A DNA stretch of 64,000 bases. Origin: Nostocales cyanobacterium Centralia_MAG_434. GTDB taxonomy: Bacteria > Cyanobacteriota > Cyanobacteriia > Cyanobacteriales > Nostocaceae. Each line of letters starts with the position of its first letter. The first letter of the stretch is position 1. Positions 1-64,000 of this stretch are shown here, piece after piece. The stretch is from NCBI GenBank assembly GCA_021324415.1, contig JAJPJF010000550.1, forward strand, positions 1 to 64,000, written 5' to 3'. The notes below the pieces were generated by a model. The model was given only the letters and a program-made list of their open reading frames with translations, did no database searches and had not been told where the DNA came from. The position numbers were made by a program, and so were the translations under genes.

Positions 1-295
1 CTTCGATCATCTTCTGCTTTGCCCGCTTACCATGCTGCACTATCTGTTTTAACTCAGTCTCAGGTTGGCGAACATGAGCAGCCCATTCTTGTAAGGTCGG
101 TTCACGGCGTAATTTCTTGGCTAAAGCTTCTTTAGCGTCTACGAGTGTCATCATTTGCTGGACCTGCTTCCCATAGACAATCTCTTGTTCACGGGTTAGC
201 AGTGGTACACGACCAATCTCGCGCAGATAGGTTCGCACCATATCAGCCGTGAATTTGGTATTGGTATCTTCAGTGTGGATGTTAACAGTGGGCAT
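1..295 (-). CDS. Group 2 sigma-70 family RNA polymerase sigma factor (5' part only)
   Basis: The first 98 codons of a primary-like sigma factor, cut by the left window edge. Translation from the ATG at 295 gives MPTVNIHTED, then a region 1.2 motif with TADMVRTYLREIGRVPLL and a helix-rich segment (REQEIVYGKQVQ). This N-terminus is typical of cyanobacterial group 2 sigma factors (SigB/SigC/SigD/SigE class), which lack the long acidic region 1.1 of SigA and direct stress, nitrogen or carbon responses. Regions 2 to 4 lie outside the window, so the subgroup cannot be assigned. The upstream 1,059 bases hold no convincing gene and probably carry a long leader and the promoter. Confidence 0.9.
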   Translation of the reverse strand, partial: MPTVNIHTEDTNTKFTADMVRTYLREIGRVPLLTREQEIVYGKQVQQMMTLVDAKEALAKKLRREPTLQEWAAHVRQPETELKQIVQHGKRAKQKMIE

Positions 296-1354
296 TGGTG
301 CGTGTCCTCTACTCCGGAAACACAATAAAAATTTAATAACTAGGGCAGATTAGGAAAAGTAGCAAGTACATAGTGGAGAACAGAGACTACCAGAAGACAA
401 TCAGCTTATATTAGAGTCAATCAAGACGCTTGGGCTTTTAGGTAGGTTCCCCTTTGCTTCCCTAAACCTTTGGTCGAAACACTTGATTAGTTGAGGCTTG
501 TCCCCCCCCCGGAAACTGTGCCTTTCACAAACGTTTTTGGGCTATTTGCAATAACTCTTCCGTTTCTCAGTCGCTAGCAGCAATGGTTACAATACGAAGT
601 CAGTATGAGTTCTACTTTTTTAATAGTACGACAAACTAGACAGATAGTAAAGTAGTTTCGATAAATCTTTCCATTATACTGGAAAACAGTTTCCTAAAGG
701 AAACATACTAAAATTATTTTTTTACAACTCTTATATATATAGTGACTCCAAACCCCCCAGATTAGTCTTCTGCCAATAGCCGGATAACCGAACTGTTTAG
801 GCTCCGTTTATGGAGGGATGTCACGATTTTTAACAATCTAGGAAGCTCTAGAAAGGTAGCCTAGGAATTGGTTGTCACGAATTTCGACTAGCTCAGGTTG
901 GTATACGAGACTAATGAACCTCGGTACCTCCTTGGAGAGGGCTATTGAAGATTATTTGTAACCCGGCCTGACGACGTTTGGCTTTGTTGAGTGAAAGTAC
1001 AGCAAGACTGACTAGGTAGGAAGCAGTTATTAACTTGATAGTGTTTACTTATAACTTTTTATTATTTTTTCTTGTATATTTAAAAATATGCTATCTGCAG
1101 AATTATATCACTCATCTGGTAGATGAATTTATTGTAACTCGAGATAATTCTAAAATTTATCAAAAAATTGCAGAATAACTTAGAACTTTTCAGAAAGACT
1201 GCTACCTCTAAAGAGACAAGAAAAGAACAGATTTGCCTTTTGGCAAAATACATTGAGATTAATAATTCTAAACGCACTCATCACATAATCAAAACTAAAG
1301 TAATAAACTTTTGGGCTACTCTATTATTAAAATTTAATATTAAGTAATGTAAAG
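296..1354. other. Gene-free region upstream of the sigma factor
   Basis: About 1.06 kb without a credible gene between a sigma factor on the minus strand and an HAD gene on the plus strand. Most of it is AT-rich, but roughly 735-1010 is visibly richer in GC and contains short complementary blocks such as CTCC/GGAG. It may be a long 5' leader of the sigma gene or an unannotated small RNA. It contains no motif of RNase P RNA, tmRNA or SRP RNA that I recognise. A 65-codon minus-strand frame at 1080-1277 has no family resemblance and looks like chance. Confidence 0.5.
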
Positions 1355-2035
1355 ATGTTAAGATTAATTACAGACTTTGATGGTCCCATCATTGATGTTT
1401 CTGAACGATACTATCGCGTCTATCAGTTCTGTTTAGAGAAAACTCGAGGTTTAAACCAAAAAGTCACAATACTTTCCAAGGATGAATTTTGGAGTTTGAA
1501 GCGAGCACACCTTCCTGAGAAACAAATCGGTATCATCTCCGGTCTAAATGAGGAGCAAGCACAAGAATTTTCGAAACTCAGGCGACAAATCATACACACA
1601 GAGCCTTTCTTTCAATATGATCGTCTTGCACTTGGTGCCGTTGATGCACTGTTGAAAGTTCAACATGCTGGAGTGGATTTGGTCGTAATGACCATGCGTC
1701 GAGTTTGGGAATTGGACTACGCCTTTAAAAAATTTGATTTAAGTAGATTTTTCCCAGAAAACCGCTGCTATTGCCTCAGTAACGACTATGTAAAAACACG
1801 AGACATTGACGATAAACCCTTACTAATGGCAAGAGCAATCAAAGAACTACCTCCCGCCAGTGAAACCTGGATGGTAGGAGATACAGAAGCAGATATTACT
1901 GCTGCCAAAAAACATGGTATTAAGGCGATCGCTGTGGAATGTGGTATTCGTGATCAGGCCCAATTGGAATTATACAATCCCGACTTAATTGTCAAAGATT
2001 TGGGAGCGTGCGTAGATTTGTATTTACGCAGTTAG
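1355..2035 (+). CDS. HAD-superfamily phosphatase
   Basis: A 226-residue haloacid dehalogenase-like hydrolase, probably a cytosolic phosphatase acting on a small phosphorylated molecule; the substrate is unknown. Motif I is DFDGP near residue 7, with the nucleophile Asp and the general acid Asp two residues later. Motif II is the Thr in VVMTMRR, and motif IV is GDTEADI near residue 176, which holds the Mg-binding acidic residues. A helical cap domain lies between motifs I and II, as in type C1 HADs such as phosphoglycolate phosphatases. The usual Thr after DFDG is Pro here. It stands alone, convergent with the CPP1-like gene. Confidence 0.85.
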   Translation: MLRLITDFDGPIIDVSERYYRVYQFCLEKTRGLNQKVTILSKDEFWSLKRAHLPEKQIGIISGLNEEQAQEFSKLRRQIIHTEPFFQYDRLALGAVDALLKVQHAGVDLVVMTMRRVWELDYAFKKFDLSRFFPENRCYCLSNDYVKTRDIDDKPLLMARAIKELPPASETWMVGDTEADITAAKKHGIKAIAVECGIRDQAQLELYNPDLIVKDLGACVDLYLRS

Positions 2036-2086
2036 CTTTGAGTCCTTTGCACTTTTTTCAAGCACTAAGCAAACTACACTTAACCA

Positions 2087-2713
2087 TTAGCGTAAAAAGC
2101 TATTAATAACCCACAATAATATAAACGTTACGACTGTAGAAAATTGGTTGGTTGTCAAAGGAATATGTTGTATTGATTGCACAAACCAGCCAGCAACTCC
2201 TCCACCAACAATTAAGCCCGTCACCAAACCGACCAGAGTCAATAAAACTGCTCGACCGAACTTACCTTCTTTGCGATTGAGAAAATAAATACTAATACCC
2301 ACACCTACAACCAAGGCTAGTTGCAAAACTTGATCGCCCCCAGCTTGGTAAAACACACTAATCGCACTTAAACCCAGATACCACACACCAGGTAAGAGTA
2401 CATCTGTAAGATTGGGTTTATCAAGTATCTTTTGAAGCCATGCAGGCGAGTTTTCACGTGGTATTGGATTTTCCTTCGGAGGTACCTGAGTTCGTAATTC
2501 TGGAAACCTTATACGTTCAGGAACTTTAATTTTGCCTTCTTGGCGCATCCGCAAGCGATCCATTAAAATCGCATCGTAAGCGGCTTCAATTGTTTCTAGA
2601 CGTTTCGTATCGCCTTTGTATTGCTCAAAGAGGCGATTACGAACATCCTGAATTTCATCGAAGCTTGCATCCTCTGATACCCCAAGTTTTTCGTAGGGAT
2701 TGTGATCGCTCAT
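2087..2713 (-). CDS. CPP1/DnaJ-like membrane protein (DUF3353)
   Basis: A 208-residue protein resembling the plant and cyanobacterial CPP1/CDF1 family (chaperone-like protein of protochlorophyllide oxidoreductase). Residues 1-60 form a J-like domain (NPYEKLGVSEDASFDEIQ), but the HPD tripeptide that stimulates Hsp70 is absent, as is usual for the family. From about residue 100 onward there are four hydrophobic membrane helices, including the glycine-rich VGLVTGLIVGGGVAGWF. In plants CPP1 stabilises light-dependent protochlorophyllide oxidoreductase in chloroplast membranes; a thylakoid role here is inferred from homology only. The gene stands alone, convergent with the HAD gene. Confidence 0.85.
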   Translation of the reverse strand: MSDHNPYEKLGVSEDASFDEIQDVRNRLFEQYKGDTKRLETIEAAYDAILMDRLRMRQEGKIKVPERIRFPELRTQVPPKENPIPRENSPAWLQKILDKPNLTDVLLPGVWYLGLSAISVFYQAGGDQVLQLALVVGVGISIYFLNRKEGKFGRAVLLTLVGLVTGLIVGGGVAGWFVQSIQHIPLTTNQFSTVVTFILLWVINSFLR

Positions 2714-3387
2714 GGGAGTTGATTACTTCAGGCTTAATCGGCAGCGGTCTTTAGGTTTAGAGAAAATCAACTAATGATTTTCCGTTAATAAGAAACACTA
2801 GTTTTAACAGATCTTACTGTCTTACCTGGATAGTAGCACGGGTAAGTTTAATCTATCTGGTAATTTTAACTATTAGTCACTTTAACATATTGGCAGAACT
2901 CCGTGTATCCCCTCATGTCGTTCTATAGTCAGAGCTTTACTCTAGAATTTGAGCTACGAGTACCTAAAAGGCACATTTTGTGAAAAAATTATCTTTCGTA
3001 TTTCAAATCTGGCAGCTAACAGTACCTTAAACTTAAAAAAAATTAGCATCATCGTATTTTGTGTCACCGAGCCGCATATCGATTTAAAATGAAAACGTTT
3101 TAAATGATCTAGTAACTGGGTGCGGCAGCTACCCTATTTTAGCCCATTTTGCGGTTACTATCAGAGCATCTGCCTAACTTACACAAGGTAGACAATGACA
3201 AGCATAAAACCTTAGTGTTAGGGTGGCACTACCATAATAATGGCGTTTTAATCGCCAAGAATCCTGATTAAACTATATTTAAATAATCTGGGATTTCTTT
3301 CCTAAGCCTTGTAGTTTCTTGTTGCCTCTAAAGCGGATACGCTCTTTACGCGATACCGCCTGTTAATCCTATAAATCTTTTTGTAAA
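2714..3387. other. Intergenic region between divergent genes
   Basis: 674 bases between the CPP1-like gene (minus) and the response regulator (plus), so it should hold both promoters. It is AT-rich with no convincing frame. No clear regulator palindrome or RNA gene was recognised. Confidence 0.5.
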
Positions 3388-4116
3388 GTGATGGTCATGG
3401 CTCCTGCCAAGATTCTTGTAGTTGACGACGACCCTGCGGTTCGGAATTTGATTCAACGCTTTTTAATTAAGCAAAACTATCAGGTGGAAGCTGCCGAAGA
3501 TGGTAAGACTGCCTTAGCAATGTTTGAGCAATTCAACCCAGACTTGGTGATTCTAGATGTGAATTTACCAGATGTCATTGGGTTTAACCTCTGCCAAGAG
3601 ATGCAAAGCCGTAATGGTGTGTTTGTACTCATGCTAACTAGCCGTGCAGATGAAGCTGATAAGATTCGTGGCTTTTCTAAGGGTGCAGATGATTACCTAA
3701 CCAAACCATTTGGTTTGGGAGAACTGGAGGTCAGAGTAGCAGCTATTTTGAGGCGTCAGCGAGTTGTAACCACAGCAGAACAAAAACGCCTTATCTTTGA
3801 AAAGCTCATGATTGATCCAGTACGTCGAGAGGTAACACTTAACAATCAACCAGTACCTTTAACAGCTCTAGAATTTGACTTATTACATTTTTTAGCCAGT
3901 CATCCGGGTCGAGTTTGGCGGCGAGCAGAACTCATTCAAGAAGTATGGGACTATGAGTACGTAGGTGACCAGAGGGTTGTAGATGTGCATATAGGTCAAA
4001 TTCGCAAGAAAATTGAAGCCGATGCTAGCCAGCCCGCATTGATTCAAACCGTGAGGGGTGTAGGGTATAAGTTTGAATGTCCTACTCAGCCTCAACACTT
4101 AGAAAAAGCTCACTAG
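3388..4116 (+). CDS. OmpR/PhoB-type response regulator
   Basis: A 242-residue two-component response regulator. The receiver domain (about 7-120) has the acidic pair in VVDDDP, the phospho-acceptor Asp in LVILDVNLPD near residue 56, the Thr/Ser switch in LMLTS and the conserved Lys in YLTKPFG. The C-terminal winged helix (about 140-232) shows the OmpR signature ALEFDLLHFLASHPGRVWRR ending in TVRGVGYKFE, so it binds DNA. It does not read like RpaA or RpaB. The cognate kinase is not adjacent. The start could be the GTG-proximal ATG at 3388 or the Met at codon 4, since the conserved part begins APAKILVVDDD. Confidence 0.9.
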   Translation: MMVMAPAKILVVDDDPAVRNLIQRFLIKQNYQVEAAEDGKTALAMFEQFNPDLVILDVNLPDVIGFNLCQEMQSRNGVFVLMLTSRADEADKIRGFSKGADDYLTKPFGLGELEVRVAAILRRQRVVTTAEQKRLIFEKLMIDPVRREVTLNNQPVPLTALEFDLLHFLASHPGRVWRRAELIQEVWDYEYVGDQRVVDVHIGQIRKKIEADASQPALIQTVRGVGYKFECPTQPQHLEKAH

Positions 4117-4146
4117 GTAGATTGTTACATAAAGCTACATCCAGTC

Positions 4147-4192
4147 GTCATTGGTCATTAGTCGCTACTACAACGGACAAAGGACCAATGAC
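4147..4192. repeat. 10-bp perfect inverted repeat after the response regulator
   Basis: GTCATTGGTC at 4147-4156 is matched exactly by GACCAATGAC at 4183-4192 with a 26-base loop. It lies just after the stop of the response regulator and could form a hairpin at the transcript end, but there is no T tract. Sequences of this kind (GGTCATTGGTCATT and GACAAAGGAC words) are common intergenic repeats in filamentous cyanobacteria. Confidence 0.55.
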
Positions 4193-4279
4193 TTATGCTA
4201 TGGAAAAACGGCACTTTTGTTAAAGCGTAGGAGAAAAGGATTTGAAACGTTGACTAACATCTTTTTTCATTAGATACGC

Positions 4280-4522
4280 TTAGTAAATTGTTAACTCTTT
4301 TGGCTGGAATTGCTTAATTGTTACGAAGATTTCTTGCGCGTTTTCCTCTTCTAAATCTTGAATATAACCTTTTTTAGCTGCCTCAGCTTGCTTAGCAGTG
4401 ATAAATGGTCCGAAATAATAAGTACAACGAGGCTCATGAGTTATGACTTCGACCCACCATGCTAATCCCAGTTGCTCAAGATAATAGGTTAAAATCTCTT
4501 CAAGATAACTTAAAAAACTCAT
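4280..4522 (-). CDS. DUF1816 small protein
   Basis: An 80-residue acidic protein whose WWVEVITHEPRCTYYFGPF and AAKKGYIQDLEEENAQ segments match the cyanobacterial DUF1816 family. Members are about 70 to 110 residues and some resemble phycobilisome linker fragments, but no biochemical role is established. There is no signal peptide or membrane helix. It is preceded by an AT-rich 680-base gap and is transcribed alone. Confidence 0.8.
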   Translation of the reverse strand: MSFLSYLEEILTYYLEQLGLAWWVEVITHEPRCTYYFGPFITAKQAEAAKKGYIQDLEEENAQEIFVTIKQFQPKELTIY

Positions 4523-5206
4523 TGTTTTAACTGTTTGTCAATCGTTAATTATTAATTGTCAATTAGTTGATTAAAAATTTAATTGAAAATCAATATTGAA
4601 AGCAATTAATAGCCTACTTAATTGATTTGTAATTGATTTGAATAAGCTAAATTAATTTCAATTATAATTTTTCTAAAAATAAATCCTTATATCTCTTAAA
4701 GCATCTATCTCTAGAATGAACTCTATTCTAGAGATAATGTATTTATGAATACAAAAAATATTAAGTTATAGCCAGGAAACTTCTAAAAATAAATTATCCA
4801 ACTTTTTGGAGTGGGCCCAAAAACTGCCTAGTTCATAGGGCAAGTGGGACACCCACCCCACAAGAGTGAGTTGGATATTTTTTAGTTTGGAAGTCCTATG
4901 TGGCTTTTATCCCCTTAATAGATCAAACGAGCAAAAAATTAGGAGTAAACTCGTAGATTCTCAGTCTTGTATCTACCCAACATCTTAAGCCAATAGTTGT
5001 TTCTGGGAAAGTCTGACTAAATCATTGGCTCATCATCCAAATAATACCTTTTCGTTTTTGTTTGTATTTTTTGTGGCAAAAATTTAAGAGAGCAGTTCAA
5101 TGAAAATCGGAGACTCAGAAATGGTGTGTCCTACTAATTGTAGGACATAAGCCAAGGTGCTCAGTGTATTAACTATATCTGAGACATCAGCATAAAGCAT
5201 TTCTAT
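4523..5206. other. AT-rich intergenic region with one strong hairpin
   Basis: 684 bases between two minus-strand small genes. The first half is very AT-rich. It contains a 12-bp perfect inverted repeat at 4706-4736 (listed separately) and a short GTGGG/CCCAC hairpin near 4850. No reading frame of note was found. Confidence 0.5.
4706..4736. repeat. 12-bp perfect hairpin in a gene-free stretch
   Basis: TATCTCTAGAAT at 4706-4717 pairs exactly with ATTCTAGAGATA at 4725-4736 across a 7-base loop. Neither side has a clear T tract, so a simple intrinsic terminator is unlikely. It may belong to an unannotated small RNA or be a protein-binding site upstream of the DUF1816 gene. Confidence 0.6.
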
Positions 5207-5404
5207 TTAGCAGTGGTGAAACAAAGTTTCCAAGTACACACGAGCTGCACGACGATCACTATCTCCGTTTTGAAGTAAAAATAAAGACAGTGCTGCTGTC
5301 AGTACTCTATTTTGATCCCAATCAGGATGTTTTTCTAGATAGTTTTCGAGTGATTCATGCAATGTTTCAGGAATTTCTGAAAAAATACTGACTGTTGCAT
5401 TCAT
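5207..5404 (-). CDS. DUF2811 small protein
   Basis: A 65-residue protein matching the cyanobacterial DUF2811 family across its whole length (SIFSEIPETLHESLENYL, HPDWDQNRVLTAALSLFLLQNG). The pattern of a short strand followed by two helices resembles ribbon-helix-helix proteins, so DNA binding is possible but unproven. The ATG at 5404 has a purine-rich stretch (AGGAGAAG on the minus strand) just upstream, which supports this start. It is transcribed alone. Confidence 0.75.
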   Translation of the reverse strand: MNATVSIFSEIPETLHESLENYLEKHPDWDQNRVLTAALSLFLLQNGDSDRRAARVYLETLFHHC

Positions 5405-5957
5405 GAGATTCTTCTCCTTTGAACTTCAGCAATGGCGAAACCTTACTTGTGGTAGAGCCAAAGGCCGTTAACGCATGTCTTTTGAATGTCCAACAATCTG
5501 CGGCAACATTTTACAGAAATTTGACACAGATGTACGGAAGGACTACAAAGGTAAGCCGCATCATTTTGCAACCAAAGGGGGTAGTGTTGTCAATGCTGCA
5601 AAATGTTAAGAAGTTGTGTATAAAAAATATACATTTACGCATTTATAAGGGTTTTAACTCGTTTTTCTTAACATTTCTTAATAAAAACTCAGTCTTTAAA
5701 GGCTTAGCTCATTGGTAATCAACAATCCCCAGCAACTAGGCAATAACTTATAACACCGTGCAGTATCTGTGGAAAACTAGGAAAATGCCTGTGGAAATTC
5801 TGTGGAATTAATGAGGAAAAGTCTCAAAAATAATAAGAATTACAAAAACTGGAATTTTTAGAAAGTTGAGAAAATCTCTTGACTTCAAAAAATATGTCGT
5901 CTATCTTTTGAAGAAGAAAACTGCTCATAAGCCAAAGACACCAAAAAAAGGAAAGCC
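5405..5957. other. Intergenic region with DnaA-box-like cluster
   Basis: 553 bases upstream of the DUF2811 gene and downstream of hisIE. It contains three TGTGGAA words within 42 bases (5768-5809). A 99-codon plus-strand frame at 5419-5718 starts with TTG, shows no family features and is probably chance. Confidence 0.5.
5768..5809. promoter_or_regulatory. Cluster of three DnaA-box-like words
   Basis: TGTGGAAAA (5768-5776), TGTGGAAAT (5790-5798) and TGTGGAATT (5801-5809) all lie in the same orientation. The first is the reverse complement of TTTTCCACA, which matches the TTWTNCACA DnaA-box consensus. The other two have one and two mismatches at the less conserved end. No dnaA or dnaN gene is present, so this is a possible DnaA-binding or titration site rather than an established origin. 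Confidence 0.35.
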
Positions 5958-6623
5958 TCAGGCTTGTGTCTGTTTCGTTCTCCGCTCCTGTAACTTACGA
6001 TAAACAGCTTTTAGGTCAACTTGATGATGAGCCAAAGCTACGAGTGTGTGATACAGCAGATCAGCCACTTCTGAAGCGATCGCATCCGGTTCATCATCTT
6101 TACAAGCCATGACTACCTCAGCAGTTTCCTCGCCGAGCTTTTTCAAAATTTTATTATCACCTCCCGCAAGTAGCTTACAAGTGTAGGAACTCTCATGGGG
6201 ATGGTCGCGTCTATCACAGATAACAGCAAATAATTGCGATAAAATATCAGAAGGTGGTAAGACTACTTTTCCATCAATCTGATGAAAGCAGCTGCGTTCA
6301 CCTGTATGGCATGCAATGTCTCCTAACTGCTCTACCCCAATCAAAAGTGCATCGCTATCGCAATCATAACGAAGACTATGTACTTTTTGAGTATGTCCTG
6401 AAGTTTCACCCTTATGCCATAACTGTTGGCGTGAACGGCTCCAAAACCATGTCTCTCCTATTTCTAAAGTCTTTTGCAAAGACTCCCTATTCATCCAAGC
6501 CATCATCAAAACTGCTCCATCCAAATAATCTTGGATGATTGCTGGAACAAGGCCTTGCTCGTTGTAACGGATTTTCTCTACTGGTATTGCTGTTGATAGT
6601 GGAGGTTGGTCAGAAGATAACAT
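5958..6623 (-). CDS. hisIE: Bifunctional phosphoribosyl-AMP cyclohydrolase / phosphoribosyl-ATP pyrophosphohydrolase
   Basis: A 221-residue cytosolic enzyme for steps 2 and 3 of histidine synthesis. The N-terminal HisI domain (about 15-118) hydrolyses the AMP ring; it shows [32 protein letters not shown], the metal-binding DCDSDALL and the Cys-containing CHTGERSCF. The C-terminal HisE domain (about 125-215) removes pyrophosphate; it shows the helical [24 protein letters not shown] with the MazG-like EExxE acidic residues and [10 protein letters not shown]. Length and domain order fit bacterial HisIE. It is not next to other his genes, as is normal in cyanobacteria. Confidence 0.97.
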
Positions 6624-6712
6624 ACCAATAATTTTGCTCTGAATAGAAATGGCTCATGGCTTCACGATACCATTCTACACAGAGCAGCTGATAGTGTTTT
6701 TATTTTCTAGTC

Positions 6713-6898
6713 TTAAACACCACTTCCATGAACTGCCAACTGCATCTTAACCGCACTTAGCGCAACTTGGTGAGCCTTTGCTGCTTCACCGTACCAATGA
6801 AGTGCTGAGTTATAGGCAGCTCGGTACACGTCTTGATATGTTTCAGATAAACGAGTACGAATTTCTAAAGGCAAGTCTTGATTTGACTTGTATAACAT
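6713..6898 (-). CDS. ChaB-like small protein
   Basis: A 61-residue protein resembling the ChaB family: LPLEIRTRLSETYQDVYRAAYNSALHWYG matches the helical core of ChaB, a small protein named from the E. coli cation transport regulator locus. The biochemical role of ChaB proteins is not firmly known. It ends shortly after the core helices and has no membrane segment. It lies 89 bases upstream of hisIE on the same strand and 105 bases from the divergent hemL gene. Confidence 0.7.
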   Translation of the reverse strand: MLYKSNQDLPLEIRTRLSETYQDVYRAAYNSALHWYGEAAKAHQVALSAVKMQLAVHGSGV

Positions 6899-7003
6899 AT
6901 TGTTATTTTCCTGGTTCGGCTATTTTAATAATATAAAAGTTCTAAGCAGTTTTTCCCCCTATCTCAAGACAGAGCTTTTTATAGCCAACTACAGGAGAGA
7001 ACC

Positions 7004-8302
7004 TTGGTAAATACCACGATTAAAACCACAAAATCACAAGAAATTTTTGCTGCTGCCCAAAACTTAATGCCAGGCGGGGTCAGTTCGCCTGTCCGAGCTT
7101 TTAAATCTGTGGGTGGACAACCAATTGTTTTTGACCATGTCAAAGGTGCATATATTTGGGATGTCGATGGCAACCAATACGTAGACTACGTAGGTAGTTG
7201 GGGACCAGCAATTTGTGGTCATGCCCATCCAGAAGTGACTGCCGCACTACATGAAGCCTTGGAAAAAGGGACTAGCTTTGGTGCACCTAGTGTATTAGAA
7301 AATGTGCTGGCAGAAATGGTAATTGATGCGGTCAAGAGCATTGAAATGGTAAGATTTGTCAATTCAGGGACAGAAGCCTGTATGGCAGTGCTGCGACTGA
7401 TGCGAGCCTTTACAGGAAGAGACAAAATTATCAAGTTTGAGGGTTGCTACCACGGTCATGCTGATATGTTTCTGGTGAAGGCAGGCTCAGGTGTGGCAAC
7501 ACTTGGCTTACCAGATTCTCCAGGTGTACCAAAATCAGCAACTAATAGCACTCTAACAGCTCCTTTCAATAACTTAGAAGCAGTTAAAACTTTATTTGAA
7601 GAAAATCGCGACGAAATTGCTGGGGTGATTCTAGAGCCAGTAGTCGGTAATGCAGGGTTTATTCCTCCTGATGCAGGTTTCCTAGAAGGACTCAGGGAAT
7701 TAACTCACGAACACGGAGCACTGTTGGTTTTTGATGAGGTAATGACTGGTTTCCGTATTGCTTACGGTGGTGCGCAACAAAAGTTTGGAATTACCCCTGA
7801 TTTGACAACCTTAGGAAAAATTATTGGTGGGGGTTTACCTGTGGGAGCTTATGGTGGTCGTCGAGATATCATGTCGATGGTTGCACCTGCAGGCCCAATG
7901 TATCAAGCTGGAACGCTTTCTGGTAATCCTTTAGCAATGACAGCTGGAATAAAAACTTTGGAATTATTGCGGACCCCTGGTACCTATGAATATCTAGATA
8001 AGATCACGAAAAAACTAGCAGATGGTTTAGTGGAAATTGCGCACCAAACTGGTCATGCAGCTTGTGGTGGTCAAATTAGTGGCATGTTTGGTCTATTCTT
8101 CACCGCTGGACCAGTTCATAACTATGAGGATGCGAAAAAGTCAGATACAGGCAAATTTGGCAGATTCCATCGCGGTATGTTAGAACGTGGCATTTATTTG
8201 GCACCATCTCAATTTGAGGCAGGCTTTACCTCTTTAGCTCATACCGAGGAAGATATTGAGCAAACTCTACAAGCTGCAAGACAGGTAATGTCCACTTTGT
8301 AG
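7004..8302 (+). CDS. hemL: Glutamate-1-semialdehyde 2,1-aminomutase
   Basis: A 432-residue PLP enzyme that converts glutamate-1-semialdehyde to 5-aminolevulinate, the committed precursor for chlorophyll, haem and phycobilins. The fold-type I aminotransferase pattern is complete: [19 protein letters not shown] (cofactor phosphate site), [18 protein letters not shown] with the pyridine-binding Asp, and the Schiff-base Lys at 272 in [14 protein letters not shown]. The start is TTG at 7004, chosen because AGGAG at 6993-6997 sits 6 bases upstream and no ATG or GTG fits the family's N-terminus. A strong terminator hairpin follows at once. It appears monocistronic. Confidence 0.97.
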
Positions 8303-8304
8303 AG

Positions 8305-8348
8305 AGTTAGGAGTTAGGGCGCAAGGCATTGCGCTCTAACTCCTAACT
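8305..8348 (+). terminator. Terminator hairpin of hemL
   Basis: A 20-bp stem (8305-8324 with 8329-8348) with a single G-T wobble and a four-base GGCA loop begins three bases after the hemL stop and runs into a T-rich stretch. This is the strongest simple hairpin in the window. Confidence 0.85.
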
Positions 8349-8502
8349 TTATTCACGCCCGCTTTATGCAAAGCAAGTCTAACTTTAGCAACTCTTCAAC
8401 AGATCTACCGCAAAAACCACCAGGTAAAAGTGTATTTTGGGCTTAATAATTAAGATGAACAGTGCAATGCTTCTTATCATCAATGCAGTGAGTTGACAAC
8501 GC

Positions 8503-10119
8503 ATGAGCTACTGCTTGAATCCCGTGTGTCCCCATCCAGCAAATTTGGCATTCAGTCAGAAATGTCAGTTTTGCGGTGCGATGCTGCTTTTAAGAGATCG
8601 TTATCGAGTCATCAAAGCTTTAGGTCAAGGTGGCTTTGGAGCAACTTTTTTAGCTCATGATGAAGCCTTACCTGGTGAACCCAGTTGTGTGATTAAGCAA
8701 TTACGTCTCTCAGTGACTGCACCACACGTACTACAAATGGCACGGGAACTCTTTGAACGAGAAGCCGTAACCTTAGGTAGAATTGGCAATCATCCTCAAA
8801 TACCAAGGTTGTTAGACTATTTTGAAGAACGTGAACAATTTTACTTAATACAGGAATATATTAGCGGTTCAACTTTACAGCAGGAGGTTAAACGTACAGG
8901 AGTTTTTAGCGAAATAGCACTGAAGCACTTTTTAAGTGAGATTCTGCCATTGTTGCAGTACATTCATCAGCACATGGTGATTCATCGTGATATTAAACCA
9001 GCAAATTTGATTCGCCGCTCTCAAGATGGGAGGTTAGTTCTTATTGACTTTGGCGCTGTCAAAAATAAAGTAGAGCAAGTAACAAGTTTGTCTGAGCAGA
9101 CGGCATTTACGGCATATGCGATCGGTACTCCTGGTTTTGCGCCTCCAGAACAAATGGCAATGCGTCCAGTCTATGCTAGTGATATTTATGCACTAGGAGT
9201 CACATGTATCTACTTATTGACTGGAAAATCTCCTAAAGATTTGGAATACAATCCCACAACAGGTGAAGTGATGTGGGAAAAAAAGGTAGAAACTATCAGC
9301 GATCACCTGAAAGCAGTGCTAAGGAAAATGTTGGAAATTTCCGTTCACAATCGTTATCAAACAGCCCAGGAAGTCCTCAAAGCACTGGAATTAGAGTCAT
9401 ACGTAGACAGTTTATCACAAGGGTTACTTATAAAAGCACCTACTAGTAGTCAAGAAAAAATACATAATGCTCTTCAAGAATCTGGTATTTTTTGCAGCAC
9501 TCCTTCTGCCAATATCTCAACTGCGGGAGTAGCACAGTTAGCAGCAGCAATTCGAGCTAGACGAGCAAGGATAGAACAAGGCAATGGTCTCTATGCAAGG
9601 GAAGGAAAATCAGTTTTAACGTCAAAATCCACAACTTTAACCAGCAGTCATAATGGTTCCTCTCAAGCACAAAAGCCTTCAGGATTGCGTCAGATGGATT
9701 CTCAGGGTTTACTAACAGCTTATTTAAAGGGAAGGCGAGACTTCGCACTGTACAATTTAAGTCTACTAAACCTCCAGGGTGCTAATTTGTCTGAGACTAT
9801 TTTCCATTGCTCACAGATGCAGAGAACCAATTTCCAAGGAGCTAATCTTCAAAATAGCGACTTTGGTCGAGCTCATCTCAAACAGGCCAATCTTAGAGAT
9901 GCAAATTTGAGCAAGGCTTATCTCAACCACACAGATCTTGAAGGAGCGGATCTAAGAGGATCTGACCTCAGCTATGCTAATCTCACTGATGCCAATCTCC
10001 AAGGTGCTAATCTCTGTGGAGCTAATCTTACTGGTGCCAAAATATCTGAACAGCAGCTAGCACTGGCTAAAACTAATTGGATGACCGTGCGTCCCAATGG
10101 TAAACGTGGCTTACGGTGA
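8503..10119 (+). CDS. SpkB-like Ser/Thr protein kinase with zinc ribbon and pentapeptide repeats
   Basis: A 538-residue Hanks-type kinase in three parts. Residues 1-25 carry a Cys4 cluster (C4, C9, C21, C24), probably a zinc ribbon. Residues 33-300 are the kinase: glycine loop GQGGFGATF, ATP-binding Lys65 in VIKQL, catalytic HRDIKPANL, metal-binding LIDFGAV and GTPGFAPPEQ. After a low-complexity linker, residues about 430-525 form pentapeptide repeats of the A(N/D)LxxA type that build a right-handed helix and often mediate protein binding. This layout matches Synechocystis SpkB (N-terminal Cys motif, C-terminal pentapeptides), linked there to motility and oxidative stress. No membrane helix is seen. 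Monocistronic and convergent with recA. Confidence 0.93.
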   Translation: MSYCLNPVCPHPANLAFSQKCQFCGAMLLLRDRYRVIKALGQGGFGATFLAHDEALPGEPSCVIKQLRLSVTAPHVLQMARELFEREAVTLGRIGNHPQIPRLLDYFEEREQFYLIQEYISGSTLQQEVKRTGVFSEIALKHFLSEILPLLQYIHQHMVIHRDIKPANLIRRSQDGRLVLIDFGAVKNKVEQVTSLSEQTAFTAYAIGTPGFAPPEQMAMRPVYASDIYALGVTCIYLLTGKSPKDLEYNPTTGEVMWEKKVETISDHLKAVLRKMLEISVHNRYQTAQEVLKALELESYVDSLSQGLLIKAPTSSQEKIHNALQESGIFCSTPSANISTAGVAQLAAAIRARRARIEQGNGLYAREGKSVLTSKSTTLTSSHNGSSQAQKPSGLRQMDSQGLLTAYLKGRRDFALYNLSLLNLQGANLSETIFHCSQMQRTNFQGANLQNSDFGRAHLKQANLRDANLSKAYLNHTDLEGADLRGSDLSYANLTDANLQGANLCGANLTGAKISEQQLALAKTNWMTVRPNGKRGLR

Positions 10120-10123
10120 TTTT

Positions 10124-10159
10124 TGCTCGTAGTAGGCGTTTAAGCACTCCCTACGAGCA
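10124..10159. terminator. Shared terminator hairpin between convergent genes
   Basis: TGCTCGTAG at 10124-10132 pairs exactly with CTACGAGCA at 10151-10159 across an 18-base loop. It fills the 56-base gap between the convergent kinase gene and recA, so it could stop transcription from both sides. Confidence 0.6.
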
Positions 10160-10175
10160 TAAGGAAAAACTGAAT

Positions 10176-11252
10176 TTACTCTTCCTCTAACTCTTCAAAT
10201 TCTTCTTCATCTTCGTCACTGGGTTTTCCTACTGAGTTAGCAGAAACAACAGCTCCCATTTCAAGCTTGTCACGTACCTGCTGTTGAATCTGTTCAACAA
10301 ACTCAGGCTTTTCTTCTAGATATTTAATAGCATTGTCACGACCCTGAGAAATATTGTCACCGTTGTAGCTGTACCAAGCTCCTTTACGGACAAGAACGCC
10401 AGTTTCTTCTGCGAGGTCAACAAGACAACCCAAAGTAGAAATACCTTTACCAAAAATAATGTCAAATTCGGCAATTCTAAAAGGTGGCGCTACTTTATTT
10501 TTGGCAACTTTGACTTTAACACGGTTCCCAAATTCGTCTGTGCCTTTTTTTAGGGTTTGAATCCGACGAATATCTAGACGCACAGACGCGTAATATTTTA
10601 ATGCATTACCACCAGTGGTTGTTTCTGGGTTACCGTAGGTGACACCAATTTTTTGCCGCAACTGGTTCAGGAAAATAACTGTACATCCAGATTTACCAAT
10701 ATTACCAGTAATTTTGCGTAAAGCTTGGCTCATTAACCTCGCTTGTAAACCAACATGAGCATCACCCATATCGCCTTCAATTTCAGCACGAGGAACCAAT
10801 GCTGCTACTGAGTCAATCACAACAATATCAACCGCAGCAGAACGAACAAGCTGATCAACAATTTCTAAAGCAGCTTCCCCAGTATCAGGTTGAGAAACAA
10901 GCAAATTTGCAGTATCAACACCCAATGCGCCAGCATAAGCTGGATCAAGAGCGTGCTCAGCATCAACATATGCAGCAATGCCGCCACCTTTTTGGACTTC
11001 GGCAACTGCATGCAATGCTAATGTTGTTTTACCGGAACTTTCCGGACCATATATTTCAATCACCCGTCCCTTGGGCAAACCGCCACCTAAAGCCAAATCT
11101 AGGGTAAGCGCTCCACTAGGAATAGTCTCCACCCGCATTCGAGTAGCGTCGCCCAAGCGCATGATTGTTCCTTTGCCAAAGGTACGCTCTATTTGGTTAA
11201 GTACCATATTGAGCGCTTTTTGCTTGCCAGCATTATCAGTGGTGATAGCCAT
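10176..11252 (-). CDS. recA: Recombinase RecA
   Basis: A 358-residue ATP-dependent strand-exchange protein for homologous recombination and repair. Walker A is GPESSGKT at 69-76, Walker B lies in [20 protein letters not shown], and loop L2 carries [17 protein letters not shown]. The [12 protein letters not shown] segment and the acidic tail ([13 protein letters not shown]) are typical. Length is normal and no intein interrupts it. The ATG at 11252 gives the expected [14 protein letters not shown] start. No good copy of the cyanobacterial LexA motif was found in the 1 kb upstream, so SOS-type control is not evident. Confidence 0.98.
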
Positions 11253-12266
11253 TCCTACCTCTATATATATTGATGGGAGTGTTGATTTGGGAGTTTAAAA
11301 TGAGAGTTCAGTTTTCGATTGATAGACAGCTCTACTAACTCGTGTAACACTAAATTTAACTTGATTTGACAGGACGCCCTACCTTTACCAAAGGTCAAGC
11401 TTACTAGCCTAGGATATCTAGAAAGTAGACATACGTAATATGAGCAAAATTTTAATGATTTTGCTCACCCATGCCGACTCTAGAAATATAGTACATACAT
11501 ACTAACATCGAGGAAAGACAAAGTGAATGGTCTGCACTGTTTAACTATAATCTGAACCTTAGTGAGGTTTTATGATACTGTGTCCCTTGATATGCATGTA
11601 GTTGAATGGCCCTTAGGTTGGAGATCTCTCGCTCCGATGGCTTGTGTCACAACTCTATGCCTACGTAAATCTATTTAGTCTCAGATTCTTATAATACATA
11701 ACTATAACAACGATATTAAACCTTTCACCATTCTACTAACTGTTCATTGGGGTCAGCTTCAAGCTTAATTTTTTAATTGTAGTTTATTATTAGAGGCATG
11801 TATTAAAAATATCTTAACCGTCCATGTTCTCCAGTAGGACAAATTCTTAAGCTTTTTTTTACAAAAGTTCATTACCTCATGAACAATAATCCCCCTTAGC
11901 AGTTTTCCATCAATCAGTGAAGCTTTACCATATCATCACCCAGCCTGACACAACTAGTAGCTGAATTCTGATGCCTGAGTTCTTTCTGATTAAACTAATC
12001 GTGATAAAATACACTAAAACTTATAGGTAATTTTGTGTTCAAAAAGTACACAGCTTTAGAAGCGAAACTGCCGATTTGTTGAAAGTTAAAAAATAACACA
12101 ATATTTAATAACAGTTCACTTGAGGCTCTTTTAACAAATTCTGCAGAATCCAAGAGTCTGTTAGAAGGTGGGGTAGTTCATAAAAGTATTAAAACAAGGA
12201 ATAAGAGAGTAAAATCACCAAAATTCTGGGATATCGGCCAGTCGTAAGAAGAAGTAAAACATAAAG
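11253..12266. other. Gene-free region between divergent recA and xseA
   Basis: 1,014 bases with no credible reading frame, separating two DNA-repair genes transcribed in opposite directions. A GC-richer block at about 11560-11680 contains short self-complementary words and might be a leader or a small RNA. The only recA-side palindrome noticed is TAGTA-6-TACTA at 11489-11504. Confidence 0.5.
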
Positions 12267-13502
12267 ATGAATTTTGATATTCCTGTCTCTGGGTTTCCTG
12301 ATACAGCGCTTTCAGTGGCTGGATTAACTGACTACATTCGATTTCTTTTAGAACAAGATGAGCAGCTACGACAAGTGTGGGTCGAGGGAGAAGTTTCTAG
12401 TGCGCATCACCATCGGAGCGGTTTATTTTTTACACTACAAGATCCAGATGGAAGTGTAGCAATTAAGTGTGTAGCCTGGAGTGGCCAATTAGCAAAATTG
12501 GTACAAGTGCCGACTACGGGGCAGCAGTTAATTATCTTGGGTAGTATTCGAGTTTATCCTCAAAGGGGAGAATATCAGCTTTCAGTTTGGCAAGCTTTAC
12601 CAGCTGGTGCTGGATTACAAGCGTTGCGCTATCAACAACTACGCAACCGTCTAGAAGCTGAAGGGCTGTTTGATCCACAAAGGAAGCGATCGCTTCCCCC
12701 CCATCCTCAAACTATTGCTGTTGTCACCTCCTCCACAGCAGCTGCCTGGGGTGATATCCAAAAGACACTTAAGCAAAGGTATCCTGGATTACACGTTTTA
12801 TTTTCTCCTGCGACTGTGCAAGGTGAGCAAGCACCAGAGTCTATTGTTAAAGCAATACAAAGGGTAGAACAAGATGGACGTGCCCAAGTACTCATATTAT
12901 CCAGAGGAGGTGGTGCTGTTGAAGAATTAGCCTGCTTTAATCATGAGCATGTGGTGCGAGCAGTTGCCAATTGTTCTATTCCCGTTATCACTGGCATCGG
13001 TCATCAAAGAGATGAATCTTTGGTCGATCTAGTTGCAGATGCTGCTGTACATACTCCTACTGCTGCAGCTGAACGGGTTGTCCCAGCGCTTACAGAACTG
13101 TATACTGAGCATCAACAGCGTGTTGCTATATTGCATGATGCAGTCTATCACCAGTTGGACATGGCACAAAACCGACTGCAACAGATGCAAAATCGTTTGC
13201 GGCGTTTACGGTTAGATCGACAAGTCCAGCAAGAAATACAAACGCTTAGTTGGAAACGTCAGCAACTCATCCAAACAACAAGTGGTCAGTTGCAGCATGC
13301 AACGCAACAACTAGAGATTCTTCGCCAAAAGTTGGCAACTCTTGATCCTAAAGCTGTGCTGCTGCGGGGTTATGCAGTGGTCAGACGGGAAAATGGTGCG
13401 ATCGCACGTTCTGCTCAAGAGTTATCTGTAGGGCAGGAGTTAAGCATACAGTTAAGTCAGGGTGAGGTTAAAGTAAAAGTTGTGGAAATTCAAAATGACT
13501 AA
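12267..13502 (+). CDS. xseA: Exodeoxyribonuclease VII large subunit
   Basis: A 411-residue catalytic subunit of exonuclease VII, which degrades single-stranded DNA from both ends in repair and recombination. An N-terminal OB fold (about 15-115; [35 protein letters not shown]) binds DNA. The central catalytic domain has [14 protein letters not shown], the [13 protein letters not shown] motif and [20 protein letters not shown] with HTPTAAAE. A coiled-coil region (about 280-360) for XseB binding and the C-terminal [11 protein letters not shown] follow. It overlaps xseB by 8 bases, so translation is probably coupled. Confidence 0.97.
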
Positions 13503-13743
13503 ACGTATGAGTGCTTCTAGTTCTAACTCAGGTGATCCGATCCTTGAAAAGGGACGGAGTTATGAGGCAAAGGTTGCTGAGGTAGAAAGAATCATTGCTC
13601 GCATTGAAGGGGGTGAGTTGGAACTACAACAGGTATTTGATGAGTTTGCAACGGCTGTTGAGTATTTGCGTGAGTGTGAAGCGTTTCTGCACTCTTCACA
13701 ACAGAAAATAGATTTGCTAATTGAGACTTTGAAAGATGATTGA
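13495..13743 (+). CDS. xseB: Exodeoxyribonuclease VII small subunit
   Basis: An 82-residue helical-hairpin protein that packs on the XseA coiled coil. The core [43 protein letters not shown] matches the XseB family. The ATG at 13495 lies inside the end of xseA (8-base overlap); the ATG at 13507 is a reasonable alternative because the first 20 residues are poorly conserved. The gene ends 11 bases before the convergent histidine kinase stop. Confidence 0.93.
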
Positions 13744-13754
13744 GTGACCTATTT

Positions 13755-14840
13755 TTAATTTGTTTCTACAGTGACAGTATGATGTAGTGGCAAGATGACA
13801 GTGAAAGTTGTCCCTAAACCTACTTCACTTTCTACAGATATTTGACCTCCGTGTAATTCCACTGCATTTTTAACAATAGTCAACCCTAATCCAGTACCAG
13901 GAAGATTACCTATATTGCTACATCTAAAAAAAGATGTAAATAACATTGGCTGTTCTTCTTTAGGAATACCAATACCTTGATCTTGTATTTGGAAAGTAAC
14001 ACTTTCTAGATCACAAACTAAATCAAATAGAATATTGCCACCTTGAGGTGAATATTTAATAGCATTGGAAAGCAAATTTGTTAGAATATATCTTAATAAT
14101 TTTTCGTCCATTGAGGGCAGTCTATTTGCCTTGCAATTGTAAGAACAATGACTAGTAAAAACAATATTGTAATGCTCACCAGCAACAATTTGTAGTTGTT
14201 CAACCAAATTAAAGCAGAATTTTACCAAATCTAGTGGGATTGGATTAAACTCGACTTTTCCTGCTTGTGCCCTATTGATGAGGAGAACATCCTCTATAAT
14301 TTGATCAAGATGTTTGACGCTAGACTTAATCAGTTCAAAATATCTTTGTTTCGTGTCTTCAGATAGTTTGTGATTGTGATCTCGTAAAAATTCACAGCAT
14401 AAAAGAATACTAGTTAATGGTGTACGAAACTCGTGAGAAGTCACGGCAATAAACCGAGATTTCAGTTCATTAATTTCTCTCTCTTTTTCCAAAGCTAACC
14501 GTGTTTCTGCAGCCTCTTTACGTTCTATTTGAATTTTTTCCACCAATTGATAAAATGTCTGATCGCTGTGCCAAAGCATTTCCTGTAATCCATGCTTTGA
14601 TGATCGTTCTAACGACAATTGAGCACTAGTGACTTTTTGGCGAATCTCCCACTTCGTCAAACTATAAACAGCATGCCTGAGGAATTGGCCTAGTCTAGCG
14701 ATTGTATCTTTCCCTGGCAGTTTAGGAATTTTGAGTTGTTTTTTGCCTTGACGAATGTGCTTAACAGCTACTGCATAGACATGTCGCGGCGAGTTAAGAG
14801 ACATGGCTACTATTCTATAAGTCATTGCCACTCCTACCAA
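13755..14840 (-). CDS. Soluble sensor histidine kinase
   Basis: A 361-residue two-component kinase. The N-terminal 100 residues have no recognised sensor fold; a coiled-coil segment (about 95-125, rich in E, K and R) leads into the HisKA dimerisation domain with phospho-acceptor His136 in SHEFRTPL. The HATPase domain follows with the N box (LLSNAIKYSPQGG), G1 (DQGIGIP), F box and G2 (GTGLGLTIVKNAVELHGG). No membrane helix or PAS/GAF domain is visible, so the signal is probably cytosolic or brought by a partner. No response regulator is adjacent. A start at the Met of MTYRIV (14825) is also possible. Confidence 0.92.
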   Translation of the reverse strand: MVGVAMTYRIVAMSLNSPRHVYAVAVKHIRQGKKQLKIPKLPGKDTIARLGQFLRHAVYSLTKWEIRQKVTSAQLSLERSSKHGLQEMLWHSDQTFYQLVEKIQIERKEAAETRLALEKEREINELKSRFIAVTSHEFRTPLTSILLCCEFLRDHNHKLSEDTKQRYFELIKSSVKHLDQIIEDVLLINRAQAGKVEFNPIPLDLVKFCFNLVEQLQIVAGEHYNIVFTSHCSYNCKANRLPSMDEKLLRYILTNLLSNAIKYSPQGGNILFDLVCDLESVTFQIQDQGIGIPKEEQPMLFTSFFRCSNIGNLPGTGLGLTIVKNAVELHGGQISVESEVGLGTTFTVILPLHHTVTVETN

Positions 14841-15164
14841 CCTAATTCAGAACTCAGGACTTAGAATGTAGTCAGGTAGGGATTCAAAACACTACAGTTC
14901 ATACAGACCATCCTCACGAATTCACCCGCAGAGTCATACGGAATTCCATAAGAATCCTCAGTTCTGAGTTCTCTTCAAACACATACACATTTCTTAAGTT
15001 TACTCACATTTTTGTAATATAACTGTTCAACTTGCCATCTTTAGATAAGAAAATCTACTCCGGTTTAAAATATGTTGCTAAATGCTGGATTTTTATTCTT
15101 GGGTTTTTTCTTGATTCAAAACGGCATACACTTTGTGGAGTGAAGCTGATTAACAGAGGTAGCT
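14841..15164. other. Divergent promoter region with distant inverted repeat
   Basis: 324 bases between the histidine kinase (minus) and the sucrose-phosphate phosphatase gene (plus). TCAGAACTCAGGA (14847-14859) and TCCTCAGTTCTGA (14955-14967) are inverted copies with one mismatch, about 95 bases apart. Words of this kind (CAGAACTCAGGA) recur as intergenic repeats in filamentous cyanobacteria, so a regulatory role is unproven. Confidence 0.4.
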
Positions 15165-15914
15165 GTGACTCAATTCCTCTTCGTAACTGATCTAGATAAC
15201 ACTCTTGTAGGCGATGATAAGGCATTAGCTCAGTTAAACGAGCATCTGCAGCAACATCGTCAAGAATACGGCACTAAGATTGTTTATGCCACAGGGCGCT
15301 CACCGATTCTGTATCAAGAACTTAAAGAACAAAAAAACCTTTTAGAACCAGATGCACTCATCCTTGCTGTAGGAACGGAAATTTATACTCATGGTAGTCC
15401 AACTCCAGACCCAGATTGGTCGCAAATACTTTCACCAGGATGGGACCGCGATCTCATAGTCTCTATAACTGCTAATTTTCCTGATTTGGTTTTGCAGCCA
15501 GACTCAGAACAGCGTTTGTTCAAGGTGAGTTTTTTCCTCCCGCAATTAGCCGCTGCTACAGTCCTAAGAAAACTAGAAGCAGATTTGCACAAATCTAACT
15601 TAAATGTAAAGTTAATCTACAGCAGTGGTCAAGACCTAGACATCGTCCCTCGTAGTAGCGATAAAGGTCGGGCAGTACAGTTTCTTAGTCAAAAGTGGGA
15701 ATTTGTAGCAGAGAAGACGGTTGTTTGTGGGGATTCTGGCAATGATATTGCTTTATTTGCCGTTGGCGTAGGAAGAGGAATTATCGTTGGTAATGCCCGT
15801 CCAGAATTACTTCAATGGCATAATGAAAATCCCAATGACTACCACTACCTGGCTAAAAATGTTTGTGCAAGTGGAATTATAGAAGGTCTGAAATATTTTG
15901 GTTTCTTAAGATGA
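15165..15914 (+). CDS. spp: Sucrose-phosphate phosphatase
   Basis: A 249-residue HAD-family phosphatase resembling cyanobacterial SPP, which dephosphorylates sucrose-6-phosphate in the last step of sucrose synthesis. Motif I is [13 protein letters not shown], motif II lies in IVYATGRSP, and the C-terminal motif is [13 protein letters not shown] with the Mg-binding Asp residues. The C2-type cap carries the sugar-contact region (PSSDKG-like [13 protein letters not shown]). The GTG start at 15165 follows a CAGAGG purine stretch. It overlaps ruvA by 4 bases (ATGA), so the two are probably cotranscribed although functionally unrelated. No sucrose-phosphate synthase is adjacent. Confidence 0.88.
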
Positions 15915-16546
15915 TCAGTTATTTAAAAGGTATTGTCGCTGGTATTCAAAACAATAGCGGTAATCGCTATACTCTCACTGTTGAGGTCAATGGATTGGGG
16001 TACGATTTGCACATCCCTGCAAGGCTGGCACAACAATTGCCAAACTTGGGAAGTGAAGTCCAAATTTTTACCCATTACCAAATTCGCGAGGAAGTGCCAT
16101 TACTCTATGGCTTTGGTTCCCCAGGAGAACGAGATGTGTTTCGCCACTTGTTAAGTGTTAGTGGTATTGGTGCAGCTTTGGCGATCGCTCTATTAGATAC
16201 ATTAGAATTACCAGACTTGGTTCAAGCCATTATCACAGCCAACACTCAATTGTTAATTCAAGCCCCTGGTGTTGGTAAGAAAACTGCAGAACGCCTTTGT
16301 TTAGAACTCAAAAGTAAGCTGATAGAGTGGCGTAAAACAGCAGGCTTTTTTGTTGCAACAGGCGGTCCAGCACCTGGGATCTTAGAAGAGGTGCAAATGA
16401 CCCTCTTAGCACTGGGTTACACCGCAAATGAAGTCAGTCATGCCTTGCATGTGGTCAGTGAAGAAATTGGATTGTCTAAAGATGCGTATGTAGAAGACTG
16501 GATTAAACAGGCAATAACACACCTGACAACTGAGTATAGTCAATAG
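15911..16546 (+). CDS. ruvA: Holliday junction branch migration protein RuvA
   Basis: A 211-residue junction-binding subunit of RuvAB. Domain I ([24 protein letters not shown]) is an OB fold. Domain II has the two helix-hairpin-helix motifs ([13 protein letters not shown] and [20 protein letters not shown]), and domain III ([21 protein letters not shown]) contacts RuvB. The ATG at 15911 is chosen because it gives the family N-terminus MISYL; it overlaps the spp stop as ATGA. An upstream in-frame Met at 15863 would add 16 unrelated residues. ruvB is not in the window, as is common in cyanobacteria. Confidence 0.96.
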
Positions 16547-16638
16547 ATTTAAGATTTTCGTTCAAAATATAGTTCCTTTTTTTCATGGCAACTACGTAAT
16601 ATTGTTACTGAACCAGTTGTGAATAACAGCGCACAAAA

Positions 16639-17808
16639 ATGTCCACAGATCCCTATGCTTGGATAGAAGAATCTCTGGCAACCATCCACCGTGCCGATTG
16701 GTATCGTTCAGTACAGACAATCTACGGTTTACCAGGTGCTACAGTCCTTTTAGCAGGACAAGAGATGATTAATTTTGCCAGTAATGATTATTTAGGACTG
16801 GCTGGAGATGAAAGATTGATTCAAGCTGCAACTAGTGCTATCCAAACATATGGTACAGGGAGTACTGGTTCTAGATTACTTAGTGGGCATCGAGAAGTAC
16901 ACAGAGATTTAGAAAAGGCGATCGCATCCCTCAAACAAACAGAAGATGCTGTGGTGTTTAGTTCAGGCTATTTGGCAAATTTGGGTGCGATCTCTGCTCT
17001 AATAGGCAAACGAGATTTAGTTGTATCTGACCAATACAATCACTCCAGTCTAAAAAACGGAGCAATTCTTAGTGGTGCAACCATTATTGAATACCCCCAT
17101 TGTGATGTTGCAGCACTACGTACGCAGTTGAGTCAGCAACGGCAATCCTATCGACGCTGTTTAATAATTACCGATAGTGTTTTCAGTATGGATGGTGATG
17201 TGTGCCCATTACCAGCACTATTAGAACTAGCTGACGAATTTAGTTGTATGGTACTTATTGATGAGGCTCATGCCACTGGAGTGCTAGGCAAAACTGGCGC
17301 TGGATGTGTAGAACATTTCGATTGTCCAGGACAGCAATTAGTACAAATTGGAACTCTCAGTAAAGCCTTGGGTAGCTTAGGCGGCTATGTTGCGGGAAGT
17401 GCAAGCCTAATTGACTTTTTACGGAATCGTGCACCAAGTTGGATTTATACAACTGCTCTTTCACCTGCAGATACAACAGCAGCGTTAGCTGCAATTAGCA
17501 TAGTGCAGCAAGAGCCACAACGCCGCACCCAATTGTGGCAGAACATAGCTTATCTCAAAGAATCATTGCAAAAACAACTACCTAACCTAAAATTGCTTCC
17601 ATCTGAATCTCCTATCCTCTGCTTTCAATTGCCAAGTGCAGCAGATGCATTAAAAGCCGGACAACAACTAAGAAATGCTGGTATTTTTGCACCAGCAATT
17701 CGTCCGCCTACTGTTCCCACAAGTCGAATTCGGATTTCTGTCATGGCAACTCATGAAACAGTGCATATTCAGAAATTAGTAGTTGCACTTTCTCGTGCTA
17801 TCTACTAG
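16639..17808 (+). CDS. bioF: 8-amino-7-oxononanoate synthase
   Basis: A 389-residue PLP enzyme that condenses pimeloyl-ACP (or -CoA) with alanine in biotin synthesis. Features of the alpha-oxoamine synthase family: [75 protein letters not shown] and the PLP Lys in [16 protein letters not shown]. Length is normal. It starts 92 bases after ruvA on the same strand. No other bio genes are nearby. Related 2-amino-3-ketobutyrate ligases share the fold, but [12 protein letters not shown] with [14 protein letters not shown] fits BioF. Confidence 0.93.
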
Positions 17809-17908
17809 AGAAATGAGGCTTCAAGAATTTCCATCTTTTAGGAATTTGTAAATGACCATTTAACCTAGTCAAGCTATAAAATCTTGATGTCCTAATAATT
17901 ACAAGATT

Positions 17909-19753
17909 ATGCACATTTTTCAGGGTAATCGCCGCTGGGTATTTCTGACTCTTTTTCTCATTTCATTGATCGCAACATGCACCATTCTTCCTGGAAAACG
18001 TGGTCAGCAAATATCACAACACAATGTTGTAATTTTCGTTGCTGATGGATTACGACCAAGTGTAATCAACAGCACTGATACTCCAACATTGCAAGAGATT
18101 CGGGAACGGGGAGTTACCTTTACCAACACCCACTCTCTATTTCCCACCTTTACCACTGCTAACGCTTCGGCCATTGCCACTGGGCATTACCTAGGCGATA
18201 CTGGTGATTTCAGTAATACTATCCAGGTCAACACTCCGGTTAAAAGTGCTAAAAACAGCTTGGTCCCCTTTTTGGAAAATAATGCTGTTTTGAGAGAAAT
18301 TAACAAACAGTTTGGTGCTAACTATCTTCGCGAAGAAAGTCTACTGTCATCCGCGAGAAAAGCAGGTTTCAGTACGGCTGCAGTTGGAAAAATTGGACCA
18401 GTTTTTATTCAGGATATTACAAATGAAAAGGGTGAACCAACGATTATTGTTGATGATGCTACTGGTTCACCGACCGGAATTCCTCTGAGTCAAGAACTGA
18501 CTACATTGCTTTCCAAAAACTCATTGCCTTTAGCATCTCCATCTCGAGGAGACAATGGCAAACCAGGCGATAGCAAGACTCCTGGTACCAAAGTAGCCAA
18601 TACAGTCCAGCAGCAGTATTTTGCCGATGTCACAACCAAAGCTATCCTGCCACTATTTAAGCAGCGGCAAAAACCATTTGTGTTGATTTATTGGTCTCGC
18701 GATCCTGATGGTACCCAGCATAACCACGGTGATAGTCTCAACCAATTGACTCCAGGGATTAATGGTCCTACAACACAGGCTGCTCGTCAAAATATGGACA
18801 AAAACCTGACACAAATTCGTACAGCACTCAAAGATTTGGGTTTAGAAGAAACTACAAATATATTTGTTACCTCTGATCACGGCTTTTCAACTATTAGCAA
18901 GGAAAGCAAAACTAGCTATGCAGCACAACTTTCTTACCCAGATGTACCTAAAGGTTTTTTACCACAAGGTTTTGTGGGGATCGACTTAGCGCATGCATTA
19001 AAGCTATCTCTATTTGACCCAGACAACAAAAATGCCTCAGTAAATCCTACACAAGGGCAATCGTCTAAAAACAGTTTTCTGGGTAAAGACCCAACAAAAC
19101 CAGATGTTATTGTTGCTGCTAATGGCGGTTCTGATTTGATTTATCTACCTAATAACACTAACAAAAAAGCCCTTGCTAAAAAGATTATAGATTTTCTTCA
19201 CAAGCAAGACTATGTCAGTGGTTTGTTCGTAGATGATACTTTAGATGTGTTTCCTGGTACTCTACCTTTTAGTGCGATCGCCCTTCGCGGAGTAGCACGT
19301 ACACCCAAACCAGCGATTCTAGTAAACTTTCGCTCCTTTGATACAGGTTGTAGCGATCCGACAGCATGTGGTGTAGAAGTGGCAGATACACCCTTACAGC
19401 AAGGTCAGGGAATGCACGGTAGCTTTAGCCGTGCTGATACTTTCAATACAATGGCGGCTATTGGTCCTGACTTCAAACAGGGTTATAAAGACCAGGCTCC
19501 AACAAGTAACGCAGATGTTGCACCAACTGTAGCAGAGATACTGAGGTTAAAATTACCTGCTCAAGGTAAGTTAGTTGGGCGAGTCTTAAGTGAAGCATTG
19601 AATGGTAAGCCTAACAGCGTTACATTCAAGTCTTTTCAACTCCAGTCTCTGCCTGCTTCAGATGGTTTAAAGACCATTCTCAAGTATCAAACAGTAGGAA
19701 AAACACGCTATTTTGATACAGCAGGTTTTCCTGGTCGGACTCTTGGCTTGTGA
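17909..19753 (+). CDS. Secreted alkaline-phosphatase-superfamily phosphodiesterase/phosphatase
   Basis: A 614-residue exported metalloenzyme. An N-terminal hydrophobic segment (about 10-28, WVFLTLFLISLIATCTIL) acts as a signal or membrane anchor. The catalytic domain starts VVIFVADGLRPS with a metal-binding Asp; the nucleophile region is in SLFPTFTTANASAIATGHYLG, with a Thr where NPP-type enzymes place it. Later metal ligands lie in YWSRDPDGTQHNHGD, FVTSDHGFSTI and QGMHGSF. This pattern fits the type I phosphodiesterase/nucleotide pyrophosphatase branch. The substrate is unknown; a role in phosphate scavenging is possible. It is monocistronic. Confidence 0.85.
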   Translation: MHIFQGNRRWVFLTLFLISLIATCTILPGKRGQQISQHNVVIFVADGLRPSVINSTDTPTLQEIRERGVTFTNTHSLFPTFTTANASAIATGHYLGDTGDFSNTIQVNTPVKSAKNSLVPFLENNAVLREINKQFGANYLREESLLSSARKAGFSTAAVGKIGPVFIQDITNEKGEPTIIVDDATGSPTGIPLSQELTTLLSKNSLPLASPSRGDNGKPGDSKTPGTKVANTVQQQYFADVTTKAILPLFKQRQKPFVLIYWSRDPDGTQHNHGDSLNQLTPGINGPTTQAARQNMDKNLTQIRTALKDLGLEETTNIFVTSDHGFSTISKESKTSYAAQLSYPDVPKGFLPQGFVGIDLAHALKLSLFDPDNKNASVNPTQGQSSKNSFLGKDPTKPDVIVAANGGSDLIYLPNNTNKKALAKKIIDFLHKQDYVSGLFVDDTLDVFPGTLPFSAIALRGVARTPKPAILVNFRSFDTGCSDPTACGVEVADTPLQQGQGMHGSFSRADTFNTMAAIGPDFKQGYKDQAPTSNADVAPTVAEILRLKLPAQGKLVGRVLSEALNGKPNSVTFKSFQLQSLPASDGLKTILKYQTVGKTRYFDTAGFPGRTLGL

Positions 19754-19765
19754 GCACTTTGCACG

Positions 19766-19811
19766 CGTGAGTAGTGACCGCAATATAGCGACCTCAGTAC
19801 AACTACTCACG
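19766..19811 (+). terminator. Inverted repeat after the phosphodiesterase gene
   Basis: CGTGAGTAGT (19766-19775) pairs exactly with ACTACTCACG (19802-19811) across a 26-base loop in the gap before mnmE. It has no T tract, so it is a weak terminator candidate or an intergenic repeat. Confidence 0.45.
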
Positions 19812-19888
19812 ATGGCAATTATTGTTAAGATTGACCAAGAGACTAAAAGCCAAGGTGTTTTCTGTATATCTTATAGTTAAAGGCGCTG

Positions 19889-21271
19889 ATGTCAGAAATC
19901 TTTGCCACAACTGGAACAATTGTTGCGATCGCGACTGCTGTTGTCCCTCAGCAAGGTAGCGTCGGTATTGTGCGAGTATCGGGAACCGAGGCAATACACA
20001 TCGCTCAAACCCTATTTCATGCACCTGGTCGTCAAGTTTGGGAAAGCCATCGCATTCTCTATGGCTATATCCGCCATCCTCAGACGCAACAACTTGTAGA
20101 TGAAGCACTTTTGCTGATTATGAAAGCACCTCGTTCCTACACCCGTGAAGATGTTGTAGAGTTTCATTGCCACGGGGGAATTATGGCAGTCCAGCAAGTG
20201 TTACAACTGTGTTTGGAAAGTGGGGCAAGACTGGCACAAGCAGGAGAATTTACTCTCCGTGCCTTTTTGAATGGGCGATTAGATCTAACTCAAGCAGAAA
20301 GCATAGCTGACTTGGTAGGGGCAAGATCACCCCAAGCAGCAGTTGCCGCACTAGCAGGTTTACAAGGAAAATTAGCTCATCCAATACATCAGTTGCGTGC
20401 CAATTGTTTGGATATTTTGGCGGAAATTGAAGCTCGAATAGATTTTGAGGAAGATTTGCCCCCTCTAGATGAGAACGCAATAAAATCAGCAATTGATAAA
20501 ATCTCTACAGAGATCACAAATTTAGTGGCAACTGCTGACAAAGGCGAACTCCTCCGTACAGGTTTGAAAGTGGCAATTGTTGGGCGTCCAAATGTTGGGA
20601 AATCCAGCTTGTTAAACGCCTGGAGTCGGAGTGATCGTGCTATTGTCACTCCCTTACCAGGCACAACTCGCGATGTTGTTGAATCCCAACTTGTTGTAGG
20701 TGGTATTCCTGTACAAGTACTTGATACAGCAGGTATTCGAGACACACAAGATCAAGTGGAAAAGATTGGAGTCGAGCGATCGCGTCGTGCCGCTGGTGGA
20801 GCTGATCTCATCTTATTCACCATTGACGCTACAGCAGGCTGGACAGCAGCAGAGCAAGAAATTTACGAACAGGTGCAACACCGTCCATTAATTCTAGTGA
20901 TCAACAAAATTGACTTAGCATCTCCAGTTAGGATCAATTATCCAACAGAGATTAAGCAAGTTGTTAGAACAGCAGCAGCCCAAAATCAAGGTATCGAAGC
21001 GTTAGAAACTGCGATTTTGAAGACAGTGCAAATAGGTAAAGTGCAAGCCGCCGATCTAGATTTAGCAATTAACCAACGACAAGCAGCAGCTTTAGTAAAA
21101 GCAAAAACATCCTTAGAACAGGTACAAGCAACAATCACTCAGCAACTCCCTCTTGATTTTTGGACAATTGACTTACGAGGTGCAATTCATGCGTTGGGAG
21201 AAATTACAGGGGAAGAAGTGACTGAATCTGTACTTGACAAGATTTTTAGCCGATTCTGCATTGGGAAATAA
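19889..21271 (+). CDS. mnmE: tRNA modification GTPase MnmE
   Basis: A 460-residue GTPase that works with MnmG to add the carboxymethylaminomethyl group to U34 of certain tRNAs. The N-terminal tetrahydrofolate-binding domain (about 1-125) has [23 protein letters not shown] and [15 protein letters not shown] helical domain surrounds the G domain with G1 [10 protein letters not shown]2 region TTRDVVE, G3 DTAGIRD and G4 NKID. The protein ends in FCIGK with the conserved C-terminal Cys motif, so it is intact. It lies on the plus strand after the phosphodiesterase gene without obvious operon partners. Confidence 0.97.
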
Positions 21272-21348
21272 ATCATATTTGATAGTCTAAGAGAATTGGT
21301 ATATATTAATACATATTGTTTACTGAAGATATTTTAGTTCTAAATGCA

Positions 21349-22119
21349 ATGTCTTTTCTAAATGAAAATAATCAGCTCAATGCATTGATTGTAGGAGCAA
21401 GCCAAGGCATTGGTCTTGGTTTCATCAAAAAAATTCTACAGGATATCCGAATAGCCAAGGTTTATGCAACCTACCGTCATCCAGAATCAGCGACGGAGTT
21501 ATTTACTCTCAAAGATGAACATTCAGACAGATTAAATTGTCTTCCAGTGGATATTACTTATGAATCACAGATTATAGAGTTTGTGGAACAGATACGGACT
21601 AAAATCGACAAACTGCACTTAGTTGTCAACTGTGTAGGGCTACTGCATGAGGGTAAAGTGCAACCAGAAAAAAGCCTAAAACAAATCAATCCAGAACATT
21701 TGCTGCACTACTTTCAAGTGAATAGTATTGGGGCTGTGCTACTTGCTAAGCATTTATTACCGCTATTCCGTCATAGTGATCGTAGTGTTTTTGCCACTAT
21801 TTCAGCTAAGATTGGCAGTATTGGCGACAACACACTTGGTGGATGGTATGGCTACCGAGCTTCTAAAGCAGCGCTAAACATGTTTATGAAAAATGTGGCG
21901 ATTGAGTATGGCAGAAGTAGCCCTCAAACATTGGTTGTAATGTTACATCCAGGGACTACGGATACACGCCTTTCGCGACCTTTCCAGCGAAATGTACCTG
22001 CTGATAAATTATTCCCCATAGAGCGCACCGTTACTCAGTTGCTAGCTGTAATCGAACAACTTCAAGAAGGCGATAGCGGACAATTTTTTTCATGGGATGG
22101 TAGTAAATTACCTTGGTAG
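21349..22119 (+). CDS. Short-chain dehydrogenase/reductase (C-factor-like)
   Basis: A 256-residue NAD(P)-dependent oxidoreductase of the SDR family. The dinucleotide-binding motif is GASQGIG near residue 18, followed by NCVG around 95, a catalytic Ser in SAKIGSI and the YxxxK pair in GYRASKAALNMF. Similarity to the CsgA/C-factor subgroup is suggested by the loop with HPGTTDTRLSRPFQ. The substrate is unknown. The ATG at 21349 is chosen because the conserved part begins soon after it; a TTG 33 bases upstream is an alternative. It is convergent with the YflT-like gene. Confidence 0.85.
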   Translation: MSFLNENNQLNALIVGASQGIGLGFIKKILQDIRIAKVYATYRHPESATELFTLKDEHSDRLNCLPVDITYESQIIEFVEQIRTKIDKLHLVVNCVGLLHEGKVQPEKSLKQINPEHLLHYFQVNSIGAVLLAKHLLPLFRHSDRSVFATISAKIGSIGDNTLGGWYGYRASKAALNMFMKNVAIEYGRSSPQTLVVMLHPGTTDTRLSRPFQRNVPADKLFPIERTVTQLLAVIEQLQEGDSGQFFSWDGSKLPW

Positions 22120-22183
22120 GAAGCTCAAAACAACTATATTATTTGCCAAAGGTCAATTCTCCTCTAAGAAAGGCTAGATGAAA

Positions 22184-22225
22184 ATCCTTGAGCCTGTGGT
22201 TAACTACACTGGGTTTCTCAAGGAT
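22184..22225. terminator. Inverted repeat between convergent genes
   Basis: ATCCTTGAG (22184-22192) pairs exactly with CTCAAGGAT (22217-22225) in the gap between the SDR gene and the convergent stress-protein gene. The loop is 24 bases and there is no long T tract, so termination is plausible but not certain. Confidence 0.5.
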
Positions 22226-22300
22226 AAATTGAGGTTTTCAGACTAAGGATTTGGTACCAGACTCGTTTTTGATACAGGTGCAAACAAAATATCAGATATG

Positions 22301-22843
22301 CTATTCATATACACCTAAATATTGAATACCCTGAGCACTTAAGATATCTTGAACACTCTGGATTTCCTGGTCTGTACCATCTGCTATCAGTAAATAATCA
22401 CCTTGAATTAGGCGATCGCTGTAGACTCTAGCTCTTTCTTCTGGAATACCTAAATGAGTGAGTGCATTAATGAGATTATGAGTAGCAGCAGATCCTACAG
22501 CAATTCCTGCGACACTGCTGACTAATGCTACACCAAGAGAACCAGCCGCGAGTACCACTCCTATACCGGGGAGGGCTAAACTAGTTAGACCTACTAAAAT
22601 ACTACCCCAAAAACTTGTAGTCAGAGTGTCTGCGACCACTCCTGTAGTAGTATTTACACTTTGATTTTCTAGGTGATCGCTTGTTTGGACTCCCTGAAAC
22701 TCTTTGTTTTGGTCTAGGTCTTTAGCAATAATTGAAACCTTTTCCATAGGAAAGCTTGAAGCTTGCAATTCTTTGAGACTTTGTACTGTTGCTTGTTGAT
22801 TAGAAAAGACTCCAACCACATGTTTTTGATTAGTGTCTGTCAT
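22301..22843 (-). CDS. YflT/general stress protein 17M-like protein
   Basis: A 180-residue protein. The first 45 residues (HVVGVFSNQQATVQSLKELQASSFPMEKVSIIAKD) form the YflT-like domain found in heat- and general-stress proteins. Two glycine/alanine-rich hydrophobic segments (about 80-125; ILVGLTSLALPGIGVVLAAGSLGVALVSSVAGIAVGSAA) resemble membrane or glycine-zipper helices. A C-terminal repeat of the domain follows (LGIPEERARVYSDRLIQGDYLLIADG). The biochemical role is unknown; members are induced by osmotic, heat or desiccation stress. It lies 71 bases downstream of the DHA2 transporter gene on the same strand. Confidence 0.78.
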   Translation of the reverse strand: MTDTNQKHVVGVFSNQQATVQSLKELQASSFPMEKVSIIAKDLDQNKEFQGVQTSDHLENQSVNTTTGVVADTLTTSFWGSILVGLTSLALPGIGVVLAAGSLGVALVSSVAGIAVGSAATHNLINALTHLGIPEERARVYSDRLIQGDYLLIADGTDQEIQSVQDILSAQGIQYLGVYE

Positions 22844-22914
22844 ATCTTCTTTCTTCCTTGTTTCTACAATTTATTCAACATTTATTCGTCTAACTGAATA
22901 CATCACCCAAAACC

Positions 22915-24519
22915 TTAATGAGCGCCCGCTGTGGCTCCCGCTTTCACCTTTTTAGTAAAAAGTAGGGTAATACCACAGACTAACAGTGCTATACCAATGA
23001 AGTAAAAGCAATCATTAAAAGCCATCACGTAGGCTTCACGACTAATAACATTGTTGATACTTTGAAGGGCTTGATTATGAGCACTGCTAGGATCAGCGCC
23101 GCGAGTGATAAAGTACTGAGTCAATTGATCAATTCGTTGCTGAGTTTGAGGGTCATATAAAGAGATAGCTTCTCCCACACGTTCAGAGTGAAATTGCTCC
23201 CGTCTAGTTAGCAGTGTATCTAAAGCTGCAATTCCAACTGATCCTCCTAAGTTGCGCATCATATTAAATAGACCTGAGGCTGAACCTGCCTGTGCTGGTT
23301 CAATATTTGCTGTAGAAATAGACGAGAGTGGCAAAATCATCAAGGGTTGTCCTAATGCTCGAACCAGCTGTGACCATTTCAGCTCTTGAATCGCTGTGTA
23401 GTGAGTCATTGTCGAGTTCATAAAACAGCTGAGGGCAAAGATGCTAAATCCTACTGCAGCCATCCAGCGAAGATCAAAGCGTTGCATGAGTTTGGGTACA
23501 AATGGGATCAGAAACAGCTGTGGTATACCCGACCACATGATCACCTCACCAATTTGCTGAGGGCTATAATTTTGAATTCGCGCAAGATACAGGGGGATCA
23601 CATAAACTGTGCCGTATAGACCTAGTCCAAGTGCTAAACCAGACAGACTTCCGATGCCAAAGTTGCGACGAAGCAATAGACGTAGATTGATAAAAGGTCT
23701 TTTACGTGTTAGCTCAATCCATATGAAAATAGTCAGAAAAATAACAGCAATAACTGACAATTGCCTAATTGCTGGAGAACCAAACCAGTCCCATCGCTCA
23801 CCCTCTTCCAAGACCACTTCTAGAGAGCCGAGACCAATCGCCATCGAAATGATACCCAACCAATCTCCCTGCTTCAATCTATCGAGATGCAATGGTTGGG
23901 GATCAATGGCGTAGAAAACTATGGCGACTAGCATCAACCCCGGAATGATATTCAAGTAGAAGTTGTATTGCCAGCCAAAGTTATCTGTCAACCATCCCCC
24001 TAGAGTTGGACCAATCGAAGGAGCAAAGGTGGCTGTAACCGAAAACATTGCTAGTCCAATAGGCTGTTTAGCTGGTGGTAAGGTCGTGAGTACGATTGAA
24101 AACGCCATGGGAATCAGGACTCCTCCTGTGAATCCTTGCCCAGCACGGAATACAATCATCTCACCAAGACTGCTAGCAAAAGCACAACATATGGAAAAGA
24201 AGATAAACAGTATGGAATTGACGATCAGATACCACCGTACAGAAAACACTTGTGATAGCCAACCAGTCAATGGAATGGTGACAATCTCTGCTACTAGATA
24301 AGCCGTGGAGATCCAAGAACCTTCATCTATTGAAGCACCAAGTGCTCCTGCAATTTGTTGAAGAGAAGAGTTCGTAATTTGGATATCCAACACAGCCATG
24401 AACGCGCCTAGCATCGCTCCAAAAAGACCAATCCAAGTCTTGAGAGAGACGTAATCAGATGCAGGAGGAGAGTGGGATGAAGATTGTGTTTGCCTTTGTT
24501 TTATGGGGTTTTTAGTCAC
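22915..24519 (-). CDS. DHA2 family (EmrB/QacA-like) drug efflux MFS transporter
   Basis: A 534-residue inner-membrane proton antiporter of the 14-helix DHA2 family. Motifs include the N-terminal LDIQITNSSLQQIAGALGAS (motif D1), GWLSQVFSVRWYLIVNS (motif A), FRAGQGFTGGVLIPMAFS (motif B) and the antiporter motif SIGPTLGGWLTDNFGWQYNFYLNIIPG (motif C). Such proteins usually pair with an EmrA/HlyD adaptor, but none is adjacent. The substrate is unknown. It has a normal length and a polar 25-residue N-terminus. It may be cotranscribed with the downstream stress protein. Confidence 0.93.
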   Translation of the reverse strand: MTKNPIKQRQTQSSSHSPPASDYVSLKTWIGLFGAMLGAFMAVLDIQITNSSLQQIAGALGASIDEGSWISTAYLVAEIVTIPLTGWLSQVFSVRWYLIVNSILFIFFSICCAFASSLGEMIVFRAGQGFTGGVLIPMAFSIVLTTLPPAKQPIGLAMFSVTATFAPSIGPTLGGWLTDNFGWQYNFYLNIIPGLMLVAIVFYAIDPQPLHLDRLKQGDWLGIISMAIGLGSLEVVLEEGERWDWFGSPAIRQLSVIAVIFLTIFIWIELTRKRPFINLRLLLRRNFGIGSLSGLALGLGLYGTVYVIPLYLARIQNYSPQQIGEVIMWSGIPQLFLIPFVPKLMQRFDLRWMAAVGFSIFALSCFMNSTMTHYTAIQELKWSQLVRALGQPLMILPLSSISTANIEPAQAGSASGLFNMMRNLGGSVGIAALDTLLTRREQFHSERVGEAISLYDPQTQQRIDQLTQYFITRGADPSSAHNQALQSINNVISREAYVMAFNDCFYFIGIALLVCGITLLFTKKVKAGATAGAH

Positions 24520-24610
24520 CGTGCTGCTCCTGTTGGAGTTTGTAGTTGGGCATTAGGATCAAATCTCAAGGACAACTACAAACCCCGCAAAAATTATGTA
24601 ACAACCATTC

Positions 24611-25168
24611 CTAAGTGCCAGAAACAGAGGGTACCCGAGAGAACATCTCTAGCATTTCTCGATTGAACGCTGGAATATCACTAGGTTGGCGGCTTGTCAC
24701 CCAGTTGCCATCTACAACCACTTCGCGATCTACCCAATTGCCTCCTGCATTGCGAATGTCGTCTTGAATGGTGTAGTAACTGGTTAGTGTCCGTTCACGC
24801 ACTAACCCCGCAGAAACTAGTTCCCAGGGAGCATGACAAATTGCAGCAATTGGTTTACCTGCTTCTTGAATCCGGCATAGAAACGATTGAACTGCTGGTC
24901 CCATTCTGAGAGTATCAGCATTTAGCGCACCCCCAGGTAACAGCACACCATCATACTCTTCAGGTTTCGCCTCATCCAACAACCGATCAACATTGACTGT
25001 AATACTTTTATCGTAATGCCGAAATGCCTGGATTTGTCCTAGCTTGGCTGACAGAATATCTACTTTAGCACCTGCTTCCTTTAAAGCACGTACAGGTTCA
25101 ACGAGTTCTGATTCCTCAAAACCATCAGTTACAATGACCGCTACACGTAAATTTGATAGCTCACGCAT
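24611..25168 (-). CDS. DJ-1/PfpI family protein
   Basis: A 185-residue class I glutamine-amidotransferase-like protein of the PfpI/YhbO type, likely a deglycase, hydrolase or chaperone-like stress protein. It shows VAVIVTDGFEESELVEP with the conserved acidic residue near 19, YDGVLLPGGALNAD and the nucleophile elbow AICHAPWELVSAG with Cys111 and His112, then DREVVVDGNWVTSRQPSDIPAF. The ATG at 25168 is preferred over the GTG at 25189, because the GTG lies inside a perfect inverted repeat that makes more sense as an operator. It lies 91 bases upstream of the DHA2 transporter gene on the same strand. Confidence 0.88.
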   Translation of the reverse strand: MRELSNLRVAVIVTDGFEESELVEPVRALKEAGAKVDILSAKLGQIQAFRHYDKSITVNVDRLLDEAKPEEYDGVLLPGGALNADTLRMGPAVQSFLCRIQEAGKPIAAICHAPWELVSAGLVRERTLTSYYTIQDDIRNAGGNWVDREVVVDGNWVTSRQPSDIPAFNREMLEMFSRVPSVSGT

Positions 25169-25179
25169 AATACACACAT

Positions 25180-25217
25180 TAAGATTCACGTGGAGAATTT
25201 ATCTTATGTGAATCTTA
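25180..25217. promoter_or_regulatory. Perfect 10-bp inverted repeat upstream of the PfpI gene
   Basis: TAAGATTCAC (25180-25189) and GTGAATCTTA (25208-25217) are exact inverted copies separated by 18 bases. They lie 12 to 49 bases upstream of the chosen ATG. The layout suits a dimeric or tetrameric repressor at the promoter. No regulator gene is adjacent, so the binding protein is unknown. Confidence 0.5.
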
Positions 25218-25398
25218 GATAGTGATAAATTGTTCAGCCTCTTACTTATGAGGTGAAGGATAGTTGCAGCCACTCTACCACCAGGATGACTTCGTCGTCA
25301 TTAAACTAACCCTTGTGTAAAATGATCTTCCTTTAGAGAGACATTTTCTGTATTGTTATTTTTAAACGTACACAACAATAAAAAAGTGAAAAACGTTT

Positions 25399-26256
25399 AT
25401 GAATTTAAATCAGATAGGTCAGGTTGCCATTTCCCTGCTAACAGCGTTCGGATTTCAACTAATTGGAGCGATCGCTCTTTGGATAGTTGGTCAGAAGTTA
25501 ATTGATTTTGGTGTCCGTCTATTGAGACGTGGCTTTAGAAGCCAAAATATTGATCCAACAATAGTTAGCTATCTTATCAATATTCTTTCAATCACACTCA
25601 GAATTATTCTGGTGGTTGCAATTCTTGGCTTTTTCGGGATTGAAACCACTTCTTTTGCTGCTTTGTTAGCTGCAGTTGGTGTAGCAATCGGTGCAGCTTG
25701 GGGTGGTTTACTAGCGAACTTTGCAGCAGGTGCATTTCTCATTATTTTCCGACCTTTCACAGTTGGAGACTTCATTACAGCTGCAGGTGTCACAGGCACT
25801 GTAGTAGAAATTGGGCTGTTTATCACCAGTATTAATACACCTGAGAACGTATTGACAATTGTCGGCAACAATAAAATTTTTGCCGATAATATTCAAAACT
25901 TTTCTGCCAATCCTTACCGTAGAGTTGACCTAGTTGCACAACTCCCTCACACTGTCAACCACAATGAAGCTATTAGCCTTTTAAAACAGAAAATTAGCCA
26001 AATTCCCAACGTACTTACAGAACCATCACCAGAGGTAGAAATTCTAAATTTCACTTTGGCTGGTCCAGTGTTAGCAGTACGTCCTTTTTGCAGTAATGCC
26101 AACTACTGGCAAGTATATTTTGATGCAAACAAAGCTATTCGTGAGGCATTTAGTGAAGCTGGCTATCCAGTTCCTGAACAACACTACTCAATTAATGGAC
26201 TAGCCAAAGAAGCACTGATGGCTAATTTCACGTCATCACCATCCATCAACAGTTAA
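25399..26256 (+). CDS. Small-conductance mechanosensitive channel (MscS family)
   Basis: A 285-residue inner-membrane channel that opens under membrane tension during osmotic downshock. There are three N-terminal helices; the pore helix TM3 has the typical glycine/alanine packing in AALLAAVGVAIGAAWGGLLANFAAGAFLIIFRPF (about 88-122), followed by the beta domain (VGDFITAAGVTGTVVEIGLFITSINTPENVLTIVGNNKIF) and the alpha/beta cytoplasmic domain to about 265. Length matches minimal MscS. An ATG at 25399 is well placed. It stands alone and ends at a strong hairpin. Confidence 0.95.
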   Translation: MNLNQIGQVAISLLTAFGFQLIGAIALWIVGQKLIDFGVRLLRRGFRSQNIDPTIVSYLINILSITLRIILVVAILGFFGIETTSFAALLAAVGVAIGAAWGGLLANFAAGAFLIIFRPFTVGDFITAAGVTGTVVEIGLFITSINTPENVLTIVGNNKIFADNIQNFSANPYRRVDLVAQLPHTVNHNEAISLLKQKISQIPNVLTEPSPEVEILNFTLAGPVLAVRPFCSNANYWQVYFDANKAIREAFSEAGYPVPEQHYSINGLAKEALMANFTSSPSINS

Positions 26257-26296
26257 AGCAAAGCGCCTTCTTTACATACCACAAAATTTTTGCAAT

Positions 26297-26334
26297 CGTA
26301 GATTGGTTTACGCTGATACGTAACTCAATCTACG
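26297..26334. terminator. Terminator hairpin between mscS-like gene and IS1-like ORF
   Basis: A 16-base arm (26297-26312) pairs with 26319-26334 except for a two-base internal loop. The loop is six bases and a T-rich stretch follows on the plus strand. It lies in the 90-base gap between convergent genes. Confidence 0.7.
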
Positions 26335-26346
26335 GTGTTTTAATTA

Positions 26347-26703
26347 TCAACCTGGTTTTTCTAGTTTGGTTGATAATGGTGCAATGTCTGAATTTACATA
26401 CATTTCTGTGTCATTACCTATTGATTGACAACGGTAGAAATTTTTTAGTTCATTACTTACTGTTGTAGTACTGATGCCTAAAATACGAGCAATATCACGA
26501 ATACTTTTCCCTTTAAGATTCATTTCTACAATTTGTTGTTTTACCTCTGGAAGCCATCCTCTATAAGCAGGCTTTAAGATAAATGTATGACAGGAACATT
26601 CCTTATTCTTACAGTAAAATCTCTGCTTCCCTTTAGAAGTTTTGCCATATTTAACGATATCTATACTCTGACATTTAGGACATTGAACAGGTAGTAAAAC
26701 CAT
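26347..26703 (-). CDS. Orphan IS1 InsA-like protein
   Basis: A 118-residue protein resembling the InsA part of IS1-family transposases. A zinc ribbon (CPKCQ ... CKNKEC, about residues 7-37) is followed by the linker FILKPAYRGWLPEVK and a helix-turn-helix (KGKSIRDIARILGISTTTVSNELKN, about 66-90). No InsB catalytic partner is next to it: only 90 bases separate its stop from the mscS-like gene. The 25-residue tail does not match InsB. It is either a relic of an insertion sequence or a solo DNA-binding protein. The ATG at 26703 is preferred to one 9 bases upstream. Confidence 0.75.
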   Translation of the reverse strand: MVLLPVQCPKCQSIDIVKYGKTSKGKQRFYCKNKECSCHTFILKPAYRGWLPEVKQQIVEMNLKGKSIRDIARILGISTTTVSNELKNFYRCQSIGNDTEMYVNSDIAPLSTKLEKPG

Positions 26704-27198
26704 AATAATCAAGGAGTTTTCTGAAGATTTTCAGCAGACGAGAAAGTACAATTGATAAAGATAAAAATTATTAATTCTATTAGTTTAATACGACTATCTC
26801 ATTAAATTGGATTTCTAGAATTATGCCTATGGTTGATATATAAATTAATATTAATCAATCTATGTATTAAAACTATTGTTAGGAAATATAGAACTCAATC
26901 CTATATTTAGTTTTAAAGCTTATAAACACAAATTTAAAACATAAATACTATTATTTGTTTAAATCTAAGATACCCATTTATTACGTATCAACTGTGTTGA
27001 ATCAAATCAACAAGATTAATTTGGAGAAAAAGTAAGAAATAGTTGCGCTATCTGGAAATAACATAGAGACGTTACAGAGCAATATCTTCACTGATGAAAA
27101 TCTTTTACCAATTACCGTTAAGCACATAGTATGAGGGAGTTTCATTCATCTTTGGCTAAAGACAAAGGACAAATGCATATCTCTAGGATTTTGTAGTC
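26704..27198. other. AT-rich intergenic region
   Basis: About 495 AT-rich bases between the IS1-like ORF and a decayed secretion locus. No frame, hairpin or RNA gene is convincing. It contains a GACAAAGGACAAATG intergenic word near 27160. Confidence 0.45.
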
Positions 27199-27351
27199 AT
27201 GCTCAGTAGCTCCGATCCAGACAAACTCCATTTAGTTCAAGACAATGAGTTTATCCCTACTATCAGTTCATGAATAATTGTAGGTTGAGGAGTTATACTT
27301 AACGCTATTGGTACAGCAGTTAAGCTTGCAATTATATCTGCACAAGCTGAC
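27199..27351 (+). pseudogene. Remnant of a HlyD-type peptide-secretion adaptor (N-terminus)
   Basis: Read from the ATG at 27199, the frame gives LVQDNEFIPTIS, which resembles the N-terminus of cyanobacterial HlyD-like adaptors (family pattern VQ..EFLPPISRWT..GG). A TGA falls where the family has Trp. Beyond it, in the same frame, a hydrophobic stretch GVILNAIGTAVKLAIISA resembles the adaptor's membrane helix, interrupted by a second TGA. The frame then runs without a break into an ABC ATPase fragment. This reads as a gene fragment inactivated by stop codons and a deletion. The family match is from memory of the family and is moderate in strength. Confidence 0.5.
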
Positions 27352-27609
27352 TTGGTTGATACTCAATGCAACTATACCGACATCTATTGTACCTGCCTCA
27401 ATTTTCATCGCACTACCAGAGTAGACTTACTAGAGAATTTTTCTCTTCATCTCTTAGAAGGAAAAGTGATCGCTCTAATTGGTCAGTCCGACTGTGGTAA
27501 AACGGCACTAGCAAAGCTAATAGCTGGTCTATATCAGCTGCAATCTGGCTATATCCACATTAGTTCTTATAATTTGCAAGACCTTTTCTTCGATTGCTTG
27601 CGGCAATAA
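27352..27609 (+). pseudogene. Truncated ABC exporter ATPase fragment
   Basis: An 85-codon frame resembling the first third of the ATPase domain of peptidase-containing ABC exporters. LLENFSLHLLEGKVIALIG and a Walker A of form GQSDCGKTA are followed by LAKLIAGLYQLQSGYIHI, close to the family pattern [27 protein letters not shown]. It stops before the Q loop, so the signature motif and Walker B are missing. It cannot be a working ATPase. It is fused in frame to the HlyD remnant upstream, which suggests an internal deletion in a bacteriocin-type secretion operon. Confidence 0.7.
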
Positions 27610-27900
27610 ATGATTTAATTACGTCAAGAACCTCACTTTTGCTGTCAAAGAAGATCAGAGGAATTAGAAAACTCCGAGTTTCTTGTCTTAATATGTGTCT
27701 TTTCTCGTATTATTTTTGGCTTTTTGTTTATAAGCAGTATCAAATTGATATTCAAATGATAGATCAATCCTAAATTATTTATAAATGTGGAAAAGCCTGA
27801 TTTTTTTTAAAAAATGGGTTTAGTGGAACTGACAAATTTGTTATTCAAATAGTATTACTATATTACTCTATTTCATTAAAAATTAGTATTCTCTATTCAA

Positions 27901-28641
27901 CTATGATATTCCCATCATAACTGGATATCCAATTGAATTGGGAGATTGTTCCCATGATTCTAAAGTAATGATTAATGATGAAACTTTAAAATTAGGAGGA
28001 ATCAAAAGTTGAACTATAACACTTCCTTGCGCATCAGCATTAAACTGTCCCCAAGTTATTTTTTTTCCATTCATAACTGACCGAAGTCGGTATATTTGAC
28101 CTTTAGGCAGACTAGGAAGTTTTTGTATGACTAATGTAGCTTTTGGATTACCTGGCGTTATCACAATACTGCCAGAAGCAGCAGAGGCAATGTCTATACC
28201 TTTAAGTGGCATTAAATAAGTTTTAGGTTGGCACAGCATATTAATGAGATAACGTTCCCCCACTTCCTTGGCTTGTAAACTACTTACCTGTAAATAGCTA
28301 TTGTACAAACCTAGTAAACTTAGACTTATAACTAGTAGTGCAGCTATACCACTTGCAAGATGATACCATTGCCAAGAAAACTGTTTTCGTCTGAAGCCAT
28401 AACCTATTTTGGCATTGGTCGTTTCAAAAATTTTTGAGCGAAGATGGAATGGAGGTTCTTCAAAAGGTAGTGCATAAGGTATTAGCCCCAAAACTTCCTG
28501 TAAACCGTACACTTCTGTCATAAGCTCAGGATTTTCAAAGAGCATTTGCCTGAGATGTTCCAACTCCTCTGGGGATAGTTCGCCAAGGACATAACCTGCA
28601 AGCAATTCATTTATATGGTCAGGGGGCACAACTTCAGTCAT
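27901..28641 (-). CDS. RskA-type anti-sigma factor
   Basis: A 246-residue membrane-anchored regulator of the adjacent ECF sigma factor. The N-terminus (about 8-60; INELLAGYVLGELSPEELEHLRQMLFENPEL) is the anti-sigma domain of the RskA/zinc-independent class, lacking the HxxxCxxC zinc motif. One membrane helix (about 97-115, ASGIAALLVISLSLLGLY) is followed by an extracytoplasmic RskA domain (TPGNPKATLVIQKLPSLPKGQIYRLRSVMNGKKITWGQF). Loss or proteolysis of this protein would release the sigma factor. The gene follows the sigma gene by 7 bases, so they form an operon. Confidence 0.88.
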   Translation of the reverse strand: MTEVVPPDHINELLAGYVLGELSPEELEHLRQMLFENPELMTEVYGLQEVLGLIPYALPFEEPPFHLRSKIFETTNAKIGYGFRRKQFSWQWYHLASGIAALLVISLSLLGLYNSYLQVSSLQAKEVGERYLINMLCQPKTYLMPLKGIDIASAASGSIVITPGNPKATLVIQKLPSLPKGQIYRLRSVMNGKKITWGQFNADAQGSVIVQLLIPPNFKVSSLIITLESWEQSPNSIGYPVMMGIS

Positions 28642-28648
28642 AGCGAAA

Positions 28649-29245
28649 CTATTTGATGTCTTGGAGCCCTTGTCTTAGCTTCAATAAACCTTGGCGAGCT
28701 CGAGTTTTAATTGTTCCAAGTGGAACATGCAACCTTTGTGCAATTTCGGATTGAGTTAAACCTTCGTAATAAGCCATTTGTAATACCTGACGCTGGTCTT
28801 CTGAAAGTTGTTTGAGAGCATTCCGAACTCTTTGAGAGCGTTCTGTTAAGGAAGCTTGCTCAACAGGTGTGATAAACGAAGATGTTTCTGTGTTCATTGT
28901 TTGACACCAGCGCTGAAGAAATTTGAGATTCGTGTGACGTTCACGAAGTTTGTCAATCGCACGTGAACGAGTCATGATTGAGATAAAGCTGCTGAGAGAA
29001 CCACGATTAGGATTATAAGTGTTTCTCTGTAAGAAAATGAGAAAAATTTCTTGGGTTAGATCTTCTGCTTCTTGAGGATTTGTTAAAATTTTTAAGGCTA
29101 GACTATACACAAGACTGGCATAGCGATCATACAGAATACCAAGAGCAAAAGAGTTTCCAGTCTTAAATAAGCTAAATAACTCTGCGTCTGTTTGCTGTGC
29201 TAGAGTTCTTTGCTCATGATTGGTATTAACAACATCAGAATGCAT
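28649..29245 (-). CDS. ECF sigma factor (SigG-like)
   Basis: A 198-residue group 4 sigma factor. Region 2 (about 20-95) contains FALGILYDRYASLVYSLALKIL, EDLTQEIFLIFL and SFISIMTRSRAIDKLRER, the core-binding and -10 recognition helices. Region 4 (about 140-195) contains LKQLSEDQRQVLQMAYYEGLTQSEIAQRLHVPLGTIKTRARQGLLKLRQ, the -35-binding helix-turn-helix. Pairing with a downstream RskA-type anti-sigma gene is the arrangement known for cyanobacterial SigG and its membrane-bound partner, which respond to envelope stress. The exact subgroup is inferred. Confidence 0.93.
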   Translation of the reverse strand: MHSDVVNTNHEQRTLAQQTDAELFSLFKTGNSFALGILYDRYASLVYSLALKILTNPQEAEDLTQEIFLIFLQRNTYNPNRGSLSSFISIMTRSRAIDKLRERHTNLKFLQRWCQTMNTETSSFITPVEQASLTERSQRVRNALKQLSEDQRQVLQMAYYEGLTQSEIAQRLHVPLGTIKTRARQGLLKLRQGLQDIK

Positions 29246-30524
29246 CCGTTTGAAGAGTAGAAGTAGTATTATGGTACAGGTTGTAAAGTATCTTCTAAAC
29301 CAAAAGCTTTGAAGTTGTTCTAAAAAATGCTTTTAGAACTATATTCATATTTTCAATCTGTTCATAATAACCTCTTTGTTTTTAAATCAGAATAATTGCT
29401 GTTTTTTGCTATTTATCTGTACTTAGAAAACGTTAGAATCGAAAAATAGATTGAATAAGTTCTCAAGTAAAGAAATCTAGTCAAAAATGATGAAAATGGC
29501 CTAGTAAAGGATATTAGTCTGAGTAAAACTAAATATAGCAATCTGAAGCCAGTCATCTAATAGTAAACTTGAAATTGTACTTCTGCATATCTTCACTAGT
29601 TAGAGGAATAAGTTTCTTTATAATTACTACGTTCAGCAGCTTAATTTGGATGTCATCGAAAGTATTAAGTAGCCTTATTTTTTAAAGGAATATACTGCTT
29701 TATTGCGATTATTATTCATGCTTTTTAACAATACAAATACTGCTTTAACATACGTTTTTTTCAATTTTATTGAATATGTATTTTAATTTTAAGAATCATA
29801 ATTTGAGAATTGACAGCATCAAAAAATAATATATTTATATTATGAATATTGAGTATATCAACTATCTCTTCATGATCTAAAGTTACTACAAAGTAAGAAT
29901 TTTTACACCTCACTAATATTGAAAAAGATAGTTTAGAAAGAAAGTATTAATAATCAGACATGTTAACCTATTATGATTAGCAACATGTTGAAGATTATTA
30001 ATACCTATTAAAAAATATACTTGAACTTATTTAGCTTTCAAACATTTAAGAATTGAATGGGCTAAATACTTTACGGTAGAATCCGAAATCAGATACCATA
30101 AGATATCTATATTACAAGTAAAAAGAAGGATTTGAGAGCTTTATTTCTTTAAAATAAAAAATAAAATTGAGGAAAATATGAGGATATCTTTGATATTTTT
30201 TAAAATTGTTTTAGTTTTCTTATTACTTTTTATTCTCTTTTAAGTGCTTTATACACATTGGACTTTATTCTGAAGCATATTTGTTAATAGACTCAAGCCA
30301 TATTCAGCTAGTAGAAGCCTTCTACTCACCCAAAAAGAATCATGGGACAAACAGTTGCTACAAATCGGTCATTGCCAAACGCCAATCGTCTCCAACTGTC
30401 ATCAATATCGTAGCAACGCTAGAAGCCTACACCTGCTCTACTGGGTTGGTGTAAGTAATTCACGTAATTCTGTTGCCCTAAATATTGCTCAGCAGTAGGA
30501 TAAATACATTGTTTTAGCACTATC
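29246..30524. other. Long AT-rich gene-free region
   Basis: 1.28 kb upstream of the ECF sigma operon and downstream of ackA, very AT-rich apart from about 30280-30480. It should hold the sigma operon promoter. Near 30250-30460 one plus-strand frame stays open for about 70 codons but lacks a good start and recognisable family features; it may be a relic. A 17-base palindrome (AGTAGAAG-C-CTTCTACT) sits at 30310-30326. Confidence 0.45.
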
Positions 30525-31742
30525 TTATTGTTTTAATAATTGCCAGCATTCTTGAGCGATCGCCCAATCTTCTTCAGTGTGAATCACTAGAACTCGCACT
30601 GTTGAGGTAGGGGTAGCAACATCAATATCAATGGGTTTTTGCTTGTTTTTTTCTAGATCAAGTTGTAGTCCCAAAAATCCAAAGACTTCACAAGCTGCAG
30701 CGCGAGTGTCGGGATCATTTTCACCTACGCCTGCAGTAAATACTAAAACATCTAATCCTTCTAGACTAGCAAGCATAGCACCAATATAATACCGCAAGCG
30801 ATGGATATAGATATCCCTAGCAAGTTGGGCACGAGAGTTGCCCTGAGCAATTGCCTCCTTAATCTGCCGCATATCATTAGATATGCCCGAAATTCCACGT
30901 AAGCCAGAAAATTTATTGAGCTCATTGTCTAACTGGTCAGGAGAGTAACCGAATTGTCTTAACAGGTAAATAAGAATGCCTGGGTCAACAGATCCAGAAC
31001 GGCTACCCATCATTAGTCCGTCTAATGGTGTGAATCCCATTGTTGTTTCAATACTGCGGCTATTTTTGATAGCAGCCAAAGAGCAACCGTTACCTAAATG
31101 ACAGGTGATCAATCGTAAGGATGCTAAATCTTGATTGAGAAGATGAGCCGCACGGTGAGCACAGTATTGGTGACTGATCCCATGAAAGCCGTAGCGACGG
31201 ATATCGTGCTTTACCCACTCATAAGGACCGGGATAAATTGCTGCTGCATCAGGAATATCAGCGTGGAATGCCGTATCAAAAACGGCTACTTGCCTGACAT
31301 TTCCTAAATGTTGCTCAATTGCTTGTATACCTTCTAAATTTACAGGATTATGTGCAGGGGCAAGATTGGCAAGACGAGTGATCGCGTCTTTGACATCCGC
31401 ATTAATCACCACACTTTCTCTGTAATCTTTTCCTCCGTGTACTACACGATGTCCGACCCCATCAATTTCACTAAGTTGACTAATGACCTTAGTCGGTCCC
31501 TGGCATAAGGTATCTAGCATATGGGCGATAATTTGCAGCCGCGATGTGACTGAAATTTCTTCTTGCAGTTTTTTACCTGCGGATGTTTTTACCTCAATTT
31601 CTGCCTTTCCTGGATGGTGAGTCCAGTCCAGTTTCGCTTCCCAAAGAGGTTGAGAAGGTTCTTCCAAGAGAGCTTCTCCTTTAATCTCATAAAGACAACT
31701 CTTTTGGCTACTCGACCCGGCATTGAGTACCAGTATTTTCAT
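30525..31742 (-). CDS. ackA: Acetate kinase
   Basis: A 405-residue enzyme of the ASKHA fold that interconverts acetyl phosphate plus ADP with acetate plus ATP. Motifs: MKILVLNAGSSSQKS, GHRVVHGGKDYRES, VFDTAFHADIPDAA, RRYGFHGISHQYC, the phosphate motif HLGNGCSLAAIKNSRSIETTMGFTPLDGLMMGSRSG and FTAGVGEND. The ATG at 31742 is chosen because it gives the family N-terminus MKILVLNAGSS; an upstream in-frame codon would add 15 unrelated residues. No phosphotransacetylase or phosphoketolase gene is adjacent. It is probably part of dark fermentative or overflow metabolism. Confidence 0.97.
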   Translation of the reverse strand: MKILVLNAGSSSQKSCLYEIKGEALLEEPSQPLWEAKLDWTHHPGKAEIEVKTSAGKKLQEEISVTSRLQIIAHMLDTLCQGPTKVISQLSEIDGVGHRVVHGGKDYRESVVINADVKDAITRLANLAPAHNPVNLEGIQAIEQHLGNVRQVAVFDTAFHADIPDAAAIYPGPYEWVKHDIRRYGFHGISHQYCAHRAAHLLNQDLASLRLITCHLGNGCSLAAIKNSRSIETTMGFTPLDGLMMGSRSGSVDPGILIYLLRQFGYSPDQLDNELNKFSGLRGISGISNDMRQIKEAIAQGNSRAQLARDIYIHRLRYYIGAMLASLEGLDVLVFTAGVGENDPDTRAAACEVFGFLGLQLDLEKNKQKPIDIDVATPTSTVRVLVIHTEEDWAIAQECWQLLKQ

Positions 31743-32423
31743 GGTCAACAGAGCTAAATGTTCAGGGTGGCTAAGACAAACAATCACAAACTATTATGCT
31801 ATGGTTTTGCTGAACTATGACTATTTTATTTATGGATTTTTTAAGGCTAGAGCTAGCTCTCAAACTCTATGAGAGATTTGGCTTTATTCTCTATCAAGAA
31901 TCTAAAGATAATACCTAGGGAAGACCTACTCATTCATAAAATGTTTAAGTTAAATTTAACTGGAAACGGAGAGATGAGGAGTGAGTGGATATTTAGGAAA
32001 CAGAAAACTTATACCTTTAGATATATGCTCGACGCTGGTAGACGAAATACTATATCACTGTATATTAATTTCTTTATACCATGTACACTATGAAGTAGTT
32101 GCGTTATTTTATGTAAGTTTAGTGTAAGTTTATTATTTTCTTAATAACAGATTATGAACTAGTTGTTAATATTTCAAAAAATTTAGATTGCTACAATAGT
32201 TTTCAAAATTAGTGTTTTTCATCAAAATATTTTTTTAGAGAAGCATAGTTCCTATAATCATTTGCTTTTAATAAAAACCCTATTTTTTTGAAAAAACACT
32301 AAAAATACTAGATTGAAATGATAGCAAAAAAGTTTAATAGCTTATTTAAATATCAGCATGTTTCTAAGATTAGGAATGTTATTTTAAAACAAATGTATTT
32401 ACTAAAATTCTGAGGTAACCACT
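31743..32423. other. AT-rich divergent promoter region
   Basis: 681 bases between ackA (minus) and the aldolase gene (plus). The part from 32090 to 32400 is extremely AT-rich. A 74-codon frame at 31869-32093 looks like chance. No operator or riboswitch was recognised. Confidence 0.45.
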
Positions 32424-33506
32424 GTGACTACAACATTATCTATCCCTAATTTTATTGAGTCTCTTCTAGGTAAAGAAGCAGAAAACTTGCTCACATATAA
32501 AGCAAAAGTTTCCAAAGATTTACTACATTTACCAGGGCCAGACTTTGTAGAACGAGTTTGGCTTCAAACTGATCGTAATCCCCAAGTTTTGCGTAATCTC
32601 CAGCAACTCTATTCTCATGGGCGTCTTGCAAACACAGGCTACCTTTCCATATTGCCTGTTGACCAAGGGATTGAACACTCAGCAGGTGCATCTTTTGCAC
32701 CTAATCCTATTTACTTTGACCCAGAAAATATTGTCAAACTTGCCTTAGAAGCTGGTTGCAATGCTGTTGCTACGACTTTGGGTGCTTTGGGAAGTGTTTC
32801 ACGCAAATACGCCCATAGAATCCCCTTTATTGTCAAAATTAATCATAACGAACTACTCACGTACCCCAATCAATATGATCAAGTCTTATTTGCTGATGTG
32901 GAACAAGCTTGGAATTTAGGTGCAGCTGCAGTGGGTGCAACTATCTATTTTGGTTCAGAACAGTCAACGCGCCAAATCCACGAAATCAGCCAAGCTTTTA
33001 AACGCGCTCATGAACTGGGGTTAGTCACTATTCTTTGGTGTTACTTACGTAACAATGCCTTTAAGCAAGATAAAGACTATCATCTTGCTGCTGATTTGAC
33101 AGGGCAGGCAAATCACATAGGTGTGACGATTGAAGCTGACATTATTAAACAAAAGCTACCTGAAAATAATAATGGATACGGAGCAGTTGCTAAGGCAACT
33201 GGTAAGAGCTACGGTAAAACTGATGAGCGAGTTTATACAGAATTAACGACCGACCACCCCATTGATTTGACTCGTTATCAGGTACTGAATTGCTACTGCG
33301 GACGCGCTGGGTTGATTAATTCTGGCGGAGCCTCTGGTAAAAATGACTTTGCAGAAGCTGTTCGTACTGCTGTTATCAACAAACGTGCTGGTGGAGCAGG
33401 TTTAATTTCTGGACGCAAAACGTTCCAACGTCCATTTGAGGAAGGGGTCAAGCTATTTCACGCTATCCAGGATGTTTATCTATCCAATGATGTCACCATA
33501 GCTTAA
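32424..33506 (+). CDS. Class I fructose-bisphosphate aldolase (DhnA/FbaB-like)
   Basis: A 360-residue Schiff-base aldolase that cleaves fructose-1,6-bisphosphate or the reverse in glycolysis and the Calvin cycle. It belongs to the bacterial/archaeal DhnA-type class I family: [49 protein letters not shown] and the region [11 protein letters not shown], followed by [16 protein letters not shown] with the lysine-bearing barrel strand and [26 protein letters not shown] with [14 protein letters not shown] for phosphate binding. The GTG start at 32424 follows GAGGTAACC, a fair ribosome-binding site. Most cyanobacteria also have a class II enzyme; none is here. Confidence 0.93.
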
Positions 33507-33714
33507 AACTGTTATTCAGTTATCAGTGAACGGTTTTAGCAGTGTTAACGATAAATGTTCAAAACCTCACTTTGTATTGATACATGTAATCGATCTAGGG
33601 GAGGACGTTCGCTTTGTATACGTTGCCTAACATTCAGAAGAAGTCTGAGCGCTGAGTCAACAGATACTCAGCAATTCAGTACTGAATTTACAAAGCAACG
33701 AGGTCAATTCCACA

Positions 33715-34035
33715 ATGTTGGAAATTAACAAAAGATTTGGTCAATTTCGCCGCAAAATGGCAATCATCATGTTGGCTGGCTTACTGTGGCTAGTTAGTAT
33801 ACCTGCGGCTTCAGTTCAAGCCGCAGGATATTTTTCGGGAGATTATTCAACCAAAGATAGTGTCTGGCAAAAGGGAGGAGGCAAAGCTTATGCGAAAAGA
33901 GAAATTGATAGTGAAAATTACTTAAAGAGTCGTAAGCATGCAGGCGAGCAGTCAAATAACCTTCAGACTCAACGACGTGGTTCAAAATATTACGACCGTG
34001 GTTCTCTTGAAAAAGAGCGAGAGCGGAATAGATAA
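33715..34035 (+). CDS. Small secreted hypothetical protein
   Basis: A 106-residue protein of unknown function. A basic start and a hydrophobic stretch (MAIIMLAGLLWLVSIPAASVQA, residues 15-36) form a clear signal peptide ending AAGY. The mature part (about 70 residues) is very hydrophilic and basic, rich in K, R, S and Y, without a known motif (KGGGKAYAKREIDSENYLKSR). It would be exported across the plasma or thylakoid membrane. It sits just left of the IS605-type element and is transcribed towards it. Confidence 0.6.
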   Translation: MLEINKRFGQFRRKMAIIMLAGLLWLVSIPAASVQAAGYFSGDYSTKDSVWQKGGGKAYAKREIDSENYLKSRKHAGEQSNNLQTQRRGSKYYDRGSLEKERERNR

Positions 34036-34057
34036 CAGTGGCAGAGCAGGTTTGAAA

Positions 34058-34098
34058 GTGCTTTAGCTTCGACACCTTCAGAACACTTTGCAAAGCAC
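34058..34098 (+). terminator. Inverted repeat after the secreted protein gene
   Basis: GTGCTTT (34058-34064) pairs with AAAGCAC (34092-34098). The stem is short with a 27-base loop and sits between the secreted protein gene and the left end of the insertion element. It is a weak terminator candidate. Confidence 0.3.
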
Positions 34099-34124
34099 AT
34101 AGGATAACAGTACAGTGACATACT

Positions 34125-34156
34125 CCCGACGCTCATGCTGACGCATAGAGCGCGGG
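34125..34156 (-). ncRNA. Right-end hairpin / presumed 3' end of the TnpB omegaRNA
   Basis: CCCG-A-CGCTC (34125-34134) pairs with GAGCG-CGGG (34148-34156), and inside it ATGC pairs with GCAT around a TGAC loop. It overlaps the last codons of tnpB. In characterised TnpB elements the guide RNA derives from the 3' end of tnpB plus the element's right end, with the guide taken from the flanking DNA. Here that flank would be immediately below 34115. RNA production is inferred, not seen. Confidence 0.5.
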
Positions 34157-35362
34157 CTTCTCAGTGACTCCTGCTATTGCATCGGACGTTACCTGAGCTT
34201 TACCGACGGAATGCCCTACCGCCAGATATTTGATATTGATTGCTGCATTGTGGTCACGGTCTAGTGTCAGTCCACATTCAGGACAGATATGAATCCTGTC
34301 CTTCAGTTGTTTTGGGACTTTTGTACCGCATCCAGAGCAGTTTTGAGAAGTGCCGTTTGGATTCATTGCAATTGCAAGCAACCCGGCTCTTTCAGCCTTG
34401 ATTGAGAGAATTTGCAGGAATTGACCCCATCCAACATCATGAATTGATTTTGCCAATCTCGTCTTGGCGATTCCTTTGATATTCAGCTTTTCATGTGCAA
34501 TGTGCTTTCCTTGCTGTAAAAGCTTGTTGGCGGCTTTGTAATGAAAGTCTTTGCGAGTATTCGAGACTTTCAAATGTGCTTTAGCGACTCGTTTGATTGC
34601 CTTTTTGCGACGATTGGAACCTTTCTTTTTGCGAGACAAAGAACGCTGCAACCGCTTCAGTTGTTTCTCAGACTTCCGATAGTATTGAGGGATTTCTACT
34701 TCTTGTCCTGAATCGTCTACCAAGAAAGACTTCAATCCCATATCAATCCCGATGGTGTTTTCCATTGATGGAGTATCAGGCGTAAGAACGGGAACGGAAG
34801 CATCTTGCAACGACAGCGTAATGTAATAGCCGTCTACTTTCTTGGTAATCGTAGCCGTCTTTACCTTGAATCCGTCGGGTAGTGGACGATGCAAAATCAT
34901 CTTCAGTTTGCCAATTTTCGGAAGCTGGATGAATTTCCCACTGATGTGTTCTGGTTTAATAGGGTCTGGAAAAGCAATTGAGCGAAATCGTCCTTGACCC
35001 TTGAATCTAGGCTTACCGCTTCTGTTGCCATTGCTATCGCCACTTAAAGTACGGTCAAACGCTTTCTCTACCCGTGCAATGACATCTTGCAGGGTGTGGG
35101 AAGGTAATTCCTTGTATTCGGGAAACCGTTTTTTGGAATTAACTAGATCTCGCTTCTGAGAATAGAAATCGGGACGGTCTTTTAATTCTGGTAAATAGCA
35201 AATTAATGGACAAGCATTAATATCACAACGATTCTGCTCATACCAAGTGAACCGTTCCGCTAACCGATAATTATATTGACGACGAGCAAGTTCAAGCCAG
35301 TGATCAATTGTGGCTTGCTGTGTTGTCGTCAATCGTAATCGGTATTGGTAAGCAGTTCTCAT
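34133..35362 (-). CDS. tnpB: RNA-guided endonuclease TnpB of IS605 family
   Basis: A 409-residue TnpB, ancestor-type relative of Cas12. The N-terminal wedge/REC region spans about 1-200. The split RuvC domain keeps all three catalytic acids: D207 in TIGIDMGLKSF, E291 in AHEKLNIKG and D370 in LDRDHNAA. A zinc ribbon uses C342, C345, C360 and C363 (CSGC ... CPEC). Length is in the active range and no frameshift is present, so it is probably functional with an omegaRNA from its 3' end. It is divergent from tnpA with 56 bases between the starts. Confidence 0.95.
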   Translation of the reverse strand: MRTAYQYRLRLTTTQQATIDHWLELARRQYNYRLAERFTWYEQNRCDINACPLICYLPELKDRPDFYSQKRDLVNSKKRFPEYKELPSHTLQDVIARVEKAFDRTLSGDSNGNRSGKPRFKGQGRFRSIAFPDPIKPEHISGKFIQLPKIGKLKMILHRPLPDGFKVKTATITKKVDGYYITLSLQDASVPVLTPDTPSMENTIGIDMGLKSFLVDDSGQEVEIPQYYRKSEKQLKRLQRSLSRKKKGSNRRKKAIKRVAKAHLKVSNTRKDFHYKAANKLLQQGKHIAHEKLNIKGIAKTRLAKSIHDVGWGQFLQILSIKAERAGLLAIAMNPNGTSQNCSGCGTKVPKQLKDRIHICPECGLTLDRDHNAAINIKYLAVGHSVGKAQVTSDAIAGVTEKPALYASA

Positions 35363-35418
35363 TTGAGCGTGCTTTATCTAAGCTACACTGACTATAGCTC
35401 ATATATTTAAAAGTGCCT

Positions 35419-35829
35419 ATGAAAAATGATTTTGTTTCTAGTGGTAGAGCTATATCTGACATGAAAGCACATTTGGTCTTAACAACTAAATATAGACGCA
35501 AGGCTTTCACAGGCGAGATACTCAAACGGTTGCATGAAATTCTATTTGACCTTTGTCAAAAATGGGATTGTAAACTGATTGAGTTCAACGCACAAGAAGA
35601 TCATATTCACTTACTGTTTCAGTACTACCCGCAAATGGACTTATCCAAATTCGTCAATAACATTAAGTCAGTGTCTAGCCGTCGAATCCGAAGCGAGTTT
35701 GCAGAACACATCAACAGCATTTATTGGCAAGATGTACTTTGGAATGAATCGTATTTTATCGCGTCATGCGGCGGAGTTACTGTCTCGGTACTGCGTCAGT
35801 ACATTGAAAATCAAAATGCACCCGCCTAG
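35419..35829 (+). CDS. tnpA: IS200/IS605 family transposase TnpA (Y1 HUH)
   Basis: A 136-residue single-strand transposase. The HUH metal-binding motif is H62-I-H64 in EDHIHLLF, and the catalytic tyrosine is Y128 in VLRQYIENQ. KAHLVLTTKYRRKAF is the usual N-terminal strand and YWQDVLWNESYFIASCGG the usual segment before the tyrosine helix. Length is typical (130-155). The ATG at 35419 is preferred to a GTG two codons upstream. The enzyme would excise and insert one DNA strand, recognising the end hairpins. Confidence 0.95.
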   Translation: MKNDFVSSGRAISDMKAHLVLTTKYRRKAFTGEILKRLHEILFDLCQKWDCKLIEFNAQEDHIHLLFQYYPQMDLSKFVNNIKSVSSRRIRSEFAEHINSIYWQDVLWNESYFIASCGGVTVSVLRQYIENQNAPA

Positions 35830-35881
35830 ATGCACAGGAGATTTACTCGTTTCCTCTATGTCTTCCGACCAATGCCGTTAG

Positions 35882-35951
35882 GCGAGGGAGGAAGACTGTC
35901 GTCAACTCCCTCGCATTCTTCCCGACGCTCACCCTTCGGGTAGAGCACGGG
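35882..35951 (+). repeat. Two hairpins at the tnpA-side end of the element
   Basis: GCGAGGGAG (35882-35890) pairs exactly with CTCCCTCGC (35906-35914). Next to it, CCCGACGCTC-ACCC (35921-35934) pairs with GGGT-A-GAGC-A-CGGG (35938-35951). The second hairpin copies the core of the one at the tnpB end. The first could stop tnpA transcription or be part of the transposase recognition structure. Confidence 0.65.
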
Positions 35952-36133
35952 GCTGCTGCTGTTGAAGCTCATTGTTCCACGCTTTGCGTGGAATTTTTGT
36001 GCAATCTTAACTTTGGAACAGGCGATCGCCAAACTTTAACCTACAAAGATTTCTTAAGGGAAAAAATAGAAATTATGCTACCAGATGTGGGCTATTCTGG
36101 AAACAATCAGAGATTTGCCGAAATGTTGTGACG

Positions 36134-37303
36134 ATGAAGCTGGCAGGACGAGTTAGTCAAGTAAAACCCTCTTTAACCTTGGCCATTGCAGCAAAAGCTA
36201 AGGCAATGAAGGCAGACGGAATAGATGTTTGCAGTTTTAGTGCTGGAGAACCAGACTTTGACACTCCAGCGCACATTAAAGCTGCAGCAAAAAAAGCCTT
36301 AGATGAAGGTAAGACCAAGTATGGTCCAGAAGTTGGAGAACCAAAGTTAAGGGAAGCTCTCGCCCGAAAGTTAAAAACCGATAATGGTCTGAATTACAAA
36401 GCAGAAAATGTTATGGTCACCAACGGTGGCAAACATTCTCTGTTCAACTTGATACTAGCATTGATTGAACCGGGTGATGAGGTCATTATTCCTGCACCTT
36501 ATTGGGTAAGTTATCCAGAAATGGTGACAATTGCAGGTGGAACACCAGTTATTGTAAATACAGATTCCTCAACGGGTTATAAGATCACTGCTGAACAACT
36601 GCGTAAATCAATTACACCTCACACTAAGCTATTTGTCCTCAACTCGCCATCGAATCCGACTGGGATGGTTTATACATTGGACGAGATCAAGGCTTTAGCA
36701 GAAGTTGTAGTTGATGCTGATATTTTGGTTGTTTCCGATGAAATCTATGAAAAGATTCTCTACGATGGCGCAAAACACATCAGCATTGGTTCTCTTGGTG
36801 AAGAAATTTTTGCTCGAACAATTGTCAGCAATGGCTTTGCTAAAGGTTATTCGATGACAGGGTGGCGTTTAGGCTATTTGGCAGGTTCCACGGAGATTAT
36901 TAAAGCGGCAAGTACTATACAAGGTCATAGTACATCTAATGTGTGTACATTTGCTCAGTATGGTGCGATCGCGGCTTTAGAAGGTCTACAAGACTGTGTA
37001 GAAGAGATGCGCCTAGCTTTTGCTAAACGACGAGAGGTCATGTTGGAACGACTCAACGCAATTCCTGGACTAAGTTGTCCAAAACCTGACGGTGCTTTTT
37101 ACATGTTTCCAGATATCAGTAAAACAAAGCTCAAATCCCTAGAATTTTGTAGTGCTCTTTTGGAACAACAGCAAGTGGCAGTGATTCCGGGAATAGCTTT
37201 TGGTGCTGATGATAATATTCGTATTTCTTACGCTACAGATATGGCAACGATTGAAAAGGGAATGGATAGGTTGGAGAAGTTTGTCAGAACAGTCAGTGGT
37301 TAG
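36134..37303 (+). CDS. Aspartate aminotransferase (class I, 1-gamma type)
   Basis: A 389-residue PLP aminotransferase close to the prokaryotic aspartate/prephenate type (AT Ib). Motifs: [16 protein letters not shown] (substrate site), [38 protein letters not shown] with the Asn, [13 protein letters not shown] with the pyridine-binding Asp, and [16 protein letters not shown] with PLP Lys237. It would transfer the amino group between aspartate or related acids and 2-oxoglutarate; some relatives also use prephenate. The ATG at 36134 is preferred to a GTG two codons earlier. It stands just right of the insertion element and ends at a strong hairpin. Confidence 0.93.
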
Positions 37304-37314
37304 TTCACTAGTTG

Positions 37315-37342
37315 GTAGGGACGAATGACAGTTCGTCCCTAC
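37315..37342. terminator. Terminator hairpin between convergent genes
   Basis: GTAGGGACGAA (37315-37325) pairs exactly with TTCGTCCCTAC (37332-37342) with a 6-base loop, and outer bases extend the stem to about 14 pairs. It lies between the aminotransferase and the convergent glycosyltransferase gene. Confidence 0.75.
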
Positions 37343-37374
37343 TAAATTCTATAGGACACACAACAAATGTACTT

Positions 37375-38562
37375 TCACATCAACCCCATCTCTTGCAAAC
37401 TTTGCCGTAACCGCTGCGCCTCTTGGGGGTTGCGCTGTTCATGAAGGGCGATCGCAGTTTTAAAAGCTGTCAAACTCTCTTGAACATAACCAGTTTTTAG
37501 CAGCACTACTCCTAAATTTTGATATGCTTCTGCATAGCTAGGATTTAACTGGATTGCTTTTTGATATGATGCGATCGCATCGGGATATAAATTCATTGAT
37601 TTGAAAGTCAGTCCCAAATTGCAGTGAAGTGCAGCAAAATTAGGATCAATCTTTAAAGCTGTTTGGTAAGCCGTTTGTGCACCTTTTAAATCACCAACGG
37701 CTTTGAGTAAATTACCGAGGTTGTTATATGCTCCTAACTTGAGGATGGGGTAAATAGGCAATTTGATGGCAGCTTTGTAGTGAGCGATCGCTTGTTTAGA
37801 GTTTTGAAGCCGACTGTAAGCAATACCCAAATGATAGTAGAGCTCGTACAACACCTCATAATTTTCTTCACAGGCAGTAACGCCGCGTGCAAGTAACTCA
37901 ATGCCTGATGCTATTTTCCCAATATCTACATATAATGCGCCCAATTTGCTACAAACATAAGGATCATGAGGATGAGTCGCGAGAAACTCTTCCATTGCTG
38001 CCTGTGCCTTGACGTATTTGTTCTGTTGAGATATGACATCTTTTTGGTATCCCACATGCAAAATTGCTACATTTGGTAAATAGCCTATTTGCCAGTGTGG
38101 TTCTTGTTTTAAAATGACTGTTACGCTGTCATCTATCAAAGCATGATAAGGGCGAGTGAAGTGTATATCCGGATGATGACGAAATAGGCGAGAAACAAGA
38201 GAATAGGGAGATTGGGCTGCGCCGACTTCATGACGAACAAGGTTAATGAGCAAATATTCTTCCCTTTGAATAGCATCTCGTAACTTTGGAACAATTTTGG
38301 GGGATAGAATCTCATCAGCATCTAAGACAAGAATCCAATCACCCGTCACATATTGTAGTGCTTCATTCCGGGCTGCACTGAAGTCATTGCACCATTGAAA
38401 GTGATGCACTTTTGCACCAAATCTTTGTGCTATTTGCGGAGTACGATCCACAGAACCAGTGTCTAGAACTACTATTTCATCGACAACATTTTTGACACTG
38501 CTAAGGCATTTTGGTAGTGTGATTTCTTCATTTTTTACGATCATGCATAAGCTGAGTTTCAT
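37375..38562 (-). CDS. Family 2 glycosyltransferase fused to TPRs
   Basis: A 395-residue protein. Residues 1-190 are a GT-A glycosyltransferase of the family 2 SPT-like kind: LSLCMIVKNEEITLPKCLSSVKNVVDEIVVLDTGSVDRT, DFSAARNEAL and the metal-binding DxD region LVLDADEIL. Residues about 200-390 form tetratricopeptide repeats (NNLGNLLKAVGDLKGAQTAYQTALKIDPN and similar), which usually bind partner proteins. Such fusions are common in cyanobacterial cell-envelope and glycan loci, but donor and acceptor are unknown. A decayed second copy of the N-terminal domain lies immediately upstream (38645-39160). Confidence 0.9.
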   Translation of the reverse strand: MKLSLCMIVKNEEITLPKCLSSVKNVVDEIVVLDTGSVDRTPQIAQRFGAKVHHFQWCNDFSAARNEALQYVTGDWILVLDADEILSPKIVPKLRDAIQREEYLLINLVRHEVGAAQSPYSLVSRLFRHHPDIHFTRPYHALIDDSVTVILKQEPHWQIGYLPNVAILHVGYQKDVISQQNKYVKAQAAMEEFLATHPHDPYVCSKLGALYVDIGKIASGIELLARGVTACEENYEVLYELYYHLGIAYSRLQNSKQAIAHYKAAIKLPIYPILKLGAYNNLGNLLKAVGDLKGAQTAYQTALKIDPNFAALHCNLGLTFKSMNLYPDAIASYQKAIQLNPSYAEAYQNLGVVLLKTGYVQESLTAFKTAIALHEQRNPQEAQRLRQSLQEMGLM

Positions 38563-38644
38563 ACTTCTGGAAGTGAGTAGTTTGAGGTTCTAGAGAATCG
38601 AGAATGGGAGAAGTGATGTAAAAGCAATCTTATACATCCTGTAT

Positions 38645-39160
38645 AAACCCATCAAAAAGCACGCTATAAAAAAGTTTTATAACCGACAGATGATCAATAA
38701 CTCCCAAAACAAGCAAGGTGGTGATTGCACTCTCTTATGTTAGTTAATTGGTATGAAGCGATGGGCTTTCTGTATCGATTGCTATAAGCGATAATTGTAC
38801 TCTACTTGTCGTCATCAAGTCGAGGTGAAAAATGACTGCTATTTGTAAAGACAATCATCTGCTATTATCAATAAACCTATTTACCATTGACCTCACAAAG
38901 CGCTTCGCGCCTTACAGTTGCCTTGATGATGAGAAATCCATCTTCAGCGCTGTTTTACAGCTTAGCGCCCAAGGTAGAGAGGAATGAGTGTCATCCGAAA
39001 GGAGTAGATCATGAGAATAATGCTCTTTTGCTTTTAATCTTTGCGTGATTTGCGGAATGAAAGCAAGTTAGCTTGTATCTAATACAACCTGTTTAATCTT
39101 GAATATTTTTAACAGCGCTGAGGCGTTTTGACAACACAACTTCTTTATCTTTCACTATCT
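38645..39160 (-). pseudogene. Decayed second copy of the family 2 glycosyltransferase
   Basis: On the minus strand the best-preserved segment reads IVKDKEVVLSKRLSAVKNI, against IVKNEEITLPKCLSSVKNV at the start of the intact neighbour (12 of 21 residues identical when extended to the following Asp). Further along, in shifted frames, come DFSSSR, REALCEVNGK (neighbour RNEALQYVTGDW), IGLLIIADDCL (neighbour WILVLDADEIL) and QSPPCL (neighbour QSPYSL), in the same order. Stops and frameshifts interrupt it throughout. It is therefore a dead tandem paralogue covering about the first 155 codons. The outer limits are approximate. Confidence 0.65.
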
Positions 39161-39273
39161 AAATAAATAGGTTCAGTCGTATGGAGCACTTATGTACTTC
39201 TTTTTGTAAATTTAAGCAACTTTAATTCTGTGCGAAAATCGACATTAAATAAAGGAACAATTTTCCACGACCT

Positions 39274-40737
39274 ATGGTGATTTTGATGTTGGGTCAAAAG
39301 ATAGGTGGACGCCACCAAATTCGTAAACAGTTACAAAAAGGGGGTTTTGGTTTTACTTTCGTAGCAGAAGATATACAACGACCAGGAAATCCTAAGTGCG
39401 TTGTTAAGCATTTGAAACCACGAGTTAACGAGCCTAATACTTTACGTGAGGCACAACGTCTTTTTCATAAAGAAGCAGAAATTCAGGAAAATCTAGGAAA
39501 TCATGACCAAATCCCTCGACTTTTAGCTCGCTTTGAAGAAAATCAGGAATTTTATCTAGTTCAGGAATTTGTTGAAGGTCATGATTTGAGTGCAGAATTG
39601 CCTGTAGGTGAGCAGTTGGGCGAGACTTATGTAATAAAACTTTTACAGGAGATTTTAGAAGTCTTAGCCTTTGTCCATGAACACGGGGTAATTCATCGGG
39701 ATATCAAACCCTCAAATATACGACGACGGCAAGATGGTAAAATTGTGTTGATTGACTTTGGTGCAGTCAAACAAATTAGTACTCAGGTCGTTAATTCTCA
39801 AGGAGAAACAGCTTTTACGATCTCTATTGGTACTCCTGGCTATATGCCGAGTGAACAAGCCAATGGAAATCCCCAATTTAGCAGTGATGTTTATGCAGTA
39901 GGAATTATTGGTATTCAAGCCCTCACAGGAACATCTCCGGCTAAATTTTTAAAAGATCCTAAAACAAGTGAGATTATTTGGCGTCATCAAACACAGGTAA
40001 GCTCTCAGCTAGCAGATATTATAGATAAAATGGTGCGCTATGACTTTCGTCAACGTTACCCATCAGCTTCTGAAGCGTTGCAAGCTTTAATGGAACTACC
40101 ACTGTCTGGTACTACAAAAAAACAGAATCAAACCACGAAGATATTAAATCTTCCCTCAGTTCCTCCAATTACAATAACCCCGTCCTCGCTAGTACCTAGA
40201 AAGTTGTTCGTTGAACTGCTCATAGCAGCAGTACTTACAACTGTTATTATATTTTTATTTCATATCATAACTCCAAAAGAAGTTTTCTTTAACTACGAAA
40301 ATCATAATTATGGAATTAAGATCAAATACCCTCAATCATGGGAAATACAAAATATAAATAATCCTATAACTGGCGAAGTTGTTACATTTTGGTCGCCAAA
40401 ACAATATAACATGAACAGATTACAAGAAAAATTAACTATAAGTGTAGAAGAATTTTCAGGAACATTAGATGAATTTAGAGAATCATCAATTAAAGATATT
40501 AAAAATCATATGATTGATGCTAAGATTGTTAATACAAATTCAACGCTTCTCTCACACAAATTTGCTAATCAATTAGTGTTTACTGGAAAAGATGGAAAAA
40601 GTCGTATAAAAAATTTACAAGTTTTTACGTTAGAAGATGATAAAGCATATGTTATTACGTACACAGCAACAATAGATAACTATGATGATTTTCTTCAAAC
40701 AGCAGAAAACATGATTAAATCATTTGAAATTGAGTAA
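39274..40737 (+). CDS. Transmembrane Ser/Thr kinase with extracytoplasmic PsbP/DUF1795-like domain
   Basis: A 487-residue Hanks-type kinase. Residues 10-275 form the kinase: QKGGFGFTFVAED (glycine loop), VVKHL with the ATP Lys, HRDIKPSNIRRR (catalytic), LIDFGAVKQ and GTPGYMPSEQ. One membrane helix (about 308-335, FVELLIAAVLTTVIIFLFHII) leads to a 150-residue outer domain beginning FNYENHNYGIKIKYPQSWEI, a start typical of PsbP/DUF1795-like folds. So it could sense a periplasmic or lumenal signal. The ATG at 39274 is used; the Met at 39286 is possible. It is convergent with a protease/TPR gene only 4 bases away. Confidence 0.88.
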   Translation: MVILMLGQKIGGRHQIRKQLQKGGFGFTFVAEDIQRPGNPKCVVKHLKPRVNEPNTLREAQRLFHKEAEIQENLGNHDQIPRLLARFEENQEFYLVQEFVEGHDLSAELPVGEQLGETYVIKLLQEILEVLAFVHEHGVIHRDIKPSNIRRRQDGKIVLIDFGAVKQISTQVVNSQGETAFTISIGTPGYMPSEQANGNPQFSSDVYAVGIIGIQALTGTSPAKFLKDPKTSEIIWRHQTQVSSQLADIIDKMVRYDFRQRYPSASEALQALMELPLSGTTKKQNQTTKILNLPSVPPITITPSSLVPRKLFVELLIAAVLTTVIIFLFHIITPKEVFFNYENHNYGIKIKYPQSWEIQNINNPITGEVVTFWSPKQYNMNRLQEKLTISVEEFSGTLDEFRESSIKDIKNHMIDAKIVNTNSTLLSHKFANQLVFTGKDGKSRIKNLQVFTLEDDKAYVITYTATIDNYDDFLQTAENMIKSFEIE

Positions 40738-40741
40738 AAAA

Positions 40742-42544
40742 TTAATGATCAAGTATTTTAGTTAATCCTAAAGCTTTTTGAGAGTCGTCCGCTTTTCCCT
40801 GTTGTTGAAAAAGTTCCGATGCTTTACGCAAATCTGTGATTGCCGCCTGCTTGTCTCCCAAGTCTCGACGAGCAAGACCCCGATTGTAGTAGGCTAAAGC
40901 TAAATTGGGATCAAGCTGCAGCGCTTTATTATAATCCTCGAGTGCCTTTTGCCTATCTCCCATTTGAGCATATACAAGGCCCCGGTTATTGTAAGCTAAG
41001 ACTAAGTTGGGATTAATTTGTAGCGCTTTGTTATAGTCTTCCAGTGCTTTTTGCTTATCTCCCAAATCGGCTTGAACTGCTCCTCGATTGTAGTAAGCTA
41101 AGTCTAAGTTGGGATTGATTTGTAGAGCTTTGTTGTAATCTTCAAGTGCCTTTTGCTTATCCCCCATCTGTGCATGAGCAAGACCCCGGTTGTTATAGGC
41201 CAAGGCTAAATTAGGATCAATCTGCAGCGCTTTATTGTAATCCTCAATGGCTTTCTGCTTGTCTCCCAACTCAGCACGAAGTAGACCACGATTATTGTAG
41301 GCTCGAGCTAAGTTGGGATCAATCTGTAGTGCTTTGTCATAATCCTCAATGGCTTTCTGCTTATCTCCTAACTCAGCACGAAGTAGACCACGATTGTTGT
41401 AGGCTAAAGCTAAATTGGGATTAATCTGTAGTGCTTTGTCATAATCCTCGATGGCCTTCTGCTTGTTTCCTAATTCGACAAAGGTTGCTCCTCGATTGTA
41501 GAAAGCTACGGCTAAAGAGGGATCAATTCTTAGTGCTTGATCATAATCTTCCATGGCCTTCTGCTTGTCTCCCAACTGGTTACGGGCAAGACCTCGATTA
41601 TTGTAAGCTAGAGCTAAGTAGGGATTAATCCGTAGTGCCTGGTTGTAATCTTCAATAGCACCCTGTTGATCCCCCATTTGAGCTCGGGCAGAGCCTCGAT
41701 AATAGTATGCTATTGCATAGTTTTGTTTGAGGCGAATAGCCTCAGTCTCATCATTAATGGCTCCTTGAAAGTCTTTTTTGTCATACTTGTCCATACCTTG
41801 AATTAAGAAGTTATCAGCCGTAGGTCCCATAGCTATCAAAACCGGAGCTGAAACTCCCAAATCTACTCCTACTTTTGCTGCTAGTCTCAAAAAGGTATTA
41901 ATAGGAATGCCTAAGTAAAAGCCTGTTTTATCAGCATTGGGACTTAGGTCTTCCCTGCCATTAACTCCTACTAGTTCTCCTAACTCATTCAGAACTGGGC
42001 CACCACTCATCCCTTTTTTGGTTTCATTGCTATAGACCATGGCATAACCATCACGCAAAGCTTTTGCTGCGTTAGCATTAATTGTCCCAGGGATAAAAGT
42101 ATAAATCGATTGATTGATGGCAAATGTCGGTGCAGGGTATCCAGATACATAAGCTTTCGTGCCTGCTGTACTAATGTCAGAGTTACCTATTTTGGCAACT
42201 GTGTAATTTTGACTACTCGTAAACTGTACAACAGCCAAGTCTACTCCTGGTATTTGTTTCATCGTGCTGTAGTTAAGCTGGTAGTGCTTTTCATCAGGAG
42301 TCACAATTTCATATTTGTCTGGTACTTCTAACACATGAGCAGTTGTCAAGACGGTGTAAGTGTTGCCTGAATGCTTGATGATTACCCCAGAACCGTACCT
42401 TGGCGTTTTGCTTTGAATCCGGACTGTGATTTCTTGGGCAATTTTAGATATATCAGTGGCAGATAGTGCTACCACAACTTGCGTCTGCACAAGAGCTATT
42501 GTTATGCCAATGAGTGCTGGTGCCAGTTGAGAATAAAAATTCAT
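40742..42544 (-). CDS. Secreted trypsin-like protease with ten TPRs
   Basis: A 600-residue exported protein. A signal peptide (about 1-27, PALIGITIALVQTQVVVALS) precedes a chymotrypsin-fold protease domain with an apparent triad His70 (LTTAHVL), Asp102 (GVDLAVVQF) and Ser180 (KKGMSGGPVL). Residues about 240-580 form ten 34-residue tetratricopeptide repeats with nearly identical sequence (pattern LALAYNNRGL..LGDKQKAIEDYNKALQINPN). There is no PDZ domain, unlike HtrA/Deg proteins. It probably acts in the periplasm or thylakoid lumen, with the TPR arm holding substrates or partners. It is last in a minus-strand cluster after a second protease and a COP23 gene. Confidence 0.9.
   Translation of the reverse strand: MNFYSQLAPALIGITIALVQTQVVVALSATDISKIAQEITVRIQSKTPRYGSGVIIKHSGNTYTVLTTAHVLEVPDKYEIVTPDEKHYQLNYSTMKQIPGVDLAVVQFTSSQNYTVAKIGNSDISTAGTKAYVSGYPAPTFAINQSIYTFIPGTINANAAKALRDGYAMVYSNETKKGMSGGPVLNELGELVGVNGREDLSPNADKTGFYLGIPINTFLRLAAKVGVDLGVSAPVLIAMGPTADNFLIQGMDKYDKKDFQGAINDETEAIRLKQNYAIAYYYRGSARAQMGDQQGAIEDYNQALRINPYLALAYNNRGLARNQLGDKQKAMEDYDQALRIDPSLAVAFYNRGATFVELGNKQKAIEDYDKALQINPNLALAYNNRGLLRAELGDKQKAIEDYDKALQIDPNLARAYNNRGLLRAELGDKQKAIEDYNKALQIDPNLALAYNNRGLAHAQMGDKQKALEDYNKALQINPNLDLAYYNRGAVQADLGDKQKALEDYNKALQINPNLVLAYNNRGLVYAQMGDRQKALEDYNKALQLDPNLALAYYNRGLARRDLGDKQAAITDLRKASELFQQQGKADDSQKALGLTKILDH
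40800..41824 (-). repeat. Array of about ten 102-bp TPR-coding repeats
   Basis: Within the protease gene the sequence repeats with a 102-base (34-codon) period; words for GDKQKAIEDYNKAL and LAYNNRGL recur almost unchanged at DNA level. The inner copies (5 to 9) are the most alike, which suggests recent copying by unequal recombination or slippage. Copy number may therefore differ among strains. Confidence 0.85.
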
Positions 42545-42624
42545 TTAAACCTCCTCAACGATGCTATAACCGTGGTGTTCCAAGCTAATTGCCCTGTTTG
42601 TTCTATATTTCTTCGAAATAAGCA

Positions 42625-43422
42625 TTACTTGAGGGTATTTGGGAACGAAGAACGAACAGTATTCATTGGCACAGCCCAACTGAGATGAATAATCTGTTGA
42701 TGTAAAGCTGGATCAGCTTCGGAACCATCAGTAAACACAGAAGGAGCATCCCACAGTGGATAAGCGTGTATTCCATTCACTCCTACAACAAAACCACGAC
42801 GATTCAGTAATGGTCCACCACTCATGCCTTTTTCAATGGCATTCGTATGCCCAACTTTATATCCTCCCTCTAAAGCTTTGTGTAGTAACAACGACACTTT
42901 ACCACTTGTGAAGACAAAACCTTTTCCGTGATCTCCCTTTTCTACAAAGGGAAAGCCAGCAGCAAACACCTGATCTCCTACTTTTGGTGGAGAGCCAAGG
43001 GATGCTACAGTATAAACATAGCCACTACTAAAAAACTGCAATAAAGCTAAATCATTGCCTTGCTGTAGAGACGTTGCATGTAAAGTATTTAGACTATCTT
43101 GACGTACATTAGCGGACCAAATGTGATTATCATTTGTCTGAATACGATAGGGAGGACTACCTGCTCGCAAAACATGAGCATTCGTCAAGACAGTATAAGC
43201 AGAGCCTTGCCTTTGTAGCAAAATCCCTGAACCTAAAACACTTTGCGACATCACCTTCACAGTGATTGCCTGTGCCTGCTGGTGCAGTTGTTGTATAGAT
43301 ATTTGAGTACGTGGTTGATTCGGTTTATTAAGCCTGTTGCCACTGACATTTGCTGCCCATGTTGACAAGGTAATCAATAATCCGCCAACACTAGCAACTA
43401 GTGTCAATTTCTGCCAATTCAT
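42625..43422 (-). CDS. Secreted trypsin-like serine protease
   Basis: A 265-residue exported protease related to the protease domain of the next gene. An N-terminal hydrophobic segment (about 6-24, LTLVASVGGLLITLSTWAA) is a signal or anchor. The triad appears as His83 (LTNAHVL), Asp124 (GNDLALLQF) and Ser201 (EKGMSGGPLL). It has no PDZ or TPR part. The gene starts 46 bases after the COP23 gene and ends 80 bases before the TPR protease gene, all on the minus strand, so the three probably form an operon. Substrates are unknown. Confidence 0.88.
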   Translation of the reverse strand: MNWQKLTLVASVGGLLITLSTWAANVSGNRLNKPNQPRTQISIQQLHQQAQAITVKVMSQSVLGSGILLQRQGSAYTVLTNAHVLRAGSPPYRIQTNDNHIWSANVRQDSLNTLHATSLQQGNDLALLQFFSSGYVYTVASLGSPPKVGDQVFAAGFPFVEKGDHGKGFVFTSGKVSLLLHKALEGGYKVGHTNAIEKGMSGGPLLNRRGFVVGVNGIHAYPLWDAPSVFTDGSEADPALHQQIIHLSWAVPMNTVRSSFPNTLK

Positions 43423-43468
43423 CTAAGGACTCTTGCTTGCACCTGCATTGGGTTAAGGAATCGATTTA

Positions 43469-44005
43469 CTAATTATCTACTGATGGTGCGAAGTATAGGT
43501 ATGCTTCAACATCAATATTAACTGGATCATTAGTTTCATCCCCGCCACTTTGATTTACGGCGTTTCCCGCTGCCAAAGCACGGCGATCAAATAACTTACG
43601 TGCAGTTGCATCAGGATCACTACCATTTAGGAGAGTGAACAACAAAGTTCTCTCTGTACAAGCAGCCTTTTTCTGTGCAGCCGCACAGACAACAGGTTGT
43701 CCGTTGAGCATGCCAGCTTTAATAAATTTCAATGTACCGTTATCATAGTTACTCTGGAATCTTCGGGAGACTTCTTGGCAGCGCCGCACTGGCGTTAGTC
43801 GCCCATGGCTGATATAGTTGGAAACCCAGTGAATAATTGGCACACTCTTTCCGTCTTGGGTACGGACAAATGTTGTAGGTACACCATCGCTTTGATTACA
43901 GTAGAAGGTTGCACCTTCTGCGTAACTGGGTTTATTGAGGGTTAGACTTGTGCCACAGGCGATCGCAACCCCCATCAACACTTGGGCAAATAACCGCAGT
44001 TTCAT
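43469..44005 (-). CDS. COP23 domain protein
   Basis: A 178-residue exported protein of the COP23 family, named after a circadian-oscillating 23-kDa membrane-associated polypeptide of Synechococcus RF-1. A signal peptide (about 1-29, ending PSYAEG) is followed by the family core FYCNQSDGVPTTFVRTQDGKSVPIIHWVSNYI, RLTPVRRCQEVSRRFQ and LNGQPVVCAAAQKKAACTERTLLFTLLNGSDPDATARKLFD. Four Cys in the mature part could form disulfides. The molecular role is unknown. It is first of the three-gene cluster with two serine proteases. Confidence 0.85.
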   Translation of the reverse strand: MKLRLFAQVLMGVAIACGTSLTLNKPSYAEGATFYCNQSDGVPTTFVRTQDGKSVPIIHWVSNYISHGRLTPVRRCQEVSRRFQSNYDNGTLKFIKAGMLNGQPVVCAAAQKKAACTERTLLFTLLNGSDPDATARKLFDRRALAAGNAVNQSGGDETNDPVNIDVEAYLYFAPSVDN

Positions 44006-44271
44006 AAGTCAGGCAAGAATCTTTTGGCTTAGTATATTAAATTATATAGATAATATATTACGATATTCCTACTACAGAAGGAAGATATTGTCTTTTTTTC
44101 TTTTTTAGCAAAAATTTACACATCGTTAAGTTTACAAGTCTCCATTAACCATGAAAGCACAAAGTCATTGAAATCAGCAAAAAGTACGTTCGCTTTCTAT
44201 CTGTTACCTTATAAACAGTGTAATTATATATTATTACGCACCTTATAATACCTATTATTCAACCAATCCAC

Positions 44272-45102
44272 ATGAGTCGAGACAAAGTAAACAAACAACC
44301 TAGTTCTAAAAAAACAGGTGCTTTGCCTAGGTCAATCGGGAAAATCATTAATAAAATCAAAGAAGAAATCTCCCCTCAAGGAGAACAGCATTTTGTTAGA
44401 GAGTTTCGAAGCTCTAGAAATAGAACAAGATCTGCTGTAAGATTTTTGATATTATTAATTATCGTGCCTGTATTAATACAGTTTTTATCAAAAACATTGA
44501 TAGTAAGTCCGATAGTAGAGCGGATGAGAGGTGAGAATACATCACAAATCTTTCTCAATAATGGAATGGAAGATGATGCTCTACAAGAATTGAAATTGTT
44601 TGAAAAGAGACTGAAATTTCAGAGTTTTCTGTATAACACACCTAGCCTTTCAACAGAAGAAGTAGAAAAGCAAGTAAAGCAAAAAGCTATCTCCATAGCA
44701 CAGGAATTTCGTGAGAAAAGTACTGATGCAATTAGTAATGTGTTCGCCGACTTGATATCAGTAGGTGCTTTTGCAATTTTAGTAGCTACAAATAGGCGAC
44801 AAATTGCAACTATCAAGTCGTTTATGGATGAAATTGTCTATGGACTCAGTGACAGTGCTAAGGCTTTTTTCATAATTATGTTCACAGATATATTTGTTGG
44901 ATTTCACTCCCCAGAGGGATGGGAAGTGATTCTCAATGGCTTTGCAGAACATATGGGTTTACCAGCAAATAGAAGCGTAATATTTGTATTTATTGCTACA
45001 TTTCCTGTAATTTTAACGAGCATATTTAAATATTGGATATTTAACTATCTCAGTCGTTTGTCTCCCTCAGCATTAGCTACATTAAAAGAAATGGACGAAT
45101 AA
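44272..45102 (+). CDS. PxcA/CemA-family proton extrusion protein (short form)
   Basis: A 276-residue membrane protein of the PxcA/CemA family, which in cyanobacteria supports light-induced proton release at the plasma membrane and in plastids sits in the envelope. Four hydrophobic segments are visible (about 56-78, 158-170, 195-212, 240-262). The C-terminal signature FHSPEGWEVILNGFAEHMGLPANRSVIFVFIATFPVILTSIFKYWIFNYLSRLSPSALATLKEM is strongly conserved. It is shorter than typical PxcA (over 400 residues), lacking much of the soluble N-terminal part, so it may be a PxcL-like paralogue. Start ATG at 44272 in the only plausible frame. Confidence 0.88.
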   Translation: MSRDKVNKQPSSKKTGALPRSIGKIINKIKEEISPQGEQHFVREFRSSRNRTRSAVRFLILLIIVPVLIQFLSKTLIVSPIVERMRGENTSQIFLNNGMEDDALQELKLFEKRLKFQSFLYNTPSLSTEEVEKQVKQKAISIAQEFREKSTDAISNVFADLISVGAFAILVATNRRQIATIKSFMDEIVYGLSDSAKAFFIIMFTDIFVGFHSPEGWEVILNGFAEHMGLPANRSVIFVFIATFPVILTSIFKYWIFNYLSRLSPSALATLKEMDE

Positions 45103-45109
45103 ATGGCTT

Positions 45110-46096
45110 ATGCGTGCAATGATTTTGGAGACACCGCATCAACCCCTACGTCTAGTAGACTTACCAGTGCCAAAACCTAAGCCTGGGCAAATACTTATTC
45201 GTGTTCACGCATGCGCGGTGTGTCGCACAGATTTACATATTGTCGATGGTGAACTAAAACATCCCAAAATACCTCTGGTGCCTGGACATCAAATTGTGGG
45301 TACTGTAGAAACTCTTGGAGAGGGTGTAGAAGACTTTCAGGTGGGCGATCGCGTTGGTGTTCCATGGTTAGGTTATACTTGCAATCACTGTCGCTACTGT
45401 TTATCTAATCGCGAGAATCTTTGTGATTATGCCCAGTTCACTGGTTATAATATTGACGGTGGCTACGCGGAATATACTGTAGCTAATCAACACTTCTGTT
45501 TTCCACTAGATGCTAACTATACTGATTTGGAAGTTGCACCATTGTTGTGCGGTGGGTTAATAGGCTATCGCGCTTATAAAATGACTGGTGATGCTCAAAA
45601 GATCGGTTTTTACGGCTTTGGTTCATCTGCACATATTCTAATTCAACTAGCAAGTTATCAAGGACGTCAGATTTTTGCCTTTACCCGTTCCGGTGATGTT
45701 ACAGGGCAAGAGTTTGCCCGTCAATTGGGTGCAATTTGGGCAGGTGGCTCTGATACACCACCACCAGAACTTCTAGATGCAGCGATCATTTTTGCTCCCG
45801 TTGGGAAGTTAGTACCAACTGCTTTGCGTGCAGTTGCTAAGGGGGGTGTGGTAGTCTGTGCAGGTATTCACATGAGTGATATTCCATCGTTTCCCTACGA
45901 AATTTTATGGGAAGAGAGAGTCTTGCGGTCTGTTGCCAATCTAACGCGTAGAGATGGAGAAGAGTTCTTAGCTGCAGCACCCAAAGTCCCTATCCGTACA
46001 CAGGTGAATCCTTTTCCTCTTAGTGCAGCAAATGAAGCTTTGGATGCTCTTCGCAATGGCAAAATTGAAGGAACAGCGGTTTTGGTTGTTAACTAA
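45110..46096 (+). CDS. Zinc-dependent alcohol dehydrogenase
   Basis: A 328-residue medium-chain dehydrogenase. Catalytic zinc ligands lie in CAVCRTDLH and VPGHQIVG, and the structural zinc loop is CNHCRYCLSNRENLC (four Cys). A GFYGFGSSAH motif marks the NAD(P)-binding fold. It resembles the AdhA-like zinc alcohol dehydrogenase family of cyanobacteria, which reduce or oxidise short-chain alcohols and aldehydes; the substrate is not determined. It begins 8 bases after the PxcA-like gene, so the two may be cotranscribed, and it is convergent with the acylphosphatase gene. Confidence 0.92.
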   Translation: MRAMILETPHQPLRLVDLPVPKPKPGQILIRVHACAVCRTDLHIVDGELKHPKIPLVPGHQIVGTVETLGEGVEDFQVGDRVGVPWLGYTCNHCRYCLSNRENLCDYAQFTGYNIDGGYAEYTVANQHFCFPLDANYTDLEVAPLLCGGLIGYRAYKMTGDAQKIGFYGFGSSAHILIQLASYQGRQIFAFTRSGDVTGQEFARQLGAIWAGGSDTPPPELLDAAIIFAPVGKLVPTALRAVAKGGVVVCAGIHMSDIPSFPYEILWEERVLRSVANLTRRDGEEFLAAAPKVPIRTQVNPFPLSAANEALDALRNGKIEGTAVLVVN

Positions 46097-46107
46097 CAGA
46101 GAAATTT

Positions 46108-46401
46108 TTACTTGACGAAGAACCTTCTCAAACCTTCTGGTTGTTCGTACTCGACTGCAATATCTTTAACCATAGCTGCAGGTGGCCCTTGGTAACACCA
46201 ACGAATCATCTCTTCGACAATTTCTGGGCTACCTTCAAAGACTGCTTCAACACGACCATCTGGTAAATTTCTTACCCAACCACTTAATCCTAACTGGCTG
46301 GCTGTATCAACAGTGGCGTAGCGGTAGCCTACTCCCTGGACTTTACCAGAAATAAGCACATGGGCACGGATTTGCTTTGGCTGCGATGTAGGGTTATTCA
46401 T
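46108..46401 (-). CDS. acyP: Acylphosphatase
   Basis: A 97-residue enzyme that hydrolyses carboxyl-phosphate bonds such as acetyl phosphate and carbamoyl phosphate. The phosphate-binding loop GKVQGVGYR with its catalytic Arg, the Asn in [17 protein letters not shown], and the C-terminal [12 protein letters not shown] match the family. The ATG at 46401 gives the usual size; an in-frame ATG at 46464 would add 21 unrelated residues and begin only 6 bases after the upstream gene, so it is less likely. It follows the PstS-like gene on the same strand. Confidence 0.9.
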
Positions 46402-46470
46402 CAGCTGGTCAAGGCTTAACAACTCCAGCCTACCTTGTTTATTGTGCACTATGCAATCGTTCATAACTAA

Positions 46471-47457
46471 TTAGCGGATACTGACAAATCCGGCTTTTTT
46501 AATAAATTCCTGACCTTGATAGGTCAGCAACAATCTGGCATAGGCAAGACCCGCTTGTTCATCAATTTGACCATTCTGTTTCACAACCACCGATAATCGC
46601 CGACTCATAGGATATTGACCACTGAGAAAAGCTTCTGTGTTTACTTGGTTGCGCTTTCGCGGACACTCGGAAAGGGGAACGAAAGGTGGTTTATAAGGGG
46701 GAACAAATTCATCAGAATTACGACCCAATGGTAGTGGCTTAACATTACACTGGGATACTATCAGTGGTGCGGAAGTGTAATAGATACCTCCAAGATTGGT
46801 AGCAACTTGGCGCAGAGCCTCAGTAGTTGTCGGGATAAATTCAACAGCAGCGCCAGAATCTCGATCTTTTTTACCGTAGGGCTTAATTTTCAGATTGGGA
46901 CCACCAACTTGACTCCAGTTGGTGATCTTACCCGCGTAAATATCTTGAAATTGATCTACAGTTAGGCCTTTTATGTTCAAGTTTGGATTTACGGCGATCG
47001 CAACCCCATCAATTGCTACTGGTATTTCTTTAAGAGAAAAACCCCGTTGTCGCGCCTGCTGATACGCTTTTTCTTCAAGTGGAACAGAAGTTTGTGAGAA
47101 TGAAAGTTGATTTTCCAATAACATCTGAATACCTGCCACAGAGCTAGGAGCACCACGATTGGGGTCAGTGTAGCGCAACCGAAACTGAGGCCAAACAGTT
47201 TCAATGACTGGGTCTACTTCTTTGCGAATTGATGCCCACGATGTGCTACCACCATAATTAAACACCCCAGAAGGAACGTTCTGCACTTGGGAGAAATTGG
47301 TAACATTTGACTGCTCTATTGACTGTGATCGGATCTTAACTAAACCGCCTACGTCAACACCATAGCGTTGAATCAACCACCAAATGCTACCTCCCACTAA
47401 TCCTAGTGTGACCAGTAGAGCTAAAACAAGAACAGTTGTTTCATTTTTTTGGGTCAT
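46471..47457 (-). CDS. PstS-like phosphate-binding protein, membrane-anchored
   Basis: A 328-residue substrate-binding protein of the PstS/PBP type II fold. An N-terminal hydrophobic helix (about 8-30) anchors or exports it. The binding domain includes FNYGGSTSWASI (Ser/Thr phosphate loop), SVPLEEKAY, IPVAIDGVAIAVNPNLNIKGLTVDQFQDIYAGKITNWSQVGGPNLKIKPYGKKDRDSG and a C-terminal TYQGQEFIKKAGFV. No PstCAB permease genes are adjacent, so it may be a solo binding protein or a sensor-like subunit. Cyanobacteria often carry several PstS paralogues. It is divergent from the heptose adenylyltransferase gene. Confidence 0.87.
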   Translation of the reverse strand: MTQKNETTVLVLALLVTLGLVGGSIWWLIQRYGVDVGGLVKIRSQSIEQSNVTNFSQVQNVPSGVFNYGGSTSWASIRKEVDPVIETVWPQFRLRYTDPNRGAPSSVAGIQMLLENQLSFSQTSVPLEEKAYQQARQRGFSLKEIPVAIDGVAIAVNPNLNIKGLTVDQFQDIYAGKITNWSQVGGPNLKIKPYGKKDRDSGAAVEFIPTTTEALRQVATNLGGIYYTSAPLIVSQCNVKPLPLGRNSDEFVPPYKPPFVPLSECPRKRNQVNTEAFLSGQYPMSRRLSVVVKQNGQIDEQAGLAYARLLLTYQGQEFIKKAGFVSIR

Positions 47458-47677
47458 AGATGAGCCACTTGCAGATCCAGAACTTGCTTAAAACCTTGGA
47501 GGGATTTTTCCACCATATATTAAGTTTGGGTTGATTAGGCATTAACTTTTCCCAAGGGATAACGTAGTGATTGGTGAATTGCTCTGAAACAGTCGTGATT
47601 TTTGGTGAACGTAGTAGTACAATGAGCCGACATATCTGCTAACTCTCCGATGAACCCTAACCCACCACGAGGAATAA

Positions 47678-48442
47678 GTGACTGATTCAGCACTACAACC
47701 CAATAATATAGACGCTTGTTTAGAAGCTCGTCTATTAGACGTAGAAAATGAGCTCGACAAGTTACGTGACAAAATGCGATATGTCCGTTTGGAAACAAGA
47801 AGCAATAGTCAAAGGTTAGCCTATCTTGAGCCAATTACGCAGGATTTAAAAAGAATTGCTCTTTCTGCGGAAGAACTACGAAAATTTCTTTCTCTCTCAC
47901 AGGAAGTCTTTGAAGACATAAATCCCCCACTCCCTCAATCTCTCACTCCCTCTTTTCCTCAAAAATACGTACCTAATCCTAATGACCTTGTCACTCATAT
48001 TGCTGCTGATCGCAAAGCTGGACGCAAAATAGTCTTCACCAACGGTTGCTTTGACATCCTTCACGCAGGACATGTCTCTTATCTCAATCGTGCTAAGGCA
48101 TTAGGTGATATTTTGATTATTGGTGTTAACTCCGACAATAGTATCCGTCGGCTCAAGGGTGCAACACGTCCTATAAATCCCTTAGAAGACCGCATTCAGG
48201 TGTTAAGTGGACTTGGTTGCGTTGACCATCTCGTTGCTTTTGATGAAGACACCCCAAGCAACCTACTTCGTATCGTGCGTCCTGATATCTATGTTAAAGG
48301 CGGGGACTATACCAAACAAACTCTCCCAGAAGCTCCTTTGGTAGAACAATTAGGTGGAGTGGTTGAACTTTTGCCGTTTATCGAAAACCGTTCTACCAGT
48401 AAAATAATTGAGCGTATTTGTCAATTGAAAAATGGGCAATAA
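47678..48442 (+). CDS. rfaE2: Heptose 1-phosphate adenylyltransferase (RfaE2-like) with coiled-coil N-terminus
   Basis: A 254-residue protein whose C-terminal half (about 105-250) is the cytidylyltransferase-fold domain of HldE/RfaE2: FTNGCFDILHAGHVSYLNRAKALGD with the HxGH motif, GVNSDNSIRRLKG, RIQVLSGLGCVD, YVKGGDYTKQTLPEA and the C-terminal ENRSTSKIIERI. It would make ADP-heptose for lipopolysaccharide or related glycans. The first 100 residues are an extra region with a heptad-like helix (ENELDKLRDKMRYVRLETRSNSQ) not found in stand-alone RfaE2. The kinase half (RfaE1) is absent here. The GTG start follows GAGGA. Confidence 0.85.
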   Translation: MTDSALQPNNIDACLEARLLDVENELDKLRDKMRYVRLETRSNSQRLAYLEPITQDLKRIALSAEELRKFLSLSQEVFEDINPPLPQSLTPSFPQKYVPNPNDLVTHIAADRKAGRKIVFTNGCFDILHAGHVSYLNRAKALGDILIIGVNSDNSIRRLKGATRPINPLEDRIQVLSGLGCVDHLVAFDEDTPSNLLRIVRPDIYVKGGDYTKQTLPEAPLVEQLGGVVELLPFIENRSTSKIIERICQLKNGQ

Positions 48443-48619
48443 TAGTAATTCAATCTGATTTTATATCAGTAGCTAAATTTTAGCTTATTATAACTGAGCC
48501 TCATCACTCTATCTCAAGGATATCGTAGCAGTGTCTTGAGAAAGATGTGCCATATTTATGGAGTTTGATATTTTACTAGGGTTAGTAAAAAAGCGCATCC
48601 TGCACAAGGAGATTCTCTA

Positions 48620-49627
48620 ATGAATTTCAAGACTATTTGGAGGCTATTGCAAGAGACATTTAGCGAATGGAGTCAAGATGGTGCGTCGCGACTAGCAGCA
48701 GCTTTAGCATATTACACAATTTTCTCCATTGCTCCATTGTTGATTATTGTGATTGCGATCGCTGGGGCTGTCTTTGGAGAAGATGCAGCAAGAGGTGCAA
48801 TTGAAAATGAACTTCAAGGTTTGGTAGGTAGTGCGCCAGCACAATTCATCCAAACAGCAATTCAAAATGCTAGCAAACCACGACAAGGTACGATTGCCTC
48901 CTTGATCAGTATTGTTGTTCTACTCTTTGGTGCTACTGGAGTATTCGCCGAATTACAAAATGCTCTCAATACAATTTGGGAAGTAAAACCGAAACCAGGA
49001 CGTGCTGTGAAAAATATGATTCGCCAACGTTTTTTATCTTTTGCAATGGTGTTGGGTATTGGTTTTTTACTCCTAGTCTCTCTTGTGATTAGTGCTGTTT
49101 TAGCAGCATTCGTTAACTACTTTAAAAATGTAGTACCAGGTGTTGATTTTCTATGGCATATTGTTAACGTAATTTTGGGTTTTGTTGTTACAACAGTGCT
49201 TTTTGGTCTAATTTTTAAGGTTTTGCCAGATGTAAAAATCACTTGGAATGATGTTTTGGCTGGAGCTAGCCTAACAGCAATTCTGTTTTCCATAGGCCGA
49301 TTTTTCTTAGGAGAATATTTAGGTAATAGTAGTTTTAGTTCAACTTATGGAGCGGCTGGTTCACTAGTAGTGCTCTTAGTTTGGGTCTATTACAATGCTC
49401 AAATCTTATTTTTTGGAGCCGAATTTACCCAGGTTTATGCTAGAAAATATGGTTCTCATATTGTACCAGATAAAAATGCTACTCCTATTAATGGACAGCA
49501 TCTCCAACAAGAAACAGGAACTTCTCAAACTTTTCAACCCAGAAAACAACAAACTTTCAATAACTTAATTAATCGATTTATAGGGCGCTTTACAAAGTCC
49601 AAGTCAATAAAACGCAGAAGAAATTAG
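48620..49627 (+). CDS. YihY/BrkB family inner-membrane protein
   Basis: A 335-residue membrane protein of the YihY (formerly ribonuclease BN) family. It shows ETFSEWSQDGASRLAAALAYYTIFSIAPLLIIVIAIAG, the GIFAELQNALNTIWEVKPKPG-like loop (FAELQNALNTIWEVKP), and helices through YNSSFSSTYGAAGSLVVLLVWVYYNAQILFFGAEFTQVYAR-type segments; about six membrane helices in all. Related proteins have been linked to serum resistance and possible lipid transport, but the function is uncertain. The last 60 residues are hydrophilic. It stands alone downstream of rfaE2. Confidence 0.9.
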   Translation: MNFKTIWRLLQETFSEWSQDGASRLAAALAYYTIFSIAPLLIIVIAIAGAVFGEDAARGAIENELQGLVGSAPAQFIQTAIQNASKPRQGTIASLISIVVLLFGATGVFAELQNALNTIWEVKPKPGRAVKNMIRQRFLSFAMVLGIGFLLLVSLVISAVLAAFVNYFKNVVPGVDFLWHIVNVILGFVVTTVLFGLIFKVLPDVKITWNDVLAGASLTAILFSIGRFFLGEYLGNSSFSSTYGAAGSLVVLLVWVYYNAQILFFGAEFTQVYARKYGSHIVPDKNATPINGQHLQQETGTSQTFQPRKQQTFNNLINRFIGRFTKSKSIKRRRN

Positions 49628-50015
49628 TCATTTTTGATATACTTAAATCCCAGAGAGCGAGGATCTAAATCCACATTGCAACTTGTGCTACCATGCTCAC
49701 AGTAAGAAGAGTTGTGATTGACACTTTAGAGATTTGCTTTACTCATGAGTTTGCGAGATGGCAACGAAGTAAGAGCTAACATGCTAGTATACTGATTTAA
49801 AGCCACTTACCGAGAATTTTTCTCAGAAGCTAGGTTAGCCCTAGTTATAAATACTGGTGGCTTTGTTCTTCTTTTTTTCAATTCTTAGGGTGCTAAAGTT
49901 TTTATTGAAGTGCTGATATTTAGATTATACTTACTATACTGTTAGATGAAGGTTGAAGGCTTTTTCAGGATTTTTTATCAGTCAACATTACTTATGTTAA
50001 AAATCACAGGTCTCA
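49628..50015. other. Intergenic region upstream of the RND operon
   Basis: 388 bases with no gene, presumably holding the promoter of the RND efflux pair. No operator palindrome was recognised and no regulator gene is next to the operon. Confidence 0.4.
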
Positions 50016-51344
50016 ATGTTCAGTGTTACTTCTGAATCACACCCAACCAACAGACCACAACCATATCAGATGTGCAAAGCTAAGAGGTTTGGCGTGAAAA
50101 GTTATCAGTTACTTAGTACATTATTTCTGTTATCTGCTCTGACTAGTGCTTGTGGCAAGAGTGAACCTTCTGCGGGAGCAAGTGGTCCTCCGCCAACTGT
50201 AGTAAAGTTAGAGACCTTACAAACCAATACACTTCAAGACAGTACCGAGTTTGTGGGTACTCTGGAAGCAGAACAAACAGTTAATCTTAAACCCCAAGCA
50301 GACGGGAGAATTGAGCAAATCCTTGTAAAACCTGGAACACTAGTGAAGAAGGGTCAGCAAATTTTTGTACTTAGCCCTGATCAAACCGTTCCACAGTACA
50401 ATAGTGCCCAAGCCACTGTGAATGCAAATATCGCAGCCCGTGGAACGGCAGTTCAGCAGTTGCAGGTTGCTCAATCACAGTTAAAATCGGCACAGGCACA
50501 GTACGACCTTGCCGAGATCACAGACAAGCGAAATCAATTTCTGGCCAAGCAAGGTGCTTACTCCCAGGCACAAGCAGATCAAGCAGCAAGCGATCTCAAA
50601 GTCAAACGTGATGCAGTTAAGACAGCTCAGGAACAGGTGAAATCTGCCCAAGCGTCTATTAATCAATCAGAAGCAAATATCCGACAAGCACAAGCTCAGG
50701 CTGCAGCTGCTGAGGTGAATGTGAACTATAAACGAGTGCTGGCACCAATTTCTGGTGCAGTTGGCAATATCACACTGAAAGTGGGAGACTATGTCACTAC
50801 AGGTCAAACTCTCACCACTATTAACCAAAACAACTTCTTTGATTTACAGATTCCAATTCCATTGAATCATTCAGGAGAACTGCGGCAGGGATTAGCAGTA
50901 CAATTACTTGATCCAACTACAAAAAAACAACTCGGGTCAGGAAATATCTACTTTGTTTCTTCTCAAGCTGATCCAAACGCTCAATCAATCTTGACTAGAG
51001 CACGCTTCCCCAATGTTGGCAACAGTTTGCGTGATTCCCAATATGTGGAAGCAAGAGTGATTTGGAATACAAAACCAGGAGTTCTTGTGCCCACAGAGGC
51101 GGTGACCCCGATTGGAGGTCAAAACTTTGTATTTGTTGCGCAAGAACGTACTGTCAAAGGCAAAAGCCAAATGGTAGCTCATCAAGTGCCAGTGAAATTA
51201 GGAAGTATTCAAGGACAGGACTACCAAATTGAAAGCGGACTCAAGCCTGGTGACAAAGTTGTTGTATCTGGCGTTATTAGACTGAGGGAAGGTTCCCCAA
51301 TTACACCCCAAGCTTCCAATACCCCCAGTTCACCCCAGTCATAG
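50016..51344 (+). CDS. RND efflux periplasmic adaptor (lipoprotein)
   Basis: A 442-residue membrane fusion protein that links the RND pump to an outer-membrane channel. A signal segment ending LLSALTSAC (about 34-46) is a lipobox, so it should be lipid-anchored. Next come the lipoyl halves (VNLKPQADGRIEQILVKPGTLVKKGQQIFVL and ISGAVGNITLKVGDYVTTGQTLTTI) flanking an alpha-hairpin (about 120-235, rich in Q and A), then the beta-barrel and membrane-proximal domains. It lies 16 bases upstream of the permease gene, whose ribosome-binding site overlaps its stop, so the pair is translationally linked. An alternative Met at codon 19 is possible. Confidence 0.93.
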   Translation: MFSVTSESHPTNRPQPYQMCKAKRFGVKSYQLLSTLFLLSALTSACGKSEPSAGASGPPPTVVKLETLQTNTLQDSTEFVGTLEAEQTVNLKPQADGRIEQILVKPGTLVKKGQQIFVLSPDQTVPQYNSAQATVNANIAARGTAVQQLQVAQSQLKSAQAQYDLAEITDKRNQFLAKQGAYSQAQADQAASDLKVKRDAVKTAQEQVKSAQASINQSEANIRQAQAQAAAAEVNVNYKRVLAPISGAVGNITLKVGDYVTTGQTLTTINQNNFFDLQIPIPLNHSGELRQGLAVQLLDPTTKKQLGSGNIYFVSSQADPNAQSILTRARFPNVGNSLRDSQYVEARVIWNTKPGVLVPTEAVTPIGGQNFVFVAQERTVKGKSQMVAHQVPVKLGSIQGQDYQIESGLKPGDKVVVSGVIRLREGSPITPQASNTPSSPQS

Positions 51345-51360
51345 GAGGTAAGTAAAGCTC

Positions 51361-54300
51361 GTGATCTTGTCCATCGCTGATACTTTTATCAGGCGGCCTG
51401 TCTTAACAACAGTCTGTACTATTGTCTTGATCTTACTTGGAGGTATCAGTCTTCCACTTTTACCCATCGAGTACGTTCCCCAAATTGCGCCCATTCAGGT
51501 TCAAGTCTCCGCTACCTATACGGGGGCTGACCCACAAACCATAGAAACGACAGTCACTACCCCGATTGAGCGAAAGCTAGATGGCACACGCGACCTGGAG
51601 TATTTTACCTCAACCAGTGTCGCAGGCAGTAGCAGTATTTCAGCGTTCTTCCCTGTGGGAACAAACCCAAATGCTGACCAGGTAAACGTGCAGAATAACT
51701 TGCAACAGGCAATTCCTCTGTTACCTTCCGCGGTTCAACAACAAGGGGTGACTGTCAAAACTGCCTCTACAAGTCTTCTTTTGGTCTACGGTTTCTACTC
51801 TCCGAATGACGAGTACGACGCAACGTTTATTAGTAACTATGTCGATCTGTTCGTTAATGATGAAATTGCCAGAGTTCCAGGTGTGGGACAGGTCAACATA
51901 TTTGGTCAGTTACAATATGCCATGCGTTTATGGTTAGATCCAAATGCTCTTGCTAGTCGGGGAGTAACTATTAACGATGTCGTTAATGCGGTCAAATCAC
52001 AAAACATTGTGGTTGGCGGTGGAGCAATTGGTGGGGAGCCAGTTCCTAAAGGTCAGCAATATCAAATCCCGCTAAAGTTACAAGGTATGTTCAAGAATGT
52101 AGCTGATGCGGAAAATATTGTTGTCAAAGTGGCGAGTAATGGTAACCTCATCAAGCTCAAAGATGTAGGTCGAGCAGAGTTGGGAGCCCAATCTTACAGT
52201 AGTGCGGCAACAATCAACGGTAAACCTGGTGTTGCCTTTGGTATCTATCAGCTTCCAGGTAGTAATGCTTTGGATGTGGCTAAACAGGTCGAAGCCAAAA
52301 TCAAGGAGCTTGAGCAGAGTTTTCCTCCAGGACTCAAAGGAGAACTGGTGTATGACACTGTGAGTTTTATTGAAGAGTCTAACAAAGAAGTCATCATTAC
52401 TCTAGTCGAAGCCATTGGTCTAGTTATCCTGGTGATTTTTGTTTTCCTCCAAGATTGGCGCGCCACTATCATCCCGACCATCGCAATTCCAGTCTCTTTG
52501 CTAGGAGCGATGATCTTTGCTAAGTTACTGGGATTTTCGATTAACAGTCTCACCATGTTTGGTCTAGTGCTGGCAACAGGTCTGGTGGTAGATGATGCGA
52601 TCTTGGTGGTGGAGGCGATCGCCGCGAAGATCCAGAATGAAGGCATGTCAGCGCGGCAAGCTAGTTTTGAGGCAATGAACGAGCTCACAGGAGCAGTCGT
52701 TGCCACTTCTCTAGTTCTGATGGCAGTGTTTGTGCCAGTTGCGTTTTTTCCTGGAGCAACAGGACTGCTATACAGGCAATTTGCCTTGATCATTGCTTTT
52801 TCAATAGCAGTCTCTGTCTTTAATGCTCTCAGTTTCAGTCCGAGTATGGCTGCGATTCTTTTACGTCCGCCGCAGGAAGCACGTGGTCCATTCGGCTGGT
52901 TTTTTAGGAAATTTAACCAAGGATTTGCTTGGGTACTTGCCCGTTACATCTCTTTTGTAAAATTTCTGATTCGACTACGCTATTTAGTTGTGGGGATATT
53001 CGTAGTCGGCTTAGTAGCAACAGTTTTTGTCTTCAAAGCAGTTCCCACAGGGTTTGTGCCAGGTGAAGATCAAGGTTCCATTCTGGGAATTGTCCAAGGA
53101 CCGAATATTGCTTCCTTGCAATACACGGAGAATATTCTGAGCAAGGTTCACGATTCTCTGGTAAAAGTTCCTGAGGTTCAATCTATTGCCACAATCAGTG
53201 GTTTTGGTTTCAACGGAAATGCTGCCAATCAGGGAGTTTTCTTTTCCCATCTCAAACCTTGGGATGAACGAACCAAACCGGAACAATCAGTGAACTCTAT
53301 TCTCAAAAGGTTGAATGGAGAGTTCGCTACTAAAATTACAGGTGCTGTTGCAATTGCATCTAGTTCACCTCCAATCCCAGGGTTTAGCCCTCTTGGTGGG
53401 TTCAACATGCAGCTTCAAGATACAACTGGTGGTAGATTGACTTTTCAAGACTTTGCTGCGAATGCTCAAGCTATTCTTCAAAAAGCCAATCAGAGTGGAA
53501 TTTTTGCACCTCCTGGAGCTTTTACCCAATTCTCCGCCAACACTCCCCAATATGAAATCGACATCAATCGAGATCAACTCAATGCTCTGAATGTTGACTT
53601 CAGCGATGCACTCACGGCGATAGGAACTAGCATGGGGTCAACGTATGTGAATCAGTTCGTTTTGGGACCTCGCTATTACCAGGTGTTTGTTCAACTCGAA
53701 GGTAAGTATCGTACTAATCCAGAGTATCTTAAGCAAATTTATGTTCGCCGTGCTTCCTCTAGTACCTCTTCTTCTAGTTCTAGTACTGCTTCCTCCAGTA
53801 CCTCCTCTTCTAGCACTGCTGCCAACAGCAATATGGTCTCTTTAGACCAGCTAGTCACGATCAAACCTTACACAGGCCCTTCAGTGATTTCCCACTTCAA
53901 TGGGTATCGTTCAATTCTGCTGCAAGGAACTCAAGCACCAGGATATAGTAGTGACCAAGCAATTCAATCCATCACTCAAGCTTACAAAGAAAATACTATA
54001 CCTGGCATTAAATTTGACTGGGCGGATCTGACAAGAGAACAGGTGGCGGCTGGTAGTTTAGGTGCGCTCATCTTCTTGTTTGCTATCATCATGGTGTTTC
54101 TGGTGTTATCGGCTCAGTACGAAAGTTACATTGACCCGATCATCATCTTGCTCACTGTTCCATTAGCAATCCTAGGGGCACTCAGTGCAGTGCTGCTACG
54201 GCGTTTTGTTGAGCCAAGTTTAGCAAATGACGTCTATTGCAACGTTGCGTTAGTGATGCTAATTGGACTTGCTAGTAAGAACGCTATTTTGATTGTGGAG

Positions 54301-54711
54301 TTTGCCAATCAAGCGCGAGAGCAGGGTAAGACTATTGTTCAAGCAGCCCTGACAGCCTCAGAAGAAAGATTTAGACCAATCTTAATGACTGCATTTGCTG
54401 CACTCTTCGGCTTCTTTCCTCTGGTGGTTGCAACCGGGGCTGGAGCAAATGCCCGCCATTCCTTAGGAACAGCAGTCTTTGGAGGTTTGCTGGTGGCAAC
54501 GTTCTTAAGTTTGTTGGTTGTACCTGTACTTTATGTTGTTATTAAAAGTCTGGAGGCTACATTCCTTAAAAACAACAACAAGCCGACCAATCCCCCAACA
54601 CCGCCTTCATCATCGCCGCACGGTTACGATCCAGAACCATCACTTGATCATAAGGGTGAGTCAGACCGACGGCAGGAAACTATCCGCAAAATTCAAGGCG
54701 AGTCTCTGTGA
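51361..54711 (+). CDS. RND efflux permease (HAE1 family)
   Basis: A 1,116-residue proton-driven pump of the AcrB type. MILSIADTFIRRPVLTTVCTIVLILLGG is TM1, VDDAILVVEAIAAKI includes the TM4 acidic pair used in proton relay, and FRPILMTAFAALFGFFPLVVATGAG with GTAVFGGLLVATFLSLLVVPVLYVVI forms the last helices. Two large porter loops lie after TM1 and TM7. Unusually, the second loop holds a run of about 25 Ser/Thr/Ala residues (about 798-823). The GTG start at 51361 is set by AGGAGGT at 51343-51349. Substrates are unknown; the outer-membrane channel is not encoded here. Confidence 0.95.
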   Translation: MILSIADTFIRRPVLTTVCTIVLILLGGISLPLLPIEYVPQIAPIQVQVSATYTGADPQTIETTVTTPIERKLDGTRDLEYFTSTSVAGSSSISAFFPVGTNPNADQVNVQNNLQQAIPLLPSAVQQQGVTVKTASTSLLLVYGFYSPNDEYDATFISNYVDLFVNDEIARVPGVGQVNIFGQLQYAMRLWLDPNALASRGVTINDVVNAVKSQNIVVGGGAIGGEPVPKGQQYQIPLKLQGMFKNVADAENIVVKVASNGNLIKLKDVGRAELGAQSYSSAATINGKPGVAFGIYQLPGSNALDVAKQVEAKIKELEQSFPPGLKGELVYDTVSFIEESNKEVIITLVEAIGLVILVIFVFLQDWRATIIPTIAIPVSLLGAMIFAKLLGFSINSLTMFGLVLATGLVVDDAILVVEAIAAKIQNEGMSARQASFEAMNELTGAVVATSLVLMAVFVPVAFFPGATGLLYRQFALIIAFSIAVSVFNALSFSPSMAAILLRPPQEARGPFGWFFRKFNQGFAWVLARYISFVKFLIRLRYLVVGIFVVGLVATVFVFKAVPTGFVPGEDQGSILGIVQGPNIASLQYTENILSKVHDSLVKVPEVQSIATISGFGFNGNAANQGVFFSHLKPWDERTKPEQSVNSILKRLNGEFATKITGAVAIASSSPPIPGFSPLGGFNMQLQDTTGGRLTFQDFAANAQAILQKANQSGIFAPPGAFTQFSANTPQYEIDINRDQLNALNVDFSDALTAIGTSMGSTYVNQFVLGPRYYQVFVQLEGKYRTNPEYLKQIYVRRASSSTSSSSSSTASSSTSSSSTAANSNMVSLDQLVTIKPYTGPSVISHFNGYRSILLQGTQAPGYSSDQAIQSITQAYKENTIPGIKFDWADLTREQVAAGSLGALIFLFAIIMVFLVLSAQYESYIDPIIILLTVPLAILGALSAVLLRRFVEPSLANDVYCNVALVMLIGLASKNAILIVEFANQAREQGKTIVQAALTASEERFRPILMTAFAALFGFFPLVVATGAGANARHSLGTAVFGGLLVATFLSLLVVPVLYVVIKSLEATFLKNNNKPTNPPTPPSSSPHGYDPEPSLDHKGESDRRQETIRKIQGESL

Positions 54712-54772
54712 GCATGAAAGCTTTCTTTGTGCTTAGATTGATTGATATTCGTTAGCTTAAGCTTTGATTTAT

Positions 54773-54803
54773 AAAAGCGCCTTCACCTTGTGAAGGCGCT
54801 TTT
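54773..54803 (+). terminator. Terminator hairpin of the RND operon
   Basis: A 14-bp perfect stem (54773-54786 with 54790-54803) with a 3-base loop, whose last arm ends in TTTT. It lies 60 bases after the permease stop and is an excellent intrinsic terminator. Confidence 0.9.
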
Positions 54804-54920
54804 GTCTGCAAGCGATCGCCATCTCTTTATCAGATGCTGTTCAAAATTCGTCATCTTTGCTGAGGCAACTCACGCTCCTATGCAGCGAAGCTAGAAAAGT
54901 CTAGTGATAAAGTAATTGTT

Positions 54921-55433
54921 ATGAAACAACTTATCAAGTGGATTGCTGTTAGTTGCTTAGTTGTTTCGGCAAGCATACATTGTAAACCAGCATCTGCCGA
55001 GCAAATTCCTTTACCCAGTGAACAATGGCAAACAGTTGTGCATGACTCTAACAACAACATAGTGTCAATCGACAAAGCGACTATGAGTCAGCAAGGAAAC
55101 TTTACTAGCTTTTGGACTCAAGTTATTTCCCCAGTTGGTGATGTTGCGGTTTCCCGTATCTATACTGTCGGTGATTGTTCGAGTGGTATTTTTCATGCTT
55201 TGTGGATCGCACAAGCTAACAGGCAGGGAAAAATGCTGACGAATAATACAGCTAACGACTCAGTAACTCCTGATAGGCTTGTACTTGATGCTGTGTGTAA
55301 AAATGACAATCCAGTTATGCAATCTCAATCTTTCCAAGCCCAAATCAAACAATCTCTATTAGAGTCTTTTACACAGAATCACCAAACAACGTCTGGTATG
55401 TTCAGTCGGACTAGGAATTACGCATTGCATTGA
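54921..55433 (+). CDS. Secreted hypothetical protein
   Basis: A 170-residue exported protein of unknown function. A signal peptide (about 1-26, ending PASAEQ) precedes a domain beginning WQTVVHDSNNNIVSIDKATMSQQGNFTSFWTQVISP. The pattern of an aromatic start, V-D/S-I-D and W-T-Q is reminiscent of surface-adhesin protein E-like domains, but the match is weak. Two Cys in the mature part (GDCSSG and DAVCKND) could pair. It is flanked by the RND terminator and a minisatellite. Confidence 0.65.
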   Translation: MKQLIKWIAVSCLVVSASIHCKPASAEQIPLPSEQWQTVVHDSNNNIVSIDKATMSQQGNFTSFWTQVISPVGDVAVSRIYTVGDCSSGIFHALWIAQANRQGKMLTNNTANDSVTPDRLVLDAVCKNDNPVMQSQSFQAQIKQSLLESFTQNHQTTSGMFSRTRNYALH

Positions 55434-55450
55434 TTAAGGAGAAAGAAGAG

Positions 55451-55531
55451 GGACAAGGTGGACAAGGGAGACAAGGTGGACAAGGTGGACAAGGTGGACA
55501 AGGTGGACAAGGTGGACAAGGTGGACAAGGG
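55451..55531. repeat. 9-bp minisatellite, nine copies
   Basis: Nine tandem copies of GGACAAGGT, six of them exact and three with one or two changes at the ends. The purine-rich strand is the plus strand. A related purine-rich stretch with GGGGACAAG occurs between the two ABC permease genes at 62787-62830. Confidence 0.95.
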
Positions 55532-55533
55532 GA

Positions 55534-55574
55534 GCCAGTGCGTTGCGGAGGTGTCCTCCGTTGAAGCAACTGGC
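55534..55574. repeat. 41-base hairpin element next to the minisatellite
   Basis: GCCAGT at the left end matches ACTGGC at the right end, and inside CGGAGG (55546-55551) pairs with CCTCCG (55555-55560) around a TGT loop. The sequence resembles a small interspersed palindromic repeat of filamentous cyanobacteria (GCCAGT...GGAGG...CCTCC...ACTGGC). Confidence 0.75.
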
Positions 55575-55839
55575 GTGGACAAGGGGACAGGGAACGGCTC
55601 TCCCTTATTCTGATAAACCGTTCATCAAATCATCAGAAAATTCTCATATTTATAAAATAAAATCACCTAAGAAAAATTACTCAAGATCATAAGTAGTTAG
55701 GCTCCCGGACATCTCTGCGACAGCTGGATAGAATGGGAGTTTTTTATTTTTTAGATAAAAGCTCTTTTTGTTAAATTATCGATAATAACAAATATATTCC
55801 TTATTATAGTGATGTAACAATGAATACAGGAGATAACTA

Positions 55840-57369
55840 ATGACTACTGGTATTTGGGTGCTGGGCGACCAACTTTGGACAGGTCAAAGTGCTATTCAAA
55901 GCTGTGCAACTCAGTATCAGAAGACGCCTGTCATTTTTATTGAGTCACTCCAACATGCCCAAGAGCTACCCTATCATTTACAGAAGCTCGTGTTGGTGTG
56001 GTCAGCTATGCGCCACTTCGCTCAACAATTGCGTGAGTTCGGGTGGTCGGTTACCTACAAACAAGGAGAAGATTTTAAGGCTCCACTATTAGACTGGATT
56101 AAACAATACCAGATTACTGAATTGCGGGTGATGACGCCAACAGATCGCCCATTTGCTCAACTCATCCAACAACTAGATCTTCCTTGCTCTGTTACATTCA
56201 CGCCTAACAACCGTTTTATCTGGAGTGATGAAGAGTTTTATCAATGGGCAATTTCCCGTAAGCGTTTAATTATGGAGGATTTTTACCGCGAGGGACGAAG
56301 ACGCTTTAAAATCTTAATGGTGAATAATCAACCACTTGGAGGACGTTGGAACTTTGATCGAGAAAATCGTAAAACACCAAAGGGAAAGCTAACTATGCCA
56401 GAAGCACTGTGGTTTGCTCCTGATGAGATCACACAAGATGTGATTAATTGGGTCAAGCAGTCTTCTGCATTTAAGAATAGCCAAGATTATTGGCAGATTG
56501 AACCATTCCGTTGGGGTGTGACTCGGCAGCAAGCACTCGAAGTCCTAGACTTTTTTGTTGAAACCCGCTTATCTAACTTTGGCCCTTATCAAGATGCCAT
56601 GCTTACCCAAGAGCAGACGATGTGGCATGCGATACTCTCACCTTATTTAAATATTGGGCTTTTGCACCCCCAAGAAGTGCTGGAAAAAGTAGAACAAGCC
56701 TATTATAATCATCAAAGTGAGTGGGCATTAAGCAGCATTGAGGGATTTGTGCGGCAAATTCTAGGCTGGCGGGAGTATATGCATGGGATTTACATTCTCA
56801 TGGACAAAAATTACTCAGAGCGTAATTGGTTCAATCACACTCACCACTTACCTACTTTTTACTGGACTGGCGAAACTAAGCTCAACTGTCTTCATCAGGT
56901 TGTAACTCAGGTAAAAGAAATTGGCTATGCTCATCATATTCAACGGCTGATGGTGCTGAACAATTTTGCACTCATTGCAGGTATTTCACCTCAAGAACTT
57001 GAAGATTGGTTTCATGCCGCATTTATTGATGCTTATGACTGGGTAATGCAGACAAACGTAATTGGTATGGGACAGTTTGCTGACGGTGGACTGATGGCAT
57101 CTAAGCCCTATGCTGCCTCAGCTAACTACATCAATCGAATGAGTGATTATTGTAAGCACTGTGTTTACGATCCACATGCCCGTACAGGTGACAAAGCTTG
57201 TCCTTTTAACTTCTTTTACTGGGACTTTCTCGCTCGTCATTATGACAAACTTAAAAATCAGCACCGCATGGGGCAGATGTTGCGGAATCTTGAGCGGATC
57301 TCACCCAAAGAACTCCAAGAAATCCGTCAGATGGCATCTCAATGGCATGCTGCAAACAAGTCTTCATAA
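55840..57369 (+). CDS. Iron-sulfur cryptochrome/photolyase (PhrB-like)
   Basis: A 509-residue flavoprotein of the FeS-BCP class, the prokaryotic (6-4) photolyase group. The four cluster cysteines are C350, C438, C441 and C454 (NCLHQVV, CKHCVYD, ACPFN), the same numbering as in Agrobacterium PhrB. The N-terminal Rossmann domain (WVLGDQLWTGQSAI) would bind the lumazine-type antenna, and the helical FAD domain has GFVRQILGWREYMHG and MQTNVIGMGQFADGG. It repairs (6-4) photoproducts in light. Length is normal. It is monocistronic, upstream of the TetR gene on the same strand. Confidence 0.95.
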   Translation: MTTGIWVLGDQLWTGQSAIQSCATQYQKTPVIFIESLQHAQELPYHLQKLVLVWSAMRHFAQQLREFGWSVTYKQGEDFKAPLLDWIKQYQITELRVMTPTDRPFAQLIQQLDLPCSVTFTPNNRFIWSDEEFYQWAISRKRLIMEDFYREGRRRFKILMVNNQPLGGRWNFDRENRKTPKGKLTMPEALWFAPDEITQDVINWVKQSSAFKNSQDYWQIEPFRWGVTRQQALEVLDFFVETRLSNFGPYQDAMLTQEQTMWHAILSPYLNIGLLHPQEVLEKVEQAYYNHQSEWALSSIEGFVRQILGWREYMHGIYILMDKNYSERNWFNHTHHLPTFYWTGETKLNCLHQVVTQVKEIGYAHHIQRLMVLNNFALIAGISPQELEDWFHAAFIDAYDWVMQTNVIGMGQFADGGLMASKPYAASANYINRMSDYCKHCVYDPHARTGDKACPFNFFYWDFLARHYDKLKNQHRMGQMLRNLERISPKELQEIRQMASQWHAANKSS

Positions 57370-57444
57370 CTATCACCAACGGAACCCAAGATTAGTAAAG
57401 GTGTCGCGAAGATTAAATCCTCAAGTAAAAAAGTGTGCTATTGT

Positions 57445-57460
57445 TTGATTAGCCAATCAA
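57445..57460. promoter_or_regulatory. Candidate TetR operator upstream of tetR
   Basis: TTGATT-AGCC-AATCAA, a 16-base palindrome ending 18 bases before the TetR start. A related palindrome lies before the HlyD gene (58233-58255). The shared half-site TTGATT suggests autoregulation and control of the transporter by the TetR protein. Confidence 0.6.
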
Positions 57461-57478
57461 TTAAATATTATTTTTATT

Positions 57479-58120
57479 ATGCGTCTACGTGATGAGCAAA
57501 GCTTTGAATGTCGGCGACAGCAAATTATTGATGGTGCATTGCAGGTATTTGCTAGCAAAGGTTTTGAGAAGGCAACTAACAAGGACATTGCTGCTGCATC
57601 AGGTATTGGCTCACCAGGGCTAATCTATCACTACTTTAAAGATAAAAGTGACTTGCTTCGAGAGGTGGTGGAGCAACGCTCACCAGTACTGCAATTGCTA
57701 CTCCACAGTGAAGCAGAGATAATGACAAAACCACCACAGGAAGCGCTCTCTATCTTTGGTAAGGCGTTCTTGAAAGCCTTGGAAACTCCAGAATCAGGTG
57801 CACTTATGAAGCTACTGCTTTCTGAGGCTTTTAGGCAACCCATCGTAGCACAGATGATTAACACTATCGGACCTAGCCGCTCAATTTCTTTTTTGACACG
57901 TTATCTAGCAAAGCAGATGTCAGACGGAGTTCTCAAAACAAAGAACCCAGCAGCAGCGGCACGTTGTTTTGTTGGTTCTTTCATTGCGTATATGATCACC
58001 CGTGAAGTCTTCTTACAACCAGATGCTCAGAAGATTAGTCCTGATACGATGGTAGCAACTGCTGTAGATATTTTCCTACGAGGTATGGAATGTAACTCTG
58101 TAGATGGAAACTATAATTAG
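57479..58120 (+). CDS. TetR/AcrR family regulator (CecR-like position)
   Basis: A 213-residue repressor. The N-terminal DNA-binding domain (about 10-58) reads CRRQQIIDGALQVFASKGFEKATNKDIAAASGIGSPGLIYHYFKDKSDLLREVV, a standard TetR helix-turn-helix. The C-terminal helical domain would bind a small effector. It is followed by HlyD, double-ATPase ABC and two ABC-2 permease genes, the order of the E. coli ybiH(cecR)-ybhGFSR locus, whose regulator controls the transporter. So it probably represses the downstream operon and itself. The effector is unknown. Confidence 0.93.
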   Translation: MRLRDEQSFECRRQQIIDGALQVFASKGFEKATNKDIAAASGIGSPGLIYHYFKDKSDLLREVVEQRSPVLQLLLHSEAEIMTKPPQEALSIFGKAFLKALETPESGALMKLLLSEAFRQPIVAQMINTIGPSRSISFLTRYLAKQMSDGVLKTKNPAAAARCFVGSFIAYMITREVFLQPDAQKISPDTMVATAVDIFLRGMECNSVDGNYN

Positions 58121-58232
58121 GGGTTTAGACAGCTAATTGTTAAATTAAATACAATACTACATTTCTTTATACTAGCATGTAATTAACTTGTGTGAACACT
58201 TCTAAATCTAAACTTTCAAAGTATTTTAATAA

Positions 58233-58255
58233 TTGATTAATTGATTAATCAATTA
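58233..58255. promoter_or_regulatory. Candidate operator upstream of the HlyD/ABC operon
   Basis: An 18-base perfect palindrome (58238-58255, TAATTGATTAATCAATTA) preceded by another TTGATT half-site at 58233. It lies about 40 bases before the HlyD start and shares the TTGATT/AATCAA halves with the site before tetR, so the TetR protein probably binds both. Confidence 0.6.
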
Positions 58256-58294
58256 CCCTTAAAGATTTCTGAAATTCATTACTAGGGAGTTGTT

Positions 58295-59563
58295 ATGACA
58301 CAAACGCAACCTACCAAACTAGACGAAGAGTATAATAAACAACAAACCAGTCCTGAACTGAACAAGAAGCAAGAGCCTCCAGAGAAACCTAGGAAGCGAC
58401 ATATACCGAAAGCAGTGTTAATCCTAGGTGCGATCGCACTTTTTGCTGCTCTAGGATACGGTGTTTACCGAATCTTTTTTTATCACCCTGATCCTGGCTT
58501 ATTTTTAAGCGGACGGATAGAGGGTCACGAAACTGATGTTTCCGCTAAAATTGGAGGGCGAGTTGCTAAAGTAGCTGTCAGAGAAGGAGATATTGTTAAG
58601 CCAGGTCAGCTATTGATGCAACTTGATGATGCTGATCAGCTTGCCCAAGTCCAAGCAGCGCAGGCAAAAATGCGAGCAGCACAGGAAAGTTTGAAGCGTT
58701 CGCGTCAGCAGTTACCTATTTTAGAAGCTGAACTTGCACAAGCCAATTTGACCACACAGCAGGCTCAACAAGACAGTCAGGGTAGAGTCACCCAAGCAGA
58801 GAAGTCTCTATCTGCATCTCGCGCTCAACTTGTTCAAGCCCAAGCTAATCTGAAGCTAGCACAAGCAAAACAACGACGCTACGAGACGTTAGCAGCCGAA
58901 GGCGTTGTCTCAACTCAGACAAAAGATGAGTATGACACTAATGCTCAAACAGCACAAGCTAGCGTTGATGCAGCACTTCAGCAGGTACAGTCTGCACAAG
59001 GAACATTAATTCAAGCACAAGCAACTTTGCGCAATCAACCAATCAAAGCAGCAGCAGCATTACAAATCGAGAAACAGATTGCTCAAGCTCGAACCGACAT
59101 TTCAGTAGCACAGCAAGATTTCCAAAATGCCAAAGCCACAGTAGCACAGAATCAAGCAAATTTAAACTACCTCACAATAAACAGCCCATTAACTGGTAGC
59201 GTCATCACTCGTTCTGTAGAACCAGGAGAAGTGGTTGCTGCGGGTGCACCACTATTGACAATCGTAAATACGAATGATCTTTATTTGCGAGGCTTCATTC
59301 CCGAAGGAGATATAGGGAAAGTCAGAGTCGGTCAACAAGGATTAGTTTATTTGGATGCCTTCCCCAAGCAACCATTACAAGCAACAGTCACGAGGGTAGA
59401 CCCTAAAGCTAGTTTTACTCCAGAAAATATCTATTTCAAAAAAGATAGGGTGACTCAAGTCTTTGGTGTAGAACTCACTCTCAAAAATAACCAAGGTTTA
59501 GCAAAACCTGGAATGCCAGCGGATGGTCGAATTCTTGTACCAGAGAAGGGGAAAAGGGACTGA
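58295..59563 (+). CDS. HlyD/YbhG-like membrane fusion protein
   Basis: A 422-residue adaptor for the ABC transporter that follows. A polar 50-residue N-terminus leads to one membrane helix (about 47-67, AVLILGAIALFAALGYGVYRIFF). The lipoyl half motifs are SGRIEGHETDVSAKIGGRVAKVAVREGDIVKPGQLLMQL and INSPLTGSVITRSVEPGEVVAAGAPLLTIV, separated by a long coiled-coil hairpin (about 125-295, rich in A and Q). The C-terminal beta domain includes GFIPEGDIGKVRVGQQGLVYLDAFP. It is the first gene of the YbhGFSR-like operon. Confidence 0.93.
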   Translation: MTQTQPTKLDEEYNKQQTSPELNKKQEPPEKPRKRHIPKAVLILGAIALFAALGYGVYRIFFYHPDPGLFLSGRIEGHETDVSAKIGGRVAKVAVREGDIVKPGQLLMQLDDADQLAQVQAAQAKMRAAQESLKRSRQQLPILEAELAQANLTTQQAQQDSQGRVTQAEKSLSASRAQLVQAQANLKLAQAKQRRYETLAAEGVVSTQTKDEYDTNAQTAQASVDAALQQVQSAQGTLIQAQATLRNQPIKAAAALQIEKQIAQARTDISVAQQDFQNAKATVAQNQANLNYLTINSPLTGSVITRSVEPGEVVAAGAPLLTIVNTNDLYLRGFIPEGDIGKVRVGQQGLVYLDAFPKQPLQATVTRVDPKASFTPENIYFKKDRVTQVFGVELTLKNNQGLAKPGMPADGRILVPEKGKRD

Positions 59564-59688
59564 GGAATCGAGGGATTAACAGGTTTTCCTCTCAGTAAAA
59601 AAATGGTAGATCAATCATTGATACATTTATTAGCATCTTAAAAACATTTTAAAACCCATTTAAAAGCTACCTTTACCATTATCGATAT

Positions 59689-61665
59689 ATGACATTAACT
59701 CTCCAGCCAAACACCCAACAAAAACCTACTAAAGCTCCTGTCATTTCCATTCGAGATTTACGACACTTCTATGGCAAGCAAAGCAATGAAGCCGTTGCAG
59801 GGATTAACTTAGATATCTATCCAGGCGAAATTTTTGGTCTCATCGGACCAGACGGGGCAGGCAAAACCACAACATTTCAGATTCTCTCAGGTGTCATGCC
59901 CCAAAAAGGCGGTAGCGTTGAAGTTCTGAATTCTCAGCCAAGAGATGTACGTCTGCAAATGGGGTACCTTACCCAGCGCTTCAGTCTTTATTTGGACATG
60001 AGTATTATAGAAAATTTGCGTTATACAGCAGGCTTGCACGAAGTAAGTGAAGCAGCTTTCAAAAAGCGTAGCGAATACTACCTGCAATTACTGGACTTGG
60101 CACAGTTTAAAGAACGTTTGGCAGGCAGACTTTCAGGAGGAATGAAACAGAAACTTGCCTTGTGTTGTGTACTGATTCACCAACCGAAAATCTTGCTGTT
60201 AGATGAGCCAACTACAGGTGTTGATCCAGTGTCGCGTCGTGAGTTCTGGGACATATTAGCACAGCTAGCAGTCAGTGAAGGCATGACGACAGTCGTTGCC
60301 ACTCCTTACTTAGATGAAGCGGAACGCTGTTCGCGGATTGCTTTGATGTATGAAGGGAAAATTCAGCAATGCGATACACCGACAAAGGTGAAAGCCAGTT
60401 TAGGTGTACAACGCCTAGAAGTTTATTTGCCTGTTGCTCAACTCGACCGGGTTGCAGACATTTTGAAGAATAATGTTGATTTGCAGGATACAGTCTCTGA
60501 CGTACAACGGTTTGGCGATCGCTTAGATATACTAACAGCACAATCGAAGGAAACAACACAGAGAGTTGAACGTATTTTAGAGCAGCAACAGATTCAGATT
60601 GACAATTTTGCCACCGATACCCCAACTCTAGAAAACACTTTTGTTGCTCGATTACGAGAACTCAAAGGTGAAAACTCTGCTGGGAGCTATCCGCGAATTT
60701 TCCAAATAGAAAAATCTACCGGAACAGCAATTGGTGCACAAAATCTCAATAAAGTGTTTGGAAATTTCCATGCGGTTAAAGATATCAATTTAGATATTAA
60801 ATATGGTGAAGTCTTTGGTCTTTTAGGAGCAAATGGTGCAGGGAAAACAACGACAATCAAAATGCTTTGCGGTTTACTTGCTGCTAGCTCTGGAAAAGTC
60901 AGTCTAGTTGGAGAAACTAGTCAATTACGTAGTGCTGCAGTCCGTCAAAAACTCGGGTACATGTCGCAAAAATTTACTCTCTACGATGACTTAACCATCG
61001 GCGAAAACCTAGAGTTTTACTGTGGAGTTTATGGTGTACCCCGTCGTTATCGTCAAGCAAAGAAAAACTGGGTACTCCAAATGAGCGACTTAGAGGGTCA
61101 AGAAAATAGGTTGACGGGTGATTTACCAGGTGGCTGGAAGCAAAGAGTCGCCTTTGGCGCAGCAGTGATGCATGAACCAAAGGTTGTATTTCTTGATGAA
61201 CCTACCTCTGGCGTAGATCCCCTGGCAAGAAGAGAATTTTGGCGTTGGATTAATCATTTTGCCAGTGAAGGTATGGCAGTTTTAGTGACGACTCATTATT
61301 TAGAAGAAGCCGAACAATGTCACCGCCTAGGATTCATGGTAGCTGGAGAACTCGTAGCACAAGGAACTCCACGCCAAGTCAAACAGGAACAACCAGGACA
61401 GCTAGTGGAATGGGAATGCGATCGCCTGCAACAGGCTTCGGATTTGCTAAAGCAGAGGCTTGATCGTAGACGGGTATCTATTTTTGGTTCTCGTTTACAC
61501 ACCATTTTAGATGATCCATACTCTGAAATTCCTCAAGTAGAAAATTGGCTTCAACAGGCAAACATCAAAGTAGAAAGCCACCGAGAAATACAATTCTCGC
61601 TAGAAGACGTGTTTATTAATGTAGTGGAACAAGCACGGCAACGTGGTTTAGATGTACCAAAATAA
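59689..61665 (+). CDS. Double-ATPase ABC transporter subunit (YbhF-like)
   Basis: A 658-residue protein with two ABC ATPase domains in tandem. NBD1 (about 18-330): Walker A GPDGAGKTT, signature LSGGMKQKL, Walker B LLLDEPTTGVDP; the H-loop His region reads TPYLDEAERC. NBD2 (about 345-640): Walker A GANGAGKTT, an altered signature LPGGWKQRV, Walker B VFLDEPTSGVDPLARREF and H-loop THYLEEAEQC. NBD1 has Thr-Pro instead of Thr-His at the switch histidine, so it may hydrolyse ATP poorly. This fusion pairs with the two ABC-2 permeases downstream and probably exports drugs or ions. It precedes the permease by 2 bases. Confidence 0.93.
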   Translation: MTLTLQPNTQQKPTKAPVISIRDLRHFYGKQSNEAVAGINLDIYPGEIFGLIGPDGAGKTTTFQILSGVMPQKGGSVEVLNSQPRDVRLQMGYLTQRFSLYLDMSIIENLRYTAGLHEVSEAAFKKRSEYYLQLLDLAQFKERLAGRLSGGMKQKLALCCVLIHQPKILLLDEPTTGVDPVSRREFWDILAQLAVSEGMTTVVATPYLDEAERCSRIALMYEGKIQQCDTPTKVKASLGVQRLEVYLPVAQLDRVADILKNNVDLQDTVSDVQRFGDRLDILTAQSKETTQRVERILEQQQIQIDNFATDTPTLENTFVARLRELKGENSAGSYPRIFQIEKSTGTAIGAQNLNKVFGNFHAVKDINLDIKYGEVFGLLGANGAGKTTTIKMLCGLLAASSGKVSLVGETSQLRSAAVRQKLGYMSQKFTLYDDLTIGENLEFYCGVYGVPRRYRQAKKNWVLQMSDLEGQENRLTGDLPGGWKQRVAFGAAVMHEPKVVFLDEPTSGVDPLARREFWRWINHFASEGMAVLVTTHYLEEAEQCHRLGFMVAGELVAQGTPRQVKQEQPGQLVEWECDRLQQASDLLKQRLDRRRVSIFGSRLHTILDDPYSEIPQVENWLQQANIKVESHREIQFSLEDVFINVVEQARQRGLDVPK

Positions 61666-61667
61666 TT

Positions 61668-62786
61668 ATGGCAATCCGACCAAAACGCATCTTTGCTCAA
61701 ACTGTTAAAGAACTGACGCAACTCGGACGAGATGGACTGTCCTTAACAATGGCACTTTTTTTACCTTTGGTACTGCTATTGTTGTTTGGTTTTGGAATAT
61801 CGTTAAAGGTAAATAAAATTAACTTTGCCATTCAAGATTTAGACCGTACACCTATCAGCCGAGAGTATATTGCAACCTTTGAGCGTACTACTAAATTCAA
61901 CATAGTTGCTAATGGGCCGAATGTTGATGTCCCTAAACTTTTAGATCAAGGGAAAGCCGCAGGAGGCTTAATTATTCCTCCAAAGTTTGCGCGAGACTTC
62001 CTAAGAGCAATGCGTAGTTCTGAGGTCCAAATTTTGGTAGATGGTACAGATTCTAACACTGCCGATATTATTCGAGGCTACGCCAAGGCGATCAATAGTA
62101 CTTTTATCGCTAATCAACGGGGTAATAGTGTACCCCCTGTCAGTCTCCTGTCAAACCTATGGTACAACCCTGGGCTAGAAACCTTGAAATACATCGGTCC
62201 TGGAGCGTTGGCCATTACTGTTACCCTATTTCCTCCTCTTCTAGCAGCTTTAGCAACAGCAAAAGAGTATGAACAAGGGACTGTTCTTCAAGTTTATGCA
62301 TCTAGTTTGACAGGTATTGAGTACCTTTTGGGTAAAGCATCGGCATTCTGGCTCGTAGGAATGGCAGAGGTGTTGTTCGTGAACCTAGAAGCATGGTTGT
62401 TCTTTGGTTTGTGGTTTGCTGGTGATCCCACACCTATGATCATAGGTTCAGCTCTCTACATTGCTTGTGGTGTTTTTTGGGGAATTTTTATCGGTAGAAA
62501 TACACAAGTCCAGAGTGCTGCAATTCAAGCAGTTGCTTTCACCGCCTTTTTGTTGTCATTGCAGCTTTCTGGCTATATCTATCCTGTGTCTAATATCCCA
62601 GCTGCCATCCGTTGGATTTCCTACTTTGTCCCAGCACGACACTACATTCTCATCACTCGCGATGCCTATGCTCGCGGTGTAGGCTGGTTAGGAGTTTGGT
62701 TTCCAGTCTTGGCTTTAGCACTGCTTGCAAGCCTATTTTTCTTTTTTGCTTTGCGTAAATTGCAAAGGATGCAAGTGGACTCGTGA
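61668..62786 (+). CDS. ABC-2 type permease (YbhS-like)
   Basis: A 372-residue membrane subunit. The first helix (about 24-45, LTMALFLPLVLLLLFGFGISL) is followed by an extracytoplasmic domain of about 130 residues (INFAIQDLDRTPISREY and similar), then five helices in the second half (ITVTLFPPLLAALATAKEYEQGTVLQVYASSL, FIGRNTQVQSAAIQAVAFTAFLLSLQLSGYIYPVSNIP, ALALLASLFFFFALRKL). PARHYILITRDAYARG near the C-terminus is typical. It starts 2 bases after the ATPase gene stop, so translation is coupled. Confidence 0.93.
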   Translation: MAIRPKRIFAQTVKELTQLGRDGLSLTMALFLPLVLLLLFGFGISLKVNKINFAIQDLDRTPISREYIATFERTTKFNIVANGPNVDVPKLLDQGKAAGGLIIPPKFARDFLRAMRSSEVQILVDGTDSNTADIIRGYAKAINSTFIANQRGNSVPPVSLLSNLWYNPGLETLKYIGPGALAITVTLFPPLLAALATAKEYEQGTVLQVYASSLTGIEYLLGKASAFWLVGMAEVLFVNLEAWLFFGLWFAGDPTPMIIGSALYIACGVFWGIFIGRNTQVQSAAIQAVAFTAFLLSLQLSGYIYPVSNIPAAIRWISYFVPARHYILITRDAYARGVGWLGVWFPVLALALLASLFFFFALRKLQRMQVDS

Positions 62787-62844
62787 GGAGAGGGAAGGGG
62801 AGTAGAGGGGAGACAAAGGGGACAAGAAATAAGGGATTTTACTT
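62787..62844. repeat. Purine-rich spacer between the two permease genes
   Basis: A G/A-rich stretch on the plus strand (words GGGGAG, GGGGACAAG) fills the 58-base gap between the two permease genes. It resembles the words of the 9-bp minisatellite at 55451, and it breaks the otherwise tight spacing of this operon. Confidence 0.5.
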
Positions 62845-64000
62845 ATGAAAAAAATCTTTATAGATCTTATCAATAAAATTTTTAGTGGTCAATTTTGGGC
62901 GTTGTTTCAAAAAGAAGTAGCTCAGATATTACGTAACCGTCAGCTTCTTATTCAATTGCTAGTGCCACCCACTATCTTTTTGATGTTGTTTGGCTTTGCT
63001 CTTAATCCTAAGTTTCACGATCTCAGAGTTGGTATCACTGATTATAGTCACAGTAGTGCCTCTCGTGAATTTATTGAAATATTCAAGCAGACTGATGCTT
63101 TTGTCATTAGTCATTACTATGCTAACCAGCAGGATATGCTTGCTGATTTGGCAAAGGGTTCATTGACTGTTGGTATCACTATTCCGCCAGAATTTGATTA
63201 TGACATTGCTCACAGGCGGACAGTTGAAGTCCAGGCACTGTATGACGCTGTCGATGCGAACACAGCAACCATTGCCTCAAATTATGTTAGTCAGTTGGTT
63301 AGTGATTACAATTCACGTTTGTTAAATGATGCACCTCAATTAGCACGATCCTTGCGTCAAAAAGTTAGTGGTTCTGGTGTGTTAACAGCCAATAATAATC
63401 AACAATCTAGTAGCGCAAATCTACAGCGCCAACAGGTTGATGTTGAGACTACAGTCTTTTACAATCCAGGTCTCGAGCAATCTTGGTTTATTGTCTCAGG
63501 AATGTTTGGGATATTACTAACGGTTATTGGCTCTCAAGCTGCTGCATCATTAGTAGTGAGCGAAAAAGAAGCAGGGACTATTGAGCAATTGGTTATGACT
63601 CCGGCATCAGATATACAGGTTATCTTAGCGAAAATCTGTCCATTACTTATTTTGCTCACTATCGATGTTTTTATTGCTCTGAGTGTAGCAAGACTAGTTT
63701 TTGGTGTGCCATTTAGGGGAAACTTGCTATTGTTCATTATCATTGCTGTGCTTTACTTTTTGGTGGGAATTAGCATCGGCATCCTGATTGCAAGCTACGC
63801 AAAAAGTCAACAACAGACACAGTTGACAGCTTTCTTTATCAATCCGCCACTCACTATTCTATGTGGAGCCACCACCCCAATTTCCTCTATGCCTACCTTT
63901 GTACAATGGCTCACTTATCTCGATCCGCTGCGCTATTTTGTCGAGATTTGTCGTGGGATGTTGCTTAAGGGAGTCGGCTTGGAAACACTATGGCCTCAAG
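62845..64000 (+). CDS. ABC-2 type permease (YbhR-like), 3' end beyond the window
   Basis: 385 codons of a second ABC-2 permease, still open at the right edge; a family length of about 370-400 means only a few codons are probably missing. The N-terminus (MKKIFIDLINKIFSGQF) leads to a first helix with LLVPPTIFLMLFGFAL, an outer domain (VGITDYSHSSASREFIEIF), then membrane helices from MFGILLTVIGSQAAASLVVSEKEAGTIEQL through RLVFGVPFRGNLLLFIIIAVLYFLVGISIG. The end reads YLDPLRYFVEICRGMLLKGVG. It is the last visible gene of the CecR/YbhGFSR-like operon. Confidence 0.92.
   Translation, partial: MKKIFIDLINKIFSGQFWALFQKEVAQILRNRQLLIQLLVPPTIFLMLFGFALNPKFHDLRVGITDYSHSSASREFIEIFKQTDAFVISHYYANQQDMLADLAKGSLTVGITIPPEFDYDIAHRRTVEVQALYDAVDANTATIASNYVSQLVSDYNSRLLNDAPQLARSLRQKVSGSGVLTANNNQQSSSANLQRQQVDVETTVFYNPGLEQSWFIVSGMFGILLTVIGSQAAASLVVSEKEAGTIEQLVMTPASDIQVILAKICPLLILLTIDVFIALSVARLVFGVPFRGNLLLFIIIAVLYFLVGISIGILIASYAKSQQQTQLTAFFINPPLTILCGATTPISSMPTFVQWLTYLDPLRYFVEICRGMLLKGVGLETLWPQ

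What the first reader, a model, noticed from the sequence alone, without database searches (positions are those of the whole stretch)
34115..35955. Apparently intact IS605-type element with active-looking TnpB and a presumed guide RNA
Seen: TnpB keeps D207, E291, D370 and the zinc ribbon; TnpA keeps HIH and Y128; hairpins of related sequence (CCCGACGCTC core) stand in the same orientation at both ends, one overlapping the tnpB stop. Known: TnpB is an omegaRNA-guided nuclease whose guide comes from the flanking DNA. Inference: the guide would be the bases just below 34115.
Basis: partly seen in the sequence, partly recalled or inferred. Interest (0 to 1): 0.55.

Follow-up and report, generated by a model that had tools for sequence, protein, structure and literature searches.

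The report
Intact IS605 element with guide RNA
This is an ordinary, intact-looking cyanobacterial jumping gene that carries an RNA-guided DNA-cutting protein and its guide RNA; the more interesting part is that the same genome and its relatives also hold short jumping pieces that carry the guide RNA without the cutting protein.

Summary
Window 34115-35967 is a 1,853-bp IS200/IS605 element with divergent tnpA (+) and tnpB (-), an LE and an RE hairpin, and intact catalytic residues. The target motif is TTGAG (15 of 19 copies); the window copy reads ATGAG. The last ~111 nt of the element (34115-34225, minus strand) form an RNA scaffold supported by compensatory change (20 of 32 pairs). The guide is therefore inferred to be 34114 downwards. 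TnpB is under purifying selection. This is a new member of a known kind. No RNA data exist here, so function is inferred.

Beyond the finding: the same scaffold occurs without any tnpB at 6 of 17 model matches in this genome, and at 28 of 30 examined loci in four relatives. Many are multi-copy 240-530-bp elements with a different flank per copy. One (contig C55) has an empty site in three relatives. These look like guide-only elements that would need TnpA and TnpB from elsewhere. Whether they use TnpB is untested.

The parts
34115..35967 (-). Whole IS200/IS605 element, 1,853 bp; LE at the high end and RE at the low end when read on the tnpB strand
   Evidence: Ends fixed by copies in the genome and by relatives:
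34133..35362 (-). tnpB, 409 aa, RNA-guided nuclease family; D207, E291, D370
   Evidence: dN about 0.08-0.19, dS about 0.86-1.32 against five relatives
35419..35829 (+). tnpA, 136 aa, Y1 (HUH) transposase; H62, H64, Y128
34115..34225 (-). omegaRNA (reRNA) scaffold: stem 1, compound stem 2, RE hairpin, then GGGAGTATGTCAC; overlaps the tnpB 3' end
   Evidence: Covariation; single-sequence fold z -3.05; codon identity among same-residue pairs 0.85 in aa 378-409 against 0.59 in aa 1-377; no Rfam family at gathering score
34125..34156 (-). RE hairpin (contains the tnpB stop codon)
   Evidence: compensatory change in relatives
35921..35951 (-). LE hairpin, same orientation and related sequence
35968..35972 (-). 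Target motif / expected TAM, here ATGAG (family consensus TTGAG)
   Evidence: 15 of 19 copies TTGAG; 5-nt length from the empty site of a related element
34099..34114 (-). Inferred 16-nt guide, TGTACTGTTATCCTAT
   Evidence: Flank directly after GTCAC; occurs once in the genome at up to 1 mismatch; guide role is inference from PMC8612924
35974..35994 (+). Terminator-like hairpin just outside the element; probably belonged to the gene ending at 34035 before insertion
   Evidence: consensus match only

Best explanation
[quoted passage not shown] TnpA (a Y1 transposase) recognises the LE and RE hairpins on one DNA strand, excises a single-strand circle and inserts it 3' of a TTGAG-like pentamer. 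TnpB binds an RNA made from the 3' end of its own gene plus the RE; the flanking bases that follow GTCAC serve as guide. When the element is excised, the restored site (target motif plus guide match) is cut by TnpB, and repair from the sister copy restores the element. Shown here: gene content, residues, ends, target motif, covarying scaffold, selection on TnpB. Inferred: transcription, guide use, cleavage and retention.
For: Families and residues. Ends and target shared by 19 LE and more than 20 RE sequences. 20 of 32 scaffold pairs have two-sided changes; 134 two-sided cells against 38.5 in shuffles, and all slid controls fall far below. Synonymous sites are constrained at the tnpB 3' end and dN/dS is low. 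Partial copies at 97% and 99% identity at contig ends suggest recent spread. Published: reRNA of about 150 nt from the tnpB 3' end and RE with about 16 nt of flank as guide, TTGAT as TAM (PMC8612924, passages); guide follows a conserved UUCAC in another TnpB (PMC11043419, passages).
Against: The window copy's motif is ATGAG, not TTGAG, so its own donor joint may be a poor TAM and TnpA site. No empty site was found for this insertion (217 genomes of the family). No second full-length copy is assembled; the two near-identical copies are fragments at contig ends.
Confidence: 0.9

Rival explanations
1. The genes are intact but this copy is stranded: its target motif has changed to ATGAG, so TnpA can no longer excise it and TnpB has no cleavable donor joint; it persists as a fossil or as a source of proteins for other copies.
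For: ATGAG in the window against TTGAG in 15 of 19 copies.
Against: GTGAG and CTGAG also occur (L113, L115), so the first base may be tolerated at insertion; the sister copy at C195 has TTGAG.
Confidence: 0.25
2. The conserved 3' region reflects protein or DNA-end constraint only, not a guide RNA.
For: The region encodes the TnpB C-terminus, and the RE hairpin is needed by TnpA (established for the family).
Against: The stems covary across relatives and are kept in copies without any tnpB; synonymous sites are constrained.
Confidence: 0.04
3. The tnpB-less scaffold copies are plain deletion remnants (PATE-like) that move with TnpA and keep the scaffold by recent descent; TnpB never uses them.
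For: PATEs derived from IS605 elements by core deletion are known (PMC3119063, passages). Many copies are near-identical, so little time has passed. For 2 of 11 pairs compared the scaffold is less conserved than the interior.
Against: In 8 of 11 pairs stems 1+2 are more conserved than the interior, up to 0.99 against 0.78 (1 tie); two-sided changes keep pairs in 17 such copies (9 of 32 pairs).
Confidence: 0.5

Closest known systems
ISDra2 (Deinococcus radiodurans), IS200/IS605
   Same: Y1 TnpA, TnpB with the same catalytic triad, reRNA from tnpB 3' end plus RE, pentamer target TTGAT
   Different: tnpA and tnpB are divergent here; target TTGAG; scaffold sequence not compared with that of ISDra2
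ISHp608 / IS605 (Helicobacter pylori)
   Same: HUH/Y1 transposase, subterminal hairpins in the same orientation; divergent tnpA/tnpB arrangement (recalled)
   Different: Target TTAC there (PMC8612924, passage); TnpA only distantly similar
ISSoc10-type cyanobacterial elements
   Same: AP018282.1 of Chondrocystis sp. NIES-4102 carries an 81%-identical tnpB annotated as 'ISSoc10, orfB transposase'
   Different: Whether the window element is ISSoc10 itself was not tested; ISfinder was not available
PATEs of Haloquadratum (PMC3119063)
   Same: Transposase-free IS605-derived elements with near-terminal palindromes, some fused by core deletion; like the C512, G183 and G088 one-hairpin copies here
   Different: The cyanobacterial 240-530-bp copies also keep the whole guide-RNA scaffold

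Membership tests
IS200/IS605 (IS605 group) | Y1 HUH transposase with catalytic Tyr | tested here: met
IS200/IS605 (IS605 group) | Subterminal hairpins, not inverted repeats, same orientation | tested here: met
IS200/IS605 (IS605 group) | Insertion 3' of a short motif without target duplication | tested here: inconclusive
   Constant TTGAG at LE in 15 of 19 copies; clean empty site only for the related C55 element, none for the window copy
TnpB / OMEGA nuclease | RuvC D-E-D triad and zinc ribbon | tested here: met
   guided_TnpB 296.6 bits, cut-off 100
TnpB / OMEGA nuclease | Structured RNA from the RE ending at the element boundary | tested here: met
   Structure and boundary by comparison only; no transcript data
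TnpB / OMEGA nuclease | RNA-guided DNA cleavage next to a TAM | not testable with these tools
   Needs biochemistry
PATE-like non-autonomous element (C55, C189, C512 and relatives' copies) | No transposase gene, near-terminal palindromes, several copies with different flanks | tested here: met
   tnpA absence was read from element length and ORF lists, not searched separately in the relatives' copies

The most novel reading that the evidence does not exclude
In these cyanobacteria a few full elements support a larger set of guide-only mobile elements: short LE-scaffold-RE pieces, each with the guide of its own insertion site, that borrow TnpA to move and TnpB in trans to be retained, so one nuclease polices many insertion sites in the genome.
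Probability: 0.4. Interest if true: 0.7.

Novelty: new member of a known kind. Interest (0 to 1): 0.42.

Why it matters
The element gives a natural TnpB with an expected TTGAG TAM and a defined scaffold, useful mainly as another family member. The tnpB-less scaffold elements matter more: they make it directly testable whether TnpB acts for non-autonomous elements in trans, which bears on why TnpB is so common and on the step from a selfish nuclease to a nuclease with many guides.

Tried and rejected
Rfam scan of the window: no family at gathering score. Cargo-gene idea for the 145-aa antisense ORF in the C55/C189 element: rejected, no Pfam family over its cut-off, no plasmid match, and the frame is broken in the G020 relative L215. 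Empty site for the window, C195/C459, C512, C189 and L093 insertions: no clean one found. For L093 one listed match (G415, query 1573-1703) crosses the junction point by coordinates, but that place was not aligned; the two L093 loci aligned stop before the junction. Only C55 gave an empty site. Second target for the window guide: none in the genome at up to 1 mismatch. RNAalifold on all 33 tnpB-less copies (A2) gave only a weak fold (-3.5 kcal/mol) because distant groups aligned badly; the structure test was then restricted to the 17 that align well (A3), a selection made after seeing A2. One search used only 60 of the TnpB places listed, so its 'no TnpB' label was rechecked on DNA. The motif-counting scripts misread or missed some LEs; the count of 15 of 19 is read from the sequences printed and, for the window, with L120 and L124 (same left flank) counted once. 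Model R1 was itself built with three tnpB-less copies (C189, C55, C441) and two decayed ones (C255, C420), so finding those five again is no independent evidence.

Full report
What was checked. The window lies in an 8.4-Mb, 551-contig genome (contig C485). It belongs to the same family as a genome that shows the L093 insertion at 100% identity at nearly the same coordinates as Scytonema sp. NIES-4073. tnpB and tnpA are open and divergent and match the expected families. Alignment to solved structures gives D207/E291/D370 = D191/E278/D361 of ISDra2 TnpB and H62, H64, Y128 = the HUH motif and Y127 of ISHp608 TnpA. Residue numbers in the solved chains were counted from the printed alignments.

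Ends. A DNA search of the own genome found, besides the window, an RE fragment at contig C459 (97%), an LE fragment at contig C195 (99%) and shorter matches; the two fragments lie at contig ends, where near-identical repeats usually break assemblies. Comparison with these and with relatives shows that homology at RE stops exactly after ...GGGAGTATGTCAC and the next base differs between copies. At LE the constant block begins at (T)TGAG. Of 19 LE sequences (18, the window), 15 read TTGAG, one each TTGAA (L095), GTGAG (L113), CTGAG (L115) and ATGAG (window). For a related element (C55), three relatives (L160, L171, L163) keep the uninterrupted sequence. Comparing them indicates that the G of TTTAG belongs to the host side, so the target is five bases long. 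By analogy the window element starts after ATGAG, at 35967, and its target is 35968-35972. The ISDra2 target is TTGAT (PMC8612924, passages).

Guide-RNA scaffold. RE regions of 27 loci were aligned (A1). RNAalifold gives 32 pairs, 20 with at least one two-sided change. Against 500 shuffles, 134 two-sided cells compare with 38.5 +/- 4.6 and covariation 0.436 with 0.142; the slid controls lie at 0.049-0.101. One measure, further pair types, does not exceed the shuffles (355 of 500). The structure was derived from the same alignment, which favours it over slid versions. The scaffold covers aa 378-409 of TnpB; there 85% of same-residue pairs use the same codon, against 59% elsewhere (nine sequences). 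tnpB dN/dS against five relatives is about 0.08-0.15 (from the dN and dS). Published work places the guide directly after the RE (PMC10278001, passages; PMC8612924, passages), so the guide is inferred to start at 34114. The 16-mer occurs once in this genome at up to one mismatch.

Scaffolds without tnpB. A covariance model (R1) finds 17 matches in the own genome. Four lie next to a tnpB frame (C485, C442, C155, C271; tnpB places), one is the contig-end copy C459, two have tnpB remnants (C255, C420), six have no tnpB by tblastn with nine TnpBs (C55, C189, C441, C164, C231, C208), and four are essentially a single hairpin (C512, C163, C489, C470; sequences). The weakest matches (C271, C470; E 1.7e-4) could be chance. 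C55 and C189 are two copies of a 486-bp element, 94.7% identical, with LE, scaffold, RE and different flanks. C512 is one hairpin with the outer part of LE on one side and the outer part of RE on the other; like L111 and L118 it looks like a deletion between the two hairpins, as described for PATEs in Haloquadratum (PMC3119063, passages).

Relatives. R1 matches in 35 of 40 genomes (E <= 0.001). In four of them (G004, G006, G020, G047) 52 matches were listed, out of 72 counted. In a first linkage count 22 had a TnpB and 30 did not (with an incomplete TnpB list). All 30 were then fetched with 2.5 kb upstream. Same-strand tnpB remnants upstream were found in 2 of 30 (L227, L228); the hits in L205 and L206 are the scaffold itself, the one in L222 is on the other strand and the one in L219 is on the other strand at the downstream end. 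Only the best hit per locus was printed. Many of the other 28 form multi-copy families whose homology stops at the RE: three copies of about 330 nt in G004 (94-97%), seven related copies in G047 (most over 282-366 nt, up to 100%), and families of about 240-530 nt in G006, G020 and the own genome. Of the 17 copies printed at LE, the three of G004, the seven of G047 and three of G006 (L206, L208, L211) show TTTAG or a close variant such as GTTAG or ATTAG before a constant start; for the other four (L205, L209, L214, L220) the LE was not placed. In 17 well-aligned copies the same structure is kept, with 9 of 32 pairs changed on both sides, 35 two-sided cells against 10.0 in shuffles; these loci were found with a model of this structure, which biases the test. 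In 11 pairs that I chose, stems 1+2 are more conserved than the interior in 8, about equal in 1 and less conserved in 2.

Reading. The guide-only elements are the part worth following. That TnpB serves them in trans is a hypothesis. Ten paper searches in the held library listed no paper on tnpB-less guide elements of cyanobacteria as far as titles, abstract starts and the passages read show (passages of PMC6006769, PMC10278001, PMC10711439, PMC3119063, PMC9956272, PMC11870625, PMC8612924, PMC11043419). Subscription papers are missing; from memory, orphan omegaRNAs are known for IscB, and transposase-free IS elements have been noted beside TnpB in Geobacillus, so the idea is unlikely to be wholly new.

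Noticed in passing
L140/L018 (contig C55) and L141/L006 (contig C189): Two copies of a 486-bp LE-scaffold-RE element without tnpA or tnpB, 94.7% identical, at different sites; the C55 copy interrupts a sequence that is uninterrupted in L160, L171 and L163.
   Followed up: yes
L205-L226 and L229-L234 (G004, G006, G020, G047): 28 guide-RNA scaffold loci without a same-strand tnpB within 2.5 kb upstream, many in multi-copy families with different flanks.
   Followed up: partly
L005 (contig C512), L111 (G183), L118 (G088): About 60-nt single-hairpin elements made of the outer LE and outer RE halves, probably from deletion between the two hairpins.
   Followed up: partly
window 33715-34035 and 35974-35994: A 106-aa ORF with no Pfam or NCBIfam match ends 80 bp before the element; a terminator-like hairpin stands just beyond the other end, so the insertion may have separated a gene from its terminator.
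   Followed up: partly
own genome G000: Heavy TnpB load: 37 matches to the window TnpB and 11 to TnpA, with many tnpB pieces at contig ends.
   Followed up: no
contigs C441 and C164:87104 (L142, L146): A second tnpB-less pair; a conserved stretch (ACAATCTTTGT...TTGTTCAACTG) precedes the scaffold and could be part of the RNA or its promoter.
   Followed up: no
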